Assembly (NCBI RefSeq): GCF_027587195.1 | Contig: NZ_JAPDDP010000002.1 | Location: 62,001-126,000, forward strand | Length of the DNA stretch: 64,000 bases | DNA from: Solirubrobacter phytolaccae | GTDB taxonomy: Bacteria; Actinomycetota; Thermoleophilia; Solirubrobacterales; Solirubrobacteraceae | Direction: 5' to 3' | In this document: in pieces, positions 1 through 64,000 of the stretch | Position numbering within the stretch: the first letter of the stretch is position 1 | Layout: each line of letters starts with the position of its first letter | The notes under the pieces: generated by a model | The model's input: the letters and a program-made list of their open reading frames with translations, nothing else | Databases searched by the model: none | What the model was told of the DNA's origin: nothing | Program-made: the position numbers and the translations under genes

Positions 1-1463
1 GCGTAGGCGGACAGCCTGGAACGCACATGGGCCTGGATTTCGGCCACGAGCTCGTCGGACGGGGAGTGCCCGGACGCCAGGACGATGAACGCCTTGACCA
101 CGCTGCCACGCCGCTCGTCGGGCGAAGCGACTGCCGCCGCCTCCTTGACCGCCGGGTGCTCCAGGCAGGCGCTCTCGACCTCGAACGGCCCGATCCGGTA
201 GCCCGCGGCGATGATCACGTCGTCCGCGCGGCCCTCGTACCAGACGTAGCCGTCCTCGTCGAAGCGCGCCGCGTCCTTGGTGTGGAACCAGTCGCCGCCG
301 AACGTCTCCTGCGCGGCCTCCTCGTTGCGCCAGTAGCCGAGCGGATAGTGCGGGTTCGACCGCGCCCGCAGGCAGATCTCTCCGCGCTCACCCTGCGGCA
401 CCGGCTGCTCGTCCGGGTCGAGGATCTGCACGTCCCAGCCCGGCATCGGGCGGCCCATCGAGCCCTCGCGCACCTCCATGAACGGGAAGTTGGCGCACAG
501 CGGATAGGACTCGGTGAGGCCGTAGTAGTCGAGCACGGTCAGGCCGTACTGCTCGCGGAACCAGCGGATCGCCTCGGGGTTGAGCGGCTCGCCGGCGCTG
601 CAGACGATCCGGAACTGCTGCGGGTAGCGCGTGCCCGCGTCGGCGATCGACATCATCGAGCGCATCGCGGTCGGCGTCGTGAAGACGTTCGTCGCGCCGT
701 GCCGGGAGAGGAAGTCGAGCTGCTGATTCGGGTCGAACCCGCCCTGGCGCTGGAGCACGAGCTGGACCGCGCCGAAGCGCCACGGCCCGAGCAGCGGCGC
801 GATGCCCGCCGCCCACGCCCACTCGCCCATGCCGTGGAAGCGCTCACCCTCGCGCACGTCGTGGCAGTAGATGAACTCCTCGTGCGCGAGCAGGTACCGG
901 TGCGCGTGGACGATGCCCTTCGCGAGCCCGGTCGTGCCGCTCGTGTAGTAGAGCTGCGCCGGGTCGTCGGCCAGCGTGTCTTCCGGGTCGAAGCTCGCGT
1001 CCCCGCTCTGCAGCAGTTCGTCGTCGAGCAGCAGCACGTGCTCGACCAGCGCCGGGTCCACGCGGTCCTTGTTGGCCGCGTTGGTGACGAGCACCTTGGC
1101 CTGCGAGTCGCTCACGCGGTGGCGGATGCCGTCGTCGCCGTACAGGACCGACATCGACAGCAGGATCGCCCCGCACTTCCATGTGCCGAAGAACGCCGCG
1201 GCGGTCTCGGGGGTCGGCGGCAGGAGCATCGCGACGCGGTCGCCCTTCTCCACGCCGTGCGCGCGGAGCACGTTCGCGAACCGGTTCGACAGCTCCTGCA
1301 GCTCGCCCCACTGCACCTCGCGGACGGTCCCGTCGAAGTGCTCGTGAACCATCGCGAGCTTGTCCGGGGGATGCTTGTCGCACACGTCGTGAGCGATGTT
1401 GTACCGCTCCGGAACGTGCCACTCATGGGCGGCGACGGCCTCTTCGTAGGACGTGATCGACAC
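1..1463 (-). CDS. AMP-forming acyl-CoA synthetase, 3' end cut by window
   Basis: An ANL-superfamily ligase that activates a carboxylic acid to acyl-AMP and then acyl-CoA in the cytoplasm. 487 codons are visible; the extreme C-terminus lies outside the window. Seen: the nucleotide loop YYTSGTTGLAKG near residue 172, the A5 motif YYGLTES near 312, GYWRNEE, and the hinge region GRADDVIIAAGYRI near 418. Start chosen at GTG 1463 because GAGGGGAG lies just upstream. The overall pattern resembles the medium-chain/ACSM-like acyl-CoA synthetases more than true Acs (a separate Acs is at 14577-16538). It is divergent from a carboxylate-transport operon, so a small or medium organic acid is a reasonable but unproven substrate. 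Confidence 0.88.
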   Translation of the reverse strand, partial: MSITSYEEAVAAHEWHVPERYNIAHDVCDKHPPDKLAMVHEHFDGTVREVQWGELQELSNRFANVLRAHGVEKGDRVAMLLPPTPETAAAFFGTWKCGAILLSMSVLYGDDGIRHRVSDSQAKVLVTNAANKDRVDPALVEHVLLLDDELLQSGDASFDPEDTLADDPAQLYYTSGTTGLAKGIVHAHRYLLAHEEFIYCHDVREGERFHGMGEWAWAAGIAPLLGPWRFGAVQLVLQRQGGFDPNQQLDFLSRHGATNVFTTPTAMRSMMSIADAGTRYPQQFRIVCSAGEPLNPEAIRWFREQYGLTVLDYYGLTESYPLCANFPFMEVREGSMGRPMPGWDVQILDPDEQPVPQGERGEICLRARSNPHYPLGYWRNEEAAQETFGGDWFHTKDAARFDEDGYVWYEGRADDVIIAAGYRIGPFEVESACLEHPAVKEAAAVASPDERRGSVVKAFIVLASGHSPSDELVAEIQAHVRSRLSAY

Positions 1464-1511
1464 GGCTCTCCCCTCGTCTCTCGACCGGTGCGGAGAGCAT
1501 AGGCCGACCCG

Positions 1512-1589
1512 TCAGCGATCGGTGGAGGTGGAGAGCCCGAGCAGGGCGACGATGGCGAGGCAGAGGTAGGTCACACGAGCGAGGTTCAT
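1512..1589 (-). CDS. possible 25-residue membrane peptide
   Basis: A short frame encoding MNLARVTYLCLAIVALLGLS plus STSTDR: one basic N-terminus, one hydrophobic helix and a short polar tail. GGGAGG lies about 9 nt upstream of ATG 1589. It sits 48 bp upstream of the acyl-CoA synthetase on the same strand, so it may be its leader gene. I do not recognise a family. Its reading frame could be chance, but the ribosome site, hydrophobic core and clean stop favour translation. Confidence 0.4.
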   Translation of the reverse strand: MNLARVTYLCLAIVALLGLSTSTDR

Positions 1590-1652
1590 GCGGCGCATCC
1601 TCCCGACCCGCCGATTCGCTGGCATCGGGAGCCGTCCCTGATCTTTCCGGCG

Positions 1653-1682
1653 GTGTGGGTTCCCACACCCGTCGGGGTGTGG
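1653..1682. promoter_or_regulatory. two overlapping inverted repeats, candidate operator
   Basis: GTGTGGG-TT-CCCACAC (1653-1668) overlaps CCACACCC-GTCG-GGGTGTGG (1663-1682), so the middle CCACAC arm can pair with either side. The element lies between the divergent small peptide/acyl-CoA synthetase and the LytS-type kinase, 14 bp before the chosen kinase start. It could be a two-site operator or alternative RNA hairpins in the kinase leader. No T-run follows, so an intrinsic terminator is less likely. Confidence 0.5.
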
Positions 1683-1696
1683 ATAGCTTTCGGGCC

Positions 1697-2827
1697 GTGG
1701 ACGTGCTGCTGGGAGTCCTGCTGGGCGTGGTGCTGAGCGCCTCGGTGTTCGCGGTGAGCCGGCTGGCGGCGCCGCGACGCGTGCTCGCGCCGGGCGAGGA
1801 GGGCGTGCGCGCGGCCCTGCACGCGGCGGCCGCGACGCTCCCGCACCTGCGCAAGGGCCTCACCCGCGAGTCGGCGGGGAAGGCGATCGGCCACCTGCAC
1901 GCGCTCACCCAGGCCGCGGGCGTGCTGATCGACGACGGCGAGTCGGTGCTCGCGTCGGACGGGATGCCGACCAAGGACCTCGGCTGGCTGCCCGACTCGG
2001 AGCGGGTGGAGGTCGTGCGTGGGCCCGAGCCGTTCGGGAACACGGTGGTGGCGCCGCTGATCGTGGGCGGTGAGCGGATCGGCCGGCTCGCCGCGTTCTA
2101 CGGGCCTGAGCGACGGCTGCGGCCGGAGGACACGCGCGTGGTGAGCGAGGTCGCCGCGCTCGTCTCCGCCCAAGTCGAGCTGTCGGCGCTCGCCGAGCAG
2201 GAGGAGCGGCTCGCGCAGGCCGAGCTGCGGGCGCTCCGCGCGCAGATCTCGCCGCACTTCATCTACAACGCGCTCGCGGCCGTCGCGAACAGCATCCACA
2301 CGAAGCCGGAGGAGGCGCGCGAGCTGCTGACGGAGTTCGCCGAGTTCACCCGCTACGCGTTCCGGGGCAACCGCTCCTACGTGACCCTCGCCGACGAGCT
2401 GCACTACGTCGAGAAGTACCTGCGGCTCGAGCAGGCGCGCTTCGGCGACCGGCTGCAGGTGCGGGTGTCGGTCGCGCCCGAGGTGCTCACGGCGGTCGTT
2501 CCGGTGCTGAGCATGCAGCCGCTCGTCGAGAACGCCGTCCGCCACGGCGTCGAGAAGGCCGTCGGGCCGTGCCGGGTGGAGATCCTCGGGGCGGACCTGG
2601 ACACCGACGTCGAGCTCACCGTCCGCGACGGCGGGGCCGGCATGACCGCCGAGGCCGCGACCGCCGCGCTCGAGGGCCGCGGCGAGGGCATCGGCCTCGC
2701 GAACGTGCACGCCCGGCTGCAGTCGACGTTCGGCCCGGAGTACGGTCTGGAAGTGCAGTCCACGCCCGGAGAGGGAACGGTCGTGAAGATGCTCGTGCCG
2801 AAGTTCCGCGCGGGGGTGCGCGCGTGA
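1697..2827 (+). CDS. LytS/YehU-type sensor histidine kinase
   Basis: Membrane-bound sensor kinase of 376 residues. Seen: one N-terminal hydrophobic helix (about residues 3-20), a GAF-like region to about 170, then the His_kinase (PF06580) motif SPHFIYNAL with phospho-acceptor His187, and an ATPase domain with PLVENAVRHG and GIGLANVHAR. LytS proper has several membrane helices; this one has a single one. GTG 1697 is chosen because upstream codons would run through the inverted repeats; GTG 1703 is also possible. It overlaps the LytTR regulator gene by GTGA. Family knowledge: E. coli BtsS and YpdA and B. subtilis LytS sense pyruvate and control carboxylate transporters, which fits the downstream symporter. 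Confidence 0.9.
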   Translation: MDVLLGVLLGVVLSASVFAVSRLAAPRRVLAPGEEGVRAALHAAAATLPHLRKGLTRESAGKAIGHLHALTQAAGVLIDDGESVLASDGMPTKDLGWLPDSERVEVVRGPEPFGNTVVAPLIVGGERIGRLAAFYGPERRLRPEDTRVVSEVAALVSAQVELSALAEQEERLAQAELRALRAQISPHFIYNALAAVANSIHTKPEEARELLTEFAEFTRYAFRGNRSYVTLADELHYVEKYLRLEQARFGDRLQVRVSVAPEVLTAVVPVLSMQPLVENAVRHGVEKAVGPCRVEILGADLDTDVELTVRDGGAGMTAEAATAALEGRGEGIGLANVHARLQSTFGPEYGLEVQSTPGEGTVVKMLVPKFRAGVRA

Positions 2828-3531
2828 CGCTGCGCGTGCTCGCGGTCGACGACGAGCGGCCGGCGCTGGACGACCTCGCCCGGGTCCTGCGCGCGCAGCC
2901 CGCGGTGGCCGAGGTCGAGACGGCCGAGTCCGGCGAGGAGGCGTTGCACGTGCTGGCCGGCGGCGAGCGCTACGACGCGGTCTTCCTCGACGTGCGCATG
3001 CCGGGCCTGGACGGCGTGGAGCTCGCCCGCGTGCTGCGGCGCTTCGCCGCGCCGCCCGCGCTGATCTTCGTCTCCGCGTACGAGTCCGCGGCGGTCGAGG
3101 CGTTCGAGCTCCGCGCGCTCGACTACCTGATGAAGCCGGTCTCGACCGCGCGCGTGGCCGAGGCGCTCGCGCGCATCGAAGCCAAGCCGGAGGACGACAC
3201 CACGCAGACGCTCGCGGTCGACGCGCCCGGCGGCGGCACCCGCCTGATCCAGCGCGCCGACGTCCTGTACCTGCAGGCGCACGGCGACTACGTGCGCGTG
3301 CACCTCACCGACGCCCGTCACCTCGTCCGCGGCACACTCAACGAGATCGAGCGCCGCTGGGCGCCGCACGGCTTCCACCGCGTGCACCGGCGGTTCCTGG
3401 TCAATCTGAAGCACGCGACCGAGGTGCGGCCGCAGCTCAACGGCACGGCGACGCTGATCCTGGCCGACGGCTCCGAGCTCCCGATCGCCCGCCGCGAGGT
3501 GGCCGAGCTGCGACGGCGGCTGCGCTCGTGA
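2824..3531 (+). CDS. LytTR-family response regulator
   Basis: Cytoplasmic regulator of 235 residues that pairs with the kinase just upstream. Receiver domain: acidic pair VDDE, phospho-Asp in FLDVRMPGLDG, and the conserved Lys in LMKPVS. C-terminal LytTR DNA-binding domain from about residue 130: VLYLQAHGDYVRVHL, FHRVHRRFLVNL. Start GTG 2824 overlaps the kinase stop by 4 nt, and the stop overlaps the next start (GTGA), so the four genes 1697-5476 look translationally coupled. Probable target: the symporter genes of its own operon (inference). Confidence 0.92.
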   Translation: MTLRVLAVDDERPALDDLARVLRAQPAVAEVETAESGEEALHVLAGGERYDAVFLDVRMPGLDGVELARVLRRFAAPPALIFVSAYESAAVEAFELRALDYLMKPVSTARVAEALARIEAKPEDDTTQTLAVDAPGGGTRLIQRADVLYLQAHGDYVRVHLTDARHLVRGTLNEIERRWAPHGFHRVHRRFLVNLKHATEVRPQLNGTATLILADGSELPIARREVAELRRRLRS

Positions 3532-3839
3532 GCCGCCTCCCGTCCGAGGATCTCTCCGAGGCCACCGCCCACGCGGCGGTCTACCTCCGACGACTCCGCA
3601 GAGAGCAGCTGCGCCTCGCCCTCCTCAGCCTCGTCGCCTTCGGCGGGCTGATCGGCGCGCTGCCGCTGATCCTCTACCTGCTCCCCGGCCTCCACGACGC
3701 GCAGCTCCTCGGCGTGCCGCTGCCGATCTGGCTGGTCGTGGTCCCGCCCTTCCCGCTGTTCTTCTTCATCGGCCTGCTCGAGCAGCGCCGCGCCGACGGC
3801 CTCGACGAAGCCTTCCGCGACCTCGTGGAAGAGCCTTGA
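3528..3839 (+). CDS. small two-helix membrane protein, symporter partner
   Basis: 103 residues with an amphipathic Arg-rich N-terminus and two hydrophobic helices (about 32-53 and 64-84), ending in an acidic tail. Size, topology and position directly ahead of an SSS symporter match the DUF485/DUF4212-type small subunits that accompany acetate-type symporters, though sequence resemblance is weak. Start GTG 3528 overlaps the regulator stop; its TGA overlaps the TTG start of the symporter. Likely an accessory subunit in the plasma membrane. Confidence 0.75.
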   Translation: MSRLPSEDLSEATAHAAVYLRRLRREQLRLALLSLVAFGGLIGALPLILYLLPGLHDAQLLGVPLPIWLVVVPPFPLFFFIGLLEQRRADGLDEAFRDLVEEP

Positions 3840-5476
3840 CGCTCAGCATCCTCGCCGTCGTCGCCGTCACGGGCGCGGCGCTCGGCATCGGCACCTACGG
3901 CGTCAAGCTCGCCCGCACCACCTCCGACCTCTTCGTCGCCAGCCGGGCCGTCTCCCCGTGGTGGAACGCGGCGGCGATCAGCGGCGAGTACCTGAGCGCC
4001 GCGAGCTTCCTCGGCGTCTCCGGCCTGATGCTGAAGTTCGGCGCGAGCGCCCTCTGGCTACCCGTCGGCTTCACGGCCGGGTACCTCACGCTGCTCCTGT
4101 TCGTGGCCGCGCCGCTGCGGCGCTTCGGCAGCTACACGATCCCCGACTTCGCCGAGGCCCGGCTCCCCGCGCCGTACATGCGCCTGCTCGCAGCGGGCAT
4201 CGTGCTGCTGATCAGCGGGTGCTACCTCGTGCCGCAGCTCAAGGGCGCGGGCGTGACGCTGCGCGCGATCACCGACGCGCCGTACTGGGTCGGCGTCGCG
4301 ATCGTCAGCCTCATCGTCGCGCTCAACGTCGGCCTCGGCGGCATGCGCGGCGTCACCTACGTCCAGGCCTTCCAGTACTGGGTCAAGATGTTCGCGATCG
4401 CGCTCCCCGCGCTCCTGCTGCTGATCCACCTCGGCGGCCTGTCGGCAAGAGCCGCGCTGTTCGGGGCAGAGCTGCCCACCACCGGGCCGAGCGGCATGAC
4501 CGTCGAGCTGGACAAGCCGACCACGCTCACGTTCCCCGACACGGGCGAGACGCGCACCGTCCCCGCGGGCGAGCTGCGGATCCCGCCAGACACGTCGATC
4601 CCCGTCGCCGACGGCATCGACGCCCAGACCGGCGACGAGTGGTCGCGCCCCGTCGCGGAGTCCGGCCGTGGCTCGCCGCTGCTGATCTACAGCCTGCTGC
4701 TCGCCACGTTCCTCGGGACGATGGGCCTGCCGCACATCCTCGTCCGGTTCTACACCAACCCGGACGGGTCGGCGGCGCGAAGAACCACCGTGCGCGTCCT
4801 GGGCCTGCTCGGCGTCTTCTACCTGTTCCCCGCCGTGTACGGCCTGCTCGGCCGCGCGTTCACGCCCGAGCTCTACGTCACCGGCGACACGGACAGCGTC
4901 GTGTTGCGCGTCCCGGCCGCCGCCTGGCCCGGGCCGATGGGCGACATCCTCGCCGCGATCGTCGCCGCGGGCGCGTTCGCCGCGTTCATGAGCACGGCGT
5001 CCGGCCTGCTGGTGAGCATCGCTGGCACGGTCTCGCACGACGTCCTGCCCGGACGGAGGAGTCGGAGAAGAGCCCGCTTCCGGCTCGTGAGCGTGCTCGG
5101 GATGATCCCGCCCGCGCTGCTCGCGCTCGCCACGCCCGACGTGGACATCAGCGTCCTCGTCGGCTGGGCGTTCGCGCTCGCCGCCTCCACGTTCTGCCCG
5201 CTGCTGTTGCTCGGCGTGTGGTGGCCGCGGCTGTCGGCGACCGGGGCGGCGGCCGGGATGCTCGCCGGCGCGACCGTCGCCACCGGGATGATCGCGGCGG
5301 GCCTGATCGGCGACGTGTCGGAGGACACGGCCGCGGGCGCGATCCTCACCCAGCCCGCGGCCGTCTCCGTGCCGATCGCGTTCGCGACGATGATCGCGAT
5401 CTCGTTGCGCCAGGCTCCCCGGAACGTCAGCGCCGTGATGGCGGCGCTGCACGTCCCGGAGCCGGTGTCCCCCTGA
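3836..5476 (+). CDS. sodium:solute symporter (SSS family), ActP-like
   Basis: 546-residue integral membrane protein with roughly 13 hydrophobic helices. Seen: the family signature around ISGEYLSAASFLGVSGL, GGMRGVTYVQAFQYWVK, and MGLPHILVRFYTNPDGSAAR. These are strongly ActP-like, as is the polar loop of about 80 residues near 205-285. Start is TTG 3836, sharing TTGA with the preceding stop. Family knowledge: such carriers import acetate, pyruvate or similar monocarboxylates with Na+ or H+. Its regulator pair (LytS/LytTR type) supports a carboxylate ligand. It converges on a second ActP gene with an 11-nt gap; the two are clearly diverged paralogs. Confidence 0.9.
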   Translation: MTLSILAVVAVTGAALGIGTYGVKLARTTSDLFVASRAVSPWWNAAAISGEYLSAASFLGVSGLMLKFGASALWLPVGFTAGYLTLLLFVAAPLRRFGSYTIPDFAEARLPAPYMRLLAAGIVLLISGCYLVPQLKGAGVTLRAITDAPYWVGVAIVSLIVALNVGLGGMRGVTYVQAFQYWVKMFAIALPALLLLIHLGGLSARAALFGAELPTTGPSGMTVELDKPTTLTFPDTGETRTVPAGELRIPPDTSIPVADGIDAQTGDEWSRPVAESGRGSPLLIYSLLLATFLGTMGLPHILVRFYTNPDGSAARRTTVRVLGLLGVFYLFPAVYGLLGRAFTPELYVTGDTDSVVLRVPAAAWPGPMGDILAAIVAAGAFAAFMSTASGLLVSIAGTVSHDVLPGRRSRRRARFRLVSVLGMIPPALLALATPDVDISVLVGWAFALAASTFCPLLLLGVWWPRLSATGAAAGMLAGATVATGMIAAGLIGDVSEDTAAGAILTQPAAVSVPIAFATMIAISLRQAPRNVSAVMAALHVPEPVSP

Positions 5477-5487
5477 CCGGAGCTTGG

Positions 5488-7083
5488 CTAGCCGACCTTC
5501 TCCAGGGCTCGCTCGGAGCCCAGGCCGGTCTCGGACCGCACGAACAGCTCGTTGAACGAGCGCTCCTCGGTGCGCTCCTTGCTGAGGATCGTCCCGAGGA
5601 AGCACCCCAGGAACCCGAGCGGGATCGAGATGATGCCCGGGTTGTTGAGCGTCCACCCGATCGGCGAGCCGGTCACGGTGTCCGCGCCCGGCCACACCTT
5701 GGGCGAGACGATCACGAGGAAGATCGAGCTCACCACGCCGGTGACCACGCCGGTGATCGCGCCCGTCGTGTTGAAGCGCCGCCAGCTCAGCGCGAGCACG
5801 AGCGCCGGGAAGTTCGCGCTGGCCGCGACCGCGAACGCCAGGCCGACCATGAACGAGACGTTCAGGCCCGAGCCGCCGATGATGGCGATGATGATCGCGA
5901 TCACGCCGATGCCGAACGCCGCGATCCGCGCGACGAGCACCTCTTCGTGCTCGGAGTCCTTGCCCTTGCGGACGATCGAGGACCAGATGTCGTGGCTGAA
6001 GGCCGCCGAGGCGCTGAGCACGAGGCCCGCGACCACGGCGAGGATCGTCGCGAACGCGACGCCGGCGATGAACGCCAGGAACAGGTCGCCGCCGAACGTC
6101 CCCTCACCGCCGCCGAGGAACGCCGCCAGGTTCGGCGCGGCGAGGTTGCCGCCCGTGCCCGCGCCCTCGACGCCGCCCTCACCCAGGAAGGCGCGCGCGC
6201 CGAAGCCGATGAACGTCGTCAGCAGGTAGAAGAAGCCGATGATGAACATCGCCCACACCACGGAGGAGCGCGCGGCCTTCGCGTTGGGCACCGTGAAGAA
6301 CCGCATCAGGATGTGCGGCAGGCCGGCGGTGCCGAGCACGAGCGCCAGGCCCAGCGACACGGTGTCGAGTGGCTTCGGCAGGTAGGTGCCGGGCGCCAGC
6401 GAGAACGTCGACTCCGGGCCCTTGTTCTCGTTCGCGCGGTTGAAGAGCTCGACCGGGTTGAAGCCGACCTTGCCGAGCACGAAGATCGACATCGTCAGGA
6501 TGCCCGCCATCAGCAGCACGGCCTTGACGATCTGGACCCACGTGGTGGCGACCATGCCGCCGAAGATCACGTAGCAGAGCATGAACGCGCCGGTCAGCAG
6601 CACCGCGAGCGAGAAGTTGATGCCCACGAGCTTCTCGATCAGCACGCCCGCGCCGACCATCTGCGCGATCAGGTAGAAGGTCACGACGGCGAACGTGCCG
6701 AGCGCCGCCGCGGCCCGCGCCGGCGTTTCGTTCAGGCGGAACGACAGCACGTCGGCGATCGTGTACTTGCCCGCGTTGCGCATCCGCTCGGCCAGCAGGA
6801 ACATGACCGTGAGGAAGGCGACGAGGAAGCCGATCGAGTACAGGAACCCGTCGAAGCCGTAGAGGAAGATCAGGCCGGCGATGCCGAGGAACGACGCGGC
6901 GGACAGGTAGTCGCCGGAGATCGCGAGGCCGTTCTGGCGGCCGGTGATCTGGCGGCCCGCGGCGTAGAAGCCGACCGCGCTGGAGGCCTTCTTGGACGCC
7001 CAGAACGTGATGCCGAGCGTGATGGCGAGGATGATCGCCGCCATCACCAGCGCTTCGACGTTGACTTCCGCGAAGAGCAGCAT
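5488..7083 (-). CDS. actP: cation/acetate symporter ActP
   Basis: 531-residue SSS-family permease with about 13 membrane helices. Seen: ISGDYLSAASFLGIAGLIF, GKYTIADVLSFRL, GGMVATTWVQIVKA, GTAGLPHILMRFFTVPNAK and a C-terminal cytoplasmic tail. These match ActP closely, including the Pro-His-Ile-Leu-Met-Arg stretch. It is coupled to the DUF485 gene upstream by a TGATG junction (7085-7081). Imports acetate and related short monocarboxylates. Together with Acs (14577-16538) and citrate synthase (60766-62091) it would feed acetate into central metabolism. Confidence 0.94.
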   Translation of the reverse strand: MLLFAEVNVEALVMAAIILAITLGITFWASKKASSAVGFYAAGRQITGRQNGLAISGDYLSAASFLGIAGLIFLYGFDGFLYSIGFLVAFLTVMFLLAERMRNAGKYTIADVLSFRLNETPARAAAALGTFAVVTFYLIAQMVGAGVLIEKLVGINFSLAVLLTGAFMLCYVIFGGMVATTWVQIVKAVLLMAGILTMSIFVLGKVGFNPVELFNRANENKGPESTFSLAPGTYLPKPLDTVSLGLALVLGTAGLPHILMRFFTVPNAKAARSSVVWAMFIIGFFYLLTTFIGFGARAFLGEGGVEGAGTGGNLAAPNLAAFLGGGEGTFGGDLFLAFIAGVAFATILAVVAGLVLSASAAFSHDIWSSIVRKGKDSEHEEVLVARIAAFGIGVIAIIIAIIGGSGLNVSFMVGLAFAVAASANFPALVLALSWRRFNTTGAITGVVTGVVSSIFLVIVSPKVWPGADTVTGSPIGWTLNNPGIISIPLGFLGCFLGTILSKERTEERSFNELFVRSETGLGSERALEKVG

Positions 7084-7436
7084 CAGGCCTTGACCTCGGT
7101 GTCGTCCTTACGCACGAAGCGCACGTCGCCCGCTTCGAACTCGGCCGCGGCCTCGACGACCTTGTCGGCGAGCGGGTCGAACTCCTTGTCGGACTTGCGC
7201 AGGTACCAGAGGCCCAGCACGAAGACCATGACGAACTGCGTCAGCGCGTAGCAGTAGCCGACGGTCAGCCCCTGGTACACGGACTCGCCCATGAAGTCGG
7301 GCGCGTAGCCGGCCACGATGATGAAGGCCATGTAGTAGACGAGGAAGAAGATCGTCGCGGGTACGACGAAGCTCCTCCGGCGCTTCACCAGCTCCCGGAA
7401 CTCGTCCGAGCGCTCGATGCGTTCCCAGTCGGTCAT
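7083..7436 (-). CDS. DUF485 inner-membrane protein (YjcH-like)
   Basis: 117 residues: basic N-terminal segment, two membrane helices (about 24-45 and 60-80) and an acidic tail with EFEAGDVRF. This is the DUF485 protein that almost always precedes actP. The start ATG 7436 has a strong ribosome site, AAGGAGGAGAGA, about 11 nt upstream. Stop and next start overlap as TGATG. Its exact role is not established; it is thought to be an accessory of the acetate permease. Confidence 0.93.
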   Translation of the reverse strand: MTDWERIERSDEFRELVKRRRSFVVPATIFFLVYYMAFIIVAGYAPDFMGESVYQGLTVGYCYALTQFVMVFVLGLWYLRKSDKEFDPLADKVVEAAAEFEAGDVRFVRKDDTEVKA

Positions 7437-7472
7437 CGCGTCTCTCTCCTCCTTGCAGCGATTTGGGGGAGC

Positions 7473-7490
7473 CTTGCGCGACTACGCAAG
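7473..7490. promoter_or_regulatory. inverted repeat upstream of DUF485-actP
   Basis: CTTGCG-CGACTA-CGCAAG, 6-bp perfect arms with a 6-nt spacer, 37 bp upstream of the DUF485 start. The spacing and location fit a dimeric regulator site in the actP promoter. The regulator is unknown; no recognisable regulator gene is adjacent. Confidence 0.4.
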
Positions 7491-7521
7491 TATCGAAACG
7501 CGCAATCGACGGACGGTGGTT

Positions 7522-7546
7522 GTGGCGCGACGAGCGGTCGCGCCAC
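7522..7546. terminator. strong hairpin after the tryptophanase gene
   Basis: GTGGCGCGAC-GAGCG-GTCGCGCCAC, 10-bp perfect arms with a 5-nt loop, 19 nt past the tryptophanase stop on the minus strand. It lacks a T-run, as is common in actinobacteria, so it may stop transcription with help from Rho or only protect the 3' end. Confidence 0.55.
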
Positions 7547-7565
7547 CGCGACGGACGGCGTGCGG

Positions 7566-8932
7566 TTACAGCTCCGCGAACGTGGCCGTGAAGTGCCGCA
7601 GCTGGGCCGGCTCCTCGGTGATGGTGTACCCGCGCAGCTCGCTCGCGTGCTCCGCGACGTGGCCGACGACCTCGACCACGTAGTCCAGCTGGGACTGCGT
7701 GTAGGTGCGGCGCGGGATCGCGAGCCGGACGAGGTCCATCGCGGCGGGGACCTCGGTGCCATCGGGCCGGCGGCCGAACATGATCGTGCCGATCTCGCAG
7801 GAGCGAATGCCGCCCTCGCGGTAGAGCGCGACGGCGAGCGCCTGGCCCGGGTACTGCAGCGGCTCGATGTGCGAGAGCAGGGCGCGCGCGTCGATGAACA
7901 CCGCGTGGCCGCCGATCGGGCGCACGACCGGCACGCCGACGTCGGCGAGCGCGTCGCCGAGGTACGCCGTCGAGCAGATCCGGTAGCGCAGGTACTCCTC
8001 CTGCACGACCTCCTCCAGGCCCTGGGCGATCGCCTCCAGGTCGCGGCCGGCGAGCCCGCCGTAGGTGGTGAAGCCGCCCGTGAGGATCAGCATCGTCTTG
8101 CAGCGCTCCGCCAGGCGCTCGTCGTTGAGCGCGAGCCAGCCGCCGATGTTCGCCATCGGGTCCTTCTTGGCCGACATCGTCATGCCGTCGGCGTAGGAGG
8201 CCATCTCGCGGACGATCTCGGTGATCGAACGCTCGGACTGGCCGGGCTCGCGCTGCTTGATGAAGTACGCGTTCTCGGCGAAGCGGCAGGCGTCGAGGAA
8301 GAGCGGCACGCCGAAGCGGTCGCACAGCGCGCGCACGCCGCGCAGGTTCTCCAGCGAGACGGGCTGGCCGCCGCCCGCGTTGTGGTGACGGTCATGAAGA
8401 CCACGGGGACGTGCTCCGTGCTGAGCACGAGCTCGAGCGCCGCGAGGTCCATGTTGCCCTTGAAGGGATGCTCGGACGTCGGGTCGTGGCCTTCGGCGAT
8501 CACGAGGTCGACGGCGCGGGCGCCGGTGAACTCGACGTTCGCCCGCGTCGTGTCGAAGTGCGTGTTGTTCGGGACGGTCTTGCCCTCGCCGCCCAGCTGG
8601 CTGAAGAGGATCCGCTCGGCCGCGCGCCCTTGGTGGGTCGGGATGACGTGCTGGAACGGGAACAGGTGCTTGACCGCCGCCTCGAAGCGGAACCACGAGG
8701 GCGAGCCCGCGTAGCTCTCGTCACCGCGCTGGATGCCGGCCCACTGGTCGCGGGACATCGCGCCCGTGCCCGAGTCGGTCAGGAGGTCGATCGCGACGTC
8801 CTGGGACTTCAGCCGGAACAGGTTGTGCCCCGCGGCCTCCAGAGCGGCGATCCGCTCCTCGCGCGTGGTCATCCGGATCGGCTCGACGGAGTGGATGCGG
8901 AAGGGCTCGATGATCGTGTGGAACGCGGTCAT
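7566..8932 (-). pseudogene. tnaA: tryptophanase / beta-eliminating lyase with a one-base frameshift
   Basis: PLP enzyme that splits tryptophan to indole, pyruvate and ammonia (or tyrosine to phenol in the sister family). The 5' half reads from ATG 8932 with IDLLTDSGTG, GDESYAGS and PTHQGRAAERI. The 3' half, in another frame, carries DACRFAENAYFIKQRE, the PLP-lysine motif SAKKDPMANIGG, GGFTTYGGL, GGHAVFIDA and LRHFTATFAEL, ending at 7566. Frames change near 8384: an expected VTNNAGGGQPVS would need one more base (AACAAC reads ACAAC). Restoring it gives a 455-residue protein, a normal length. GIRSCEIG favours tryptophanase over tyrosine phenol-lyase. All other motifs are intact, so the lesion is recent or a sequencing error. 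Confidence 0.85.
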
Positions 8933-9040
8933 GGGGCGCATCTTGGGCGTCGCGCGCCCCCGCAGCATCGGGGTCACCCCCGGCCGTTTTCCCCGATCTT
9001 TACGGGGTGCGGGCCGCTTCACCCCTGGGGGTGCGGGCTG
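8933..9040. other. hairpin-rich spacer between peptidase and tryptophanase
   Basis: About 108 bp without a gene. Contains CCCCG-ATCTTTA-CGGGG (8991-9007) and CACCCC-TG-GGGGTG (9020-9033), plus a repeated GGGGTGCGGGC unit. On the minus strand these follow the peptidase stop, so they probably end its transcript; a promoter for the tryptophanase gene must also lie here or upstream. Confidence 0.4.
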
Positions 9041-9487
9041 CTACCCAGCGGCGTCGGGCCGTTGCGGCGGGCACGTGCCGCCGGGCTCGGTCACGCGCTC
9101 GTAGTGCCAGATCTCGTTCGCGTAGATCTGGCACAGGCCGTAGTCGGCGCCGTGCTGCGCCATCCAGTACGCGGCGTCGGTAGGCCCGATGTCGACGGCC
9201 TTGCCGGTGACGTGCGTGGAGCGCTCCGGTGTGTTCACGTACTGGCGGGCGACCGCTTCGGAGCCGTAGGTCTCGATCGCCTCGTCGAGCAGCTGCTGCT
9301 GGCGGGCGGCCGTGCGCACGCCGCTCGTGATCCGGATCGTGATCCCTTCGCGCGCCGCGTCGCGGGTCGCGTCCGCTACGGCGCGCGCGAGCTTCGGGTC
9401 GAGCGTGACGGGCTCGGGCTTGCGGGAGTCACCGCCGAGCACCGGGATCAGGCAGGCGGCGAGGAGGAGCAGGCAGAGGTACTTCAT
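9041..9487 (-). CDS. VanY-like M15B peptidase, probable lipoprotein
   Basis: 148 residues. The N-terminus is a short lipoprotein signal with lipobox LAAC at residues 9-12. The zinc peptidase motifs are STHVTGKAVDIG (His and Asp ligands) and EIWHYE (third ligand His and preceding Glu), typical of D-Ala-D-Ala carboxypeptidase/dipeptidase enzymes acting on peptidoglycan stems. Start is ATG 9487. It is divergent from an OmpR-type regulator and kinase, an arrangement reminiscent of vanY with vanRS, so it may be regulated by them (inference). Confidence 0.85.
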   Translation of the reverse strand: MKYLCLLLLAACLIPVLGGDSRKPEPVTLDPKLARAVADATRDAAREGITIRITSGVRTAARQQQLLDEAIETYGSEAVARQYVNTPERSTHVTGKAVDIGPTDAAYWMAQHGADYGLCQIYANEIWHYERVTEPGGTCPPQRPDAAG

Positions 9488-9511
9488 GCCGCCAGCCAAG
9501 CGCGGGCCGTG

Positions 9512-9531
9512 TTGCGCCCTCGTCGGCGCAA
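9512..9531. promoter_or_regulatory. inverted repeat in the peptidase/regulator divergent promoter
   Basis: TTGCGCC-CTCGTC-GGCGCAA, 7-bp perfect arms, midway in the 87-bp divergent spacer. A CGCAA half-site recurs at 9545-9549, 18 bp on. Candidate site for the adjacent OmpR-type regulator, which would then control both directions. Confidence 0.4.
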
Positions 9532-9574
9532 ACGCAGACGTTTTCGCAACATGGGCGTCCCTACTCTGCGTCGG

Positions 9575-10240
9575 ATGCGCGTGCTGATCGCCGAGGACGA
9601 GCAATACCTGGCGGAGGCGCTGCAGACCGGCCTACGGCGGGAGGCGATCGCGGCCGACATCGCGCTCGACGGCGACGCCGCCCTCGACCGGCTCGCGGTC
9701 GCGGACTACGACGTGCTCGTGCTCGACCGCGACCTGCCCGGCACGCACGGCGACGTGGTCGCCGCCACCGTCGCGCGCGAGCATCCCGACGTCCGCATCC
9801 TCATGCTCACCGCCGCCGGGCGGCTGAAGGACAAGCTCGACGGCTTCTCGCTCGGCGCCGACGATTACCTGCCGAAGCCGTTCGCGTTCGACGAGCTGCT
9901 CGTGCGCCTGCGCGCGCTCGCCCGCCGACCGGCCGCGACCGCGCCGCCCGTGCTCGAGTTCGCCGACCTGAAGCTGGATCCGTTCCGGCGCGAGGTCTAC
10001 CGCGACGGGCGCTACGTGAAGCTCACCCGCAAGCAGTTCGCGGTGCTCGAGCTGCTGCTGCGCGCCGGCGGCGGCGTGGTGAGCGCGGAGACGATGCTCG
10101 AGAAGGCGTGGGACGAGCACGCCGACCCGCTCACGAGCGCGCCGCGCGTGACGATGTCCACGCTGCGCAAGGCGCTCGGCGAGCCCGACCTCATCGTCAC
10201 GGTCCCGGGCGCGGGCTACCGGCTGCTCGCGCCGTCATGA
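9575..10240 (+). CDS. OmpR/PhoB-family response regulator
   Basis: 221 residues. Receiver: AEDE acidic pair, phospho-Asp in VLDRDLPG, Lys in YLPKPFAFDELL. Winged-helix C-terminal domain from about 125: KLTRKQFAVLELLL, VTMSTLRKALGEPDLIVTVPGAGYRL. Start ATG 9575 is preferred because the receiver begins at once; ATG 9551 is an in-frame alternative. Stop overlaps the kinase start (ATGA at 10237-10240). Cytoplasmic; likely regulates the divergent peptidase. Confidence 0.93.
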   Translation: MRVLIAEDEQYLAEALQTGLRREAIAADIALDGDAALDRLAVADYDVLVLDRDLPGTHGDVVAATVAREHPDVRILMLTAAGRLKDKLDGFSLGADDYLPKPFAFDELLVRLRALARRPAATAPPVLEFADLKLDPFRREVYRDGRYVKLTRKQFAVLELLLRAGGGVVSAETMLEKAWDEHADPLTSAPRVTMSTLRKALGEPDLIVTVPGAGYRLLAPS

Positions 10241-11223
10241 GCGCCCGCCTCCGGCTCACGCTCAGCTACGCCGCGTTCCTCGTCACCGCCGGGCTGATGG
10301 TCGCGGTCGGCATCTGGATCGTCTTCCGCGTGGTCCCGAACTACCCGCTCACGGCCGCCAACCCGCGCGACCAGTCGGCCGTGCCGACGCGCGAGGAGAT
10401 CCTCGACCTGATCGTCAAGGGCTCGGCGATCACGCTGGCGGCACTGGCGGTGATCGGGCTCGCCGGCGGCTGGTTCCTCGCCGGCTGGATCCTGCGCCCG
10501 CTCGACGACATCTCCACCGCCGCGCGGCTCGCCGCCTCCGGCCGGCTCGACCATCGCATCCGCCTGTCCGGCCGCAGCGACGAGTTCAAGGCGCTCGCCG
10601 ACGACTTCGACCACATGCTCGAACGCCTCGACGACGCGTTCACGAGCCAGGAGCGCTTCGCCGCGAACGCGTCACACGAGCTGCGCACGCCGCTGACCGT
10701 CACCGCCACGATGCTCGACGTCGCGCGCGCCGAGCAGGACTCCGAGCTGCTGCGCCGCCTGCAGCAGACGAACGCGCGGGCGATCGCGCTGACCGAGGCG
10801 CTGCTCCGGCTCGCCGACGCCAACGCCGTCACCGCGACGCTCGAGCCCGTCGACCTGGCGGAGCTCGTGCGGGCCGTGGGCGAGGACGGCGACCTGCAAC
10901 CCGCGTGGGTCTCCGGCGATCCCGAGCTCCTCACGCAGCTCGTGGAGAACCTCGTCCGCAACGCCCACCAGCACGGCACCGGCGAGCTGCGCATCCGCAC
11001 CGCGGGCACGACGCTGCGGATCGAGAACGCCGGCCCGGTGCTCGAGGCGTCGGAGCGGCTCGTCGAGCCGTTCCTGCGCGGAGCCGGCCGGACGGCGGGC
11101 GGCGGCCACGGGCTGGGTCTCGCGCTCGTCGAGCGGATCACGACCGTGCACGGTGGACAGCTCACGCTCACCCCGCGTCAGGGCGGCGGGCTCATCGTGG
11201 AGGTCACGCTGGCCAAACCCTAG
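10237..11223 (+). CDS. HisKA-type sensor histidine kinase
   Basis: 328 residues. Two membrane helices (about 10-32 and 66-86) flank a short extracytoplasmic loop of about 35 residues. A HAMP region follows, then the H-box FAANASHELRTPLTVT with the phospho-acceptor His, the N-box VENLVRNAHQHG, and the G-box GGGHGLGLALVERI. The small sensor loop suggests a cell-wall or membrane ligand, as in VanS and CssS-like intramembrane-sensing kinases. Paired with the OmpR-type regulator by a 4-nt overlap. Confidence 0.92.
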   Translation: MSARLRLTLSYAAFLVTAGLMVAVGIWIVFRVVPNYPLTAANPRDQSAVPTREEILDLIVKGSAITLAALAVIGLAGGWFLAGWILRPLDDISTAARLAASGRLDHRIRLSGRSDEFKALADDFDHMLERLDDAFTSQERFAANASHELRTPLTVTATMLDVARAEQDSELLRRLQQTNARAIALTEALLRLADANAVTATLEPVDLAELVRAVGEDGDLQPAWVSGDPELLTQLVENLVRNAHQHGTGELRIRTAGTTLRIENAGPVLEASERLVEPFLRGAGRTAGGGHGLGLALVERITTVHGGQLTLTPRQGGGLIVEVTLAKP

Positions 11224-11247
11224 GGTCGGAGTCTCGGGGTTGCCCCG

Positions 11248-14200
11248 ATGTCCAGGTCGACGAGAACCGCGAGCGTGTCATGCGTGATCAAGTCGCCGCT
11301 GCGCTGGACCCCGCTCCTCGCCCTCCTCCTGACCCTTGTAGCCCCTACGTTCGCGGTGGCCGGTCCGCCCGGCCTGCAGTGGTCGGCGCCGAAGCAGATC
11401 AACGGCGCCGCCCCGTTCTCGGGCGGCCACCGGATCGACGGGATGTCCTGCCCGACCACCTCGCTGTGCGTCGGGGTCGACGCCGAGGGTCGCGCGCTCA
11501 CCGCGACCAGCCCCGCGGCCGGCACATGGACGCCGACGCCGATCAGCGACTCGGAGGGCCTGCTGGGGATCGACTGCGCCTCGGCGACCCGCTGCGTCGC
11601 CATCACCCGCTGGGGCGAGGTGATCACGACGTCGAACCCGACCGGCGGCGCCGGCGCCTGGGCGACGGCGAAAGTGGCCGACGGCACGTTCCTCGGTGGC
11701 GTCTCGTGCCCGACGACCACGTTCTGCGCGGCCGTCGGGAGCGGCGGCCTGATCGTCACGTCGACGAACCCGACCGGCAGCGCCGGCGCGTGGACGAAGA
11801 CCAACGTGCCGGGCGTCGACCTGCTGTGGAAGATCTCGTGCCCGACGGCGTCGCTGTGCGTCGCGATCGACGCGGGCAACAACCTCCTGACCTCGACCAA
11901 CCCGACCGGCGGCGCGAGCGCCTGGCAGCGGACCACGATCGCGGGCACCACGCTGTCGGACGTGTCGTGCCCCTCGACGACCCTGTGCGTCGCCGTCGGC
12001 TACGCCGGCAAGCTCTTCACCTCGACGAACCCGACCGGCGGTGCCGGCGCCTGGACCACGTCGACGTTCGAGACCCAGTCGATCGGCGAGATCGACTGCC
12101 CGACCACGACGTTCTGCGCCGCCACCGTCGGATGGGCGAACAAGGTCATAACGACCACGAACCCGGCCGGCGGGGCGGCGGCGTGGAGCGGGACGGACGT
12201 CGGCACCTTCGCCGGGGTCGTCGGTTGCGCGTCCGCGGCGCTGTGCGTGGCCGGCGACGACAGCGGCAACGCCTACATCTCGACCGGCGGCGCGTGGGCG
12301 AAGTCGCAGATCTCCGGCACCAACTCCCTGAACGCCGTCGACTGCCTCCCGTCCGGCTTCTGCGCCGCGACCGACGAAGCCGGCCGCGTGTTGACGGCCA
12401 CGAACCCGACCGGGACGTGGACAGCCCAGACAGTCGCGGCGGGGCGCAACCTGACCGACATCGACTGTCCGACCGCCTCGTTGTGCTTCGCCGTCGACAC
12501 CACCGGCAACCTCGTCTGGTCGACGACGCCGACGGGCGCGGCGGCGTGGACGGTGACCAACATCGACCTCACGCGCTCGCTGACGGCGATCTCCTGTCCG
12601 ACGGCCTCCTTCTGCGCCGCGATCGACAATCAGGGCTACGTGGTCACGTCCACGAACCCGACGGGAGGCACGGCGGCCTGGTCGCGCTTCGGCCTGGCGC
12701 CGCTCGGGACCGAGATGGGGTCGGTGTCGTGCGCGTCGGCGTCGCTGTGCATCGTCAGCGACCGGTACTACGGCCGCCTGTGGACGTCGGCGAACCCGGC
12801 GGGCGGCGCCTGGACGCTCTTCCAGACGCCCCTGGTCGATGGCTTCCGGCGTGGCGTCGTCGGGCTCTCCTGCACGTCCGCCACGTTCTGCGCGGCGCTG
12901 GACACGGACGGCCGGATCCACACCGCGACCGACCCCGGGACGAAGCCGCTCGCGTGGGACACGATCACCATCCCCGTCAGCGGGCTCAGCATCCCCACCA
13001 ACCTGACCTGCCTGTCCAGCACGTTCTGCGTCGGGGTCGACGCCGCCGCGCTCGCCTATTCCTCGACCCAGCCGGGCGACCCGAGCGCGTGGGCGGTCCG
13101 TCCCGCCGACTCCCCCGGCCACGACCTGGTCGATGTCAGCTGCGTCTCCACGGCACTGTGCGTCGCCATCAACTCGATCGGCATGATGACGACGGGCTCG
13201 CCGGCGCCGAACAGGACGCTGACGGTGGCCAAGAGCGGCTCCGGGACGGTGACGAGCGCGCCCGGTGGGATCAGCTGCGGCGCGACGTGCAGCGCGAGCT
13301 TCACCGACGGCGCAGTCGTCACACTGACGGCCACCGCCGCGGCGGGGTCGCGCTTCTCGGGCTGGAGCGGTGCTTGCACGGGCACCGGCAGCTGCGAGGT
13401 CGAGCTGCTCGAGGCGCGCAGCGTCACGGCGACGTTCGTCCCCACCGCTGCACTGACCGTGGCGAAGGCCGGCGCCGGCTCCGGCACCATCACGAGCGCG
13501 CCGGCGGGCATCGATTGCGGCACGACCTGCAGCTTCACGTATGACGAGGGCACGAAGGTCACGCTGACCGCGACCGCCGCGGCCGGGTCCGGGTTCACCG
13601 GCTGGTCGGGCGGCTGCACCGGCACCGGCCCGTGCGAGGTCACCCTGACCGCGGCGAAGACCGTGACCGCGACCTTCGCCCGCCACCGGACGCTGCGGGT
13701 CGACACGTGGAACGGCGGCTGGGGATACGGGAGGGTGACGAGCCCGGCGGGCGTGGACTGCGACTCGGTCTGCGACTACGCCAAGGCCGACGGCACGACG
13801 CTCACGCTGACCGCCACGGCGGACCCGGGCTCGCGCTTCGCGGGCTGGTCCGGCGGCGGTTGCACCGGCACGGGCACCTGCACGGTCACGCTCACCGCGG
13901 ACACCACCGTCGTGGCGGCGTTCAACCTCACGCACACGCTGACGGTGGCCAAGGCCGGCACGGGCGTCGGCACCGTCGTCTCCGCCGCGCCGGGCATCAC
14001 CTGCGGCACCACGTGCTCGGCGGTGTATGACGAAGGGACCTCCGTGACGCTCACCGCGACCCCGGCGGCCGGCTCCACGTTCGCCGGCTGGTCCGGTGGC
14101 GGCTGCTCGGGCACCAGGCCCTGCACGACCAGGGTCGACGACAGCGACACCGTGACCGCGACGTTCACCGTCGATCCGGTGCCCACCGCGACCCCCACGC

Positions 14201-14576
14201 CGACGCCCACACCGACCGCCACCGCGACCCCCACCCCGAGCGCCACCGCGACGCCGACTCCGACTCTCGAGCCGACGCCGCCCCCGTCGGTCCAGCCCGG
14301 CCCGACGCCCGCGCCGACGCCGATCGCGGCGGCCCCGGACACGCGCCTGGGCAAGAAGTCGGTCAAGCAGCGCACGGCGACGTTCCGCTTCACCGCGGTC
14401 GGCAAGAGCACCGGCTTCCGCTGCGCGCTCACCGCGCGCGGCAAGAAGGTCGTCTACAAGGCCTGCAAGTCGCCGGTGACGTTCAAGCAGCTCAAGCCCG
14501 GCAAGTACACGTTCCGGGTGGCGACCATCGGCGACCCGACGCCCGCCACCACGACGATCACGGTGAAGAAGGGCCG

Positions 14577-14580
<4 letters not shown>
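11248..14580 (+). CDS. large secreted protein with 14 CX5C repeats and 4 InlB-like repeats
   Basis: 1110 residues, exported. Order: Sec signal (WTPLLALLLTLVAP, ending near AVAG); about 640 residues of 14 repeats of about 45-50 residues, each with C-x5-C (SCPTTSLC, DCPTTTFC and similar) followed by STNPTGG-type turns; four Gly-rich repeats of about 75 residues with GWSG and four Cys each (divergent InlB/bacterial repeat fold). A Thr-Pro linker follows near 985-1030. The C-terminal module has paired Cys (FRCALTARGK, VYKACKSPVTF), a type common in Solirubrobacterales. The 14 repeats would fit beta-propeller blades, perhaps two seven-bladed rings (inference). Start ATG 11248 is taken; GTG 11275 or 11284 also leave the signal intact. 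Function unknown; likely cell-surface. Confidence 0.85.
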
Positions 14581-16538
<1,958 letters not shown>

Positions 16539-16557
16539 GCGATCTCCTCCGTCGGTG

Positions 16558-17463
16558 TTAGTGACGCTTCTTCCGCTTGCTGCGCCCGGCAGTCGGCGTC
16601 TTCGACGACGCCTCGGGCGCGGCAGGCTGCGTGGCCGGCGTGCGACCGCCGCGCTCGGCGCGAGCCTGCGCGGTGGCGACCGCTCCGGGCCACGGCTCGG
16701 CCTTACCCGTTCGCCACGCCGGAGGATCGCCTCCCGGGAACTTGCCCAGGAGCATGACGCCGACGCCGGCGAGCCAGAAGACCTGCACGACCGGCAGCGG
16801 GAAGATCACGAGCATCGCGCCGGCGACGATCCCGATGTAGCCGAAGAGCTTGGTGAGCAGGCCGACGCGCATCGCGTTGAGCGACACGAAGATCAGGCCG
16901 ATCGCGAGCACGACGCCGCCCAGGCCCGAGAGGATCTGGGCGAACTGCTGGGTGCCGGTCTGCAGCTGGGTCGCCTCCGCGACGGTGCGCGGGCCGTCCA
17001 TGAAGTCGTTCGTCAGCACGACGATCGAGGTCCGGTAGACCAGGCTGCCGATGGCGAGCGAGACGCCGCCGATGATCGGCAGGTAGATCAGGAAGCGCCG
17101 GAACTCGGGCGCGCGGGCGCGGGTCGCGACGCTCAGGAAGCCGGCCGCCCAGGCCATGCCGCAGAAGCCGATGAACGCGCCGATGCCGATCGCCAGGATC
17201 GTGACCTGGTGGTCCTGCAGGTACTGGAACTCCTCGATCCGCAGCGACGGCAGATCGGCCACGCGGCCCTCGCCGACGCGCTCCAGCGAGTCCAGCCCGC
17301 TGATCGTCGGGTAGTCGCCGCGGAGGCGCTCGAAGGCGATGTAGTAGACGAGCAGGCCAGCGGCCCCGATGATCGCCGCGATCGCGGCGCGGGTGCGGTT
17401 CTGCTTCTCCCAGAGGAGCGTCTTTTCTGGATCCTGCGTCACGGCGGCCACGTCGGGGGACAC
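16558..17463 (-). CDS. multi-pass membrane protein of unknown function
   Basis: 301 residues with about six hydrophobic helices (residues 26-45, 85-110, 125-145, 180-205, 210-245) and a Lys/Arg-rich, Ala/Pro-rich cytoplasmic tail of about 55 residues ending KRKKRH. A helix-rich loop of about 40 residues follows the first helix. I do not recognise a family. Start GTG 17463 lies 1 nt past the stop of the small gene upstream; GTG at 17451 or 17442 are alternatives. It sits 19 bp upstream of acs on the same strand, so co-transcription is possible. Confidence 0.75.
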   Translation of the reverse strand: MSPDVAAVTQDPEKTLLWEKQNRTRAAIAAIIGAAGLLVYYIAFERLRGDYPTISGLDSLERVGEGRVADLPSLRIEEFQYLQDHQVTILAIGIGAFIGFCGMAWAAGFLSVATRARAPEFRRFLIYLPIIGGVSLAIGSLVYRTSIVVLTNDFMDGPRTVAEATQLQTGTQQFAQILSGLGGVVLAIGLIFVSLNAMRVGLLTKLFGYIGIVAGAMLVIFPLPVVQVFWLAGVGVMLLGKFPGGDPPAWRTGKAEPWPGAVATAQARAERGGRTPATQPAAPEASSKTPTAGRSKRKKRH

Positions 17464-17464
17464 T

Positions 17465-17668
17465 CTAGTGGCGCTTGGCCGGCGGAAGCCCGACGCGGCG
17501 CACCGGCTCCGGGCCGATCTGGTTGCGCCCGATCACGCGCGAGGCCTTGTCGCCGGCGTACAGGACGACGTCCAGCGCGGGCGCCGCGAGCCGGATCAGC
17601 GCCTCGACGCGATGGATGTTGCGGACCTGTGCAGCGCTCCTGTAGGCCACGATCGCGCAAGGGTACAC
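17465..17668 (-). CDS. small basic protein, unknown
   Basis: 67 residues, rich in Arg, Ala, Leu and Val: IHRVEALIRLAAPALDVVLY then DKASRVIGRNQIGPEPVRRV. One amphipathic or weakly hydrophobic helix. Stop TAG is directly followed by the start of the membrane-protein gene (1-nt gap), which supports translation and coupling. The GTG start 17668 is only 8 bp from the divergent CBS gene start; GTG 17650 or 17626 are alternatives that leave room for promoters. No family recognised. Confidence 0.5.
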   Translation of the reverse strand: MYPCAIVAYRSAAQVRNIHRVEALIRLAAPALDVVLYAGDKASRVIGRNQIGPEPVRRVGLPPAKRH

Positions 17669-17676
17669 TCGCCGCC

Positions 17677-18096
17677 ATGTTGGTCGGCGACGTCATGACG
17701 GAAGGGGCGATCACCGCCGCCCCCGACACCTCCGTGCGCGAGATCGCGCAGCTGATGCGCACCCACAACGTGGGCTCCGTGGTCCTCGTCGCCGTGGACG
17801 GCCGTCCGGTCGGCTTCATCACCGACCGCGACATCGTGCTGTCGGTCGTCGCGCAGGGACGTTCCTTGGACGACCGCGCGGCCGTGCACGCCTCCTCGCC
17901 CGTGATCCGGGCCGAGCCCGACATGGAGGTCGAGGAGGCGACGCAGCGGATGGTGCGCCACGGCGTGCGGCGCCTCGTCGTGGTCGAGGGCGGCGCGGCG
18001 CTCGGCGTCGTGACGCTGGACGACCTGTCCTCGCGCGGGCTGGAGCCGGAGCTCTCGGCGCGCGTTACGCGGGCTGCGCTGCCGTCGCTCGGCTGA
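17677..18096 (+). CDS. two-CBS-domain protein
   Basis: 139 residues made of a CBS pair (Bateman module): VGDVMTEGAITAAPDTSVREIAQLM and its partner near 70-125, each ending in the GxxTDRD-like turn (GFITDRDIV, GVVTLDDL). Binds adenine nucleotides in its family and usually reports energy state; no attached effector domain is present. Its last 32 bp overlap the convergent amidotransferase gene. Confidence 0.9.
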   Translation: MLVGDVMTEGAITAAPDTSVREIAQLMRTHNVGSVVLVAVDGRPVGFITDRDIVLSVVAQGRSLDDRAAVHASSPVIRAEPDMEVEEATQRMVRHGVRRLVVVEGGAALGVVTLDDLSSRGLEPELSARVTRAALPSLG

Positions 18097-18775
18097 CCAC
18101 CGCTTCCGCGTACGCCCGGATGACCGGGTGCGCGCGGCTGCCGTCGCCCGCCAGCTCGGGCTGGAAGAGCGTGCCGAGGAAGAACGGGTGGTCGGGCAGC
18201 TCGAGCGCGCGCGGGGCGCCGTCCTCGTCGTGGGCGCCGAAGACCACGCCGGCGGCCGCGAGCGTGTCGACGAACTCGGGCGCGATGCCGTAGGAGCAGT
18301 GGTAGCGCTCGAGCCGCTGGTCGACGCCGGCGATCTTGGCGATCAGCGTGCCGGGCGTGTAGCGGATGACGCCCTCGTGGCCGACGAGGCTGCACTCGAG
18401 CGGAACGATCACGTCGGTGTCGTGGTCGCCGTACTCCGAGTGGTCGGCGTCGGCGATGTTCGCGAGCTCGCGCGCGAGGTGCAGGATCGCGTGCTGGAAG
18501 CCGCCGCACGTGCCCAGGAACGGGATGCCGCGCTCGCGCGCGACGCCCGCCGCGGCGATGACCTTCTCGCGGTCCGCGTACGGGCTGCCGGGGACGATCC
18601 AGATGCCGTCGAAGCCTTCAAGGTCGTCGGCCTCGGTCGACGGGATCCAGTACGGGTCGAGCACGAGGCCGTCGCGGCGGCGCAGTGCGTCGATGAGGAG
18701 CGGGATGCGCCCGTGGGCGCGGACCGTGGGCGAGCGGTCGCCCACGAGCGCGATCGTGGCTGAGGAAGCGGTCAT
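18065..18775 (-). CDS. CTP-synthase-like class I glutamine amidotransferase, free-standing
   Basis: 236 residues. A GATase1 domain like the C-terminal half of CTP synthase but without the synthetase half. Seen: ALVGDRSPTVRAH, the nucleophile elbow FLGTCGGFQHAI with the catalytic Cys, and PFFLGTLFQPEL with Glu. The His of the usual H-x-E is not evident (F-Q-P-E in its place), so hydrolysis may be impaired; the HPFF His a few residues earlier could substitute. Family name in databases: CTP synthase C-terminal region-related protein; function unknown. Divergent from a LysR regulator. Confidence 0.8.
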   Translation of the reverse strand: MTASSATIALVGDRSPTVRAHGRIPLLIDALRRRDGLVLDPYWIPSTEADDLEGFDGIWIVPGSPYADREKVIAAAGVARERGIPFLGTCGGFQHAILHLARELANIADADHSEYGDHDTDVIVPLECSLVGHEGVIRYTPGTLIAKIAGVDQRLERYHCSYGIAPEFVDTLAAAGVVFGAHDEDGAPRALELPDHPFFLGTLFQPELAGDGSRAHPVIRAYAEAVVSRATAAQPA

Positions 18776-18811
18776 GGGCCTCCATCGTGCTGGTCGTCCG
18801 AGTTCATGTCC

Positions 18812-18821
18812 AACGATCGTT
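18812..18821. promoter_or_regulatory. AACGATCGTT palindrome in LysR/amidotransferase promoter
   Basis: A perfect 10-bp palindrome, 26 bp upstream of the lysR start and 37 bp from the amidotransferase start; a GATC-containing repeat (ACGATC) recurs at about 18831-18836. Position fits a LysR recognition site controlling both directions. Confidence 0.35.
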
Positions 18822-18846
18822 CGTGTGGTTACGATCAGTGGCGCTT

Positions 18847-19653
18847 ATGGACCCTCGCTTCCTGCGGACGTTCGTGCGAGTGGTGCGGCTCGGCTCGTTC
18901 TCGGCCGCCGCGCGCGAGCTGGGCTACACGCAGTCCGGCGTGTCCCAGCACATCGCCGTGCTGGAGGGCGACGTCGGCGTGCCGCTCCTCACGCGCCGCC
19001 CGGTCGGCGTGACCGAGGCGGGCGCGCGCCTGCTCGAACACGCCGAGCCGATCCTGCTGCGGCTCGACGCGGCGCGCGCGGACGTCGCGCGCGTGGCCGC
19101 GGGCCCGCCGTCGCAGCTGCGGATCGGCGCGACGCCACTGGCGTGCGGGTTCGCCGCCGAGCTCGTCGCACCCGCCCTGGCCGTGACCGTTCGCGTGAGC
19201 GCGCGGGACGAGATCGCCCGTGCCGTCGCGGTGGGTGAGCTCGACGCGGGCGTCGTCGACGGCGTGGCCGCGCCGAACGACCCGCTCCGCCTGCCCGAGA
19301 CCGGCGCGCGCGTGGCCCGTTCCCTCGAGGAGCCGCTCGCCGTGGCGGTGGCGGACGACCATCCGCTGGCGGGTCGCTCGATCACGCTGGACGGGCTGGT
19401 CGACGCGCGCTGGATCGACGCGCCGACGATCTGCGCGCCGCTCGCCGATCTCGCCTCGCTCGCGCGCGCCGAGGGGTTCCGCGCGGCACTGACCTACGAC
19501 GGCGCGGACGTCGCCGGGCTGCTCGCGCTCGTGGCCGCCGGGCATGGCCTCGCGCTGCTCCCGGAGCGGGCGTTGACCGGCGTCGCCGCACTTCCCGTGA
19601 TCGCCCCAGCGCTGGTGCATCGCACCGAATGGCTGACCGACAACTACGGGTAA
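18847..19653 (+). CDS. LysR-family transcriptional regulator
   Basis: 268 residues. N-terminal winged helix: FLRTFVRVVRLGSFSAAA, LGYTQSGVSQHIAVLEGDVG, LLTRRPVGVTEAG. The C-terminal effector-binding domain is short, beginning near residue 90, consistent with a slightly reduced LTTR. Start ATG 18847 gives the usual family N-terminus. Divergent from the amidotransferase gene with a 71-bp spacer, the usual LysR-target arrangement. Ligand unknown. Confidence 0.92.
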   Translation: MDPRFLRTFVRVVRLGSFSAAARELGYTQSGVSQHIAVLEGDVGVPLLTRRPVGVTEAGARLLEHAEPILLRLDAARADVARVAAGPPSQLRIGATPLACGFAAELVAPALAVTVRVSARDEIARAVAVGELDAGVVDGVAAPNDPLRLPETGARVARSLEEPLAVAVADDHPLAGRSITLDGLVDARWIDAPTICAPLADLASLARAEGFRAALTYDGADVAGLLALVAAGHGLALLPERALTGVAALPVIAPALVHRTEWLTDNYG

Positions 19654-19718
19654 CCCGAACTTAAAGAGTCGAGCCTGCCCCGTGTGCGGATCGCGCTCCT
19701 CACGCGACCATTCATGTC

Positions 19719-20801
19719 ATGGCCGCCACCCTCGATCCCGCCGACCGTCCCCTCGGACGGATCTCCCCTCGGCAGATCGTCGTGCTCGTCGTCGCGAGCG
19801 CGGTGATGGTGGCGGGGCTGGTCGTGATCGCTCCGGCCCTGGCCGATCTCCCCGATGTCTGGTCGAAGCTGACGACCGGCCATCTCGGCTGGCTGGCGTT
19901 CGCGCTCGTGCTCGAGGCGCTCTCGTTCGTCGGGCACGCGATCCTGTTCCGCGCCGTCTCGATCGACGCTGACGGCGACTCCTCGCGGATCGGGCTCCGC
20001 GCGAGCACCGAGATCACCCTCGCCGGCCACGCCGCGACGCGCCTGTTCGCGTCCGCGGGCGCCGGCGGCATCGCGCTCACGGCCTGGGCGCTGAAGAAGT
20101 CGGGCATGGAAGCCCGCGACGTCGCCGCGCGCATGACCACGTTCATGGTGCTGCTGTACTCGGTCTACATGGGCGCGCTGCTGTTCGGCGGGCTCGGCCT
20201 CTACACCGGCGTCATCCCGGGCGGCGGCTCGTTCGCGATGACGATCGTGCCGGCCATCTTCGGCGCCGTGGTGATCGCGCTGGTGGCGAGCGCGCAGCTC
20301 GTCCAGCCGGGCGACTCGCGGCTGCGCCGGTGGCTCGCCCCGGTCGGCGCGGGCGTGCGCGACGCGCGCCGCCTGATCCGCCGCGGCAACGCCGGCCTGG
20401 TCGGCGCGCTGATGTGGTGGGCGTTCGACATCGCCTGCCTGTGGGCGTGCTTCATGGCCTTCGGCGACTCCCCCGCCGTCGGCGTGCTCGTGCTCGGCTA
20501 CTTCATCGGCATGCTCGCCAACACGCTCCCGCTCCCCGGCGGCGTCGGCGGCGTGGACGGCGGCATGATCGGCGCGTTCGTCGCCTTCGGCGTGGACCCG
20601 GCCAGCGCGATCGTCGCCGTGCTCGCCTACCGCTTCTTCGCCTTCTGGCTGCCGATCGCCCCCGGCGCGGCCGCCTTCGCCACGCTCCGCCGCACGGTCT
20701 CCGGCTGGGAGGCCGAGGACGCCGGCGAGACCCCGCGCCCCTCCCGCGCCAAGCGCAAGCAGGCGACGCGCTCAACCGGGCTCTGCCACCAGTACAGTTG
20801 A
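19719..20801 (+). CDS. UPF0104 / lysyl-PG-synthase-like membrane protein
   Basis: 360 residues with about eight membrane helices. It belongs to the flippase-like family (PF03706) related to the membrane half of MprF. Seen: ASAGAGGIALTAWALKKSG after helix 3 and the family signature LANTLPLPGGVGGVDGGMIGAF near residue 270. No aminoacyl-transferase domain. Possible lipid or glycolipid translocase. Basic C-terminal tail. First of three such genes in 10 kb (others at 24035-25069 and 28069-29061). Confidence 0.85.
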   Translation: MAATLDPADRPLGRISPRQIVVLVVASAVMVAGLVVIAPALADLPDVWSKLTTGHLGWLAFALVLEALSFVGHAILFRAVSIDADGDSSRIGLRASTEITLAGHAATRLFASAGAGGIALTAWALKKSGMEARDVAARMTTFMVLLYSVYMGALLFGGLGLYTGVIPGGGSFAMTIVPAIFGAVVIALVASAQLVQPGDSRLRRWLAPVGAGVRDARRLIRRGNAGLVGALMWWAFDIACLWACFMAFGDSPAVGVLVLGYFIGMLANTLPLPGGVGGVDGGMIGAFVAFGVDPASAIVAVLAYRFFAFWLPIAPGAAAFATLRRTVSGWEAEDAGETPRPSRAKRKQATRSTGLCHQYS

Positions 20802-20804
20802 GCC

Positions 20805-21068
20805 ATGGAAGGTTTTGGCGGGTTCTTCAACGACCCTGATTTCCAGCGTCGAATGCAAGAGATGGCCGAGCAGATGCAATCGGCCCAGACGCTGCAGTGG
20901 GCCGACAACGCGATCAAGCTCGCGGTCGACATGACCGTCGCGGCGATCAACCGCGTGAACATCCAGGGCACCACCGAGCAGCAGGCTCAGCAGATCCGCT
21001 CGGTGATGGCGACCGTCTTCCCCGAAGCGGTCACGCTCGTGCGCGAAGCCCGCCAAGGGCTGCAGTAG
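20805..21068 (+). CDS. small helical protein, unknown
   Basis: 87 residues, Gln- and Met-rich, predicted mostly helical: FQRRMQEMAEQMQSAQTLQW, then AVDMTVAAINRVNI. No membrane segment or signal. It starts 3 nt after the UPF0104 stop (ATG 20805), so it is probably in the same transcript. A family is not recognised. Confidence 0.7.
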   Translation: MEGFGGFFNDPDFQRRMQEMAEQMQSAQTLQWADNAIKLAVDMTVAAINRVNIQGTTEQQAQQIRSVMATVFPEAVTLVREARQGLQ

Positions 21069-21082
21069 GCCGCGTCGCTGGC

Positions 21083-21105
21083 CGCCCCCGTAAAGTGCGG
21101 GGGCG
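21083..21105 (+). terminator. CGCCCCCG/CGGGGGCG hairpin
   Basis: 8-bp perfect arms with a TAAAGTG loop, 14 nt after the small-protein stop and touching the TTG start of the SGNH gene. It reads as a terminator without a clear T-run, but could also restrict ribosome access to the next gene. Confidence 0.5.
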
Positions 21106-22032
21106 TTGATCACTCGGTGCGTTCTTCTCGTCGCCTGCGCGGTCGCCCTGAGCCTCGTGTCGAGCGCGAGCGCGGCCACGCCGCGCTGCTTCGGCGCCGC
21201 GGCGCGTGATCCCGAACGGCCGTGCACGAACCCGAAGCTGCGGCTGAAGGTCGAGCCGACCGTGCGGCAGGCGCCGCTCGTCCGCGGTACGCCGTGCGCG
21301 CGACTGCCGGTCGAAGGGTTGCTGTCGCCGTGCGGGTTCGGCGTCGCGGACGCGAGCGCGCAGGGGTACTTCGCGCTGCTCGGGGACAGCCACGCCGCGC
21401 ACTGGCGGCCGGCGCTGCAGACGCTGGCGCGCAAGGAGCACCTGCGCGGCGTGCAGCTCACGCGCAACGGCTGCAGCCTGACGACGGTCCCGCTGGCGGC
21501 GCCGGAGGCCGTGCGCGCCGACTGCGAGAACTGGAAGGCGCAGGCCATGAGCTGGCTCACTCGCCACCCGGAGGTCACGACCGTCTTCCTGGCGCAGAAG
21601 ACGCCGGACCCGGACGACTTCCTGCCGGACCCGGTGCCCGTGTTCTCGGCGCAGGTCAGCGGCTACGTGGAGGCGTGGAAGTGGCTGCCGGCGTCGGTCC
21701 AGCACGTCCACGTGATCCACGACAACCCGTCGATGCGGACGAGCACGATGGCGTGCGTGAGCCGCGCGCTCAAGCGCAAGCGAGCGCCGGGACCGGCGTG
21801 CGCGGTGCCACGCGCGACCGCGCTCCCGCCCGACCCGGCCGCCGCCGCGGTGGCGCAGACCGACCCGGGGCGGTTCGGGCTCATCGACCTGTCGCCGTTC
21901 TTCTGTGACGCCAAGAGCTGCTATCCGGTCGTGGGTGGCGTGCTGGTCCACAAGGACGTCAACCACATCACGAGGCGCTTCGCCGAGACGCTCGCCCCGT
22001 TCCTGGAGCGCGCCGTGGCTGGTCGCGCTTAG
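21106..22032 (+). CDS. secreted SGNH-hydrolase-like protein 1
   Basis: 308 residues with a Sec signal (CVLLVACAVALSLVSSASAA). The domain is the SGNH module usually fused to acyltransferase-3 proteins (OafA/OatA type), here free-standing and exported. Seen: block I LLGDSHAAHW with the catalytic Ser near residue 94, Asn in RNGCSL, and the C-terminal D-x-x-H in VHKDVNHIT. Several paired Cys suggest disulfides. Start TTG 21106 has no visible ribosome site because a hairpin abuts it. Likely an O-acetyl esterase or transferase acting on cell-surface glycans (inference). Confidence 0.82.
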   Translation: MITRCVLLVACAVALSLVSSASAATPRCFGAAARDPERPCTNPKLRLKVEPTVRQAPLVRGTPCARLPVEGLLSPCGFGVADASAQGYFALLGDSHAAHWRPALQTLARKEHLRGVQLTRNGCSLTTVPLAAPEAVRADCENWKAQAMSWLTRHPEVTTVFLAQKTPDPDDFLPDPVPVFSAQVSGYVEAWKWLPASVQHVHVIHDNPSMRTSTMACVSRALKRKRAPGPACAVPRATALPPDPAAAAVAQTDPGRFGLIDLSPFFCDAKSCYPVVGGVLVHKDVNHITRRFAETLAPFLERAVAGRA

Positions 22033-22879
22033 CCTCCTCGCGGGCTGCGGCGAGCAGACGCCAGCACCGACACCGGCACCGACGGCGAAGGCCACGCAGA
22101 CGCCGGCCGCGGACTGCGTCGGCGCGGCCGCACGCGAGCACGGGTGCGAGGAGCCGTCGGGCGTGCGCGACGACACCAACACGCGCGGTACGCCGTGCGA
22201 GCGCACCGAGCCGCTCGGGCTCGTCGAGCCGTGCGCGTTCGGTCCCGCCGGCGCGGAGACGACGTTCGCCGTGATCGGTGACAGCCACGCCGGCCAGCTG
22301 CGCTCGGCGTTCGCGGTGGCCGCCGACGAGCTGGGCCGGCGCGGGTACGCGCTCACGCGCAACGGTTGCCCGTTCGTGCGCGACGGTCGCCCCCTGCCCG
22401 AGCCGACCTTCAGCCAGTGCGCGCGGTTCAAGCGCGAGGTGCCGCAGTGGCTCGCCCGCCACCCGGAGGTCAAGACGGTGTTCCTCGTCGGCCTCGCCCG
22501 CAACGCCGCCACGCAGGACCCCGCGAACTGGACCGCCGCGTGGGAGACGCTCCCGAGCAGCGTCGAGCGGCGCGTGGTGATCCGCGACACGCCCGAGCTG
22601 GCCGAGGACACGCTCGCGTGCGTGCAGCGCGCGGAGGCCCGACCGGGCTCGACGTGCGCCGTCCCGCGCGCCACGGCGCTCCCGCCCGACCCCGCCGTCG
22701 CCGCGGCCGAGCAGACCGGAGCGCGGACGATCGACCTCAGCCGGTACTTCTGCGACGAGACGCGCTGCTTCCCGGTCGTCGGTGGCGTCGTCGCCTACCA
22801 GGACTTCACGCACGTGTCGGCGGCCTTCGCGGTCACGCTCGGGCCGTACCTGGCCGCGGAGATCCGGCGGCTTAGCTGA
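22019..22879 (+). CDS. SGNH-hydrolase-like lipoprotein 2, paralog of its neighbour
   Basis: About 286 residues. Lipobox LLAGC follows a short hydrophobic stretch, then a Thr/Pro linker. SGNH features: AVIGDSHAGQLRSAF with the catalytic Ser, LTRNGCPF, and D-x-x-H in YQDFTHVS. The stretch CAVPRATALPPDP is identical in the upstream paralog, showing tandem duplication. No ATG, GTG or TTG lies close to the signal: CTG 22019 is taken, overlapping the previous gene by 14 nt; GTG 21935 would give a long Arg-rich lead. Outer-face enzyme anchored by lipid. Confidence 0.78.
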   Translation: MVALSLLAGCGEQTPAPTPAPTAKATQTPAADCVGAAAREHGCEEPSGVRDDTNTRGTPCERTEPLGLVEPCAFGPAGAETTFAVIGDSHAGQLRSAFAVAADELGRRGYALTRNGCPFVRDGRPLPEPTFSQCARFKREVPQWLARHPEVKTVFLVGLARNAATQDPANWTAAWETLPSSVERRVVIRDTPELAEDTLACVQRAEARPGSTCAVPRATALPPDPAVAAAEQTGARTIDLSRYFCDETRCFPVVGGVVAYQDFTHVSAAFAVTLGPYLAAEIRRLS

Positions 22880-24033
22880 CGCGGCTACCCTCGTTCGCCA
22901 TCAAACGCCTGCTCGCCACAGCCCTGCTCGCCCTGCTCGTGCTCGCCGCACCGGCCCACGCCTCACGCACGATGGAGATCGGCATCCAGGACGACGCCGT
23001 CTTCGTCGACCAGGTCGGCTACGGCCGGATCGCGGGGCTCACCCGCGCCAAGGAGCTCGGCGTCACGACCGTCCGCGCGAACATGATCTGGGCGCGCGTG
23101 CTGGTCGGCAAGCAGTCCGAGCAGCGCGCCCGCCCGGCCAAGCCGCGCTACGACCTCATCCGCTTCGAGCAGCTCGTGACCGAGGCCCGCGCCGCCGGCC
23201 TGCGCGTGGAGCTCACGCTCACGGGCCCCGCCCCGCGCTGGGCGACCGCCGACAAGGCGAAGGCGTCGACGCGCAACCCGTCGGCGAAGGAGTTCGCGCG
23301 CTTCACGTCCGAGATCGCGAAGCACTTCAAGGGCCGCGTCGCCCGCTACAGCATCTGGAACGAGCCGAACTGGCACTCGTGGCTGAGCCCCGCCCGGACG
23401 GCCGCGGCGCAGTACCGCAAGCTCTACACGGCCTCGTACTCGGCGATCAAGCGCGCCGACCGCAAGGCGGAGGTCGTGCTCGGCGAGCTCGCGCCGCAGG
23501 CCCGCCCCGGCGCCTCGTTCGCCCCACTGCGCTTCCTGCGCGACGTCCTCTGCGTGGACACCCGCTGGAAGAAGCGTGGCGGCTGCGGGACCGTCCGCGC
23601 CGACGCGGTCTCCCTGCACCCGTACGACTACAAGAACCCGCCGACGTACAAGCGCGTCCCGACCGACGACGTGACCATCGGCACCGTCAGCCGGCTCACG
23701 AACGCGCTCACCCGCCTGCGCAAGGCCAAGGCGCTCGCCACCGCCGGCAACCGCGAGCCGGCCGTGCACCTGACCGAGTTCGCCTACTTCGCGAGCGGCC
23801 CGCTGGCCTTCCCGCGCGCCACCCGCGCCCGCTACATCACGCAGGCCTTCGAGCTCGCCCGCAAGAACCCGAAGATCTCGCAGCTCCTGTACTTCGGGCT
23901 GATGCAGAACCCGGACGTGCAGTGGAACACGGGCCTGCTGCGACCGAACGGCACGCCGGACGACTCGTTCACGGCGCTGAAGAGCTGGACCGAGCGCGAG
24001 ACCCGCGCCGGCCGGCTCGCCCCCTCCGAGTAG
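22876..24033 (+). CDS. secreted clan GH-A glycoside hydrolase-like protein 1
   Basis: About 385 residues with a Sec signal (RLLATALLALLVLAAPAHA). A TIM-barrel hydrolase resembling GH5/GH39: acid/base Glu in YSIWNEPNWHSWL and probable nucleophile Glu in HLTEFAYF near the end of the barrel, plus LTLTGPAPRWAT and SLHPYDY. Start: CTG 22876 shares CTGA with the previous stop, the junction style used throughout this window; GTG 22939 would cut the signal peptide and ATC 22900 is unusual. Likely acts on extracellular or cell-surface polysaccharide. Paralog at 50428-51816. Confidence 0.8.
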   Translation: MTRLPSFAIKRLLATALLALLVLAAPAHASRTMEIGIQDDAVFVDQVGYGRIAGLTRAKELGVTTVRANMIWARVLVGKQSEQRARPAKPRYDLIRFEQLVTEARAAGLRVELTLTGPAPRWATADKAKASTRNPSAKEFARFTSEIAKHFKGRVARYSIWNEPNWHSWLSPARTAAAQYRKLYTASYSAIKRADRKAEVVLGELAPQARPGASFAPLRFLRDVLCVDTRWKKRGGCGTVRADAVSLHPYDYKNPPTYKRVPTDDVTIGTVSRLTNALTRLRKAKALATAGNREPAVHLTEFAYFASGPLAFPRATRARYITQAFELARKNPKISQLLYFGLMQNPDVQWNTGLLRPNGTPDDSFTALKSWTERETRAGRLAPSE

Positions 24034-24034
24034 C

Positions 24035-25069
24035 TCAGTCCCAGTGGTGCGCTTCGAAGCGCGCCGCGACCTGCTCACGCGGCGGCGGGTGCGCGAGCAC
24101 GCGCTGGATCCGCACGAGCGCGATCGCGCCGAACAGCGCGGGGAGGCCGAGCTGGAACACGCGGTAGCCGACCACGGCCGCCGCGGCGAGCGGGAGCGAG
24201 GTGCCGTAGGCGACGAACATGCCGATCAGCCCGCCCTCGGTGCCGCCGACGCCACCGGGCGTGGGCAGCAGCGCGCCCGCGTGGCCGAGCGCGTAGGCGA
24301 GCACGAACAGCCCGAGCTCCGGCGCACCGCCGCCGAACGCCTGGAACATGCACGCGAGGCTGGCGACGTCGAACGCGAAGTAGGTGATTGACCCGAACAG
24401 CAGCAGCGGGTCGCCGTGCTTGAGCAGCTCGATCGACGTGCGCACGCCACCGTGCACGAAGCTCCAGACGCGCCAGACGATGTGGCGCACCTTGCCTCCG
24501 TCCGGCTCCTGGGGCGGGTTGGTGCGCCCGAACAGCACGACGAGCACGAACACGAACGCGATCGCCCCGGCCGGGAGCAGCGTCATCAACAACGACGCGT
24601 CGCCCGGCAGCAGGCCGACCGCGGTGAGCCCGCCCGCGACGGTGATCGCGGCGAAGCTCACGGCGCTGGTGACGAGGAAGAGCGCGGCGTGGCGTTGCGC
24701 GGCGAGCTCGGCGGGCACGCCGAGGCGCGTCAGCACGTAGGCGCCGTAGGCCGGCCCGCCCGCGCCGCCCGCGGGGAGCAGCACGTTCGCGCCCTGCTCC
24801 GCCGTGCCCAGCACGAGCGCGCGGCGCCACGGCATCACGCGGTCGAACGCCGACCACAGCGCGCGCACGAAGCCGAGCATCGAGAGGATCCGGAACGCGG
24901 CGGCGGCCACGATCCAGCCCGGCTCGGCCTGCGCGAACTCGGTCCGCACCTCGCCCACGCCGGGCAGCGCGGCGAACGCGACCACGGCCAGGATGAGCAC
25001 GATCGCGAAGAAGCCGACGCGCTTCGCCACACCCCGAAAGTCGATGCCCGCATCGTGCGCCCTTGCCAT
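24035..25069 (-). CDS. UPF0104 / lysyl-PG-synthase-like membrane protein
   Basis: 344 residues with about eight helices. Seen: LLPAGGAGGPAYGAYVLTRLG near residue 100 and the family signature GALLPTPGGVGGTEGGLIGMF near 280. No catalytic domain attached. Converges on the GH-like gene with a 1-nt gap and is divergent from the MarR-GNAT gene. Possible lipid or glycolipid flippase. Confidence 0.85.
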   Translation of the reverse strand: MARAHDAGIDFRGVAKRVGFFAIVLILAVVAFAALPGVGEVRTEFAQAEPGWIVAAAAFRILSMLGFVRALWSAFDRVMPWRRALVLGTAEQGANVLLPAGGAGGPAYGAYVLTRLGVPAELAAQRHAALFLVTSAVSFAAITVAGGLTAVGLLPGDASLLMTLLPAGAIAFVFVLVVLFGRTNPPQEPDGGKVRHIVWRVWSFVHGGVRTSIELLKHGDPLLLFGSITYFAFDVASLACMFQAFGGGAPELGLFVLAYALGHAGALLPTPGGVGGTEGGLIGMFVAYGTSLPLAAAAVVGYRVFQLGLPALFGAIALVRIQRVLAHPPPREQVAARFEAHHWD

Positions 25070-25100
25070 AGCCGCCCTTTAGGTTGGCAGCGTCGCGATA

Positions 25101-25116
25101 TCTGACTAGAGTCAGA
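25101..25116. promoter_or_regulatory. TCTGACT-AG-AGTCAGA operator candidate
   Basis: 7-bp perfect arms with a 2-nt centre, flanked by ATAT on both sides, ending 3 bp before the ATG of the MarR-GNAT gene. AT-richer than its surroundings. Location and size fit a MarR autoregulatory site that also covers the flippase-like promoter. Confidence 0.6.
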
Positions 25117-25119
25117 GAT

Positions 25120-25998
25120 ATGGAAGAGGTCGAACGGGTCCGCTCTTTCAACCGCACGGTCACCGAGCGCGTGGGCGCGTTGATGGACTCCTACCTGGAC
25201 TTCGGGCGCCCGCTCGGCGCGTCCCGCGTGCTGTGGGAAGTGGGCGCGGCGACCGACGTGCGCGACCTGCGCGCGCGGCTGAGCCTGGACTCCGGCTACC
25301 TCAGCCGGCTGCTGCGGACGCTCGAGGGCGAGGGCCTCGTGACCGTGGAGGCGGGCACGGGCGACCGGCGCCGCCGCACGGTCGCGCTCACCGCCGCGGG
25401 CCGGGCCGAGCGCGCCCGGCTGGACGCGCGCAGCGACGACCTCGCGCGCTCCTTCCTGGCCCCGCTCAGCGAGCGCCAGACCAGGCAGCTCGTCGACGCG
25501 ATGGCGACCGTCGAGCGGCTCCTGACCGCGGGCATCGTCGAGCTCACTGCGGAGGACCCGGCGGGCGACGCCGCGCGGCACTGCCTCTCCCGCTACTTCG
25601 CGGAGATCGACGAGCGCTTCGACGGCGGCTTCCGCGAGGCCGTCGCGCTGCCGTTCGACTCCGGCGTGTTCGTGGTCGCGCGGCTCCGGGGCGAGCCGAT
25701 CGGGTGCGGCGCGCTCAAGGACGTCACGCCGCCCGAGATCAAGCGCATGTGGGTCGCCCCCGAGGCGCGCGGGCTCGGCGTCGGCCGCCGCATCCTGGCC
25801 GAGCTCGAGCGCCACGCGGTCGAGGCCGGGACCGCGACGATCCGGTTGGAGACCAACCGCGTGCTCGCCGAGGCGCAGCAGCTCTACCGCTCAGCGGGCT
25901 ACGTCGAGGTGGAGCCGTTCAACGCCGAGCCGTACGCGCACTACTGGTTCACGAAGACGTTGAAGCCGGGCACCTCGACGAACCCGAGCCGCTCGTAG
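25120..25998 (+). CDS. MarR regulator fused to GNAT acetyltransferase
   Basis: 292 residues, two domains. Residues 1-145: MarR winged helix (LGASRVLWEVG, LDSGYLSRLLRTLEGEGLVTV, GDRRRRTVALTAAGR). Residues 150-290: GNAT fold with the acetyl-CoA loop VAPEARGLGVGRRIL and LYRSAGYVEVEPF. Such MarR-GNAT fusions are known in actinobacteria, but their ligand and acetyl acceptor are not. Start ATG 25120 follows the palindrome directly. Its last 58 bp overlap the convergent GNAT gene. Confidence 0.9.
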   Translation: MEEVERVRSFNRTVTERVGALMDSYLDFGRPLGASRVLWEVGAATDVRDLRARLSLDSGYLSRLLRTLEGEGLVTVEAGTGDRRRRTVALTAAGRAERARLDARSDDLARSFLAPLSERQTRQLVDAMATVERLLTAGIVELTAEDPAGDAARHCLSRYFAEIDERFDGGFREAVALPFDSGVFVVARLRGEPIGCGALKDVTPPEIKRMWVAPEARGLGVGRRILAELERHAVEAGTATIRLETNRVLAEAQQLYRSAGYVEVEPFNAEPYAHYWFTKTLKPGTSTNPSRS

Positions 25999-26651
25999 AG
26001 CCGCGCCGCGCCGTCGTCGTCCGGGTGCAGATGGGCGAGCGTCGCGCCCTGTTCGAAGCCGCGTGCGATCAGCCAGGCGGTGAGCGCCGCGCCGAGCCCG
26101 CGCCGCCGCGCGTGCGGGAGCACGCCAACGCCCGCCACGTACAGACACGGCCCGGCGCGGCCGTCGCTGCGCACGGAGTACCCGGTCGCGACCGGCTCGC
26201 CGTCGAGGTAGCCGAGCGCCGTCTCGAACCGAGGCGCGTCGAACTGCGCGGTCAGCCACGCCCCCGCGGGGTCGGTGCCGAACGCGGCGGCGTCGATGGT
26301 GACGACCGTGTCCAGGTCGTCGGCGACCCGGACGTCCGCGGCCGGCGGCGGCACGAACGCGGCAGGCTCGAGCCCCATGAGGCGCTTGTAGAACAACATG
26401 CTCCCGCGTGACCACTCGAGCTCGCGCGGCACCCGCATCCCCCACGGCACACCCCGTGTGGCGTACCAGGCGGCCGCCGCGTCCATGTCGGCGTCGGGCG
26501 CCGTGATGTCCGCGTTGTTCCACTGCGGATGCCCGAGCCCGGACGCCATCAGGCGGATCCCGGGCCGCTCCTCCGCGCCCGCCCGCAGCGCGCCGTGGAC
26601 CTGCCAGGCGTCGCCGTGCGCGGTTCGGACCCGGGACGTCAGCGAATCCAC
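25941..26651 (-). CDS. GNAT-family N-acetyltransferase
   Basis: 236 residues. The C-terminal GNAT domain carries VAGVGVLPHARRRGLGAALT (acetyl-CoA binding) and LYERLGFVEVPGF. The first 110 residues are a diverged half-domain without a clear motif. Start GTG 26651. Overlaps the MarR-GNAT gene tail to tail. Substrate unknown. Confidence 0.85.
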   Translation of the reverse strand: MDSLTSRVRTAHGDAWQVHGALRAGAEERPGIRLMASGLGHPQWNNADITAPDADMDAAAAWYATRGVPWGMRVPRELEWSRGSMLFYKRLMGLEPAAFVPPPAADVRVADDLDTVVTIDAAAFGTDPAGAWLTAQFDAPRFETALGYLDGEPVATGYSVRSDGRAGPCLYVAGVGVLPHARRRGLGAALTAWLIARGFEQGATLAHLHPDDDGAARLYERLGFVEVPGFNVFVNQ

Positions 26652-26703
26652 CCCAGCAGAGTAAACTCCCTAAAACCAGACCCCCTTTTAGAGGAGACAG
26701 ACG

Positions 26704-27369
26704 ATGGGCGTCACCATTGGCGATACGGCTCCAGATTTCGAAGCGGAGACCACCGAGGGCACGATCAACTTCCACGACTGGCTCGGTGACTCGTGGGGTG
26801 TGCTGTTCTCGCACCCGCGCGCCTTCACCCCGGTGTGCACGACCGAGCTCGGCTACCTGGCCTCGATCAAGCCGGAGTTCGACAAGCGCGGCGTGAAGAT
26901 CATCGGCATCTCCGTGGACCCGGCCGAGAACAACGTCGGCTGGTCGAAGGACATCGAGGAGACGCAGGGCACCGCCCCGAACTACCCGATCATCGGCGAC
27001 AGCGACTTCAAGGTCGCCAAGGCCTACGGGATGCTGCCGGCCGACGTCGCGGGTGAGGCCACCGAGCGCACGCCCGCGCAGAACGCGACCGTTCGCAACG
27101 TCTACGTGATCGGCCCGGACAAGAAGATCAAGCTGGTGCTCATCTATCCGATGACGACCGGCCGCAACTTCGACGAGGTCCTGCGCGTGCTGGATTCGCT
27201 GCAGCTGACCGCCAACCACGCGGTCGCCACGCCGGCCCAGTGGCAGCCGGGCGAGGACGTCATCATCGCCGGCTCGGTCTCCAACGACGCCGCCAAGGAG
27301 AAGTACCCGGACGGTTGGAAGGAGCCCAAGCCGTACATCCGGATCGTTCCCGCGCCCACGGCTAGCTAG
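26704..27369 (+). CDS. 1-Cys peroxiredoxin (Prx6 type)
   Basis: 221 residues, the long Prx6/1-Cys length. Reduces H2O2 and organic peroxides in the cytoplasm. Peroxidatic Cys lies in AFTPVCTTELG near residue 46 with the upstream Thr and a downstream Arg (ERTPAQNATVRNVYVIGP). No resolving Cys is visible. Ribosome site GAGGAG lies 11 nt upstream of ATG 26704. Overlaps the convergent AlkA gene by 8 bp. Confidence 0.94.
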   Translation: MGVTIGDTAPDFEAETTEGTINFHDWLGDSWGVLFSHPRAFTPVCTTELGYLASIKPEFDKRGVKIIGISVDPAENNVGWSKDIEETQGTAPNYPIIGDSDFKVAKAYGMLPADVAGEATERTPAQNATVRNVYVIGPDKKIKLVLIYPMTTGRNFDEVLRVLDSLQLTANHAVATPAQWQPGEDVIIAGSVSNDAAKEKYPDGWKEPKPYIRIVPAPTAS

Positions 27370-28072
27370 CCAAGCTGGCCCAGAGCGAGATCACGGCGTA
27401 GGCCCGGAACGGTCGCCACCGCTCCGGGTCCGCCGCACCGTGCCGGGCGAGGCCGTGCCGCACGCCGATGTCCGTCGGCAGCCACGCGTCGCGGTCGCCC
27501 AGGGCACGCATGTTCACGTAGGTCTGCGTCCACGGGCCTACGCCGCGGAGGTCGATCAGCCGGTCGAGCGGCTGCCCGGCCAGTGAGCGCAGCGTCGCCC
27601 GGCGCGTCGCGGGCATCGCGAACACCGCGTCCGGCGCGGCCGCGATCGCCTCGAGCGACGGGAAGCGATGCGTGATCGTTCCGCTGGGCCGCGTCAGCGG
27701 CTCGCCGACCGTCTGCACGAGCCGGCCCGCATGCGTCCGCGCGGCCTGCACGGTGATCTGCTGGCCGAGGACGGCACGGACGGCGAGCTCGTCACCGTCG
27801 ACGCAGCCCGGCACGCGCGTTCCAGGGCGGTAGAGCGCGCCGAGGCGCTCGGCGATCCGCGCCACCGGCGCGTCCAGGTCGAGCATCCCGGACACGTCGT
27901 GCGTCGCCTCCATCCCTTCCGGATGCGGCCGCAGCTCGAGGATCTCGCCACTCGGCAGCGACCGGCGGTAGACGCCGTCCACGTGCTCCTCCACGCCCGG
28001 CACCATCCGCCGGGCGAGGAAGTCGATCAGCCCGGCGCCGTCGTAGGGCTGCTCGACCGCGCGCAGGATCAC
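27362..28072 (-). CDS. AlkA-like DNA-3-methyladenine glycosylase
   Basis: 236 residues. HhH-GPD fold: PGCVDGDELAVRAVLGQQIT, hairpin LIDLRGVGPWTQTYV and the catalytic Asp in LPTDIG. Removes alkylated bases. It is shorter than E. coli AlkA, with a reduced N-terminal domain. Overlaps by ATGA with the preceding UPF0104 gene (28069-28072), so they are probably co-transcribed. Confidence 0.9.
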   Translation of the reverse strand: MILRAVEQPYDGAGLIDFLARRMVPGVEEHVDGVYRRSLPSGEILELRPHPEGMEATHDVSGMLDLDAPVARIAERLGALYRPGTRVPGCVDGDELAVRAVLGQQITVQAARTHAGRLVQTVGEPLTRPSGTITHRFPSLEAIAAAPDAVFAMPATRRATLRSLAGQPLDRLIDLRGVGPWTQTYVNMRALGDRDAWLPTDIGVRHGLARHGAADPERWRPFRAYAVISLWASLAS

Positions 28073-29061
28073 GCCGGGGTTTCCGCCGCGGCGGCCTTCT
28101 CCGCTTCCCGCTGCTCACGCCCCGCGGCGATGACCTCCTTGAAGGAGCGGAAGCGGAAGATCTTCGTGAGCGCGCCGAGGCCGATCAGGAACGTGAGCGC
28201 GGCGATCGCGATCTGCTGGCCGACGGAGTAGGCGGCGACGGTCGCGCCCGAGCCGAAGACCTTCACGAGCAGCGCCTGCTGGACGCCCGCGCCGCCGGGC
28301 GTGAACGGCACCAGGGCCGCGACCGCGTTGACGCCGAGCACGAGCAGCACGTTGCTCACCGAGCCGCCGACGTGGAACGCCTCGAGCAGGCACCAGAACG
28401 CGGCGAACCGGAACAGCCAGCCTGCGAACTGCACGAGCCACACCTCGCGGAAGTAGCGCTTGCGGTCGAAGACGATCGTCAGGCCCTGGCGCACGCGCTC
28501 CCAGAAGCGCCGGACGCGCGCCGACAGCAGCGCGAACCCGACCATCACGCCGATCCCCAGCACGGTCAGCAGGAACAGCGTGAAGCGCGGGTTGGACGCG
28601 AAGAACGCGAGGTCGAACGCCGGCAGCGACGAGAAGTCCGGCGGCTTCGGGAACACGCCCTGGCTGAACGCGTACGCCAGCACGGGCACCGCGATCGTCA
28701 GGTCGAAGATGAACTCGATGCTGAACGCGGCGCCGATGGCCGGGTAGCTCGAGTTCGGCACGGACGTCTTGGTCAAGAACAGGCGGATCACGTCGCCGCC
28801 GCGGGCCGGGATGACCGAGTTGAAGCCATACCCGGCGAAGTACGCGCCCCAGATGCGCCGGAACTGGATCCTGGACTCGGGGTACGCGGCACGCAGGATG
28901 TGGAACGACGCGCGCGCCCGCAACGTGAGGTAGGTGGTGAAGAAGATCAGCGCCAGAAGGAGCGGGATCCACGAGACCCCGGCGAGGTTCGAGAAGAACG
29001 AGCCGACCGCGTCGAAGAACGAGGAGAACGAGTCGCCGATGCTTGCGAGTGTGGGGAGCAC
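28069..29061 (-). CDS. UPF0104 / lysyl-PG-synthase-like membrane protein
   Basis: 330 residues, about eight helices. Seen: YGFNSVIPARGGDVIRLFL near residue 77 and the family signature ALVPFTPGGAGVQQALL near 250. Basic/Ala-Glu cytoplasmic tail. Start GTG 29061. Lies 6 nt downstream of the MFS gene and overlaps alkA, giving an MFS-UPF0104-alkA transcript. Confidence 0.85.
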   Translation of the reverse strand: MLPTLASIGDSFSSFFDAVGSFFSNLAGVSWIPLLLALIFFTTYLTLRARASFHILRAAYPESRIQFRRIWGAYFAGYGFNSVIPARGGDVIRLFLTKTSVPNSSYPAIGAAFSIEFIFDLTIAVPVLAYAFSQGVFPKPPDFSSLPAFDLAFFASNPRFTLFLLTVLGIGVMVGFALLSARVRRFWERVRQGLTIVFDRKRYFREVWLVQFAGWLFRFAAFWCLLEAFHVGGSVSNVLLVLGVNAVAALVPFTPGGAGVQQALLVKVFGSGATVAAYSVGQQIAIAALTFLIGLGALTKIFRFRSFKEVIAAGREQREAEKAAAAETPA

Positions 29062-29067
29062 TGCCCT

Positions 29068-30171
29068 CTAGCGTGCCATGCGCAGGGGAGCGATGAAGAG
29101 TCCGGCCACGGCGGCAAGGATGCCCGCGCCCAGGAATCCCAGTCGTGGGTCGGCGTGGTAGAGCGGGAGCCACATCAGCGGAGCGGCCGCGTTGCCCGCG
29201 AACTTGAAGGCGCTGACGACCGACGTGCCGCCCGCGCGGTTGCCCGGGACGGCCTCCACGGTCAGCACGTTGATCCCCGCCCACATCAGCGCCGAGCCGA
29301 GGCCGATCACGAACCACAGCGCGCCGAGCGCGACGGCGGAGGGCGCGAACCCGAGCGTCGCGACGAGCACCGCGCAGATCGCAAGGCCGGCGTAGATCAC
29401 CGGCGTGCGGCCGAAGCGGTCGACCGCGTCACCCGCCGCGCGGCCCAGCAGCATCCCCGCGACGCCGAAACCGGCCAGCAGGACGCCACGCGCGATCGAG
29501 CCGAGCCCGAACTCGTCCGCCGCCTCGACCGCGACCAGGAAGCCGATGCCGGTCACGCCCGCGTAGCCGGTGAAGGCGGCGCCGCTGAGCAGCCCGACGC
29601 GGCGGGTGAAGGCCTCACGCAGCCGCACCGGGGTGTCGCGCTGCTGGGCGTCGGGCGGCGGGAAGGCCGCCAGGGCGAGGGCGACGACCACCTGGCTGAG
29701 GAACGCGAACCGCCAGTCGAGCGCGCCGAGCGCGCCGCCGCCGAGCGGGGCGAGCGCGATCGCCGCGGTCTGCACGGCCGCGAACGTCCCGACCGCGCGG
29801 CCGATCTGGCCCGGCGGGACGAGGTCCGCGAGGCCCGCGAGCAGCAGCGGCGTCAGGAACGCGTTCGCGCTGCCCTGGAGCGCGCGGATGACCAGGAAGC
29901 TCTCCAGGCTCGGCGCGAACGCCGCGGCGAGCGACAGCAGCGCGTAGGCGATGTACGCCGTGCGGACGACGCGCCTGCGGCCCAGCCGCTCGCCGACCGT
30001 CCCGGAGACGAGCTGCAGCACCGCGAACGGGACGAGGTAGGCGGGGATGGTCGCGGCGATCTCGGCCGTCGTGGCGTCGAACGCGTCGCGCAGCTGCGGC
30101 ACCAGGACGGCGACGACCCCGCCCCCGAACGGGCCTAGGAAACCGCCGATGTAAAACGGGACCGTTCGCAC
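29068..30171 (-). CDS. MFS transporter
   Basis: 367 residues, about 12 hydrophobic helices, slightly short for the family. Motif A-like loop GERLGRRRVVRTAY after helix 2 and AGDAVDRFGRTPVIYAG after helix 8. Probable drug or metabolite exporter of the DHA type. Start GTG 30171 lies 2 bp from the GTG of the divergent gene. Confidence 0.85.
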   Translation of the reverse strand: MRTVPFYIGGFLGPFGGGVVAVLVPQLRDAFDATTAEIAATIPAYLVPFAVLQLVSGTVGERLGRRRVVRTAYIAYALLSLAAAFAPSLESFLVIRALQGSANAFLTPLLLAGLADLVPPGQIGRAVGTFAAVQTAAIALAPLGGGALGALDWRFAFLSQVVVALALAAFPPPDAQQRDTPVRLREAFTRRVGLLSGAAFTGYAGVTGIGFLVAVEAADEFGLGSIARGVLLAGFGVAGMLLGRAAGDAVDRFGRTPVIYAGLAICAVLVATLGFAPSAVALGALWFVIGLGSALMWAGINVLTVEAVPGNRAGGTSVVSAFKFAGNAAAPLMWLPLYHADPRLGFLGAGILAAVAGLFIAPLRMAR

Positions 30172-30173
30172 CG

Positions 30174-30638
30174 GTGAGCCATTACCCTCGCACGCGGATG
30201 TTCCGGAAGACAGTGACCGGGCCCGACGGGCGCACCTGGAACGTCGGGCGCGCGTGGTTCCCGCGCCGGCGCAAGTTCAGGCGTGCCGACCCGTTCGACG
30301 GGTTCGACCCGGGCGGGTTCTTCCCGGGCCTGGCCGACGATCTCGGCGTCATCGGGATCATCCTCGCCGTGATCGCCCTGATCGTCGGGCTGCTGTTCCT
30401 CGTGCTCGTGCTGTTCAACGTCGTCGTGATCGCGATCGAGTTGACGATCGTCCTGACGCTGTGCGGCGCGGGCGTGTTCAGCCGCGTCGTGCTGCGCAAG
30501 CCGTGGACGGTGTTCGCGAAGTCCGGCAACGCCCGGATCGAGCGCCAGGTCGTCGGCTGGCGCGCCAGCAAACGCGAGATCGAGGACGTCGCGGGCGCGC
30601 TCGCGTCAGGGCTCGAGCCCGCGCGGGCGCACCGGTGA
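30174..30638 (+). CDS. conserved two-helix membrane protein, unknown
   Basis: Up to 154 residues. Basic N-terminal part with TVTGPDGRTWNVGRAWFPRR, then two hydrophobic helices (about 58-80 and 83-103) and a basic cytoplasmic tail. This arrangement resembles a common uncharacterised actinobacterial protein. GTG 30174 and ATG 30198 are both possible starts; the latter leaves promoter room. Overlaps the Lrp gene by 33 bp at the 3' end. Confidence 0.75.
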   Translation: MSHYPRTRMFRKTVTGPDGRTWNVGRAWFPRRRKFRRADPFDGFDPGGFFPGLADDLGVIGIILAVIALIVGLLFLVLVLFNVVVIAIELTIVLTLCGAGVFSRVVLRKPWTVFAKSGNARIERQVVGWRASKREIEDVAGALASGLEPARAHR

Positions 30639-31058
30639 CGACTGGATGATCGACGTCGTCGTCTGGCCGTAGGGCGTGAAGCGGTCGATGACCTCCTCCA
30701 GGTGCTCGACCGTGCGCACGTGGACCTTCATGTAGAAGCAGTCCTCGCCGGTCACGCGGTGGCACTCGACGACCTCGGGCGTGCCCTGCGCGACCTCGGC
30801 CACCTTCGGGATCTGACGCGGCGCGGGACGCATGCGGATGATCGCGGCGAGCGCGAAGCCCAGCGAGCGCGGGTCCACGTCCGTGCGGTAGCCCGTGATC
30901 GTGCCGTCGCGCTCCAGGCGGGACAGGCGCTCGGCGACGGCGGGCGGTGAGAGACCGACCCGGCGGCCGAGCTCGGCCTGGCTGATCCGTGCGTCCTGCT
31001 GGAGCTCTGCGAGCAATCGAAGGTTCGTCGCGTCGAGCGCACCGTTCTCCGAAGGCAT
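30606..31058 (-). CDS. Lrp/AsnC-family regulator
   Basis: 150 residues. N-terminal helix-turn-helix: LDATNLRLLAELQQDARISQ, LGRRVGLSPPAVAERLSRLE. C-terminal RAM domain: VVECHRVTGEDCFYMKVHV. Senses amino acids in its family. Divergent from the EamA exporter with a 66-bp spacer, so it probably controls that exporter (inference). Confidence 0.92.
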   Translation of the reverse strand: MPSENGALDATNLRLLAELQQDARISQAELGRRVGLSPPAVAERLSRLERDGTITGYRTDVDPRSLGFALAAIIRMRPAPRQIPKVAEVAQGTPEVVECHRVTGEDCFYMKVHVRTVEHLEEVIDRFTPYGQTTTSIIQSSPVRPRGLEP

Positions 31059-31124
31059 ACGGCGCAGAATAGCTTCGATCGACCCTTCCGATGCGCGCGT
31101 CTCCCGACGATCCTGTGTCAGGTC

Positions 31125-32018
31125 ATGGCTGCCCGCCTCCCGTTCGTCGTCAGCGCGATCTTCCACTACCTCGGGCCCGCGTTCGCGGTGCTGCTGTTCG
31201 TGCGCGTGGACGTGCTCGGCGTGGCGTGGATGCGGATCGCCGCCGCGGCGGTCGTGTTCGCGCTGTGGAAGCGGCCCTGGGCGCTGCTGCGCGACCGCGA
31301 CGTGATCGCCTGGGGCGCCGTGCTCGCGGGCATGAACTGCTGCTTCTACCTCGCGATCGACCGGCTGCCGCTCGCGACCGTCGCCGCGATCGAGTTCCTA
31401 CCGGTGATCGCGCTGGCCGCGCTGGGGATGCGTACGAAGCGCAACGCCGTGGCCCTGCTGTGCGCCGTGCCCGGCGTCTACCTGCTCACCGGCGTGCACC
31501 TCGAGGGCGAGCTGCTGGGCGTTGCGCTCGCGCTCGCCAACGCGGCGCTGTTCGCGGCCTACATCGTGCTCGCGCACCGGGTCGCCTCACGCGGCGTGGG
31601 TGTGGACGGGCTGGCCGCGTCGATGCTCGTCGCGCTGGTGTTCGTCACGCCCGTCGCGGGCTGGGCGGCGCTGCCCGCGTTCGCCGACCCGGTCGCGCTC
31701 CTGGCCGGCATCGGCGTCGGGATCAGCTCCTCCGTGATCCCCTACGTCGCCGACCAGGTCGCGATGAAGCGGCTGACGCGCGCGGGCTACGCGCTGATGG
31801 TGTCGCTGCTACCCGCGACGGCGACCGTGATCGGGCTGATCGTGCTCGCCCAGGTGCCGTCCGTCCGCGACGCCGCGGGCATCGCGCTCGTCATCGCGGG
31901 GGTGGCGCTCCATCGCGAGCCCACACCTCCGCAAGGCGAACCACCACCGCCGAGGCCGCGGCCATCTCCTGCAGCGAGGCCCATTCCCGCGTCGAGTGGT
32001 AGTCGTGGCCACCCGTGA
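31125..32018 (+). CDS. EamA/DMT-family exporter
   Basis: 297 residues with about ten hydrophobic helices in two EamA repeats (about 1-120 and 130-265), like RhtA/YddG metabolite exporters. The Pro-rich tail of about 35 residues is encoded entirely in the 128-bp region that overlaps pepT. ATG 31125 is chosen. The divergent Lrp regulator suggests amino-acid export. Confidence 0.88.
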   Translation: MAARLPFVVSAIFHYLGPAFAVLLFVRVDVLGVAWMRIAAAAVVFALWKRPWALLRDRDVIAWGAVLAGMNCCFYLAIDRLPLATVAAIEFLPVIALAALGMRTKRNAVALLCAVPGVYLLTGVHLEGELLGVALALANAALFAAYIVLAHRVASRGVGVDGLAASMLVALVFVTPVAGWAALPAFADPVALLAGIGVGISSSVIPYVADQVAMKRLTRAGYALMVSLLPATATVIGLIVLAQVPSVRDAAGIALVIAGVALHREPTPPQGEPPPPRPRPSPAARPIPASSGSRGHP

Positions 32019-33138
32019 ACAGGTTCGGCGTCGGCAGGCCCATCGCGCTCAGGCGTGAGCCGTCGGTGCCGCCGCGGATCGGCGTGCGCACCAGCTCGAT
32101 GCCCTCGGCGCGGATCGCCTCCTCGGCCGCTGTCACCGCTCGCGGGAACTGATCGATGTAGGTGCGCATGTTCGGGTACTGCGGCGTGATCTGGACGTCG
32201 AGCGTCGCGCCGGGATAGCGCGCCACGACCTCCTCGGCGGTGTGCTCGATCAGCGCCGAGTGCGCGTGGAGCTTCGCGTCGTCGAAGTCGCGCGTGATTG
32301 CGCGGACCTCGATCCGGCCGGAGCCGCCGGTGATCTCGTAGACGTGGATGAAGCCGTCGCGGCCGTCGGTCTGCTCGGGCGTGAGCTCGGGTGGCAGTGC
32401 CGCGACGATCTCGGCCGCGATCCGCGTGGCGTTGACGAGCACGCCCTTCGCCCAGCCGGGATGCGCGTCGACGCCGGTGATCGTGAGGATGACCTCCTCG
32501 GCGCTGAACGTCTCGTCCTGCAGCTCGCCGAGATCGGAGCCGTCGAGCGTGTACGCGCAGACGGCGCCGAAGGCCCCGACGTCGAACAGCGTCGCGCCCT
32601 CGCCGATCTCCTCGTCGGGCGTGAAGCCGATCCGCAGGTTCGGGCGCGGCAGCTCGGGGTGCGCGGCGAGGTGCGCGACGGCGGCCATGATCTCGGCCAC
32701 GCCCGCCTTGTCGTCGGCGCCGAGCAATGTGTCGCCCGAGGAGGTCACGATGTCGCCCGCGGAGGCGTCGACGACCGTGCCGCCACGCGGGAGCTCGAGC
32801 TTCCCGCCGGGGTGGGCTCGGTGGACGATCGGCTCGACGCCGGCGCCGGGCGCGTCCTGGCTCGTGTCCACGTGGGCGATCAGCCCGACCGTCGGCCCGG
32901 TGCCGGGCAGCGTCGCCGTGACGTAGCCGTTGTCGTCGAGGGCGGCGTCGCCGAGGCCGATCGCGAGCAGCTCCTCCACGAGCAGGCGGGAGAGGTCGAG
33001 CTGGCCCGGCGTGCTCGGCGACTGCGTGCGGTCGCGGGTGGACTGCGTGTCGATGCGGACGTAGCGCAGGAAGCGGTCGAGCAGGTCGGGCGCGAGCGTC
33101 TCGGCCAAGGGTGAGGTGAACGTCGTCACGATGCCCAT
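31891..33138 (-). CDS. pepT: peptidase T (tripeptidase)
   Basis: About 415 residues, the normal PepT length. M20 metallopeptidase removing N-terminal residues of tripeptides in the cytoplasm. Seen: AHVDTSQDAPG (metal His and catalytic Asp), LGADDKAG, GFTPDEEIGEG (catalytic Glu and metal Glu), IRGGTDGSRLS and FTGGHDYHS (metal His). Start ATG 33138 or GTG 33129; with ATG the divergent AlkD-like gene leaves no spacer. Confidence 0.93.
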   Translation of the reverse strand: MGIVTTFTSPLAETLAPDLLDRFLRYVRIDTQSTRDRTQSPSTPGQLDLSRLLVEELLAIGLGDAALDDNGYVTATLPGTGPTVGLIAHVDTSQDAPGAGVEPIVHRAHPGGKLELPRGGTVVDASAGDIVTSSGDTLLGADDKAGVAEIMAAVAHLAAHPELPRPNLRIGFTPDEEIGEGATLFDVGAFGAVCAYTLDGSDLGELQDETFSAEEVILTITGVDAHPGWAKGVLVNATRIAAEIVAALPPELTPEQTDGRDGFIHVYEITGGSGRIEVRAITRDFDDAKLHAHSALIEHTAEEVVARYPGATLDVQITPQYPNMRTYIDQFPRAVTAAEEAIRAEGIELVRTPIRGGTDGSRLSAMGLPTPNLFTGGHDYHSTREWASLQEMAAASAVVVRLAEVWARDGAPPPR

Positions 33139-33139
33139 C

Positions 33140-33790
33140 ATGATCGAGGCGATCCGTGCAGGTCTCGCTGAGCGCGCCAACCCGGCCAAGGCGCCGGAGA
33201 TGCAGCGCTACATGAAGTCCGACATGCCCTTCTACGGCGTGCAGAAGCCGGCGCGCGTGCAGCTCGCGCGCGAGGTGCTGGAGCCGCTGGAGCGCGACGC
33301 GTGGTTCGCCACCGTGCGCGCGCTGTGGCACGAGGCGACCTACCGCGAGGAGCGCTACATGGCGCTCGCCGTGCTCGCGGACCGCCGCTACCGCGACTAC
33401 CGGGACCTGGACGCGCTGCCGCTCTACGAGGAGCTGATCGTCGACGGCGCGTGGTGGGACTTCGTCGACGAGATCGCGTGCGGGCCGCTCGGCGCGCTGT
33501 TGCCGGAGGTCGCACCGGTGCTGCGGGAATGGTCCACCGACGAGGACCTGTGGAAGCGCCGCTCGTCGATCATCGCCCAGGTCCGGCGCAAGGCGGAGAC
33601 CGACTTCGCGCTGATGACCGCGTGCATCGAGCCCAACCGCGGCGACCGCGAGTTCTTCATCCGCAAGGCGATCGGCTGGGCGCTGCGCTCCTACGCGTGG
33701 GTCGAGCCGGACGCGGTGCGCGCGTATTGCGACACGCACGAGCTAGCCCCCTTGAGCCGGCGGGAGGCGTTGAAGAACATCGGCGAATGA
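33140..33790 (+). CDS. AlkD-like DNA alkylation repair protein
   Basis: 216 residues of HEAT-like helices (PF08713). Seen: PAKAPEMQRYMKSDMPFYGV, WWDFVDEIA and FFIRKAIGWALRSYA (conserved Trp/Asp/Arg groups that grip damaged DNA in AlkD). Excises positively charged alkylated bases. ATG 33140 chosen; ATG 33131 overlaps pepT. Stop overlaps the next gene (ATGA). Confidence 0.9.
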   Translation: MIEAIRAGLAERANPAKAPEMQRYMKSDMPFYGVQKPARVQLAREVLEPLERDAWFATVRALWHEATYREERYMALAVLADRRYRDYRDLDALPLYEELIVDGAWWDFVDEIACGPLGALLPEVAPVLREWSTDEDLWKRRSSIIAQVRRKAETDFALMTACIEPNRGDREFFIRKAIGWALRSYAWVEPDAVRAYCDTHELAPLSRREALKNIGE

Positions 33791-34206
33791 TTAGCGTCTA
33801 CACACCCAACTTCATCCTTGGGCTGGTCAGCGGCATCATGGCCGTGACCTTCATCGGGCTGGGCATCGTCTTCTCGTTCACGTTCGGGACGCTCGGCATC
33901 GCGTTGCTGGCGTTCGGTGTACTCGACGCGATCGTCGCGCTCGTGGTCTTCAGCCGCGCCCGCGCAACCGGCGCGCGAGAGGCGGTGGCACGGATCTCAC
34001 ACACCACGGCGCGAGTCGTCGAAGCCGCGCACAGCTGGGGAACGAACATCGGCAACCGCCACCCCGTCAAGTTGACCGTGGACCTCGCGGGCGGCCGGCA
34101 CACGCGTACGTTGCTCGTTCCCTCTCACATCGACTGGAAGGCCGGCGAGCCGGTCGACGTCAAGTTCGCGCCCGATGACCCCGCGAACTTCCTTCCCGTG
34201 GCCTGA
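33787..34206 (+). CDS. small two-helix membrane protein with DUF3592-like tail
   Basis: 139 residues. Two helices (about 8-30 and 36-56), then a soluble beta-rich tail with VKLTVDLAGGRHTRTLLVPS and VDVKFAPDDPANFLPV. The tail resembles DUF3592-type domains. Coupled to the AlkD-like gene by a 4-nt overlap. Function unknown. Confidence 0.75.
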   Translation: MISVYTPNFILGLVSGIMAVTFIGLGIVFSFTFGTLGIALLAFGVLDAIVALVVFSRARATGAREAVARISHTTARVVEAAHSWGTNIGNRHPVKLTVDLAGGRHTRTLLVPSHIDWKAGEPVDVKFAPDDPANFLPVA

Positions 34207-34233
34207 TCACCCATCCCGGGTAGGGCCAGTGGT

Positions 34234-35067
34234 ATGGCTCCTAGCTTGAACATCCCCACTCTTGATCTCGCGGGCAGCGATGTCCGCATCCCCCAGTTCG
34301 GCCTCGGCGTCTTCCAGGTGCCGCCGGAGAAGACGTTCGAGAACGTCACGCACGCGCTGAACGTCGGCTACCGCCACATCGACACCGCCCGCGCCTACCA
34401 GAACGAGGCGCAGGTCGGCCAGGCCGTGAAGGCGTCCGGCCTCGGTCGTGAGGACGTGTTCATCACCACCAAGCTCTGGAACACGGACCAGTCCGACGCG
34501 ATCGGCGCGCTCAAGGGCAGCCTCGGCCTGCTCGAGACCGAGTACGTGGACCTGTACCTGATCCACTGGCCGGCCCCGGGCCACGGCAACTACGTGCAGG
34601 CGTGGAAGGCGCTCGTCGAGGCGCAGAAGGAAGGCCTGGCGCGCGCGATCGGCGTCTCCAACTTCCAGGCCCCGCACCTGCGCACGATCATCGACGAGAC
34701 CGGCGTGACGCCGTCCGTGAACCAGATCGAGCTGCACCCGTACCTCACGCAGCACGGCCTGCGGCGCGAGCACGCCGACCGCGGCATCGTCACCGAGGCC
34801 TGGAGCCCGCTCGCCCAGGGCGCGGTGCTCGAGGACCCGGTCATCACCGAGATCGCGGAGGCGCACAGCCGCACGCCGGGCCAGATCGTCCTGCGCTGGC
34901 ACGTCGAGCTCGGCAACGTCGTGTTCCCGAAGTCGATGACGCCCTCGCGGATCGAGGAGAACATCGACATCTTCGACTTCGAGCTCACCTCCGAGGAGGT
35001 CGAGCGCATCGAGGGCCTGGACAAGGGCCACCGCACCGGCCCGGACCCCGACACGTTCAACGGCTGA
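34234..35067 (+). CDS. aldo/keto reductase
   Basis: 277 residues, TIM-barrel NADPH reductase of the AKR5-like (2,5-diketo-gluconate reductase) type. Catalytic tetrad visible: Asp in HIDTARAYQNE, Tyr in the same motif, Lys in TTKLW and His in LIHWP. Cofactor site FPKSMTPSRIEEN. Start ATG 34234. Its 3' end overlaps the MmyB regulator gene by 11 bp. Substrate unknown. Confidence 0.93.
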   Translation: MAPSLNIPTLDLAGSDVRIPQFGLGVFQVPPEKTFENVTHALNVGYRHIDTARAYQNEAQVGQAVKASGLGREDVFITTKLWNTDQSDAIGALKGSLGLLETEYVDLYLIHWPAPGHGNYVQAWKALVEAQKEGLARAIGVSNFQAPHLRTIIDETGVTPSVNQIELHPYLTQHGLRREHADRGIVTEAWSPLAQGAVLEDPVITEIAEAHSRTPGQIVLRWHVELGNVVFPKSMTPSRIEENIDIFDFELTSEEVERIEGLDKGHRTGPDPDTFNG

Positions 35068-35857
35068 GCACGGCCTCCGCGGCGCCGAAGCGGGAGATCG
35101 CCTCGGCGTCCGGCGTGCCCGGCGCGGCGCTGTAGACCACGATCCGCAGGTCTGAGCCCTCCACGCGCAGGACGTCGCACTCCAGGGTGAACGAGCCGGC
35201 CACCGGGTGCTCGACCAACTTCGTGGCCGAGCTGTGCACGGCCGCCGGGCGCTCTTCCCACAGCTCCGCGAACCGCGGGCTCTCGCGGCGCAGCTCGTCG
35301 ACGATGGCGTGCAGGCGCTCGTCGGCCGGGAAGCGCGTGAGCGAGTGATGGAGGTCGGAGACGATCGACGCGCTCATCGCGTGCTGCTGATCGGGCGTGT
35401 GCTGGATGTAGGTGCCCGGGCCGAGGAAGTGGCGGCGGGCGATGTTCCCGTAGGTCGGGCCGATGAGCCACTCGCCGCGCGCGTTCGTCGCCACGACCTC
35501 CCAGGCGGGGTCGTAGACCATCACGGGCAGGTCGTCGAAGCGGTCGAGCAGGCGTTGCGCGGCGGGCGTGAGCTCGCGGCTGAAGCGCTCCGCGGACGGC
35601 GGCGCGTGGCCGGCGAGCCGGTACAGGAGCTCGGTCTCCTCGAGGTTCAGCTCCAGCGCGCGAGCGAGCGCGCCGCACACGAGCGATGACGGGTGCGCGG
35701 CGTGCCCCTGCTCGAGCCGCGTGAGGTAGCCGACCGACACGTCCGCGCGAGCGGCGATCTCGTCCCGGCGCAGGCCGGGCGCGCGGCGGCGGCCGGGCTC
35801 GGCGGGCGTGAGACGGTCACGCCAGGTGCGCAGGTTGCCGGCGAGATCGGTCGTCAC
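35057..35857 (-). CDS. XRE-family regulator with MmyB-like ligand domain
   Basis: 266 residues. HTH at about 25-80: GLRRDEIAARADVSVGYLTRLEQG. The MmyB-like PAS-type domain follows from about 105: VMVYDPAWEVVATNARGEWL and FHHSLTRFPAD-like helices. Family proteins often control a divergent oxidoreductase gene, as here (SDR at 35921). Start GTG 35857; spacer of 63 bp contains CCCTTTCAGGGG, an imperfect palindrome that may be its site. Confidence 0.9.
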   Translation of the reverse strand: MTTDLAGNLRTWRDRLTPAEPGRRRAPGLRRDEIAARADVSVGYLTRLEQGHAAHPSSLVCGALARALELNLEETELLYRLAGHAPPSAERFSRELTPAAQRLLDRFDDLPVMVYDPAWEVVATNARGEWLIGPTYGNIARRHFLGPGTYIQHTPDQQHAMSASIVSDLHHSLTRFPADERLHAIVDELRRESPRFAELWEERPAAVHSSATKLVEHPVAGSFTLECDVLRVEGSDLRIVVYSAAPGTPDAEAISRFGAAEAVLSR

Positions 35858-35920
35858 CGCACCCAAGGTATCCCTTTCAGGGGCATGGTCTTCCAGGTTC
35901 GGCGCGCCCAGACTGCAGGC

Positions 35921-36604
35921 ATGTCGACCATTCTGATCACCGGGGCCAATCGCAGCCTCGGCTATGAAACCGCCCGCCGTCTCATCGAAGCCGGCCACGA
36001 CGTCTGGGTGGGAGCCCGGGACGAGGCGCGCGGCCGCGCCGCCGCCGAAGCCCTCGGCGCGCGCTTCGTGCAGCTCGACGTCACCTCCGACGACTCGGTC
36101 GCCGCCGCCGTGCAGACCGTCGGGTCCCTGGACGTGCTCATCAACAACGCGGGCATCCCCGGCGAGTTCGTCGCGCTGTCCGAGGTCACCGTCGAGCACC
36201 TGCGGCCCGTGTTCGAGGTCAACGCGTTCGGCCCGGTGCGCGTGCTCCAGGCCTTCCGACCGCTGCTCGAGCAGTCCTCGAACCCGGTCGTGGTCAACGT
36301 GTCCTCCGGCATGGGCTCGATCGGCGTGACCAGCGACCCCGACCGCGTCGAGTCCGGCATGCACAACCTCAGCTACTCGCCGTCGAAGACCGCGCTGAAC
36401 ATGCTCACGACCCAGTGGGCCAAGGCCTACCCGGGCATGCGCATCAACGCCGTCGACCCCGGCTACACGGCGACGGACATCAACAACCACAGCGGCCCGC
36501 AGACCGTCGAGGAAGGCACGGACGCGATCGTCGAGCTCGCCCAGATCGGCCCGGACGGCCCGACCGGCGAGTTCCGTGACCGCCACGGCCTCGTGCCGTG
36601 GTGA
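35921..36604 (+). CDS. short-chain dehydrogenase/reductase
   Basis: 227 residues, classical SDR. NAD(P) loop TGANRSLGYETA, NNAG motif (LINNAGIPG), Ser in VVNVSSGMGS, and the catalytic YSPSK (Tyr-x-x-x-Lys). ATG 35921. Divergent from the MmyB regulator that probably controls it. Substrate unknown. Confidence 0.94.
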   Translation: MSTILITGANRSLGYETARRLIEAGHDVWVGARDEARGRAAAEALGARFVQLDVTSDDSVAAAVQTVGSLDVLINNAGIPGEFVALSEVTVEHLRPVFEVNAFGPVRVLQAFRPLLEQSSNPVVVNVSSGMGSIGVTSDPDRVESGMHNLSYSPSKTALNMLTTQWAKAYPGMRINAVDPGYTATDINNHSGPQTVEEGTDAIVELAQIGPDGPTGEFRDRHGLVPW

Positions 36605-36605
36605 G

Positions 36606-37358
36606 CTAGGAGAGCCGACGGACGCGCTCGCCCGGTGCGACGGCGGCGCGTTGGACGAACGTGGCCAGCAACGCGGCCGCGGCGAGCTCCACGGCCAGGA
36701 GCGAGAGCAGGACGACGAGCTGCGTGCTCGCCGCTTCCGCCGGCTTCGCGCCGCCGAGCAGCAGGCCGACGAACGCGCCGGGGAGGGTGACCAAGCCGAC
36801 GCTGCGGGTCTGGTCGATCGCGGGCGTAAGGGCGGTGTGGATCGCGCGGCGGATGCTCGGGCGCAGGGCGTCGCGGGCGCTATCGCCGAGGCACAGGCGC
36901 GCTTCGATCTCCGCGTGCGCGGACTCCAGCTCCTCGGTCATCCGGCGCCCGGTGAGGCTGACCGCCGCCATCCCGCCGCCGATCAGGATGCCCGCGGTCG
37001 GGACCGCGGCGCGCGGCGTGAAGTCGAACGCGCCGACCGCGAGCAGGAACCCCGTGGCGGTGAGCGCGGGCGTCGCGATCGCCACGAACGCCCACACACG
37101 GCCGTTCGGGATCCCGCCGATCCGCCGGCCGGCCGTGAACGCGGCGGTCGTGAGCATCACCGCGACGAACGCGAACGCCAGCGCGGGGATCTCGAAGATC
37201 GCGACGATCACGGCGCCGACGGCCGTGAGCTGGACGACGGCGCGGGTGGCGGCGAGCGCGAGCTCCTTCGAGAGGCCGAGGCCCAGCCGCCAGGCGAGCG
37301 CGACGGCGACGACCGCGAGGGCGATCCCGGCGAGCCCCTGGACGAGGACGTCGCTCAC
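36606..37358 (-). CDS. fetB: FetB-like ABC permease (UPF0014)
   Basis: 250 residues with about seven helices. Seen: ATRAVVQLTAVG near residue 37, GGMAAVSLTGRRM, and SVGLVTLPGAFVGLLLGGAKPAEAA, characteristic of FetB/YbbM. In E. coli FetAB exports iron and protects against oxidative stress. Downstream partner of the ATPase (4-nt ATGA-type overlap at 37355-37358). The stop lies 1 nt past that of the convergent SDR gene. Confidence 0.85.
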   Translation of the reverse strand: MSDVLVQGLAGIALAVVAVALAWRLGLGLSKELALAATRAVVQLTAVGAVIVAIFEIPALAFAFVAVMLTTAAFTAGRRIGGIPNGRVWAFVAIATPALTATGFLLAVGAFDFTPRAAVPTAGILIGGGMAAVSLTGRRMTEELESAHAEIEARLCLGDSARDALRPSIRRAIHTALTPAIDQTRSVGLVTLPGAFVGLLLGGAKPAEAASTQLVVLLSLLAVELAAAALLATFVQRAAVAPGERVRRLS

Positions 37359-37942
37359 AGCCGTTGCTCGCGGTCGGCCCAGCCCGTGACGACGGCACGG
37401 TCGTGCGAGGTGAGGCAGATCGCGAGGCCTGCGGCGGCGAGCTCGCGCACGTGGCGGCCGATCGCCTCGGCGAGCGGCGCGTCCAGCCCCGAGGTCGGCT
37501 CGTCGAGCAGCAGCACCTCCGGCTTGCGGGTCAGCGCCCGCGCGATCGCCACGCGCGCCTGCTCGCCGCCCGAGAGGCGGGTCGCGTCGCGGTCGGCGAA
37601 GGACGCGTCCAGCCCGGCGGCGTCGAGCGCCGCGGCCAAGTCGGCGGGCTCGTCGAGCGCGTAGGTCAAGTTGTCGGCGACGGTGCCGGGCAGCATCACG
37701 GGACGTTGCGCGACGAATCCGACACGACGCCGCAGCACCCGCGGGTCCAGCGTCGCGACGTCCGTCCCGTCGAGCCGTACCACCCCGCCATCGAGCGGCA
37801 CGAGCCGCACGACCGCGCGCAGGAGCGTGGACTTCCCCGCCCCGCTCGGAGCGGTCAGCGCGACCACCTCACCCCGCTGCACGCGCAACGCTGCGCCCCG
37901 CAGGACGTCGCCGACCACCAGCTCCGCGCACTCGAGGGCCAC
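37355..37942 (-). CDS. fetA: FetA-like ABC ATPase
   Basis: 195 residues. Walker A TAPSGAGKSTLL, Q-loop FVAQRPVML, signature LSGGEQARVAIARAL, Walker B VLLLDEPTSGLD and the switch His in LTSHDRAVV. Small cytoplasmic ATPase coupled to FetB. Start GTG 37942 avoids overlap with the divergent AICAR transformylase gene; ATG 37978 would overlap its start. Confidence 0.88.
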   Translation of the reverse strand: MALECAELVVGDVLRGAALRVQRGEVVALTAPSGAGKSTLLRAVVRLVPLDGGVVRLDGTDVATLDPRVLRRRVGFVAQRPVMLPGTVADNLTYALDEPADLAAALDAAGLDASFADRDATRLSGGEQARVAIARALTRKPEVLLLDEPTSGLDAPLAEAIGRHVRELAAAGLAICLTSHDRAVVTGWADREQRL

Positions 37943-37976
37943 GGCCGCATCTTCGCATTGGCTAGCCTCGCCGCCC

Positions 37977-38984
37977 ATGCTCGCCGCCCCGAACCAGCCT
38001 TTCGCCTGCGCCTACGGAGAGAACGCCGCACAGGCCCCCGCCAGCCTCAACGCCTCCGAGTCGGCTGATCCGCTGGCGCTCGCGAACTTCGTGCAGGTGG
38101 AAGGCGCGGCGCCCAGCTTCAACAACCTCGTCGACGTCGACCGCCAGCTGCAGACGATCACCCACATGGCCGCCGCGCTCGACGGGCGCGGACTCGCGTT
38201 CGCGGTCGGCAGCAAGCACGGCAACGCCTGCGGTGCGGCCGCGGCGGCCACACCCGCCGACGCGATCAAGCGCATGCTCGAGGGCGACCTGCGCGCGATC
38301 TTCGGCGGCTGCGTGATGCTCGGCTTCGAGGTCGGCGCCGCGGAGGCCGAGCTGCTGCTCAGCCACGAGAGCCCGACGCGCCGCCTGCTCGACCTGATCT
38401 CCGCCGCGTCCTTCACCGAGGAGGCGATCGAGCTCCTGGCCCGCAAGCACGGCAAGTGCCGGCTGCTCGCCAACCCGGCCCTCGGCACGCTCAACAAGGA
38501 CTCCCTCGACACCGCCCCACGGCAGCGCTACGTCCGTGGCGGGTTCCTCGAGCAGCCGAACTACACCTTCGTGCTCGACCTCGACGAGGCCGAGATCACC
38601 GGTGAGCTCACCGACGCGCAGAAGGACGACCTCCTGCTCGCCTGGGCCGTCGGCGCCACCAGCAACTCGAACACGATCACGCTCGTGCGCGACGGCGCCC
38701 TGATCGGCAACGGCGTCGGCCAGCAGGACCGCGTCTCCTGCTGCGCGCTCGCGCTCACCCGCGCCCGCGACGCCGGCCACGCGATCCCCGGCGCCGTCGC
38801 CTACAGCGATTCCTTCTTCCCGTTCCCGGACGCGCCGGAGACCCTGCTCGAAGCGGGCGTGAGCGCCGTCTTCGCCACGTCCGGGTCAGTCCGCGACGAC
38901 CAGGTCCGGGAGGCGTTCACGAAGGCGGACGTCCCCTTCGCGCAGCTCCCGGACAAGCTCGCCCGCGGGTTCTACGGGCACTAG
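37977..38984 (+). CDS. free-standing AICAR transformylase (PurH C-terminal type)
   Basis: 335 residues corresponding only to the formyltransferase half of PurH; the IMP-cyclohydrolase half is absent. Seen: FNNLVDVDRQLQ, active-site SKHGNACGAA (Lys-His), AIFGGCVMLG, GGFLEQ, TSNSNTITL and AYSDSFFPFPDA. It transfers a formyl group from 10-formyl-THF to AICAR in purine synthesis. Separate AICARFT and cyclohydrolase proteins are known in some lineages. Start ATG 37977. Shares CTAG with the convergent bcp gene. Confidence 0.85.
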   Translation: MLAAPNQPFACAYGENAAQAPASLNASESADPLALANFVQVEGAAPSFNNLVDVDRQLQTITHMAAALDGRGLAFAVGSKHGNACGAAAAATPADAIKRMLEGDLRAIFGGCVMLGFEVGAAEAELLLSHESPTRRLLDLISAASFTEEAIELLARKHGKCRLLANPALGTLNKDSLDTAPRQRYVRGGFLEQPNYTFVLDLDEAEITGELTDAQKDDLLLAWAVGATSNSNTITLVRDGALIGNGVGQQDRVSCCALALTRARDAGHAIPGAVAYSDSFFPFPDAPETLLEAGVSAVFATSGSVRDDQVREAFTKADVPFAQLPDKLARGFYGH

Positions 38985-39451
38985 GCTGCGGAGAGCTCGC
39001 CGATCGCCTTGAGCACCTCGTCGTCGTGGGTCTTCGGCGAGACCTTCGGGATCACGTGGGCGATCGTGCCGTCGCCGTCGATGATGAACGTGGCGCGGTT
39101 GGCGCCCATGTAGGTCTTGCCGTACATCGACTTCTCGCCCCAGACACCGAACGCCTCGCACACGGCGTGGTCCTCGTCGGCGAGCAGCGTGAAGTTCAGG
39201 GCCTGCTTGTCGTGGAACTTCTTCACGGCCTTGACCGGGTCCGGCGAGACGCCGAGCACGCGGACGCCCGCCGCGGTGTAGTCGGGCAGGTGGTCGCGGA
39301 TGCCGCACGCCTGGGTCGTGCACCCGGGCGTGTCCGCCTTGGGGTAGAAGTACAGGACCACGGTCTGGCCCTTGAGCGCGGAGAGGGAGACGTCCTCGCC
39401 GTCCTGGTCGGGCAGGGTGAAGTCGGGCGCTGCGGTTCCGGTCTCGAGCAT
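38981..39451 (-). CDS. bcp: thioredoxin-dependent peroxiredoxin Bcp/PrxQ
   Basis: 156 residues. Peroxidatic Cys44 and resolving Cys49 in KADTPGCTTQACGIRD, helical PrxQ arrangement, and SMYGKTYMGANRATFII. Reduces peroxides with thioredoxin. Start ATG 39451 (an upstream ATG at 39460 is possible). Confidence 0.95.
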   Translation of the reverse strand: MLETGTAAPDFTLPDQDGEDVSLSALKGQTVVLYFYPKADTPGCTTQACGIRDHLPDYTAAGVRVLGVSPDPVKAVKKFHDKQALNFTLLADEDHAVCEAFGVWGEKSMYGKTYMGANRATFIIDGDGTIAHVIPKVSPKTHDDEVLKAIGELSAA

Positions 39452-39490
39452 GCCTCGCATCGTTGCACGCCGCCGCGCGCTGTTCCGGCG

Positions 39491-40459
39491 TCAACCCGCC
39501 GCGTCCACCGGGAGGTCGATCGCGATCGTCGTGCCGTCGCCGGGCGGGCTGTCGATGCGCAGCGTCCCGCCCGCGGCCGCGAGCCGGTCCTCGAGGCCGA
39601 GCAGGCCCGAGCCGCCCGCGAAGGCGCCACCGACGCCGTCGTCGCGGATCTCGATCTGCAGGTGCCCGTCGACCGGCGTGATCGTCACGTGCGCCTCCTC
39701 GGCCTGGGCGTGCTTGGCCACGTTGGTCAGGGCCTCGGCGACCGCGAAGTAGGCCGCGGCCTCGACCTCGGCCGGGAAGCGCTCGTCGGTGATCTCCTCG
39801 ACGACCGGCATCGGCATCCGCGCGGTGAGCGTGCCGACCGCCGCGCGCAGGCCGCCGCGCGTGAGGGCCGACGGCATGATCCCGTGCGCGAGCTCGCGCA
39901 GCTCGTCCGTGCCGCGCTGAGCGTTCTCGAGCGCCTCCTGGACCATCGCCTTGGCGGCGTCCGGGTCCTTGTCGAGCTGGCGGACGGCGAGCTTGAGGTT
40001 CACGACCGTGTGCACGAGCCGCTGCTGCGCGCCGTCGTGGATGTCGCGCACGACGCGCTGACGCTCGCGGTCGGCGGCCGCGAGCACGCGGGCGCGCGAG
40101 TCGCGCACCTCGTCCAGGCGCACGCGGCGCTCCTCGGACTCGACCGCGCGCCGGCGGGCGGTGTCGGCGATCACCGCGCCCACGACCGCGGTCAGCGTCA
40201 CGGTGAAGATCGCCACGAGGTCGCCCGCGCTCTTGCCTTCGATCAGGCCGCCCGTCGGGTCGGTGTGGAAGTAGTCGAGCGCGAACAGGCTCAACGCGGC
40301 CGACGCGAGCCCCCATCGGAGCCCGCGTGTGGTGGTGACGATGAGCACGCCCAGGACGTACAGGACGCCGCTCGACACGCCCGGGTCGATCTCGGAGATC
40401 GGATACAGGATGAGCGTGACGGCGGCGACGACGGCGAGCGCGAGGAGCACGAGCGCCAT
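39491..40459 (-). CDS. NarL-type sensor histidine kinase with DUF4118 membrane domain
   Basis: 322 residues. Four N-terminal helices of DUF4118 type (as in KdpD; residues 3-20, 30-45, 50-65, 80-98), a short coil, the HisKA_3 box RVVRDIHDGAQQRLVHTVVN with the phospho-acceptor His, and the ATPase motifs EALTNVAKHAQA and SGLLGLEDRLAAAGG. Third gene after the NarL-type regulator and the BI-1 gene on the same strand. The start ATG lies inside a perfect hairpin (40451-40469). Confidence 0.9.
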   Translation of the reverse strand: MALVLLALAVVAAVTLILYPISEIDPGVSSGVLYVLGVLIVTTTRGLRWGLASAALSLFALDYFHTDPTGGLIEGKSAGDLVAIFTVTLTAVVGAVIADTARRRAVESEERRVRLDEVRDSRARVLAAADRERQRVVRDIHDGAQQRLVHTVVNLKLAVRQLDKDPDAAKAMVQEALENAQRGTDELRELAHGIMPSALTRGGLRAAVGTLTARMPMPVVEEITDERFPAEVEAAAYFAVAEALTNVAKHAQAEEAHVTITPVDGHLQIEIRDDGVGGAFAGGSGLLGLEDRLAAAGGTLRIDSPPGDGTTIAIDLPVDAAG

Positions 40460-40469
40460 TCTGGCGCTC
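40451..40469 (-). promoter_or_regulatory. hairpin enclosing the kinase start codon
   Basis: GAGCGCCA-TTC-TGGCGCTC, 8-bp perfect arms and 3-nt loop. On the mRNA strand the ATG at 40459-40457 falls partly in the loop and partly in the stem, 8 nt after the BI-1 stop. It may lower kinase translation relative to BI-1, or mark a transcript end. Confidence 0.45.
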
Positions 40470-40476
40470 GCACCGC

Positions 40477-41118
40477 TCAGCGGCGGCCGAAGAGGTTCAA
40501 GAACGAGATGAAGAGGTTCAGGATCGAGACGAAGATCCCGGTCGCGAGCCAGATGACGTCGTCGTCGTTGGCGCGGTTGCGGACGAAGTTGAAGTCGATC
40601 ACGAGCAGCGCCGCGGAGACGGCGATCACGGCCAGGCTGAAGAGCGGGTTGCCGGCGCCGCCGAAGAGCAGGAGCAGCAGGCCGATCACGAACAGCCCGA
40701 GCATCGCGTAGCTCAGCGGCCGCATCCAGCGGCTGAGGTCGGCGCTCGTCGCCATCCCCCAGGCGCCCATCGCCAGCGTGGTCAGCGCGGTCGCGCCCGC
40801 GGCCTGGATCACGACGTCCGGCTCGGCGTTGGCGTAGACCTGCAGCACCGGGCCGAGGCTGAGGCCCAGGATCAGCGCCAGCGCGAACAGCCACGTGAGG
40901 CCGGTGCTCCCCCGGCGCAGCGACGCCGAGAACGACTGCGCGAACAGCATCCCGATCGCGACGAAGCCAAGAACCTGGGCCGTCCCGAGCGCGAGGTCGC
41001 GCCCGAAGTACGCGCCGGCGACCGTGAACGCGATCGCGACGCCGACGAGGGACATGACGCGCCCGAAGACGCTGCTGGAGGTGCGTGCCAGAGGGGCTGA
41101 GGGGGCGTAGGTGCTCAT
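40477..41118 (-). CDS. Bax inhibitor-1 / YccA-family membrane protein
   Basis: 213 residues with seven hydrophobic helices and the BI-1 pattern: FGRVMSLVGVAIAFT, GLTWLFALALILGLSLGPVLQVY, GATALTTLAMGAWG, FLNLFGRR at the end. Family members are proton-sensitive calcium leak channels or FtsH regulators (YccA). Plasma membrane. Sits between the genes of a two-component pair. Confidence 0.88.
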   Translation of the reverse strand: MSTYAPSAPLARTSSSVFGRVMSLVGVAIAFTVAGAYFGRDLALGTAQVLGFVAIGMLFAQSFSASLRRGSTGLTWLFALALILGLSLGPVLQVYANAEPDVVIQAAGATALTTLAMGAWGMATSADLSRWMRPLSYAMLGLFVIGLLLLLFGGAGNPLFSLAVIAVSAALLVIDFNFVRNRANDDDVIWLATGIFVSILNLFISFLNLFGRR

Positions 41119-41175
41119 GCCTCTGACTCTCCTCCAACACGCCCGCCCCGCCCAGCCGGGCGGCCCTGACAGCGG

Positions 41176-41193
41176 TGTCCGGCTGCCCGGACA
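41176..41193. terminator. hairpin between response regulator and BI-1 gene
   Basis: TGTCCGG-CTGC-CCGGACA, 7-bp perfect arms, 14 nt after the regulator stop on the minus strand. A second GC-rich hairpin (CCGCCC/GGGCGG) lies about 20 nt further. Together they could end the regulator transcript ahead of the BI-1 gene. Confidence 0.4.
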
Positions 41194-41206
41194 ACGGGTG
41201 GTGCGG

Positions 41207-41869
41207 TCAGCGCGCGGTGCGCAGGTACTCGAGCACCGCGAGCACGCGGCGGTGATCCGTCGGCAGCGAGCTCGACAGCTCGAGCTTGCGGAAGATCCGG
41301 CTGACGTGCTTCTCGACCGCGTTCTCGGTCACGACCAGCTCCTCCGCGATCCCCAGGTTCGAACGCCCCTCGGCCATCGCCGCCAGCACGTCGAGCTCAC
41401 GCGGCGTGAGGTCATGGATCGGCCCCTGACGCCGGCTGCGGCCAAGCATCAGCCGCACGACCTCGGGATCCAGCGCGGTACCGCCCGCGGCGACGCGGCG
41501 GATCGCGTCGACGAACGCGTCCACGTCGCCGACCCGCTCCTTGAGCAGGTAGCCGACGCCCTGCGGGTCGTCCCCGAGCAGGTCGTTGGCGTAGGACTCC
41601 TCCAGGTGCGACGAGAGCACGAGCACACCCAGCCCGGGGAGCTCGGCGCGCAGCGTGCGCGCGGCACGCAGGCCGTCGTCCGTGCGGTCGGGCGGCATCT
41701 GCACGTCGACGATCGCGACGTCGGGCTTGTGGGCGCGCACCTTGCGCGCGAAGTCGTCGGCGTCACCGGCGCGGGCGACGATCTCGAAGCCCGCGTCCTC
41801 GAGCAGCCGCGCGATCCCCTCGCGCATCAGCACGTCGTCCTCGCCCATGACGATCCGCAGCGGCGTCAT
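41207..41869 (-). CDS. NarL/FixJ-family response regulator
   Basis: 220 residues. Receiver: acidic pair GEDD, phospho-Asp in VAIVDVQMPPD, Lys in YLLKERVG. LuxR-type HTH from about 150: LTPRELDVLAAMAEGRSNLGIAEELVVTENAVEKHVSRIFRKL. Start ATG 41869 (ATG 41881 also in frame). Probable partner of the HisKA_3 kinase at 39491-40459, separated from it by the BI-1 gene. Confidence 0.93.
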   Translation of the reverse strand: MTPLRIVMGEDDVLMREGIARLLEDAGFEIVARAGDADDFARKVRAHKPDVAIVDVQMPPDRTDDGLRAARTLRAELPGLGVLVLSSHLEESYANDLLGDDPQGVGYLLKERVGDVDAFVDAIRRVAAGGTALDPEVVRLMLGRSRRQGPIHDLTPRELDVLAAMAEGRSNLGIAEELVVTENAVEKHVSRIFRKLELSSSLPTDHRRVLAVLEYLRTAR

Positions 41870-41907
41870 GGGCGAGAACATATCGATGCGACTGGCCGCG
41901 ACGATGC

Positions 41908-43077
41908 TCAGATCTCGAGCGAAAGCTGCTCCGACGCTCGCGTGAAGGGATCCGCGAGCTCCTTCGTCGGGCGTTCCGCACGGATGCGCTGCCGCGCCTG
42001 CAGCAACGGGTCACTCGCGACATAGAAACGCCCTCGGCGCTCACCGACAGCCGTCAGCAGCCCCGCTTCGACCATCGCCTTGAGGTCTCGTGTCGCCGTG
42101 AGCTCTGAGATCTCCTCGCCTGATGAGAAGTCGACGGAGGCGCGGTACCGCGCGTTGCGTACGCGAAGACCGTAGGCCGCGTCCATCAAACCGGCTGCCG
42201 CGCGTTCCGGTAGCCGGTGCCGTTCGGCGAGCGCGACGGATGCGAGCCACAGCTCTTCGACCTCTTGGACGCGTCGGAGGTGCGTGCGTCCCTGTCGGTA
42301 GTGGGCGGTCAGGCAGAACCGCACCCACGGCCGCGCGTCATTCTCAGGATGCCAAGCGCCCTCACCCACCTGCGCCAGCACGTCGTAGTAGGCCTGCGTA
42401 TTGCGGCCGAGGTACTCCTCGATGCTCGAGAACACCGGAGCGACGATCTGCTCGCGAGCCAGGACGAGGGTCTGCAGTGCGCGGGCCATTCGGCCGTTGC
42501 CGTCACTGAACGGGTGGATCATCACCAGATTGAGGTGCGCGACCGCGGCCCGGAACAGCACTGGCGCGTCGCTTCGCTCCAGTTCGCGGATCATCTCGAC
42601 GATGAGTGCCGGGATCTCGTCACTCGGCGGGCCTTCATACACGATCGCGCCCTCGGGCTCTCGCCGGACCCAGATGGCTCCCGGCCGCCAACGCCCTGGA
42701 TTCTTCGCCAGGTCGTGCTTGATCATCATGAAATGAAGGGCCTTGAGCAGGCCTTCGTCGACCTTCGCCGTCTCGTCGTGCGCGTGTTGCAGCACGTACG
42801 TCATGGCGTCGCGATAACCCGAGACCGCCGACGCGGTCTCCGCCGACGCGTCGAGAACGTCATCACCGTCGACTGCGGCAACGACATCGTCGAGCGTGGC
42901 GTTGTAGCCCTCGATGCTGTTTGAGGCTTGAACGGCCCGCGCGAACGTCAGTCGACGCAGACTTCCGGCCCACCGCCGAGGCTCGGAGACACGGTGTCGA
43001 AGCTCCTCCCGGAGCTCGTCGATCATCCGTAGAACTTCGTTCTCGAGCTCTCCTGGAGATGGCGTCCGGAAGACCAT
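41908..43077 (-). CDS. Fic-family protein with C-terminal winged helix
   Basis: 389 residues. Fic core motif HPFSDGNGRMAR (catalytic His; phosphate loop) near residue 200. N-terminal inhibitory helix motif SNSIEGY (S/T-x-x-x-E-G), typical of class II Fic AMP-transferases that self-inhibit. The C-terminal 100 residues form a winged-helix domain (SSGEEISELTATRDLKAMVEAGLLTAV). Flanking loop GPPSDEIPALI. Probably AMPylates a protein target and binds DNA; whether target or autoregulation is unknown. Start ATG 43077 lies inside the palindrome 43074-43114; an upstream ATG at 43104 would translate the repeat itself. Confidence 0.9.
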   Translation of the reverse strand: MVFRTPSPGELENEVLRMIDELREELRHRVSEPRRWAGSLRRLTFARAVQASNSIEGYNATLDDVVAAVDGDDVLDASAETASAVSGYRDAMTYVLQHAHDETAKVDEGLLKALHFMMIKHDLAKNPGRWRPGAIWVRREPEGAIVYEGPPSDEIPALIVEMIRELERSDAPVLFRAAVAHLNLVMIHPFSDGNGRMARALQTLVLAREQIVAPVFSSIEEYLGRNTQAYYDVLAQVGEGAWHPENDARPWVRFCLTAHYRQGRTHLRRVQEVEELWLASVALAERHRLPERAAAGLMDAAYGLRVRNARYRASVDFSSGEEISELTATRDLKAMVEAGLLTAVGERRGRFYVASDPLLQARQRIRAERPTKELADPFTRASEQLSLEI

Positions 43078-43114
43078 GATCGAATGATAGATAATTTCTA
43101 TCATTCGATCATGG
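43074..43114. promoter_or_regulatory. perfect 18-bp-arm palindrome at the fic start
   Basis: CCATGATCGAATGATAGA (43074-43091), 5-nt centre TAATT, and its exact complement at 43097-43114. Far more AT-rich than the surroundings. It contains the fic start codon and lies 13 bp past the katG stop. The best reading is an operator bound by the C-terminal winged helix of Fic (autoregulation). It could also fold as a long RNA hairpin after katG, but no T-run follows. Confidence 0.75.
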
Positions 43115-43127
43115 CGAACCTCCGTGG

Positions 43128-45793
<2,666 letters not shown>

Positions 45794-45814
45794 TGGTGGC
45801 GGAGCCTAGCGGCT

Positions 45815-45835
45815 TTTCTGGAAGGGTTCCAGAAA
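45815..45835. promoter_or_regulatory. TTTCTGGAA-GGG-TTCCAGAAA, probable FurA operator
   Basis: 9-bp perfect arms with a GGG centre, located 22 bp upstream of furA and 15 bp upstream of the divergent sugar-transferase start. AT-richer than its setting. Position strongly suggests the autoregulatory FurA site for furA-katG; it would also cover the divergent promoter. Confidence 0.65.
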
Positions 45836-45849
45836 CCGCACCGAGGACG

Positions 45850-46944
45850 ATGGACAAGCGCGCCGCCAGCCGGGACCATTCGTCGCGGATGGTCCATCCC
45901 AGCGCGAGCACGGACGCTCTCACCGACGCCTCGATCCCGGCCGAGCCGGCTCCGGACCGCCGGCGGGCGGTGCGGCGTCAGCTGCTGTCCGCCGACATCA
46001 TCGCCGGATCGCTCGTCGGCGCGGCCGTCGCGTTCGCCAGCGGCCTGACGGTGCAGGAGCTGCCCGTCGTCGTGCTGGCGATGTGCCTGGCGTGGCCGCT
46101 GCTGGCCTGGATCTGCGGGCTGTACGCGCTCGACGGGACGCGCGCCGGCGCGGGCGACTTCACGCGCCTCGCCGTCACGGCGCTCGTCCTCTCGTGGCCC
46201 GCCTACGGGCTCCTGCTCGCGCTCGACGCCCGCGCACCGGTCCTCGGCGCGTTCGCCGCCGTGGCGTTCACCGGCCTGGTGAGCAGCGTGGGCCGCGCCC
46301 GCACACGGGTGGAGCGGCCACGGGCGGAGCCGACGCGGCCACCGGCGTTCTCCACCCTCGAGCGCATCGCCAAGCGGACGCTCGACGTGGTCGGCGCTGG
46401 GCTCGGGCTCGTCGTCCTCACCCCCGTGCTGGCGGTCCTGGTCGTCGCGATCCGGCTCGACTCGTCCGGTCCCGCGCTCTTCACGCAGCAGCGGTCGGGG
46501 CGCGGCGGGCGGTTCTTCCGGATGTACCGGCTGCGTGCGATGCGGGTGGACTCGACCGTGCTCGTCCGCGAGGACGGCGTGATCGTCAAGCGCTCCGACG
46601 GGGACCGCGTCACCCGCGTCGGTCGGGTCCTCCGGCGCTTCTCGCTCGACGAGATCCCGCAGCTGGTCAACGTCCTGAAGGGCGACATGAGCCTCGTCGG
46701 CCCGCGCCCGCTCCTGCTGGCCGAGCACGCGGCGCTCACCGAGGAGTGGCGGCGGCGCCGCGTCGACCTGCGCCCCGGGATGACCGGCCCGTGGCAGGTC
46801 TCGGGCCGCTCGCAGCTCCCGTTCGGCGCGATGATCGAGCTCGACGACCAGTACGTCGCCGGCTGGTCGCTCGCGCGCGACCTCGAGATCCTGCTCGCGA
46901 CGGTGCCGGCGGTGCTCGCTAGGCGGCGGTACGGCGGCGCTTGA
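45850..46944 (+). CDS. polyprenyl-phosphate sugar-1-phosphate transferase
   Basis: 364 residues. About four N-terminal helices, then the anchoring helix (VVGAGLGLVVLTPVLAVLVV) and cytoplasmic catalytic domain (PF02397): FTQQRSGRGGRFFRMYRLRAM, SLDEIPQLVNVLKGDMSLVGPRP, LRPGMTGPWQVSGRS. Starts exopolysaccharide or surface-glycan synthesis by loading the first sugar on undecaprenyl phosphate. ATG 45850 taken; ATG 45889 also possible. No other glycan genes are adjacent. Confidence 0.92.
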   Translation: MDKRAASRDHSSRMVHPSASTDALTDASIPAEPAPDRRRAVRRQLLSADIIAGSLVGAAVAFASGLTVQELPVVVLAMCLAWPLLAWICGLYALDGTRAGAGDFTRLAVTALVLSWPAYGLLLALDARAPVLGAFAAVAFTGLVSSVGRARTRVERPRAEPTRPPAFSTLERIAKRTLDVVGAGLGLVVLTPVLAVLVVAIRLDSSGPALFTQQRSGRGGRFFRMYRLRAMRVDSTVLVREDGVIVKRSDGDRVTRVGRVLRRFSLDEIPQLVNVLKGDMSLVGPRPLLLAEHAALTEEWRRRRVDLRPGMTGPWQVSGRSQLPFGAMIELDDQYVAGWSLARDLEILLATVPAVLARRRYGGA

Positions 46945-47539
46945 CCGCCCAGAAGACCAGCACCGCGACGCCGACCGCGCACACGCCGACGATCACGGTG
47001 CCGATCGGGCCGATGATGTTGCCGACCTTCTCGTAGTTGCTGCCCAGGGCCCAGCCCGCGCCGATCAGCGCGCTGTTCCAGACGGTGGAGCCGAGCGCCG
47101 TGAGCGCGGTGAAGCGCATGACCGGCATCTCGGACAGGCCCGCCGGCACCGAGACGAGGCTGCGCACGCCGGGGATGAGCCGGCCGAAGAGCACGATCCA
47201 GGCGCCGCGCTTGTCGAACCAGTCGTCCGCGCGGTCCAGGTCGTCCTCGCGGACGCGCGCGAACTTGCCGAGCCGCAGCACCACCGAGCGCCCGCCGAAC
47301 CGCGCGATCGCGTACAGGATCAGCGCACCCACGACCGAGCCGAGTGTCGCCGCGAGCACGGCGAGGACGAAGTGCATCGTGCCCTCGCCGACGTAGAAGC
47401 CGGCGACCGGGAGGATGAGCTCCGAAGGGATCGGCGGAAACAGGTTCTCCGCCAGGATGAGGCCTGCCAGCGCGGGATAGCCGCCGCTGGAGACCGCGTT
47501 ACGCGCCCAGTCCCCAGGCGCCGCCATCACGTTCATCAT
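46919..47539 (-). CDS. DedA-family membrane protein
   Basis: 206 residues, five to six helices. Seen: ENLFPPIPSELILPVAGF (re-entrant loop with Glu and Pro), GRLIPGVRSLVSVPAGLSEM (conserved Arg) and AVKRRR at the end. Family members include undecaprenyl-phosphate or phospholipid flippases. Overlaps the sugar-transferase gene by 26 bp, tail to tail. Confidence 0.9.
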   Translation of the reverse strand: MMNVMAAPGDWARNAVSSGGYPALAGLILAENLFPPIPSELILPVAGFYVGEGTMHFVLAVLAATLGSVVGALILYAIARFGGRSVVLRLGKFARVREDDLDRADDWFDKRGAWIVLFGRLIPGVRSLVSVPAGLSEMPVMRFTALTALGSTVWNSALIGAGWALGSNYEKVGNIIGPIGTVIVGVCAVGVAVLVFWAVKRRRTAA

Positions 47540-47563
47540 TCGCTCATGGAGGCTACCCGCGCG

Positions 47564-48424
47564 CTACTTCAGTAGACGCGAAAGCCTACGGTCCTTAAGG
47601 ATCCGGCCCTCGGTCTGGCAGTGCGGGCAGTACGACATCACGTAGTCCTCGTAGAAGACGGCCTCGAGCACGGTCTCGCAGCGCGGGCACGGCTCGCCCT
47701 GGTGCGCGTGCACCCGGGTCGGCTTCGGGAACTTCTCCGGCAGCGGGAGCGCGACCTTCTCCTCGTATACGTCCAGGACCCGGCCGAGCTCGGAGACCAT
47801 CGCCTTGCGCAGGGCCTTGGCCTCGGGCTCGGACAGGTCGTCGCCGCGCTTGAACGGCGAGAGCTTCGCCGCGTGCAGGATCTCGTCGACCCACGTGCGC
47901 CCGATCCCCGCGATCACCTGCTGGTCGCGCAGCAGCGAGTGCAGCGGGCGCGGGGCCTTCAGGATCTCCCGCAGGTCCTTCGGCGGATCCGGCCACGCCT
48001 CGGGCCCGAGCGACCCGAGCGCCGGCTCGGCCTCCAGCCCGTCCGGCGTGAGCAGCTTGATCCACGCCGCCTGCTTGGTGCCGAACTCGCGCAGGCGCAG
48101 CTCGCGGTCGCCGGGTAGCCGGACGAGCACGCGGGAGGTCTTGTCGCGCATCGAGCCGCGCTTGTCGTAGACCATCAGGCGTCCGGCGCTCATCAGGTGC
48201 ACGAGCAGCGTGAGCGGCCCGTGGGCCTCTGTGTCCGCCTCCAGCAGCAGCAGCTTGCCACGGCGGCGGACGCCGGTGAACCGCGCGCCGTCCAGCGCGG
48301 CCAGCGGCGGGTCGAACGTCTTGAGCACGTTCAGCCCGGGCGTCATCACCGACTCGATCTCCAGACCGGGGAGTGCCTCGGCCAGGCGGCGGGCGGTGAT
48401 CTCCATCTCCGGCAGCTCGGGCAC
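47564..48424 (-). CDS. Fpg/Nei-family DNA glycosylase
   Basis: 286 residues. The N-terminal PELPEME supplies the catalytic Pro and Glu; RRGKLLLLEA holds the beta-elimination Lys; H2TH region ILKAPRPLHSLLRDQQVIAGIGRTWVDEIL; zinc finger with CPRC and CPHC near the end. Removes oxidised bases and nicks DNA. Fpg versus Nei specificity cannot be decided here. Start GTG 48424. Confidence 0.9.
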   Translation of the reverse strand: MPELPEMEITARRLAEALPGLEIESVMTPGLNVLKTFDPPLAALDGARFTGVRRRGKLLLLEADTEAHGPLTLLVHLMSAGRLMVYDKRGSMRDKTSRVLVRLPGDRELRLREFGTKQAAWIKLLTPDGLEAEPALGSLGPEAWPDPPKDLREILKAPRPLHSLLRDQQVIAGIGRTWVDEILHAAKLSPFKRGDDLSEPEAKALRKAMVSELGRVLDVYEEKVALPLPEKFPKPTRVHAHQGEPCPRCETVLEAVFYEDYVMSYCPHCQTEGRILKDRRLSRLLK

Positions 48425-48448
48425 GCGCTGCACACTAGCCTGATCGGA

Positions 48449-49573
48449 ATGGACGAGTGGATCGAGCAGGCGGCGGCGGAGATCGCCCGCCGGGCGCCGC
48501 GTGAGCTCGAGGCGCTCGTCGCCGTCTCGTCGCCGTCGGGCGACGCGCACGCGGCGGACGAGTGCGCGGCGCTGACCGCGGCGCTCGCGCCGGACGAGGC
48601 GACGATCGAGCGCGTGCCGTGCTCGAGCCCCGAGCACGCCGAGGACCAGGTCATCCGCCTGAAGGGCACGGGCACCCGCAAGGTGCTGCTCGTCGGCCAC
48701 AACGACACCGTCATCTCGCACGCCGAGCACAAGCCGCTCAAGCGCGTCGGCGAGCAGCTCGTCGGCTCGGGCGCGGTGGACATGAAGGGCGGCAACGTGC
48801 TGGCCCTCGGCGCGCTGCGCGCGTTCGCCAAGCGGCCGGAGCTCTACGACGAGCTCGCGCTGCTGCTCGTCTGCGACGAGGAGTGGCGCACCGACGACTT
48901 CAGCCACGTGCCGCGCTTCGCGGGCTTCGACGCCTGCCTGTGCTTCGAGGCCGGCGAGCTGGCGGAGGCCGGCGAGGGCGTCGTCGTGCGCCGCAAGGCC
49001 GCGGGCACGATCCACATCCGCGCGTACGGGCGCACCGCGCACTCGGGCTCCGCGCCCGACCGCGGCCGCAACGCGCTGCTCGCGCTCGCGATGGCCGCGC
49101 AGGCCGTCGCGTCCCGCCACGCGCCGGACGGCCCGTCGCACCTCACCGCCGTGCCGACGATCCTGCGCTCGGGCGACGCGTTCAACGTCGTGCCGGGCGC
49201 CGGCGAGCTCTACTGCGACGTGCGCGCCGACAGCCTGGACGCGATCGAGGACATCCTCACCCACATCCCCGCCGAGCACGAGGGCGTGCGTCTGGAGGCG
49301 GAGCTCGTCCGGCGCTGGCCGGGCATGCAGAGCGAGGAGGCCACCGCGCCGCTGCTGGCGAGCGCGTCGACGCTGCTCGGGCGCACGATCGTCGCGGCCG
49401 CGCGTGGCGGCGCCTCGGACGCGAGCCACTTCGCGGCCACCATCCCGCTCACGGTCGACGGTCTCGGCCCGCGCGGCGGCAAGGCGCACAACCCCGAGGA
49501 GTTCGTCCTCGAGGCCTCGCTGCACAGTCGCGCCGAAGTGGCGCTCGCGCTCATCCTCGCGGCGCTGAAATAG
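48449..49573 (+). CDS. M20-family peptidase / DapE-like desuccinylase
   Basis: 374 residues. Metal and catalytic sites: VGHNDTVIS (His, Asp), GSGAVDMKGG, VCDEEWRT (Glu-Glu), GRTAHSGSAPDRG (dimer domain), GGASDASHFA. Resembles carboxypeptidase G2 and succinyl-diaminopimelate desuccinylase. Cytoplasmic. ATG 48449 is 24 bp from the divergent glycosylase start. Confidence 0.85.
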   Translation: MDEWIEQAAAEIARRAPRELEALVAVSSPSGDAHAADECAALTAALAPDEATIERVPCSSPEHAEDQVIRLKGTGTRKVLLVGHNDTVISHAEHKPLKRVGEQLVGSGAVDMKGGNVLALGALRAFAKRPELYDELALLLVCDEEWRTDDFSHVPRFAGFDACLCFEAGELAEAGEGVVVRRKAAGTIHIRAYGRTAHSGSAPDRGRNALLALAMAAQAVASRHAPDGPSHLTAVPTILRSGDAFNVVPGAGELYCDVRADSLDAIEDILTHIPAEHEGVRLEAELVRRWPGMQSEEATAPLLASASTLLGRTIVAAARGGASDASHFAATIPLTVDGLGPRGGKAHNPEEFVLEASLHSRAEVALALILAALK

Positions 49574-50024
49574 CTTCGAGGTCGCGCGGGCGCAGCAGGG
49601 CGAGCAGCTGGCCGGCGGTGCGCGTCGCGCTGATCGCCGCGACGCCACCCTTCTTGAAGTCCACGCGGGCGCTCGTGAGGTCGTAGACGACCTGCGAGAA
49701 CGACGGCTCGTGACCGACGACGAGGATGTGCGCGTCGTGGGCCTCCAGCAGCGTCAGCGCGTCGACGCGGCTGAAGCCGTTCGCCAGCGCGTCCTCGCGG
49801 ATCAGCTTCACGTTGAGCGCCGCGCACGCGAGCTGCGCCGTCTCCCACGCGCGCACCTTCGGGCTGGCGTAGCACGCGGCGAGCTCCACGTTGAGCGCCG
49901 CCAGCGCCCGCCCGGCCGCCTCGGCCTGGGTTCGCCCGCGCGGCGTGAGCTCACGCTCCGCGTCGGGTTTGGAGTCGTGCGGCACGGCCTCCCCGTGCCG
50001 CAGCATCCACAGCTGCGCCGCCAT
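49551..50024 (-). CDS. sixA: SixA-like phosphohistidine phosphatase
   Basis: 157 residues. Histidine phosphatase motif MLRHGEA (catalytic His), RGRTQAEAAG, SPKVRAWETAQLA and ILVVGHEPS (second His). Removes phosphate from phosphohistidine in signalling proteins. Start ATG 50024. Its last 23 bp overlap the peptidase gene. Confidence 0.9.
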   Translation of the reverse strand: MAAQLWMLRHGEAVPHDSKPDAERELTPRGRTQAEAAGRALAALNVELAACYASPKVRAWETAQLACAALNVKLIREDALANGFSRVDALTLLEAHDAHILVVGHEPSFSQVVYDLTSARVDFKKGGVAAISATRTAGQLLALLRPRDLEAISAPRG

Positions 50025-50039
50025 CGCGGCGAAGACTAC

Positions 50040-50375
50040 TCAGGCGGCGGCGTACAGGTCCGTCGCGGGCTCCTCGAAGCGCCAATGGCTCCGTGCCCGG
50101 TACGGGTCCTCGTCCGCGTGGCGGCCGTCCGTCAACGCCGGCGAGTCCTCGACCTGCCAGCGCGCGAACGGCGTGCGCAGGCTGAACCCGTCGATCCAGA
50201 GGTCCTCGACCGCGAGCATCCGCTTGCCGCCGAACGCCCGATCGAGCCTCACTACAACCATCTCGACGTCACCGCCGTCGAAGGGGTAGGTATCGACGAC
50301 CTCCCCGATCGGGACACCGGCCCCGTCGCTGACCTGCTGACCCAGAACGCTCCATCGGCTCCAACGCTTCCGCAT
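50040..50375 (-). CDS. PRC-barrel domain protein
   Basis: 111 residues. The beta-barrel core VLGQQVSDGAGVPIGEVVD, then VEMVVVRLDRAFGGKRMLAV. C-terminal acidic/Arg tail of about 35 residues. Soluble. 15 bp upstream of sixA on the same strand. PRC domains occur in RNA-processing and photosynthetic proteins; role here unknown. Confidence 0.75.
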   Translation of the reverse strand: MRKRWSRWSVLGQQVSDGAGVPIGEVVDTYPFDGGDVEMVVVRLDRAFGGKRMLAVEDLWIDGFSLRTPFARWQVEDSPALTDGRHADEDPYRARSHWRFEEPATDLYAAA

Positions 50376-50427
50376 GGGACAGGTATCGGGCCTCGATGGA
50401 GCTAGCCGTACCGGGTCAAGACCCCAA

Positions 50428-51816
50428 TCAGTAGCCCTTCACGGACGGCCCCGTGTAGGTCTGGCCCTCGGGCGAGGTCCACTTCACGCGGTAGTGCACG
50501 CCCGCCTTGCGCGGCGTCTTCAGCGCGTACACGCCGGAGGACGTGGTGTCGATCGTCTTCAGCACGCGCCACGTCTTGAAGCCCGTGATCCGGCGCTCGA
50601 TCGTCACCTTGCTCACGGCGCGCTGCGGGCGCACGAGGCCCCAGAGCACGTCCTGCGTGCCGTAGGTCTCGACCGCGAGCGGCAGGCGGAAGCCGTTGTA
50701 GGCCGGCTTCTCCTTGCCGTCGGCGTCGCGCAGGCCGCTCTCGAAGCCGCCGTACTTGTAGCCGCTCGACCGCGGCGGGTCGTCGCTCATCAGGTACTGC
50801 GAGAACGCGGCGACGCGCGGGTTGACGTAGGCGATGTGCTCGGAGATCGCGAGGTACGCGGCCTGGCGCTCGAGCGACACGCCGCTGATCTTGTCCGGCT
50901 CGGTCTGGATGCCGAACTCGGTCAGGTGCACGGGCAGGTTCTTGGGCAGCGCGCCCGCCTTGGCGGCCTTGTCGATCGCGGTGATGAGCCGCGGCAGCAC
51001 GCCGATCGTCACGTCGTCGGCCTTCGGCGGCTCCCAGCGCGGGCCGGCCGAGGTGGTGTACGCGTGATGGGCATAGCCGCCGGCGTCGAGCTTGGCGCAC
51101 GACTTCGCCTTCTCGTACTTCGAGTTCAGGCACAGCATCCCGCGCAGGAAGGCCAGCGGCGCGACGATGTTCGAGTTCCCGCGCGGGGACGTCTCGGCGA
51201 CCAGGAGCGTGTCCTGCGCGTTGGCCGGCGTCGAGCGGATGCCCTTGTAGGCCGCCTGGTAGAGCTTGCGGTACAGCTTGGGCGAGTACGCCTTGCCGTT
51301 CTTGAACTGCGGGCGCAGGAACTGCGGCTGGTTGGGCTCGTTCCAGACCGACCACGTGTTCACGCTGTCGCCGTAGCGGCGGCCGATCGCGGTGGCGAAG
51401 GCGCCGAACTCCGCGGGCAGCGGCTCGGTGTAGGTGTCCTTCTTGGTCTTCGTCGCCCACCGCGGCACGGGGCCGGTCAGCGTCAGCGTCACGTCGATCC
51501 CGCGCTCCTTGGCGGCCGCGACGAGCCCGTCCAGGTTGTCCCACTTGTCGGCGGGATAGGCGTCCGGGTTGGAGGCGTCGAAGCCGGCGGGCCGCGTCTT
51601 GCTCTCGGGCTCGGGAGCGAAGTCGCGCCAGTACACGAGCTGGCGCACGCGCTTGACGCCGAACGCCTGGATCTGGTCGAGCGTCGCGGTGCGCGTCGAG
51701 GCCGACAGCAGCTCACGCGGCGCTTCGAAGGTGACGGTCTGGCGCGCGGACGCACCGGCGGCGGGGGCCCACGCGCACAGCGCGAGGAGCGGAAGAATCA
51801 GAAGGGTTCGTCTCAT
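50428..51816 (-). CDS. secreted clan GH-A glycoside hydrolase-like protein 2
   Basis: 462 residues with a Sec signal (LLILPLLALCAWAPAAGA). Same TIM-barrel type as 22876-24033: LTLTGPVPRWAT, acid/base Glu in WSVWNEPNQPQFL and probable nucleophile Glu in VHLTEFGIQT, plus PRWEPPKADDVTIGVL. An extra C-terminal domain of about 85 residues (VTIERRITGFKTWRVLKTI) looks beta-rich, perhaps a carbohydrate-binding or Fn3-like module. Start ATG 51816. Confidence 0.85.
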   Translation of the reverse strand: MRRTLLILPLLALCAWAPAAGASARQTVTFEAPRELLSASTRTATLDQIQAFGVKRVRQLVYWRDFAPEPESKTRPAGFDASNPDAYPADKWDNLDGLVAAAKERGIDVTLTLTGPVPRWATKTKKDTYTEPLPAEFGAFATAIGRRYGDSVNTWSVWNEPNQPQFLRPQFKNGKAYSPKLYRKLYQAAYKGIRSTPANAQDTLLVAETSPRGNSNIVAPLAFLRGMLCLNSKYEKAKSCAKLDAGGYAHHAYTTSAGPRWEPPKADDVTIGVLPRLITAIDKAAKAGALPKNLPVHLTEFGIQTEPDKISGVSLERQAAYLAISEHIAYVNPRVAAFSQYLMSDDPPRSSGYKYGGFESGLRDADGKEKPAYNGFRLPLAVETYGTQDVLWGLVRPQRAVSKVTIERRITGFKTWRVLKTIDTTSSGVYALKTPRKAGVHYRVKWTSPEGQTYTGPSVKGY

Positions 51817-51862
51817 CAAGAAGGGGGAGCGCCGACCGAAAGGGGGAGAGTCGGCTGTGTTT

Positions 51863-51889
51863 GCAACCCGCGTTAGATAACGAGGTTGC
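51863..51889. promoter_or_regulatory. two-part palindrome in a divergent promoter
   Basis: GCAACC (51863) and CGTTA (51871) pair with TAACG (51878) and GGTTGC (51884), with a small bulge. It lies in the 91-bp spacer between the GH gene and the phosphotransferase gene. A second, weaker repeat ACGCT-GCATA-AGCGT spans 51895-51909 and covers the phosphotransferase GTG. Candidate operator for one or both genes. Confidence 0.45.
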
Positions 51890-51907
51890 GGTTTACGCTG
51901 CATAAGC

Positions 51908-52948
51908 GTGACCGCCATCGTTGATACCCCAGAAGAGGGTGAAGCACTCAGCCAACCGCCGCTGCTGATCCTGCGGCCGCTCGAGCGCTTCTTCGATTCG
52001 CACGGTCTGGGGACCGGGACGATCACGGCGGAACCGGTCGGTGATGGCCACTCCAATGTGACGTACCTCGTGCGCCGGCGTGGCGGAGTTTGGGTCCTGC
52101 GGCGCCCTCCGCGCCCGCCGCTGCCGCCGTCCGCGCACGACGTCCTGCGCGAGGCCTTCCTCCTGCGCGCGCTCGAGCGCACGTCCGTGCGCGTGCCCGA
52201 GGTGCTCGCCACGTGCGAGGACGAGGGCGTGATCGGCGCGCCGTTCTACGTGATGCAGCGCGTGGAGGGGGAGGTCATCAATGACACGCTCCCGGGCGCC
52301 GTCACCCCCGCACAGGTCGGCGACGAGCTGATCGACGCGCTCGTCGAGGTGCACGCCACGGACTGGCAGGCGTGCGGGCTGGAGGGCTTCGGCAAGCCCA
52401 CGGGTTACCTCGCCCGCCAGGTCCGGCGCTTCACGGGCCTGTGGGAGCACAACGCCACGCGCGAGATCGAGGCGCTGGACGAGGTCACGGCGTGGCTCGG
52501 CGAGCACATCCCGGAGTCCGGCCCGGCGACGATCGTCCACGGCGACTACCGGCTCGGGAACGTGATGTTCACCGGCGAGCGCCTCAGCGCGATCTTCGAC
52601 TGGGAGCTCGCGACGATCGGGGATCCGCTCGCCGACGTGGGCTATCTGCTCGCGACCTGGGCGCAAGAGGGGGATCCGGAGAGCACGATCGCCTCTTTGA
52701 CCACCGTCACACGGCAGCCCGGTTTCCCCACCCGCGACGCCCTCGTGGCCCGCTACGAGGAGCGCTCAGGACGGTCGATGCGGGCGCTCGACTGGTACAC
52801 GACGCTCGCCCTCTGGAAGTCGGCGATCTTCCTGGAAGGCAGCTATAAGCGACGCCTCGCCGGCACCACCGAGGACGCGTTCTTCGACCGCCTGAAGGAG
52901 GGCGTGCCGGAGATCGCCGAACGCGCCCGCAAGACCGCCTTCGGTTGA
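51908..52948 (+). CDS. aminoglycoside-phosphotransferase-like kinase
   Basis: 346 residues with a kinase-like fold. Seen: N-lobe DGHSNVTYLVRRRGGVWVLRR, catalytic loop IVHGDYRLGNVM (Asp and Asn) and the DFG-like IFDWELATIGDPLAD. It resembles the kinase domain of ACAD10/11-type proteins, which act in 4-hydroxy-acid catabolism, more than drug-resistance enzymes. Start GTG 51908. Substrate unknown. Confidence 0.85.
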   Translation: MTAIVDTPEEGEALSQPPLLILRPLERFFDSHGLGTGTITAEPVGDGHSNVTYLVRRRGGVWVLRRPPRPPLPPSAHDVLREAFLLRALERTSVRVPEVLATCEDEGVIGAPFYVMQRVEGEVINDTLPGAVTPAQVGDELIDALVEVHATDWQACGLEGFGKPTGYLARQVRRFTGLWEHNATREIEALDEVTAWLGEHIPESGPATIVHGDYRLGNVMFTGERLSAIFDWELATIGDPLADVGYLLATWAQEGDPESTIASLTTVTRQPGFPTRDALVARYEERSGRSMRALDWYTTLALWKSAIFLEGSYKRRLAGTTEDAFFDRLKEGVPEIAERARKTAFG

Positions 52949-53092
52949 GCTGTCCAAGCGTCCAGTGGACGCATGTTGGTCTTCACGCCGCCTGCCCGCG
53001 GTGGGACATTGGCCGTCCACCGTCAAGGATGGCGGTGGAAACTTCGGACAAGGGCAAGGCTGCTCATTTTCCAGGGACCGGGAGATGTCGCG

Positions 53093-53722
53093 ATGCGCCG
53101 TGCGGCGGATCGCTTGGAGGCGACGGCGGCGCGTACGGGTTACCGGCGCCGTCGTCACCTCGACCTACCGCAGGACGCGGAGGCGCTGGTCGCCGCCGCG
53201 GCCGAGCGGGCCCGGGACGGCGAGGACGACGCGCTGCGCCTGCTGTACCTGCTGTACGCCGACAACGTGTTCGGCTACGTCCTGGCGATCGTGCGTGACG
53301 AGCACGACGCGGAGGACGTGACCAGCGAGATCTTCACCCGCCTGCCGCGGGCACTCACCCATTACCGGGCGGGTGCCACCCCCTTTGCGGCATGGCTGTT
53401 GCGGGTCGCCCGAAACGCTGCGCTCGATCACCTTCGAGCGCAGCGTTCGGTGCCCCTCGCGGAGGTCCACGCGACCGGCGCGGTCGCCGAGTCGCAGGCC
53501 GGTGAGCGCCTCGAGGCGCTCAAGGACGCGCTCGCGGCGCTGCCGGAGGACCAGCGGCACGTGATGCTGCTGCGGCTCGTCGCCGGCCACTCGCCGGCCG
53601 AGGTGGCCGAGCAGCTCGGCCGCTCGGTCGACGCCGTCCACGCGCTCCAGCACCGCGCCCGCCGGCGCCTGCGCGAGGAGCTGACCGAGTCCGGCTGGGC
53701 GCCGACGTCAGCGGCGGCCTAG
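53093..53722 (+). CDS. ECF-type sigma factor
   Basis: 209 residues. Region 2: ALRLLYLLYADNVFGYVLAI and DEHDAEDVTSEIFTRL. Region 4: LPEDQRHVMLLRLVAGHSP and AEQLGRSVDAVHALQHRARRRLREEL. Start ATG 53093; frame is open upstream but shows no family similarity. No anti-sigma gene is next to it. Its last 4 bp overlap the convergent aldehyde dehydrogenase (CTAG). Confidence 0.9.
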   Translation: MRRAADRLEATAARTGYRRRRHLDLPQDAEALVAAAAERARDGEDDALRLLYLLYADNVFGYVLAIVRDEHDAEDVTSEIFTRLPRALTHYRAGATPFAAWLLRVARNAALDHLRAQRSVPLAEVHATGAVAESQAGERLEALKDALAALPEDQRHVMLLRLVAGHSPAEVAEQLGRSVDAVHALQHRARRRLREELTESGWAPTSAAA

Positions 53723-55212
53723 GCCTTTCCGCGCCCGTAGAAGAGCTTGAGGCCCTTCGTGATGAGCCCGGTGACCTTTGCGTTGTAGGGGAAGAAGTGC
53801 ACTTCTCGTTTGAGCGGCAGCCGGTAGGTCATGATCGCCTGCTGACGCGTGTACTTCTTCAGGCCCGCCGGGCCGTGACGCACGCCCAGGCCCGACGCTT
53901 TCCAGCCGCCCATGGGCAGTTCGAGCGCGAGGTAGTTGACGGCCGCGTCGTTGATGCAGACGGCGCCGGCCTCGACGCGGCGGGCGACCCGCTGCCCCTT
54001 GGCGACGTCGCGCGTGAAGACCGCCGCGCCCAGCCCGTACGGGGAGTCGTTGGCCTGGCGGATCGCCTCGTCGGCGTCTTTGACGCGCATGATCGGCAGC
54101 GTGGGGCCGAAGGTCTCCTCGGTCATCGCCGTCATCGAGTGGTCGGCGTCGGCGATGATGGTCGGCTCGAAGAACCGGCCGGCGCCTTCACGGCGATGCC
54201 CGCCGACGAGCACGCGCGCGCCCGCGTCCCGGGCCTGCTGGACGTGCTGCTCGACGATGTCCATCTGCGGTGGGAACGTCATCGCGCCCACGTCGATCGA
54301 GCCCGCACCCTCGGGTGGGCCCTGACGCAGGGCCTTGGTCTTGTCCGCGACCTTGGCCACGAACTCGTCGTAGACCGGAGCCTCCACGTAGACGCGCTCG
54401 ATCGAGATGCACGTCTGGCCACCGTTCTGCATCGAGTAGTAGACCGCCGCGTTGGCGGCCCGCTCGAGGTCCGCGTCGGCGAGGACGATCATGGGGTCCT
54501 TGCCGCCGAGCTCCAGCGAGACGGGCGTGAGGGTCTGGGCGGCGCGCTCCATGACCTTTCGTCCAGTGCGCGTGGAGCCCGTGAACATCACCATGTCGAC
54601 ATGGTCGATCAGGACGGCCCCGGTCTCCCCGGTGCCGACCGCAACTTGGAAGATCCCTTCAGGGAGGCCGGCCTCATGCAGCCCACGTTGGAACAAGAGG
54701 GACGTCAGCGGCGTCACCTCGGATGGCTTGACGACGACGGCGTTCCCCGCGGCGAGCGCTGGGATGGCGTCCCCGACCGAGTTGACGAGCGGGTAGTTCC
54801 AGGGCCCGATCACGCCGACGACGCCGAGGGGGCGGTAGCGGACGACCATGGAACGCCCGAGGACGAACGGGTTCGTCGTCCGGACTCGTTCATCCGCAAG
54901 CCATTTCGGCGCTTTGCGCGGCCAAAAGCCGAGCGCGTTGGCGCCGTAGGCGACCTCCACGAGCATCGCGTCCTCGCGCGCCTTGCCCGTCTCGGCCACG
55001 ATCGTGTCCGCGACTTCCTCGGCGTGCTCGACGAGCCACTGCTGCGCCCGCTTTAGGATTCGCCCGCGGCCCGCATAGCCCAGCGCTTCCCACGCCGGCT
55101 GGGCGGCCCGGGCGCGCTCGACGAGCCCGGCCACGTCCTCGGGGGACGTGACCGGCACCTCGCGGATGGTCTCGCCCGTCGCGGGGTTCTCGACAGCGAT
55201 CGTCTCGGCCAT
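53719..55212 (-). CDS. aldehyde dehydrogenase
   Basis: 497 residues, the usual length. NAD(P)-binding GPWNYPLVNSVGDAIPALAAGN and FTGSTRTGRKV; catalytic Glu in LELGGKDPM and catalytic Cys in NGGQTCISIER; ETFGPTLPIM. Oxidises an aldehyde to the acid. Broad-range (coniferyl/succinate-semialdehyde-like); substrate unknown. ATG 55212. Confidence 0.95.
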   Translation of the reverse strand: MAETIAVENPATGETIREVPVTSPEDVAGLVERARAAQPAWEALGYAGRGRILKRAQQWLVEHAEEVADTIVAETGKAREDAMLVEVAYGANALGFWPRKAPKWLADERVRTTNPFVLGRSMVVRYRPLGVVGVIGPWNYPLVNSVGDAIPALAAGNAVVVKPSEVTPLTSLLFQRGLHEAGLPEGIFQVAVGTGETGAVLIDHVDMVMFTGSTRTGRKVMERAAQTLTPVSLELGGKDPMIVLADADLERAANAAVYYSMQNGGQTCISIERVYVEAPVYDEFVAKVADKTKALRQGPPEGAGSIDVGAMTFPPQMDIVEQHVQQARDAGARVLVGGHRREGAGRFFEPTIIADADHSMTAMTEETFGPTLPIMRVKDADEAIRQANDSPYGLGAAVFTRDVAKGQRVARRVEAGAVCINDAAVNYLALELPMGGWKASGLGVRHGPAGLKKYTRQQAIMTYRLPLKREVHFFPYNAKVTGLITKGLKLFYGRGKA

Positions 55213-55226
55213 GCGGCCGAGCCTAC

Positions 55227-55685
55227 CTACTCGGTGATCGTCAGCTTCTCGATCTTCGCGTCTTCACGCGGCTTGTCACGGCCGTCGGTCGGCAGGCCCT
55301 CGAGCTTCTCGACGACGTCCATGCCGGACGTGACCTGGCCGAAGTTCGTGTGCTTGCCGTCCAGCCACGGCGTGGCGTCCAGCGTGACGATGAAGAACTG
55401 CGAGCCGTTCGTGTTCGGGCCGGCGTTGGCCATCGCGAGCGAGCCGCGGACCAGCTTGTGGTCGTTGATCTCGTCCTCGAACGTGTAGCCCGGGCCACCG
55501 GTGCCGGTGCCCTGCGGGCAGCCGCCCTGGATCATGAAGTCCTTGATGATCCGGTGGAAGGAAAGACCGTCGTAGAAGCCCTTGGCGGCGAGGTCCTTGA
55601 AGTTCTGGACCGTCTTCGGCGAATCCTCGTCGTACAGCTCGATGGTGATGTCACCGAGGTTGGTGGTCATCGTTGCCACGGACAT
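55227..55685 (-). CDS. cyclophilin-type peptidyl-prolyl isomerase
   Basis: 152 residues. Seen: FHRIIKDFMIQGGCP (catalytic Arg, Phe), GSQFFIVTLDATPWLDGKHT and GQVTSGMDVVEKL. No signal: cytoplasmic PpiB-type. ATG 55685 has GAGGAGG upstream. 16 bp downstream of the helicase gene on the same strand; the two are probably co-transcribed. Confidence 0.96.
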   Translation of the reverse strand: MSVATMTTNLGDITIELYDEDSPKTVQNFKDLAAKGFYDGLSFHRIIKDFMIQGGCPQGTGTGGPGYTFEDEINDHKLVRGSLAMANAGPNTNGSQFFIVTLDATPWLDGKHTNFGQVTSGMDVVEKLEGLPTDGRDKPREDAKIEKLTITE

Positions 55686-55701
55686 TGGCTTAGGCCTCCT
55701 C

Positions 55702-57114
55702 TTAGTTACTGACTGGCTCGAGCGCGATCTCGTGCCCGCGCACCGAGACGACCGCCGGCGCAGAGCCGGCGGGCACCTCGAGGAGGGCGAAGCGCTCGAG
55801 GATGCGGACGTTGCGGATCGCCTCGCCGTCCAGGCCGCTCGCGGTCAACGCGGCGATCAGGTCGGCGGCCTCGACGCCGTCGTGGCGCCCGGCGGTCGCG
55901 ATCAGCTTGACGAACACCGCGGTGTTCTCGGCCGGCGTCTCGGCGTCGCGCGGCTTCGTGTGGCGGCGCGGGCGCGGCTCGGACGCGGGCGCCGGAGCGA
56001 CGCGGGCGCCCTCGGTCCACGGTGCGATCTTCGTCGACGCGTGGTTCTCGATCGCCTCGAGCTCGCGCTTCTGGCGCGGCTCCACGAACGTGATCGCGCG
56101 CCCGGAGCGGCCGACGCGGCCCGTGCGGCCGATGCGGTGCACGTAGACGTCGGGCGAGGTCGGCACGTCGAAGTTCACGACGTGCGTGACCGTCGAGATG
56201 TCCAGGCCGCGGGCGGCGACGTCCGTCGCGACGAGGATCGGCACCCGGCCGCTCTTGAACGAGATCATGACGCCGTCGCGCGAGCCCTGGCTCATGTCGC
56301 CGTGCAGCGCGCGCACGTTCATGCCGCGGTTCTTGAGCGTCTGGAACAGCTGCTCGGTGCGGATCTTCGTGCGCGCGAAGACGATCGCCTGGTCGGGCTT
56401 CTCGGACTCGAGCACGCGGGCGAGCGCGTCCGTCTTCTCCTGCGGCTTGGTCTCGAGGTAGAACTGCTCGACCGTGTCGATCGTGAGCGTCGCGGCCTTG
56501 ACCTTGATCAGCACCGGGTCGTACAGGTGACGCTCGGCGAGGCGCTTGATCTCGTTCGGCATCGTCGCGCTGAACAGCGCGGTCTGGCGGCTGCCGGGCG
56601 CGAGGCTGAGGATCTTCTCGACGTCCTCGAGGAAGCCGAGGTCCAGCATCTCGTCGGCCTCGTCGAGCACGATGTAGCGCGCCGAGTGCAGCACGAGCGA
56701 GTGGCGGCTGATGAGGTCCAGCACGCGGCCGACGGTGCCGACCACGACCTGCCCGCCGGCGCGCAGCTGCGCCTGCTGAGTGCGGATCGGCGCGCCGCCG
56801 AAGACGGCGACGGGGTCGATGCCCTTGCGCGCGCCGTAGGCCCGCAGCGCCTGCGTGACCTGGATGCAGAGCTCACGCGTCGGCGTGAGCACGATGGCCT
56901 GGACCTCGTTGTCGTCCGGGTCCACCGACTCCATCAGCGGAAGGCCGAAGGCGGCGGTCTTGCCCGTGCCGGTCTGCGCCTGGCCGATCACGTCCCGCCC
57001 TTCGAGCAACGGGGGGATGGCCTGCTCCTGGATCGGGCTCGGGTTCTCGTACCCGACGTCTTGGAGGGCCTGAAGGATCGGCTCGGACAGTCCGAGCTCG
57101 GCAAAAGTCGTCAT
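55702..57114 (-). CDS. DEAD-box RNA helicase with DbpA-like C-terminal domain
   Basis: 470 residues. Q motif GYENPSPIQEQAI, motif I AQTGTGKT, Ia PTRELCIQV, II VLDEADEML, III FSATMP, V ATDVAARGLD, VI HRIGRTGRVGRSG. An Arg/Pro linker leads to a C-terminal RNA-binding domain of about 75 residues (VFVKLIATAGRHDGVEAADL). CsdA/DeaD-like RNA remodelling in ribosome assembly or cold response. ATG 57114. Confidence 0.95.
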   Translation of the reverse strand: MTTFAELGLSEPILQALQDVGYENPSPIQEQAIPPLLEGRDVIGQAQTGTGKTAAFGLPLMESVDPDDNEVQAIVLTPTRELCIQVTQALRAYGARKGIDPVAVFGGAPIRTQQAQLRAGGQVVVGTVGRVLDLISRHSLVLHSARYIVLDEADEMLDLGFLEDVEKILSLAPGSRQTALFSATMPNEIKRLAERHLYDPVLIKVKAATLTIDTVEQFYLETKPQEKTDALARVLESEKPDQAIVFARTKIRTEQLFQTLKNRGMNVRALHGDMSQGSRDGVMISFKSGRVPILVATDVAARGLDISTVTHVVNFDVPTSPDVYVHRIGRTGRVGRSGRAITFVEPRQKRELEAIENHASTKIAPWTEGARVAPAPASEPRPRRHTKPRDAETPAENTAVFVKLIATAGRHDGVEAADLIAALTASGLDGEAIRNVRILERFALLEVPAGSAPAVVSVRGHEIALEPVSN

Positions 57115-57182
57115 TTTCGATCCAGGAGGCTAGAACACTCGCCGCAATCACGCGCGGAGTGGCCGCTAGGCTCGTGCGCCTT

Positions 57183-58118
57183 ATGTCGCTCACCGTAGTC
57201 GGATCCATCGCCTTTGACGCCGTCGAGACCGAGTCGGGCAAGCGCGACCGCCTGCTGGGCGGCGCGGCCGTGCACTTCTCCCTCGCTTCTTCGTTCCTCG
57301 CCGAGACCCGTGTGGTGGGTCCAGTCGGCGACGACTTCGGCGATGAGGAGTACGCCGTCCTGCACAACCGCGGCGTCGTCACCGACGACGTCGAGCACGT
57401 GCCCGGCGGCAAGACGTTCTTCTGGGCGGGGCGCTACGAGCGCGACGTCAACATCCGCCACACGCTGCAGACGGACCTGAACGTCTTCGAGACGTTCGAG
57501 CCCAAGCTCTCGCAGGCTTCACAGGACGCGGACGTGCTGTTCCTCGCGAACATCCAGCCCGACCTGCAGCGCGCCGTGCGCGAGCAGTGCACCGGCGCGC
57601 GCTTCGTCGCCCTGGACACGATGAACCTGTGGATCGACATCGCGCGCGAGTCGCTCGTGAAGACGATCGCCGGCGTGGACTGCCTGATCGTCAATGACGG
57701 CGAGGCCAAGCAGCTCACGGACGAGCCGAACCTGGTCCGCGCCGCGCAGAAGATCATGGAGATGGGCCCGCGCGTCGTCGTCATCAAGTTCGGCGAGTAC
57801 GGCGCGAACATGTACACGAAGGACGGCGTCTTCGGCATCCCCGCGTACCCGACGGCCGACGTCGTCGACCCCACGGGTGCGGGTGACACGTTCGCCGGCG
57901 GCTTCGTCGGCTACATCGCCGCGCACGCGGACGAGGAGATCACGGACGAGCTGCTGCGCCGCGCGATGGCGTACGGCACGGCGCTGGCCTCCTTCAACGT
58001 CGAGGCGTTCGGGACCGAGCGCATGCAGACCCTCACGGCCGACGAGGTCAACGAGCGCGTCGCCGAGCTGCAGCGGGTGACGGTCTTCGACGCGTCACCC
58101 GTGCCGCTCCGCGGCTAA
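57183..58118 (+). CDS. PfkB-family sugar/nucleoside kinase
   Basis: 311 residues. N-terminal VVGSIAFDAVET with LGGAAVHFSLASSF, and the catalytic PfkB signature DPTGAGDTFAGGFVGY (anion hole and Asp). ADK/ribokinase-like. Substrate unclear. ATG 57183 without a visible ribosome site; a leaderless transcript is possible. Confidence 0.93.
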   Translation: MSLTVVGSIAFDAVETESGKRDRLLGGAAVHFSLASSFLAETRVVGPVGDDFGDEEYAVLHNRGVVTDDVEHVPGGKTFFWAGRYERDVNIRHTLQTDLNVFETFEPKLSQASQDADVLFLANIQPDLQRAVREQCTGARFVALDTMNLWIDIARESLVKTIAGVDCLIVNDGEAKQLTDEPNLVRAAQKIMEMGPRVVVIKFGEYGANMYTKDGVFGIPAYPTADVVDPTGAGDTFAGGFVGYIAAHADEEITDELLRRAMAYGTALASFNVEAFGTERMQTLTADEVNERVAELQRVTVFDASPVPLRG

Positions 58119-58132
58119 AGCGGGGGGCCCGC

Positions 58133-58150
58133 GGGGGGCGGCAGCCCCCC
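58133..58150. terminator. GGGGGGC-GGCA-GCCCCCC hairpin
   Basis: 7-bp perfect arms in the 43-bp space between the convergent PfkB and ferritin-like genes. Likely a bidirectional terminator, lacking a T-run. Confidence 0.6.
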
Positions 58151-58161
58151 CGGTGGATTAC

Positions 58162-58833
58162 TTAGCCCGTGATGAACCCGGTGCCGGTGACGGCGGCCAG
58201 GACCTGCTTCTCGGTCTTGGGCTCGTCGACCACGGCCGGTGCCGGGTTCTGACCGCTGATCAGGCGGACCCAGGACGCGTGGCGCGCCTCCACCGAGTGG
58301 ATGCTCAGCGCGGCCTTGACGACCGGGCGCTGGAAGATGTTCGGACCCTGGCCGGCGTAGGCCGCCACGCCCGTGTCCTCGAGCACCTGCGCCGTGGCCA
58401 TGAACTTGGCCTGGTCGGTGATCGTGTCCTTGAAGTCGAACGTCGGCTTCTTGACCGCGGCGCTGCCGAGCACGGACTGCAGGAGCCGCACGTGCGCGTC
58501 CTCGTGCGCCGCGACGACCTCCGCGAAGTTCGAGATCAGCCAGCCCGGCAGGGCCTTCGCCTGCACGGCCTGGATGTAGAACGCGGCCTCGAGGAACTCG
58601 AGCGTGAGCGCGTAGTTGAGGATCTTGACGTCGTTGGCCTTGGAGGGCTTGGACGAGATCGCGGCGTGCGCGGGCGAGAGCAGCCCGTCGAACACGCTGC
58701 CGGCGACGACGAGCCCGGCCGTGGCCGCGCCCGTGCGCTTGAAGAAGTCAGCACGCGTCGCACCGGCGGCGTGCGCGGTCTCCTCGATCGCGCCGTCCTT
58801 GTCGAAGGCGGCGAGGTTCAAAAGCGAAGTCAT
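58162..58833 (-). CDS. ferritin-like domain protein (PF13668 type) 2
   Basis: 223 residues. N-terminal ATRADFFKRTGAATAGLVVAG looks like a Tat-like or hydrophobic export/anchor segment. The four-helix ferritin-like domain follows: NYALTLEFLEAAFY (metal Glu), AHEDAHVRLL (Glu, His), SVEARHASWV (Glu, His). Related to desiccation-related proteins (Ferritin_2). Start ATG 58833. 10 bp from its paralog upstream, a tandem duplicate. Confidence 0.85.
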   Translation of the reverse strand: MTSLLNLAAFDKDGAIEETAHAAGATRADFFKRTGAATAGLVVAGSVFDGLLSPAHAAISSKPSKANDVKILNYALTLEFLEAAFYIQAVQAKALPGWLISNFAEVVAAHEDAHVRLLQSVLGSAAVKKPTFDFKDTITDQAKFMATAQVLEDTGVAAYAGQGPNIFQRPVVKAALSIHSVEARHASWVRLISGQNPAPAVVDEPKTEKQVLAAVTGTGFITG

Positions 58834-58843
58834 CAACAGGCTC

Positions 58844-59515
58844 CTAGGACTGGATGAAGCCGGTATCGGCCACCGCGGACAGCACGGTCGACTCGCGCTT
58901 GGGCGGGTCGGTGATGCCGGGTGCCGGCGAGGTCATGTTCAGGAAGCGGATCCAGCCCGCGTGGCGGGCCTCCACCGAGTGGATGCCGAGCGCGGCGACG
59001 ACGACCGCCTTCTGCGAGATGTTCGGGCCCTGGCCGGCGTACGCCGCCACACCCGTGTCCTCGAGCAGCTGCGCGGTCTGCATGAAGGTCTTCTCGTCGC
59101 CGAGGGCGGCGCTGAAGTCGAACGTCGGCTTCTTGACCGCGGCCTTGCCGAGCACGCTCTTGAGCAGCGTGACGTGCTTGGCCTCGTGGTCGGCGACCGT
59201 GTCCAGGAACTTCAGGACGTCCGGCGTCTTGACGATGTTGGCCGCCTTCGCGGCGGCGTAGAACTCGGCTTCCAGGAACTCGAGCGTGAGCGCGTAGTTC
59301 AGGATCTTGACGTCGTTCTTGGCCGACTTCTTGGAGGTGGAGATCGCGGCGGCGGCGGGCGAGAGCAGGCTCTCGAACATCGCTCCCGCAGCCACGAAAC
59401 CCGCCGTGGCGATGCCGGCGCGCTTGAGGATGTCCCCGCGCGTGGCACCAGCGTCTTTCGCCATCTCGCGGATCGCGCCTTCGCGATCCAGAACTTCGAG
59501 GTTCAAGGCGTTCAT
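58844..59515 (-). CDS. ferritin-like domain protein (PF13668 type) 1
   Basis: 223 residues and clearly homologous along its whole length to the next gene. TRGDILKRAGIATAGFVAAG at the N-terminus (Tat-like), then NYALTLEFLEAEFY, DHEAKHVTLL and SVEARHAGWI carrying the ferritin-type Glu and His ligands. Start ATG 59515. Possibly stores metal or protects against desiccation or peroxide outside the membrane (inference). Confidence 0.85.
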   Translation of the reverse strand: MNALNLEVLDREGAIREMAKDAGATRGDILKRAGIATAGFVAAGAMFESLLSPAAAAISTSKKSAKNDVKILNYALTLEFLEAEFYAAAKAANIVKTPDVLKFLDTVADHEAKHVTLLKSVLGKAAVKKPTFDFSAALGDEKTFMQTAQLLEDTGVAAYAGQGPNISQKAVVVAALGIHSVEARHAGWIRFLNMTSPAPGITDPPKRESTVLSAVADTGFIQS

Positions 59516-59597
59516 GGCAATGAAGCGCAGGTGCACCGGAACCTGGATCACCACGTTGGCGCACGAGCTACATCCGGCGGCGTACGATGACCGTGGG

Positions 59598-59870
59598 ATG
59601 GGTTGGACGATGCTCTACCTGTTCGTGTTCCTGAAGCTGCCGATCGTCGCGGCCTGCTGGATCATCTGGTGGGCGGTCCGGCAGACGACCGACACGGACG
59701 ACGTCATCAGCGACGGCGGGACGCCGATCCCGCGCCGTCCGCATCCCCGTCGGCCGCGCCGCCCGCGCCCGCCGCGCCGGGGCGGCCCGGGCTGCGGAGC
59801 GCACGTCTCGCCACCCCCACGCGTCCGCTCCGTCACCGCCGCGGGCCGTGCTCGTACGTTGCACCGGTAG
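59598..59870 (+). CDS. small membrane protein with basic Pro-rich tail
   Basis: 90 residues. One helix (LYLFVFLKLPIVAACWIIWW), then a polar stretch DTDDVISDGG and a Pro/Arg-rich tail (RRPHPRRPRRPRPP). Resembles small conserved proteins of Solirubrobacterales. Start ATG 59598; 12 bp before dcd. Function unknown. Confidence 0.6.
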   Translation: MGWTMLYLFVFLKLPIVAACWIIWWAVRQTTDTDDVISDGGTPIPRRPHPRRPRRPRPPRRGGPGCGAHVSPPPRVRSVTAAGRARTLHR

Positions 59871-59882
59871 CCTGTCCGCCTC

Positions 59883-60449
59883 GTGACCGCCTCCGTGCTC
59901 TCCGACGGCACGATCCGCCGTCTCGTCGACGACGGCCAGATCGTCGTCAAGCCCTGGGACCCGTCGCTCGTGCAGCCGGCGTCCGTCGACCTGCGCCTGG
60001 GCGACTCCTTCCGCGTCTTCAGCAACCACAAGGTCGCGACCATCGACCTGCGTGACGGGCCGGCCGCGAACCTGACCGAAGAGGTCGTGGTCACCGCGGA
60101 GGAGGGCTTCGTCATCCACCCCGGCGAGTTCTGCCTCGGCCGGACCGAGGAATGGGTGGAGCTGCCCGACGACATCGTCGCCCGGATCGAGGGCAAGTCG
60201 TCGCTCGGGCGGCTCGGGCTGATCGTCCACGCCACCGCCGGGTTCATCGACCCGGGCTGGAAGGGCACGCTCACGCTCGAGCTCAACAACCTCACGCGCG
60301 TCCCGATCAAGCTCTATCCGGGGCTGCTGATCGCGCAGCTCTCGTTCATGACCCTGGACCGCCCCGCGGAGAAGCCGTACGGCTCCGCCGAGCTGGGCTC
60401 GCACTACCAGGGCCAGGTGGCGGCCACCGAGAGCCGCTACATGCGGTAG
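59883..60449 (+). CDS. dcd: dCTP deaminase
   Basis: 188 residues, family length. Seen: QPASVDLRLGDSF, GKSSLGRLGLIVHATAGFID (catalytic Glu lies just before) and GTLTLELNN. Makes dUTP (or dUMP in bifunctional forms) from dCTP. Which form cannot be told from the sequence by eye. Start GTG 59883. Confidence 0.95.
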   Translation: MTASVLSDGTIRRLVDDGQIVVKPWDPSLVQPASVDLRLGDSFRVFSNHKVATIDLRDGPAANLTEEVVVTAEEGFVIHPGEFCLGRTEEWVELPDDIVARIEGKSSLGRLGLIVHATAGFIDPGWKGTLTLELNNLTRVPIKLYPGLLIAQLSFMTLDRPAEKPYGSAELGSHYQGQVAATESRYMR

Positions 60450-60459
60450 CTTCCCGCGC

Positions 60460-60693
60460 GTGTTCGCCTCGCTGCTGCTGTTCGCCCAGGAGCACCTCGT
60501 CGAAGAGGAAGTCTCCAAGACGCCGTTCTACGTCGCCGCGGGCGCGCTCGTGGCGTTCGCCGCGCTGCTCTCGGCGGTCGGCATCGCCCGCCACGCGACG
60601 TTCCCGCCCTCCCGCGGCGTGGCCAACGGCCTCATCCTCGTGACGCTCATCCTGGTGGCCGCGGCGGCTTACACCGCCGTCATCACCGGGTAG
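60460..60693 (+). CDS. small two-helix membrane protein
   Basis: 77 residues: short acidic lead (EHLVEEEVSK), helix 1 (FYVAAGALVAFAALLSAVGI), loop, helix 2 (GLILVTLILVAAAAYTAVIT). GTG 60460, 10 nt after dcd. Conserved-looking, function unknown. Confidence 0.7.
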   Translation: MFASLLLFAQEHLVEEEVSKTPFYVAAGALVAFAALLSAVGIARHATFPPSRGVANGLILVTLILVAAAAYTAVITG

Positions 60694-60765
60694 ACGACGC
60701 CCGGGCCTCGGTCCCCGCCACAATGGGGGGCCAGAGACTTAACCCTCCCCTCCAAGAGGAGCAGC

Positions 60766-62091
60766 ATGGGAACCGAGGAGCAGACTGAAACTGGTGGCGT
60801 GGCGACGGCGTCTGAGACGCTGACGATCACGGACAATCGCACGGGCAAGACCTACGAGGTCCCGCTCGAGGACGGCACGATCCGCGCGACCGCGTTGCGC
60901 GACATCAAGGTCAAAGAGAGCGACTTCGGGGTCATGTCCTACGACCCCGCCTTCATGAACACCGCGTCGTGTCGCTCGGCCGTCACGTACCTGGACGGCG
61001 AGGCCGGCGTCCTGGAATACCGCGGTTATCCGATCGAGCAGCTCGCCGAGCACTCCACCTACCTCGAGGTCGCTTATCTCCTCGTACACGGGGAGCTGCC
61101 GAACGCGAAGCAGCTCGAGGAGTGGACGAACAAGATCACGACGCACACGTTCGTGCACGAGAACGTCAAGAGCTTCATCCAGGGCTTCCGCTACGACGCG
61201 CACCCGATGGGGATGCTGCTCGCGTCGGTCGGCGCGCTCTCGACGTTCTATCCGGACGCGAACCAGATCAAGGACCCGGAGATCCGCTACCTGCAGATCA
61301 TCCGCCTGATCGCCAAGATGCCGACGCTGGCGGCGTTCGCCTACCGCCACAACATGGGCCAGCCGTACGTCTATCCGGACAACGAGCTCGACTACCCCGG
61401 CAACTTCCTGTCGATGCTGTTCAAGATGAGCGAGCTCAAGTACGAGCCCGATCCTCGGCTCTCGCGGGCGCTGGACATCCTCTTCATCCTCCACGCCGAC
61501 CACGAGCAGAACTGCTCGACGAGCGCCGTCCGCGCCGTCGGCTCCTCGCAGGTCGATCCGTACTCCGCGGTCGCCGCGGGCGTCGCGGCGCTCTACGGCC
61601 CGCTGCACGGCGGCGCCAACGAGCAGGTCCTGCGCATGCTGCGCCGGATCGAGCGCAAGGAGAACATCCCGGACTTCATCGCCGGCGTGAAGGAGGGCAA
61701 GGAGCGCCTGATGGGCTTCGGGCACCGGGTCTACAAGAACCACGACCCGCGCGCGACGATCATCAAGAAGGCCTGCGACGACGTCTTCGAGGTCACGGGC
61801 GTGAACCCGCTGCTCGAGATCGCCATCGAGCTCGAGAAGATCGCGCTCGAGGACGAGTACTTCGTCAAGCGCAAGCTGTACCCCAACGTCGACTTCTACT
61901 CGGGCCTGATCTACGAGGCGCTGCATATGCCGGTCGGCATGTTCACGGTGCTCTTCGCGATCCCCCGCACGAGCGGCTGGATCTCCCAGTGGCTCGAGAT
62001 GATCGACGACAAGGAGCAGAAGATCGCCCGCCCGCGCCAGATCTACACGGGTGAGCGCAACCGGGATTACATCCCGGTCTCGCAGCGTTAA
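60766..62091 (+). CDS. gltA: citrate synthase
   Basis: 441 residues, type II length. Catalytic His in LHADHEQNCST and in YGPLHGGANE, catalytic Asp in YPNVDFYSGL, and FGHRVYKNHDPRA. Joins acetyl-CoA and oxaloacetate at entry to the TCA cycle. ATG 60766 with AAGAGGAG upstream. Completes an acetate-use set with Acs and ActP elsewhere in the window. Confidence 0.97.
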   Translation: MGTEEQTETGGVATASETLTITDNRTGKTYEVPLEDGTIRATALRDIKVKESDFGVMSYDPAFMNTASCRSAVTYLDGEAGVLEYRGYPIEQLAEHSTYLEVAYLLVHGELPNAKQLEEWTNKITTHTFVHENVKSFIQGFRYDAHPMGMLLASVGALSTFYPDANQIKDPEIRYLQIIRLIAKMPTLAAFAYRHNMGQPYVYPDNELDYPGNFLSMLFKMSELKYEPDPRLSRALDILFILHADHEQNCSTSAVRAVGSSQVDPYSAVAAGVAALYGPLHGGANEQVLRMLRRIERKENIPDFIAGVKEGKERLMGFGHRVYKNHDPRATIIKKACDDVFEVTGVNPLLEIAIELEKIALEDEYFVKRKLYPNVDFYSGLIYEALHMPVGMFTVLFAIPRTSGWISQWLEMIDDKEQKIARPRQIYTGERNRDYIPVSQR

Positions 62092-62107
62092 GCACTGATA
62101 GGCGGCT

Positions 62108-62138
62108 AACCCCCCTTGACGGGACGAGGGGCTGGGTT
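62108..62138 (+). terminator. AACCC/GGGTT stem after gltA
   Basis: An imperfect stem (AACCC...GGGTT with inner CCT/AGG pairing) 17 nt past the gltA stop, followed by TTGTTTC. It reads as a weak intrinsic terminator. Confidence 0.4.
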
Positions 62139-62143
62139 GTTTC

Positions 62144-62677
62144 ATGCAACTCATGCTCCTCACCCTCCCCATCGGCACGACGGTCCTGGTCCGGCCGATC
62201 GAGCCCGAGGACAAGCCGCTGCTCTCCCTCGGCCTAAAGACGCTGAGCCCGGAGACCGCCATGCGGCGCTTCCTCACGCTCAAGACGTCGTTCAGCGCGG
62301 CTGAGCTGCGGTACCTGACCGAGGTCGACCAGGTCGACCACATCGCGCTCGTCGCCGTCGACGCCGACCACGGGTTCCTGATCGGCGTGGCCCGCTGCGT
62401 GCGCGTGGCCCCGGACACGGCGGAGCTCGCGATCGTGATCGGCGATCCGTGGCAGCGGCAGGGCCTCGGGCGGGCGCTGGTGGACGAGCTGGCCGTGCGT
62501 GCGTCCGCGCAGGGGATCACGCGCTTCAGCGGCACGATGATGGCGACGAACCGCGGCGCGGTGCGGCTGATGCGCGGCTTCGGGACGCACATCGACCGCG
62601 ACTTGATCGAGTCGGGCGTGCGTGAGATCGTCGTCCAGTTCGCCTCAAGCGCCCAACTGGTCGCGCCGATGCACTGA
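62144..62677 (+). CDS. GNAT-family N-acetyltransferase
   Basis: 177 residues. VRPIEPEDKPLL near the N-terminus, acetyl-CoA loop GDPWQRQGLGRALVDELAVRA (near 105-125) and the final strand region MRGFGTHI. Resembles the GNAT domain of protein lysine acetyltransferases of the Pat type, but substrate is unknown. ATG 62144. Stop lies 3 nt before the next start. Confidence 0.85.
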   Translation: MQLMLLTLPIGTTVLVRPIEPEDKPLLSLGLKTLSPETAMRRFLTLKTSFSAAELRYLTEVDQVDHIALVAVDADHGFLIGVARCVRVAPDTAELAIVIGDPWQRQGLGRALVDELAVRASAQGITRFSGTMMATNRGAVRLMRGFGTHIDRDLIESGVREIVVQFASSAQLVAPMH

Positions 62678-62680
62678 CGC

Positions 62681-63778
62681 GTGAGATCCGTAACCGCGCT
62701 GCTGGTCGACGTCCCCGCGAGCCATGCCGCGCAGATCTCCCGGACGGGAGTGATCCAGCGCGCGGTGCCGGTGCACGGCGAGGAGGCCTTCAACGCGGCG
62801 CTCGCCCGCCGCGGCTGGGACGCCGTCCTCTACGGCGGCGACGGCACGAACGCGGTCCCGAGCCAGAAGGCGCTCGCGCTCGTGCGCCTCGCGGACCCGC
62901 ACCTGCCCTTCATCGCCATCTCGCCGCTCAGCGAGGGCACGCTCCCGCACGGCGTGCCGCGCGTGTCCACGCTCAACCAGCTCGGCGCGGTGCTCACCCG
63001 TGAGCTCGAGCAGGCGCGCATGCGCCGTCGCGTCGGCGGCGCGCACCGGCTGCTCGGCGCCCAGCAGGCGATCGGCGACCATCTCGCCGCCGGGTTGGAG
63101 CCCGCGGTGCTGTGCGAGCGCGTGCTCGCCACGCTCGGCGAGTCGCTCGGCTGGTCGGCCGGCGCCGTCTGGCGCGCCGACGGCACGCGACTGGAGTGCG
63201 CGACCACGTGGCACGCCGCGAGCTCGCGCGCCAGCATCGCGCTGCTGATGAACGCGACCCGCGAGCGCTCGCTCGCCGCCGGGCAGGGCCTCGCCGGCCG
63301 TGTGTGGGGCTTCCGGCGCCCGATCTGGAGCAGCGCGCCCGACGAGGCGCTGCGCGCCGGCCTGGTGACCGCCGCGGCCTTCCCGATCACCTCCGACGAG
63401 GAGTGCGTCGGCGTGATCGAGCTCTACGCCACCGACGCCCGCGAGCCCAACGGCGAGGTGTCGGCGCTGTTCGCGACGATCGGCGCCCAGCTCGGCTCCT
63501 ACCTCGCGCGCCGTCGCAAGCGGGCCCGCGCGCGGCGGGCGTTCGACGGCGCGACCGCGCTGATCGTCGCGCTCGACGCCGAGGGCCGCGTCGAGATCGC
63601 CAACGGCACCGCGTGCGCGGCGCTCGGCCGGCCGGAGCACGAGCTGCTGGGCCGCCCGCTGCCGGACACGCCCTACGTCGCCTGGCGCTGGTCGCTCAGC
63701 CACGATGACGACGGCGCGTTCATCGGTGCCGTCGGCTGGGGCGAGCCGGTCCGCTTGGTCGCCGCGTCACTACGCTAG
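62681..63778 (+). CDS. degenerate receiver-GAF-PAS protein
   Basis: 365 residues. Residues 1-110: receiver-like fold without the phosphorylation Asp (VLYGGDGTNAVP where LLD-x-x-x-P is expected). 115-275: GAF domain (GLEPAVLCERVLATLGESLG, GLAGRVWGFRRPIWSS). 285-360: partial PAS (ALIVALDAEGRVEIANGTAC). No kinase, cyclase or DNA-binding output. GTG 62681. Probably a protein-protein or ligand sensor; partner unknown. Confidence 0.75.
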   Translation: MRSVTALLVDVPASHAAQISRTGVIQRAVPVHGEEAFNAALARRGWDAVLYGGDGTNAVPSQKALALVRLADPHLPFIAISPLSEGTLPHGVPRVSTLNQLGAVLTRELEQARMRRRVGGAHRLLGAQQAIGDHLAAGLEPAVLCERVLATLGESLGWSAGAVWRADGTRLECATTWHAASSRASIALLMNATRERSLAAGQGLAGRVWGFRRPIWSSAPDEALRAGLVTAAAFPITSDEECVGVIELYATDAREPNGEVSALFATIGAQLGSYLARRRKRARARRAFDGATALIVALDAEGRVEIANGTACAALGRPEHELLGRPLPDTPYVAWRWSLSHDDDGAFIGAVGWGEPVRLVAASLR

Positions 63779-63783
63779 GCCTC

Positions 63784-64000
63784 ATGCACCGCTCCGCGCC
63801 GGTTCTTCTCGCTGCCGCCGCACTCTTGTTCGCGGCCTGCGGCTCCGACGAGCCCACCACTCCCGCCACCGGCGGTGGGAGCGACGAGCTCGCGAACCTG
63901 GTCATCACCGTCGACGCCGACGGGGACTCCGGGGAGGCCGCCAAGGAGCTCCAGGTCAGCTGCAAGGCGCCGACCGACAGCGACGTCTGCGGCGCCGTCG
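63784..64000 (+). CDS. lipoprotein, 3' end cut by window
   Basis: 72 codons visible. Lipobox LFAAC (residues 16-20), then GSDEPTTPATGGG linker and a beta-like start ELANLVITVDADGDSG with Cys pairs (VSCKAP, DVCGAV). The Cys-spaced pattern is faintly like subtilisin-inhibitor (SSI) proteins, but too little is visible to claim it. ATG 63784. Confidence 0.65.
   Translation, partial: MHRSAPVLLAAAALLFAACGSDEPTTPATGGGSDELANLVITVDADGDSGEAAKELQVSCKAPTDSDVCGAV

What the first reader, a model, noticed from the sequence alone, without database searches (positions are those of the whole stretch)
43074..43114. 18-bp-arm perfect palindrome at the start of a winged-helix Fic gene
CCATGATCGAATGATAGA is followed after TAATT by its exact complement, an AT-rich island in very GC-rich DNA. 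It contains the fic start codon. The Fic protein has a class II inhibitory helix, the catalytic motif and a C-terminal winged helix, so it may be an AMP-transferase that also binds this palindrome to control itself, giving a self-limiting switch. The immediate neighbour is katG.
Basis: partly seen in the sequence, partly recalled or inferred. Interest (0 to 1): 0.62.

Follow-up and report, generated by a model that had tools for sequence, protein, structure and literature searches.

The report
Self-control DNA site of Fic gene
A mobile Fic (AMP-transferring) enzyme gene carries at its start a perfect mirror-image DNA site, almost certainly the docking site through which the enzyme's own DNA-binding tail turns the gene down; relatives carry matching but differently spelled sites, so self-repression looks general in this enzyme family.

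Summary
The palindrome is real (18-bp perfect arms, 5-bp spacer, 43074-43114) and far beyond chance. It is the only such site in the 7.7-Mb genome, even at 3 mismatches. Its 9-bp core (AATGATAGA-N5-TCTATCATT) recurs, more or less intact, at the start of fic in 9 of 11 clade members whose neighbouring genes differ. More distant Fic-winged-helix genes carry other palindromes at the same place, specific to the protein clade. Three genomes hold two fic paralogues, each with its own clade's site. In one clade the palindrome spans -35 to -10 of a promoter for a near-leaderless mRNA. A congeneric genome has the empty site: katG runs straight into the response regulator, so palindrome and fic came in together and katG is incidental. 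The protein is a class II Fic with a SoFic-like winged helix. Best explanation: a promoter operator bound by the Fic dimer's C-terminal winged helix, giving negative autoregulation of a potentially toxic, probably anti-phage, AMP-transferase. The precedent is CccR of Yersinia pseudotuberculosis, whose repeats lie 26 bp apart. Binding is inferred, not shown. New here: the compact operator over the start codon, and evidence that self-operators are widespread and diverge with the protein.

The parts
43074..43114 (.). perfect palindrome, 18-bp arms, 5-bp spacer; proposed operator
43083..43105 (.). conserved operator core AATGATAGA-N5-TCTATCATT, recognisable in 9 of 11 clade I genes (window included)
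43095..43103 (-). candidate extended -10 element TGATAGAAA inside the operator (TGATAGAWT in several orthologues)
   Evidence: by inspection; the consensus scan found no full sigma-70 match
41908..43077 (-). fic: class II Fic AMP-transferase with C-terminal winged helix, 389 aa
42907..42924 (-). class II inhibitory motif SNSIEG (residues 52-57)
   Evidence: S52, E56, G57 invariant
42481..42516 (-). catalytic motif HPFSDGNGRMAR (residues 188-199)
42016..42201 (-). winged helix (about residues 293-354; recognition helix about 325-337)
41893..43125 (-). segment present here and absent in congeneric genome G002 (approximate ends): palindrome + fic as one inserted unit
43128..45341 (-). katG, upstream neighbour; incidental
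41207..41881 (-). LuxR-type response regulator; directly follows katG in the empty-site genome

Best explanation
The palindrome is the operator of an autorepressed fic gene. A Fic dimer places its two C-terminal winged helices on the two arms (conserved core AATGATAGA-N5-TCTATCATT), covering the -10 region and start codon, so RNA polymerase cannot start; expression of a potentially toxic AMP-transferase is thereby held low and self-limited. The gene, a SoFic-like and probably anti-phage enzyme, moves between genomes together with its operator. Shown here: palindrome, uniqueness, conservation, clade specificity, placement over the promoter in a sister clade, co-insertion, winged-helix fold (predicted). 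Inferred: binding, repression, defence role.
For: (1) Core recognisable in 9 of 11 clade I genes (53-68% identity to the window's); half-site symmetry outside the start codon 43/54 against about 0.3 per position by chance. (2) Palindromes enriched at 52 homologous fic starts against in-gene stretches (p 3e-11), far-upstream stretches (p 3e-6) and other gene starts in the same loci (IR score >=8: 42% versus 4%, p 7e-11). (3) Sites follow the protein: genomes G099, G519 and G756 each hold a clade I and a clade B fic with different palindromes; a clade I matrix scores 15.7-30 bits leave-one-out on 8 of 9 clade I promoters and at most 2.1 on 22 clade B promoters; a Gemmatimonadota and a Nocardia fic that are sisters share a similar palindrome. 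(4) In clade B, 21 of 22 genes have TAnnnT 5-9 nt before the start (background 0.4%) and 16 have a -35-like hexamer upstream, mostly at 18 nt, with the palindrome between. (5) One site per genome here, at fic itself. (6) Empty site. (7) Winged helix, nearest in fold to DNA-binding repressors. (8) CccR precedent: self-repression through a promoter palindrome (PMC9755527).
Against: No binding data. Symmetry is weak in several orthologues (L140 3/6, L142 4/6 half-site matches), L005 has a 1-nt longer spacer, and L143/L144 lack the motif. Conservation of the left arm may partly be that of an extended -10. CccR uses arms 26 bp apart, so the dimer geometry would have to differ. No full sigma-70 promoter was found by consensus scan. 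The shuffles and rank tests treat related sequences as independent.
Confidence: 0.82

Rival explanations
1. The palindrome is the operator of another regulator of the host (a chromosomal repressor or a katG/Fur-linked regulator), not of Fic itself.
For: Fur and KatG are encoded next door; palindromic operators are common to many repressors.
Against: Single site in the genome, at fic; katG of relatives has no such site behind it; paralogous fic genes in one genome have different, clade-specific sites; sites follow the protein across host lineages.
Confidence: 0.08
2. It works as RNA: a terminator behind katG or a hairpin that hides the fic start codon in read-through transcripts.
For: The window copy would fold into an 18-bp hairpin (-29 kcal/mol) that contains the start codon.
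Against: No terminator-like site or T run; no Rfam match; hairpin stability is not kept in orthologues (-1.6 to -16 kcal/mol); in the sister clade the palindrome lies in the promoter, upstream of a near-leaderless start, so it would not be in the mRNA.
Confidence: 0.06
3. It is a scar or end of the mobile unit, or a product of palindrome-making mutation, without regulatory role.
For: The gene is an insertion relative to a congener (empty site; fic GC3 0.78 versus 0.95-0.97 in neighbours); arms outside the 9-bp core are symmetric mainly in this copy.
Against: No matching repeat at the other end of the insert was seen by inspection of the junctions; the core is conserved in unrelated locations and palindromes are placed over the promoter in a sister clade. 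Quasi-palindrome correction may explain the outer 9 bp only.
Confidence: 0.04

Closest known systems
CccR of Yersinia pseudotuberculosis (PMC9755527)
   Same: Class II Fic domain plus C-terminal HTH; represses its own promoter through palindromic sequences; the dimer is needed for binding.
   Different: CccR protects AGATAATCAT-N26-ATGATAATCT, with repeats 26 bp apart; here the arms are 5 bp apart and cover the start codon. CccR is a secreted T6SS effector; this gene is solitary between katG and a response regulator.
SoFic / Sofic (Shewanella oneidensis 3zcn, 3eqx; E. coli Sofic anti-phage, PMC12249575)
   Same: Best full-length structural match (Z 30.9, 3.0 A over 338 residues); PADLOC SoFic model E 2e-50; class II, C-terminal winged helix.
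   Different: About 19% identity; far below NCBIfam's SoFic equivalog cut-off (60.6 versus 550 bits). No room for an AS1-like small gene directly downstream (26-nt gap to the next gene). DNA binding by SoFic had not been shown as of PMC10628234 (2023).
CbFic2 of Coxiella burnetii (PMC10628234, 8cil)
   Same: Class II Fic with winged helix; DNA binding shown and stimulates (de)AMPylation.
   Different: No specific operator known; described target is histone H3.

Membership tests
Class II Fic AMP-transferases | Fic/DOC domain with HxFx(D/E)GNGRxxR | tested here: met
   Pfam Fic 60.1 bits versus 24; HPFSDGNGRMAR, core invariant
Class II Fic AMP-transferases | inhibitory (S/T)xxxE(G/N) helix N-terminal to the Fic core | tested here: met
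   SNSIEG residues 52-57; S52, E56, G57 invariant
Class II Fic AMP-transferases | AMPylation activity | not testable with these tools
   needs enzyme assay
SoFic equivalog / anti-phage Sofic | score above NCBIfam NF046030 cut-off | tested here: not met
   60.6 bits versus 550
SoFic equivalog / anti-phage Sofic | SoFic-like overall fold including C-terminal winged helix | tested here: met
   Z 30.9 over 338 residues to 3zcn
SoFic equivalog / anti-phage Sofic | protection against phage | not testable with these tools
   PADLOC SoFic model match only
CccR-like autorepressing Fic-HTH | C-terminal DNA-binding HTH | tested here: met
   predicted winged-helix fold
CccR-like autorepressing Fic-HTH | inverted repeats in own promoter | tested here: met
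CccR-like autorepressing Fic-HTH | 10-bp arms with 26-bp spacer | tested here: not met
   spacer 5 bp; footprint from PMC9755527
CccR-like autorepressing Fic-HTH | binding and repression by the protein itself | not testable with these tools
   needs EMSA/footprint/reporter

The most novel reading that the evidence does not exclude
Self-repression through compact, promoter-covering palindromes is the general control of solitary Fic-winged-helix (SoFic-like) enzymes across bacteria, with operator and winged helix co-diverging clade by clade; operator occupancy also sets enzyme state (as DNA does for CbFic2), so that phage-induced loss of DNA binding both derepresses and activates the toxin without any antitoxin gene.
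Probability: 0.2. Interest if true: 0.72.

Novelty: new variant of a known kind. Interest (0 to 1): 0.5.

Why it matters
The role of the C-terminal winged helix in SoFic-type enzymes is open: DNA binding had not been shown for SoFic (PMC10628234), and work on E. coli Sofic discusses the domain only as a regulator of toxicity (PMC12249575). The comparative data supply specific, testable operator sequences for several clades, suggest how a toxic solitary Fic gene can be carried and transferred without a separate antitoxin, and offer a natural series of co-diverging operators and winged helices for studying DNA recognition.

Tried and rejected
Terminator of katG: no T run or terminator-like site, and relatives' katG lack the palindrome. 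Known RNA element: no Rfam match. Regulon: no second site in the genome with up to 3 mismatches. katG partnership: empty site and unrelated neighbours of orthologues. Longer fic start at 43104: not conserved. A clear sigma-70 promoter was not found by consensus scan. Several proteobacterial SoFic-like loci (L060, L066, L083, L084, L107) showed no significant compact palindrome; long-spacer repeats like CccR's were not searched. Literature searches found no other described Fic autorepressor besides CccR.

Full report
OBSERVATION. The sequence reads CCATGATCGAATGATAGA-TAATT-TCTATCATTCGATCATGG at 43074-43114. It is the longest perfect inverted repeat with a short spacer in the window; 30 dinucleotide shuffles of the window gave maxima of 10-14 bp. 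It lies in a local AT-rich dip, is found once in the 7.7-Mb genome, and no other place matches the core even with three mismatches. The fic gene runs 43077 to 41908 on the minus strand; its ATG is inside the distal arm. The upstream katG stops at 43128, so the palindrome fills most of the 50-bp gap.

THE PROTEIN. The 389-aa product is a Fic protein (Pfam) with the class II inhibitory motif SNSIEG and HPFSDGNGRMAR. The AlphaFold model (pLDDT 94) matches SoFic over 338 residues including the C-terminal domain (Z 30.9, 3.0 A). The C-terminal domain folded alone (pLDDT 95) is a winged helix; nearly all its nearest solved structures are DNA-binding regulators such as RosR, Fur, CadC, SmtB and MarR types (Z 8.4-10.1), and members of the domain alignment hit several HTH families weakly. 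PADLOC's SoFic anti-phage model matches at 2e-50, but the NCBIfam SoFic equivalog cut-off is far from met.

THE SITE IN ORTHOLOGUES. Close orthologues (53-68% identity) were taken from other genera, families and orders of the class. In nine of eleven clade I genes, counting the window, GAWTGATAGA-N5/6-TCTATCATG-like sites overlap or abut the start codon. The left arm is nearly invariant; the right arm matches its mirror at 43 of 54 positions outside the start codon. Part of the left-arm conservation may be an extended -10 (TGATAGAWT), so operator and promoter are interlaced. Only the 9-bp core is conserved; the outer 9 bp of each arm are symmetric mainly in the window copy and may have been perfected by quasi-palindrome correction (inference).

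OTHER CLADES, OTHER PALINDROMES, SAME PLACE. Among 52 full-length homologues, inverted-repeat scores in -70..+10 exceed in-gene stretches (p 3e-11), far-upstream stretches (p 3e-6) and the starts of other genes in the same loci (42% versus 4% at score 8 or more). The tree and promoters show clade-specific sites: clade B GATTAGGCG..CGCCTAATC or TAGACGATTA..TAATCGTCTA; a Streptomyces/Nocardia clade TTGACGTAATGnTTACGTCAA; a Nocardioides/Isoptericola clade with TGTCCTAA/GAGACATTAGGACA repeats; sisters L045 (Gemmatimonadota) and L048 (Nocardia) share similar palindromes across phyla. Of 46 more distant Fic proteins from many phyla, 18 have a palindrome near the start at shuffle p of 0.05 or less. 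In clade B, 21 of 22 genes have TAnnnT 5-9 nt before the start codon (most at exactly 7; background 0.4%) and 16 have a -35-like hexamer, mostly 18 nt further up, with the palindrome between the two: an operator over the core promoter of a near-leaderless mRNA.

SITE FOLLOWS PROTEIN. Three genomes carry both a clade I and a clade B fic (G099: L005/L157; G519: L140/L163; G756: L142/L162); each copy has its own clade's site. A clade I weight matrix gives 15.7-30 bits leave-one-out on eight of nine clade I promoters (L005 fails because of a one-base longer spacer) and at most 2.1 on clade B promoters. This argues against a host regulator.

ORIGIN OF THE LOCUS. In congeneric G002 (KatG about 92% identical) the katG stop is followed after about 10 nt by the response regulator that in the window follows fic (junctions). 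fic has GC3 0.78 against 0.95-0.97 for its neighbours. Neighbours of orthologues are unrelated: P450, ion channel, transposase-like, YmdB/ABC transporter, tRNA ligase, NHL protein. So palindrome and fic travel as one unit and katG is incidental.

MECHANISM. Most likely a Fic dimer binds the two half-sites by its winged helices and blocks RNA polymerase: negative autoregulation. The precedent is CccR, which binds AGATAATCAT-N26-ATGATAATCT in its own promoter and represses itself about threefold (PMC9755527). CbFic2 shows that DNA can also alter Fic activity (PMC10628234). E. coli Sofic is toxic and anti-phage (PMC12249575), so keeping expression low is a plausible reason for self-repression. 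Binding, repression and the defence role remain inferred.

NOVELTY. A new variant of a known kind: Fic-HTH autorepression is known from one protein, with widely split repeats. A compact operator over the start codon, and evidence that self-operators are widespread and co-diverge with the protein, were not found in the literature searched.

Noticed in passing
L131 (genome G004, same genus), directly behind katG: At the same spot behind katG another insertion: an HTH-like protein gene and, beside it, a DUF6036 nucleotidyltransferase ORF (possibly AbiE-like), with its own long palindrome (CTAGCAAAGGTTCAGAT..ATCTGAACCTTTGCTAG) before a GTG start. The katG 3' end may be an insertion hot spot for toxin/defence genes.
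   Followed up: partly
L019, L020 (other Fic subfamily, MKSF(I/V)DLD...): A different Fic subfamily also has strong palindromes 14-55 nt upstream of its start (e.g. TAAACGTGCTAATCGC-CGCC-GCGATTAGTACGTTTA).
   Followed up: partly
L122 (G442): A Streptomyces/Nocardia-clade fic has AATGATA-N9-TATCATT, close to the clade I half-site but with a wider spacer; may be an intermediate or convergent operator.
   Followed up: no
L006, about 30-55 nt upstream of the start: A second, imperfect copy of the clade I site (AATGATATATAGATTCTATCTTTC) next to the main one, suggesting tandem operators.
   Followed up: no
43103-43124 (minus strand): GGAGG followed after a few nt by ATGATCGAATGA, a three-codon reading frame formed by the upstream arm; possibly meaningless.
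   Followed up: no
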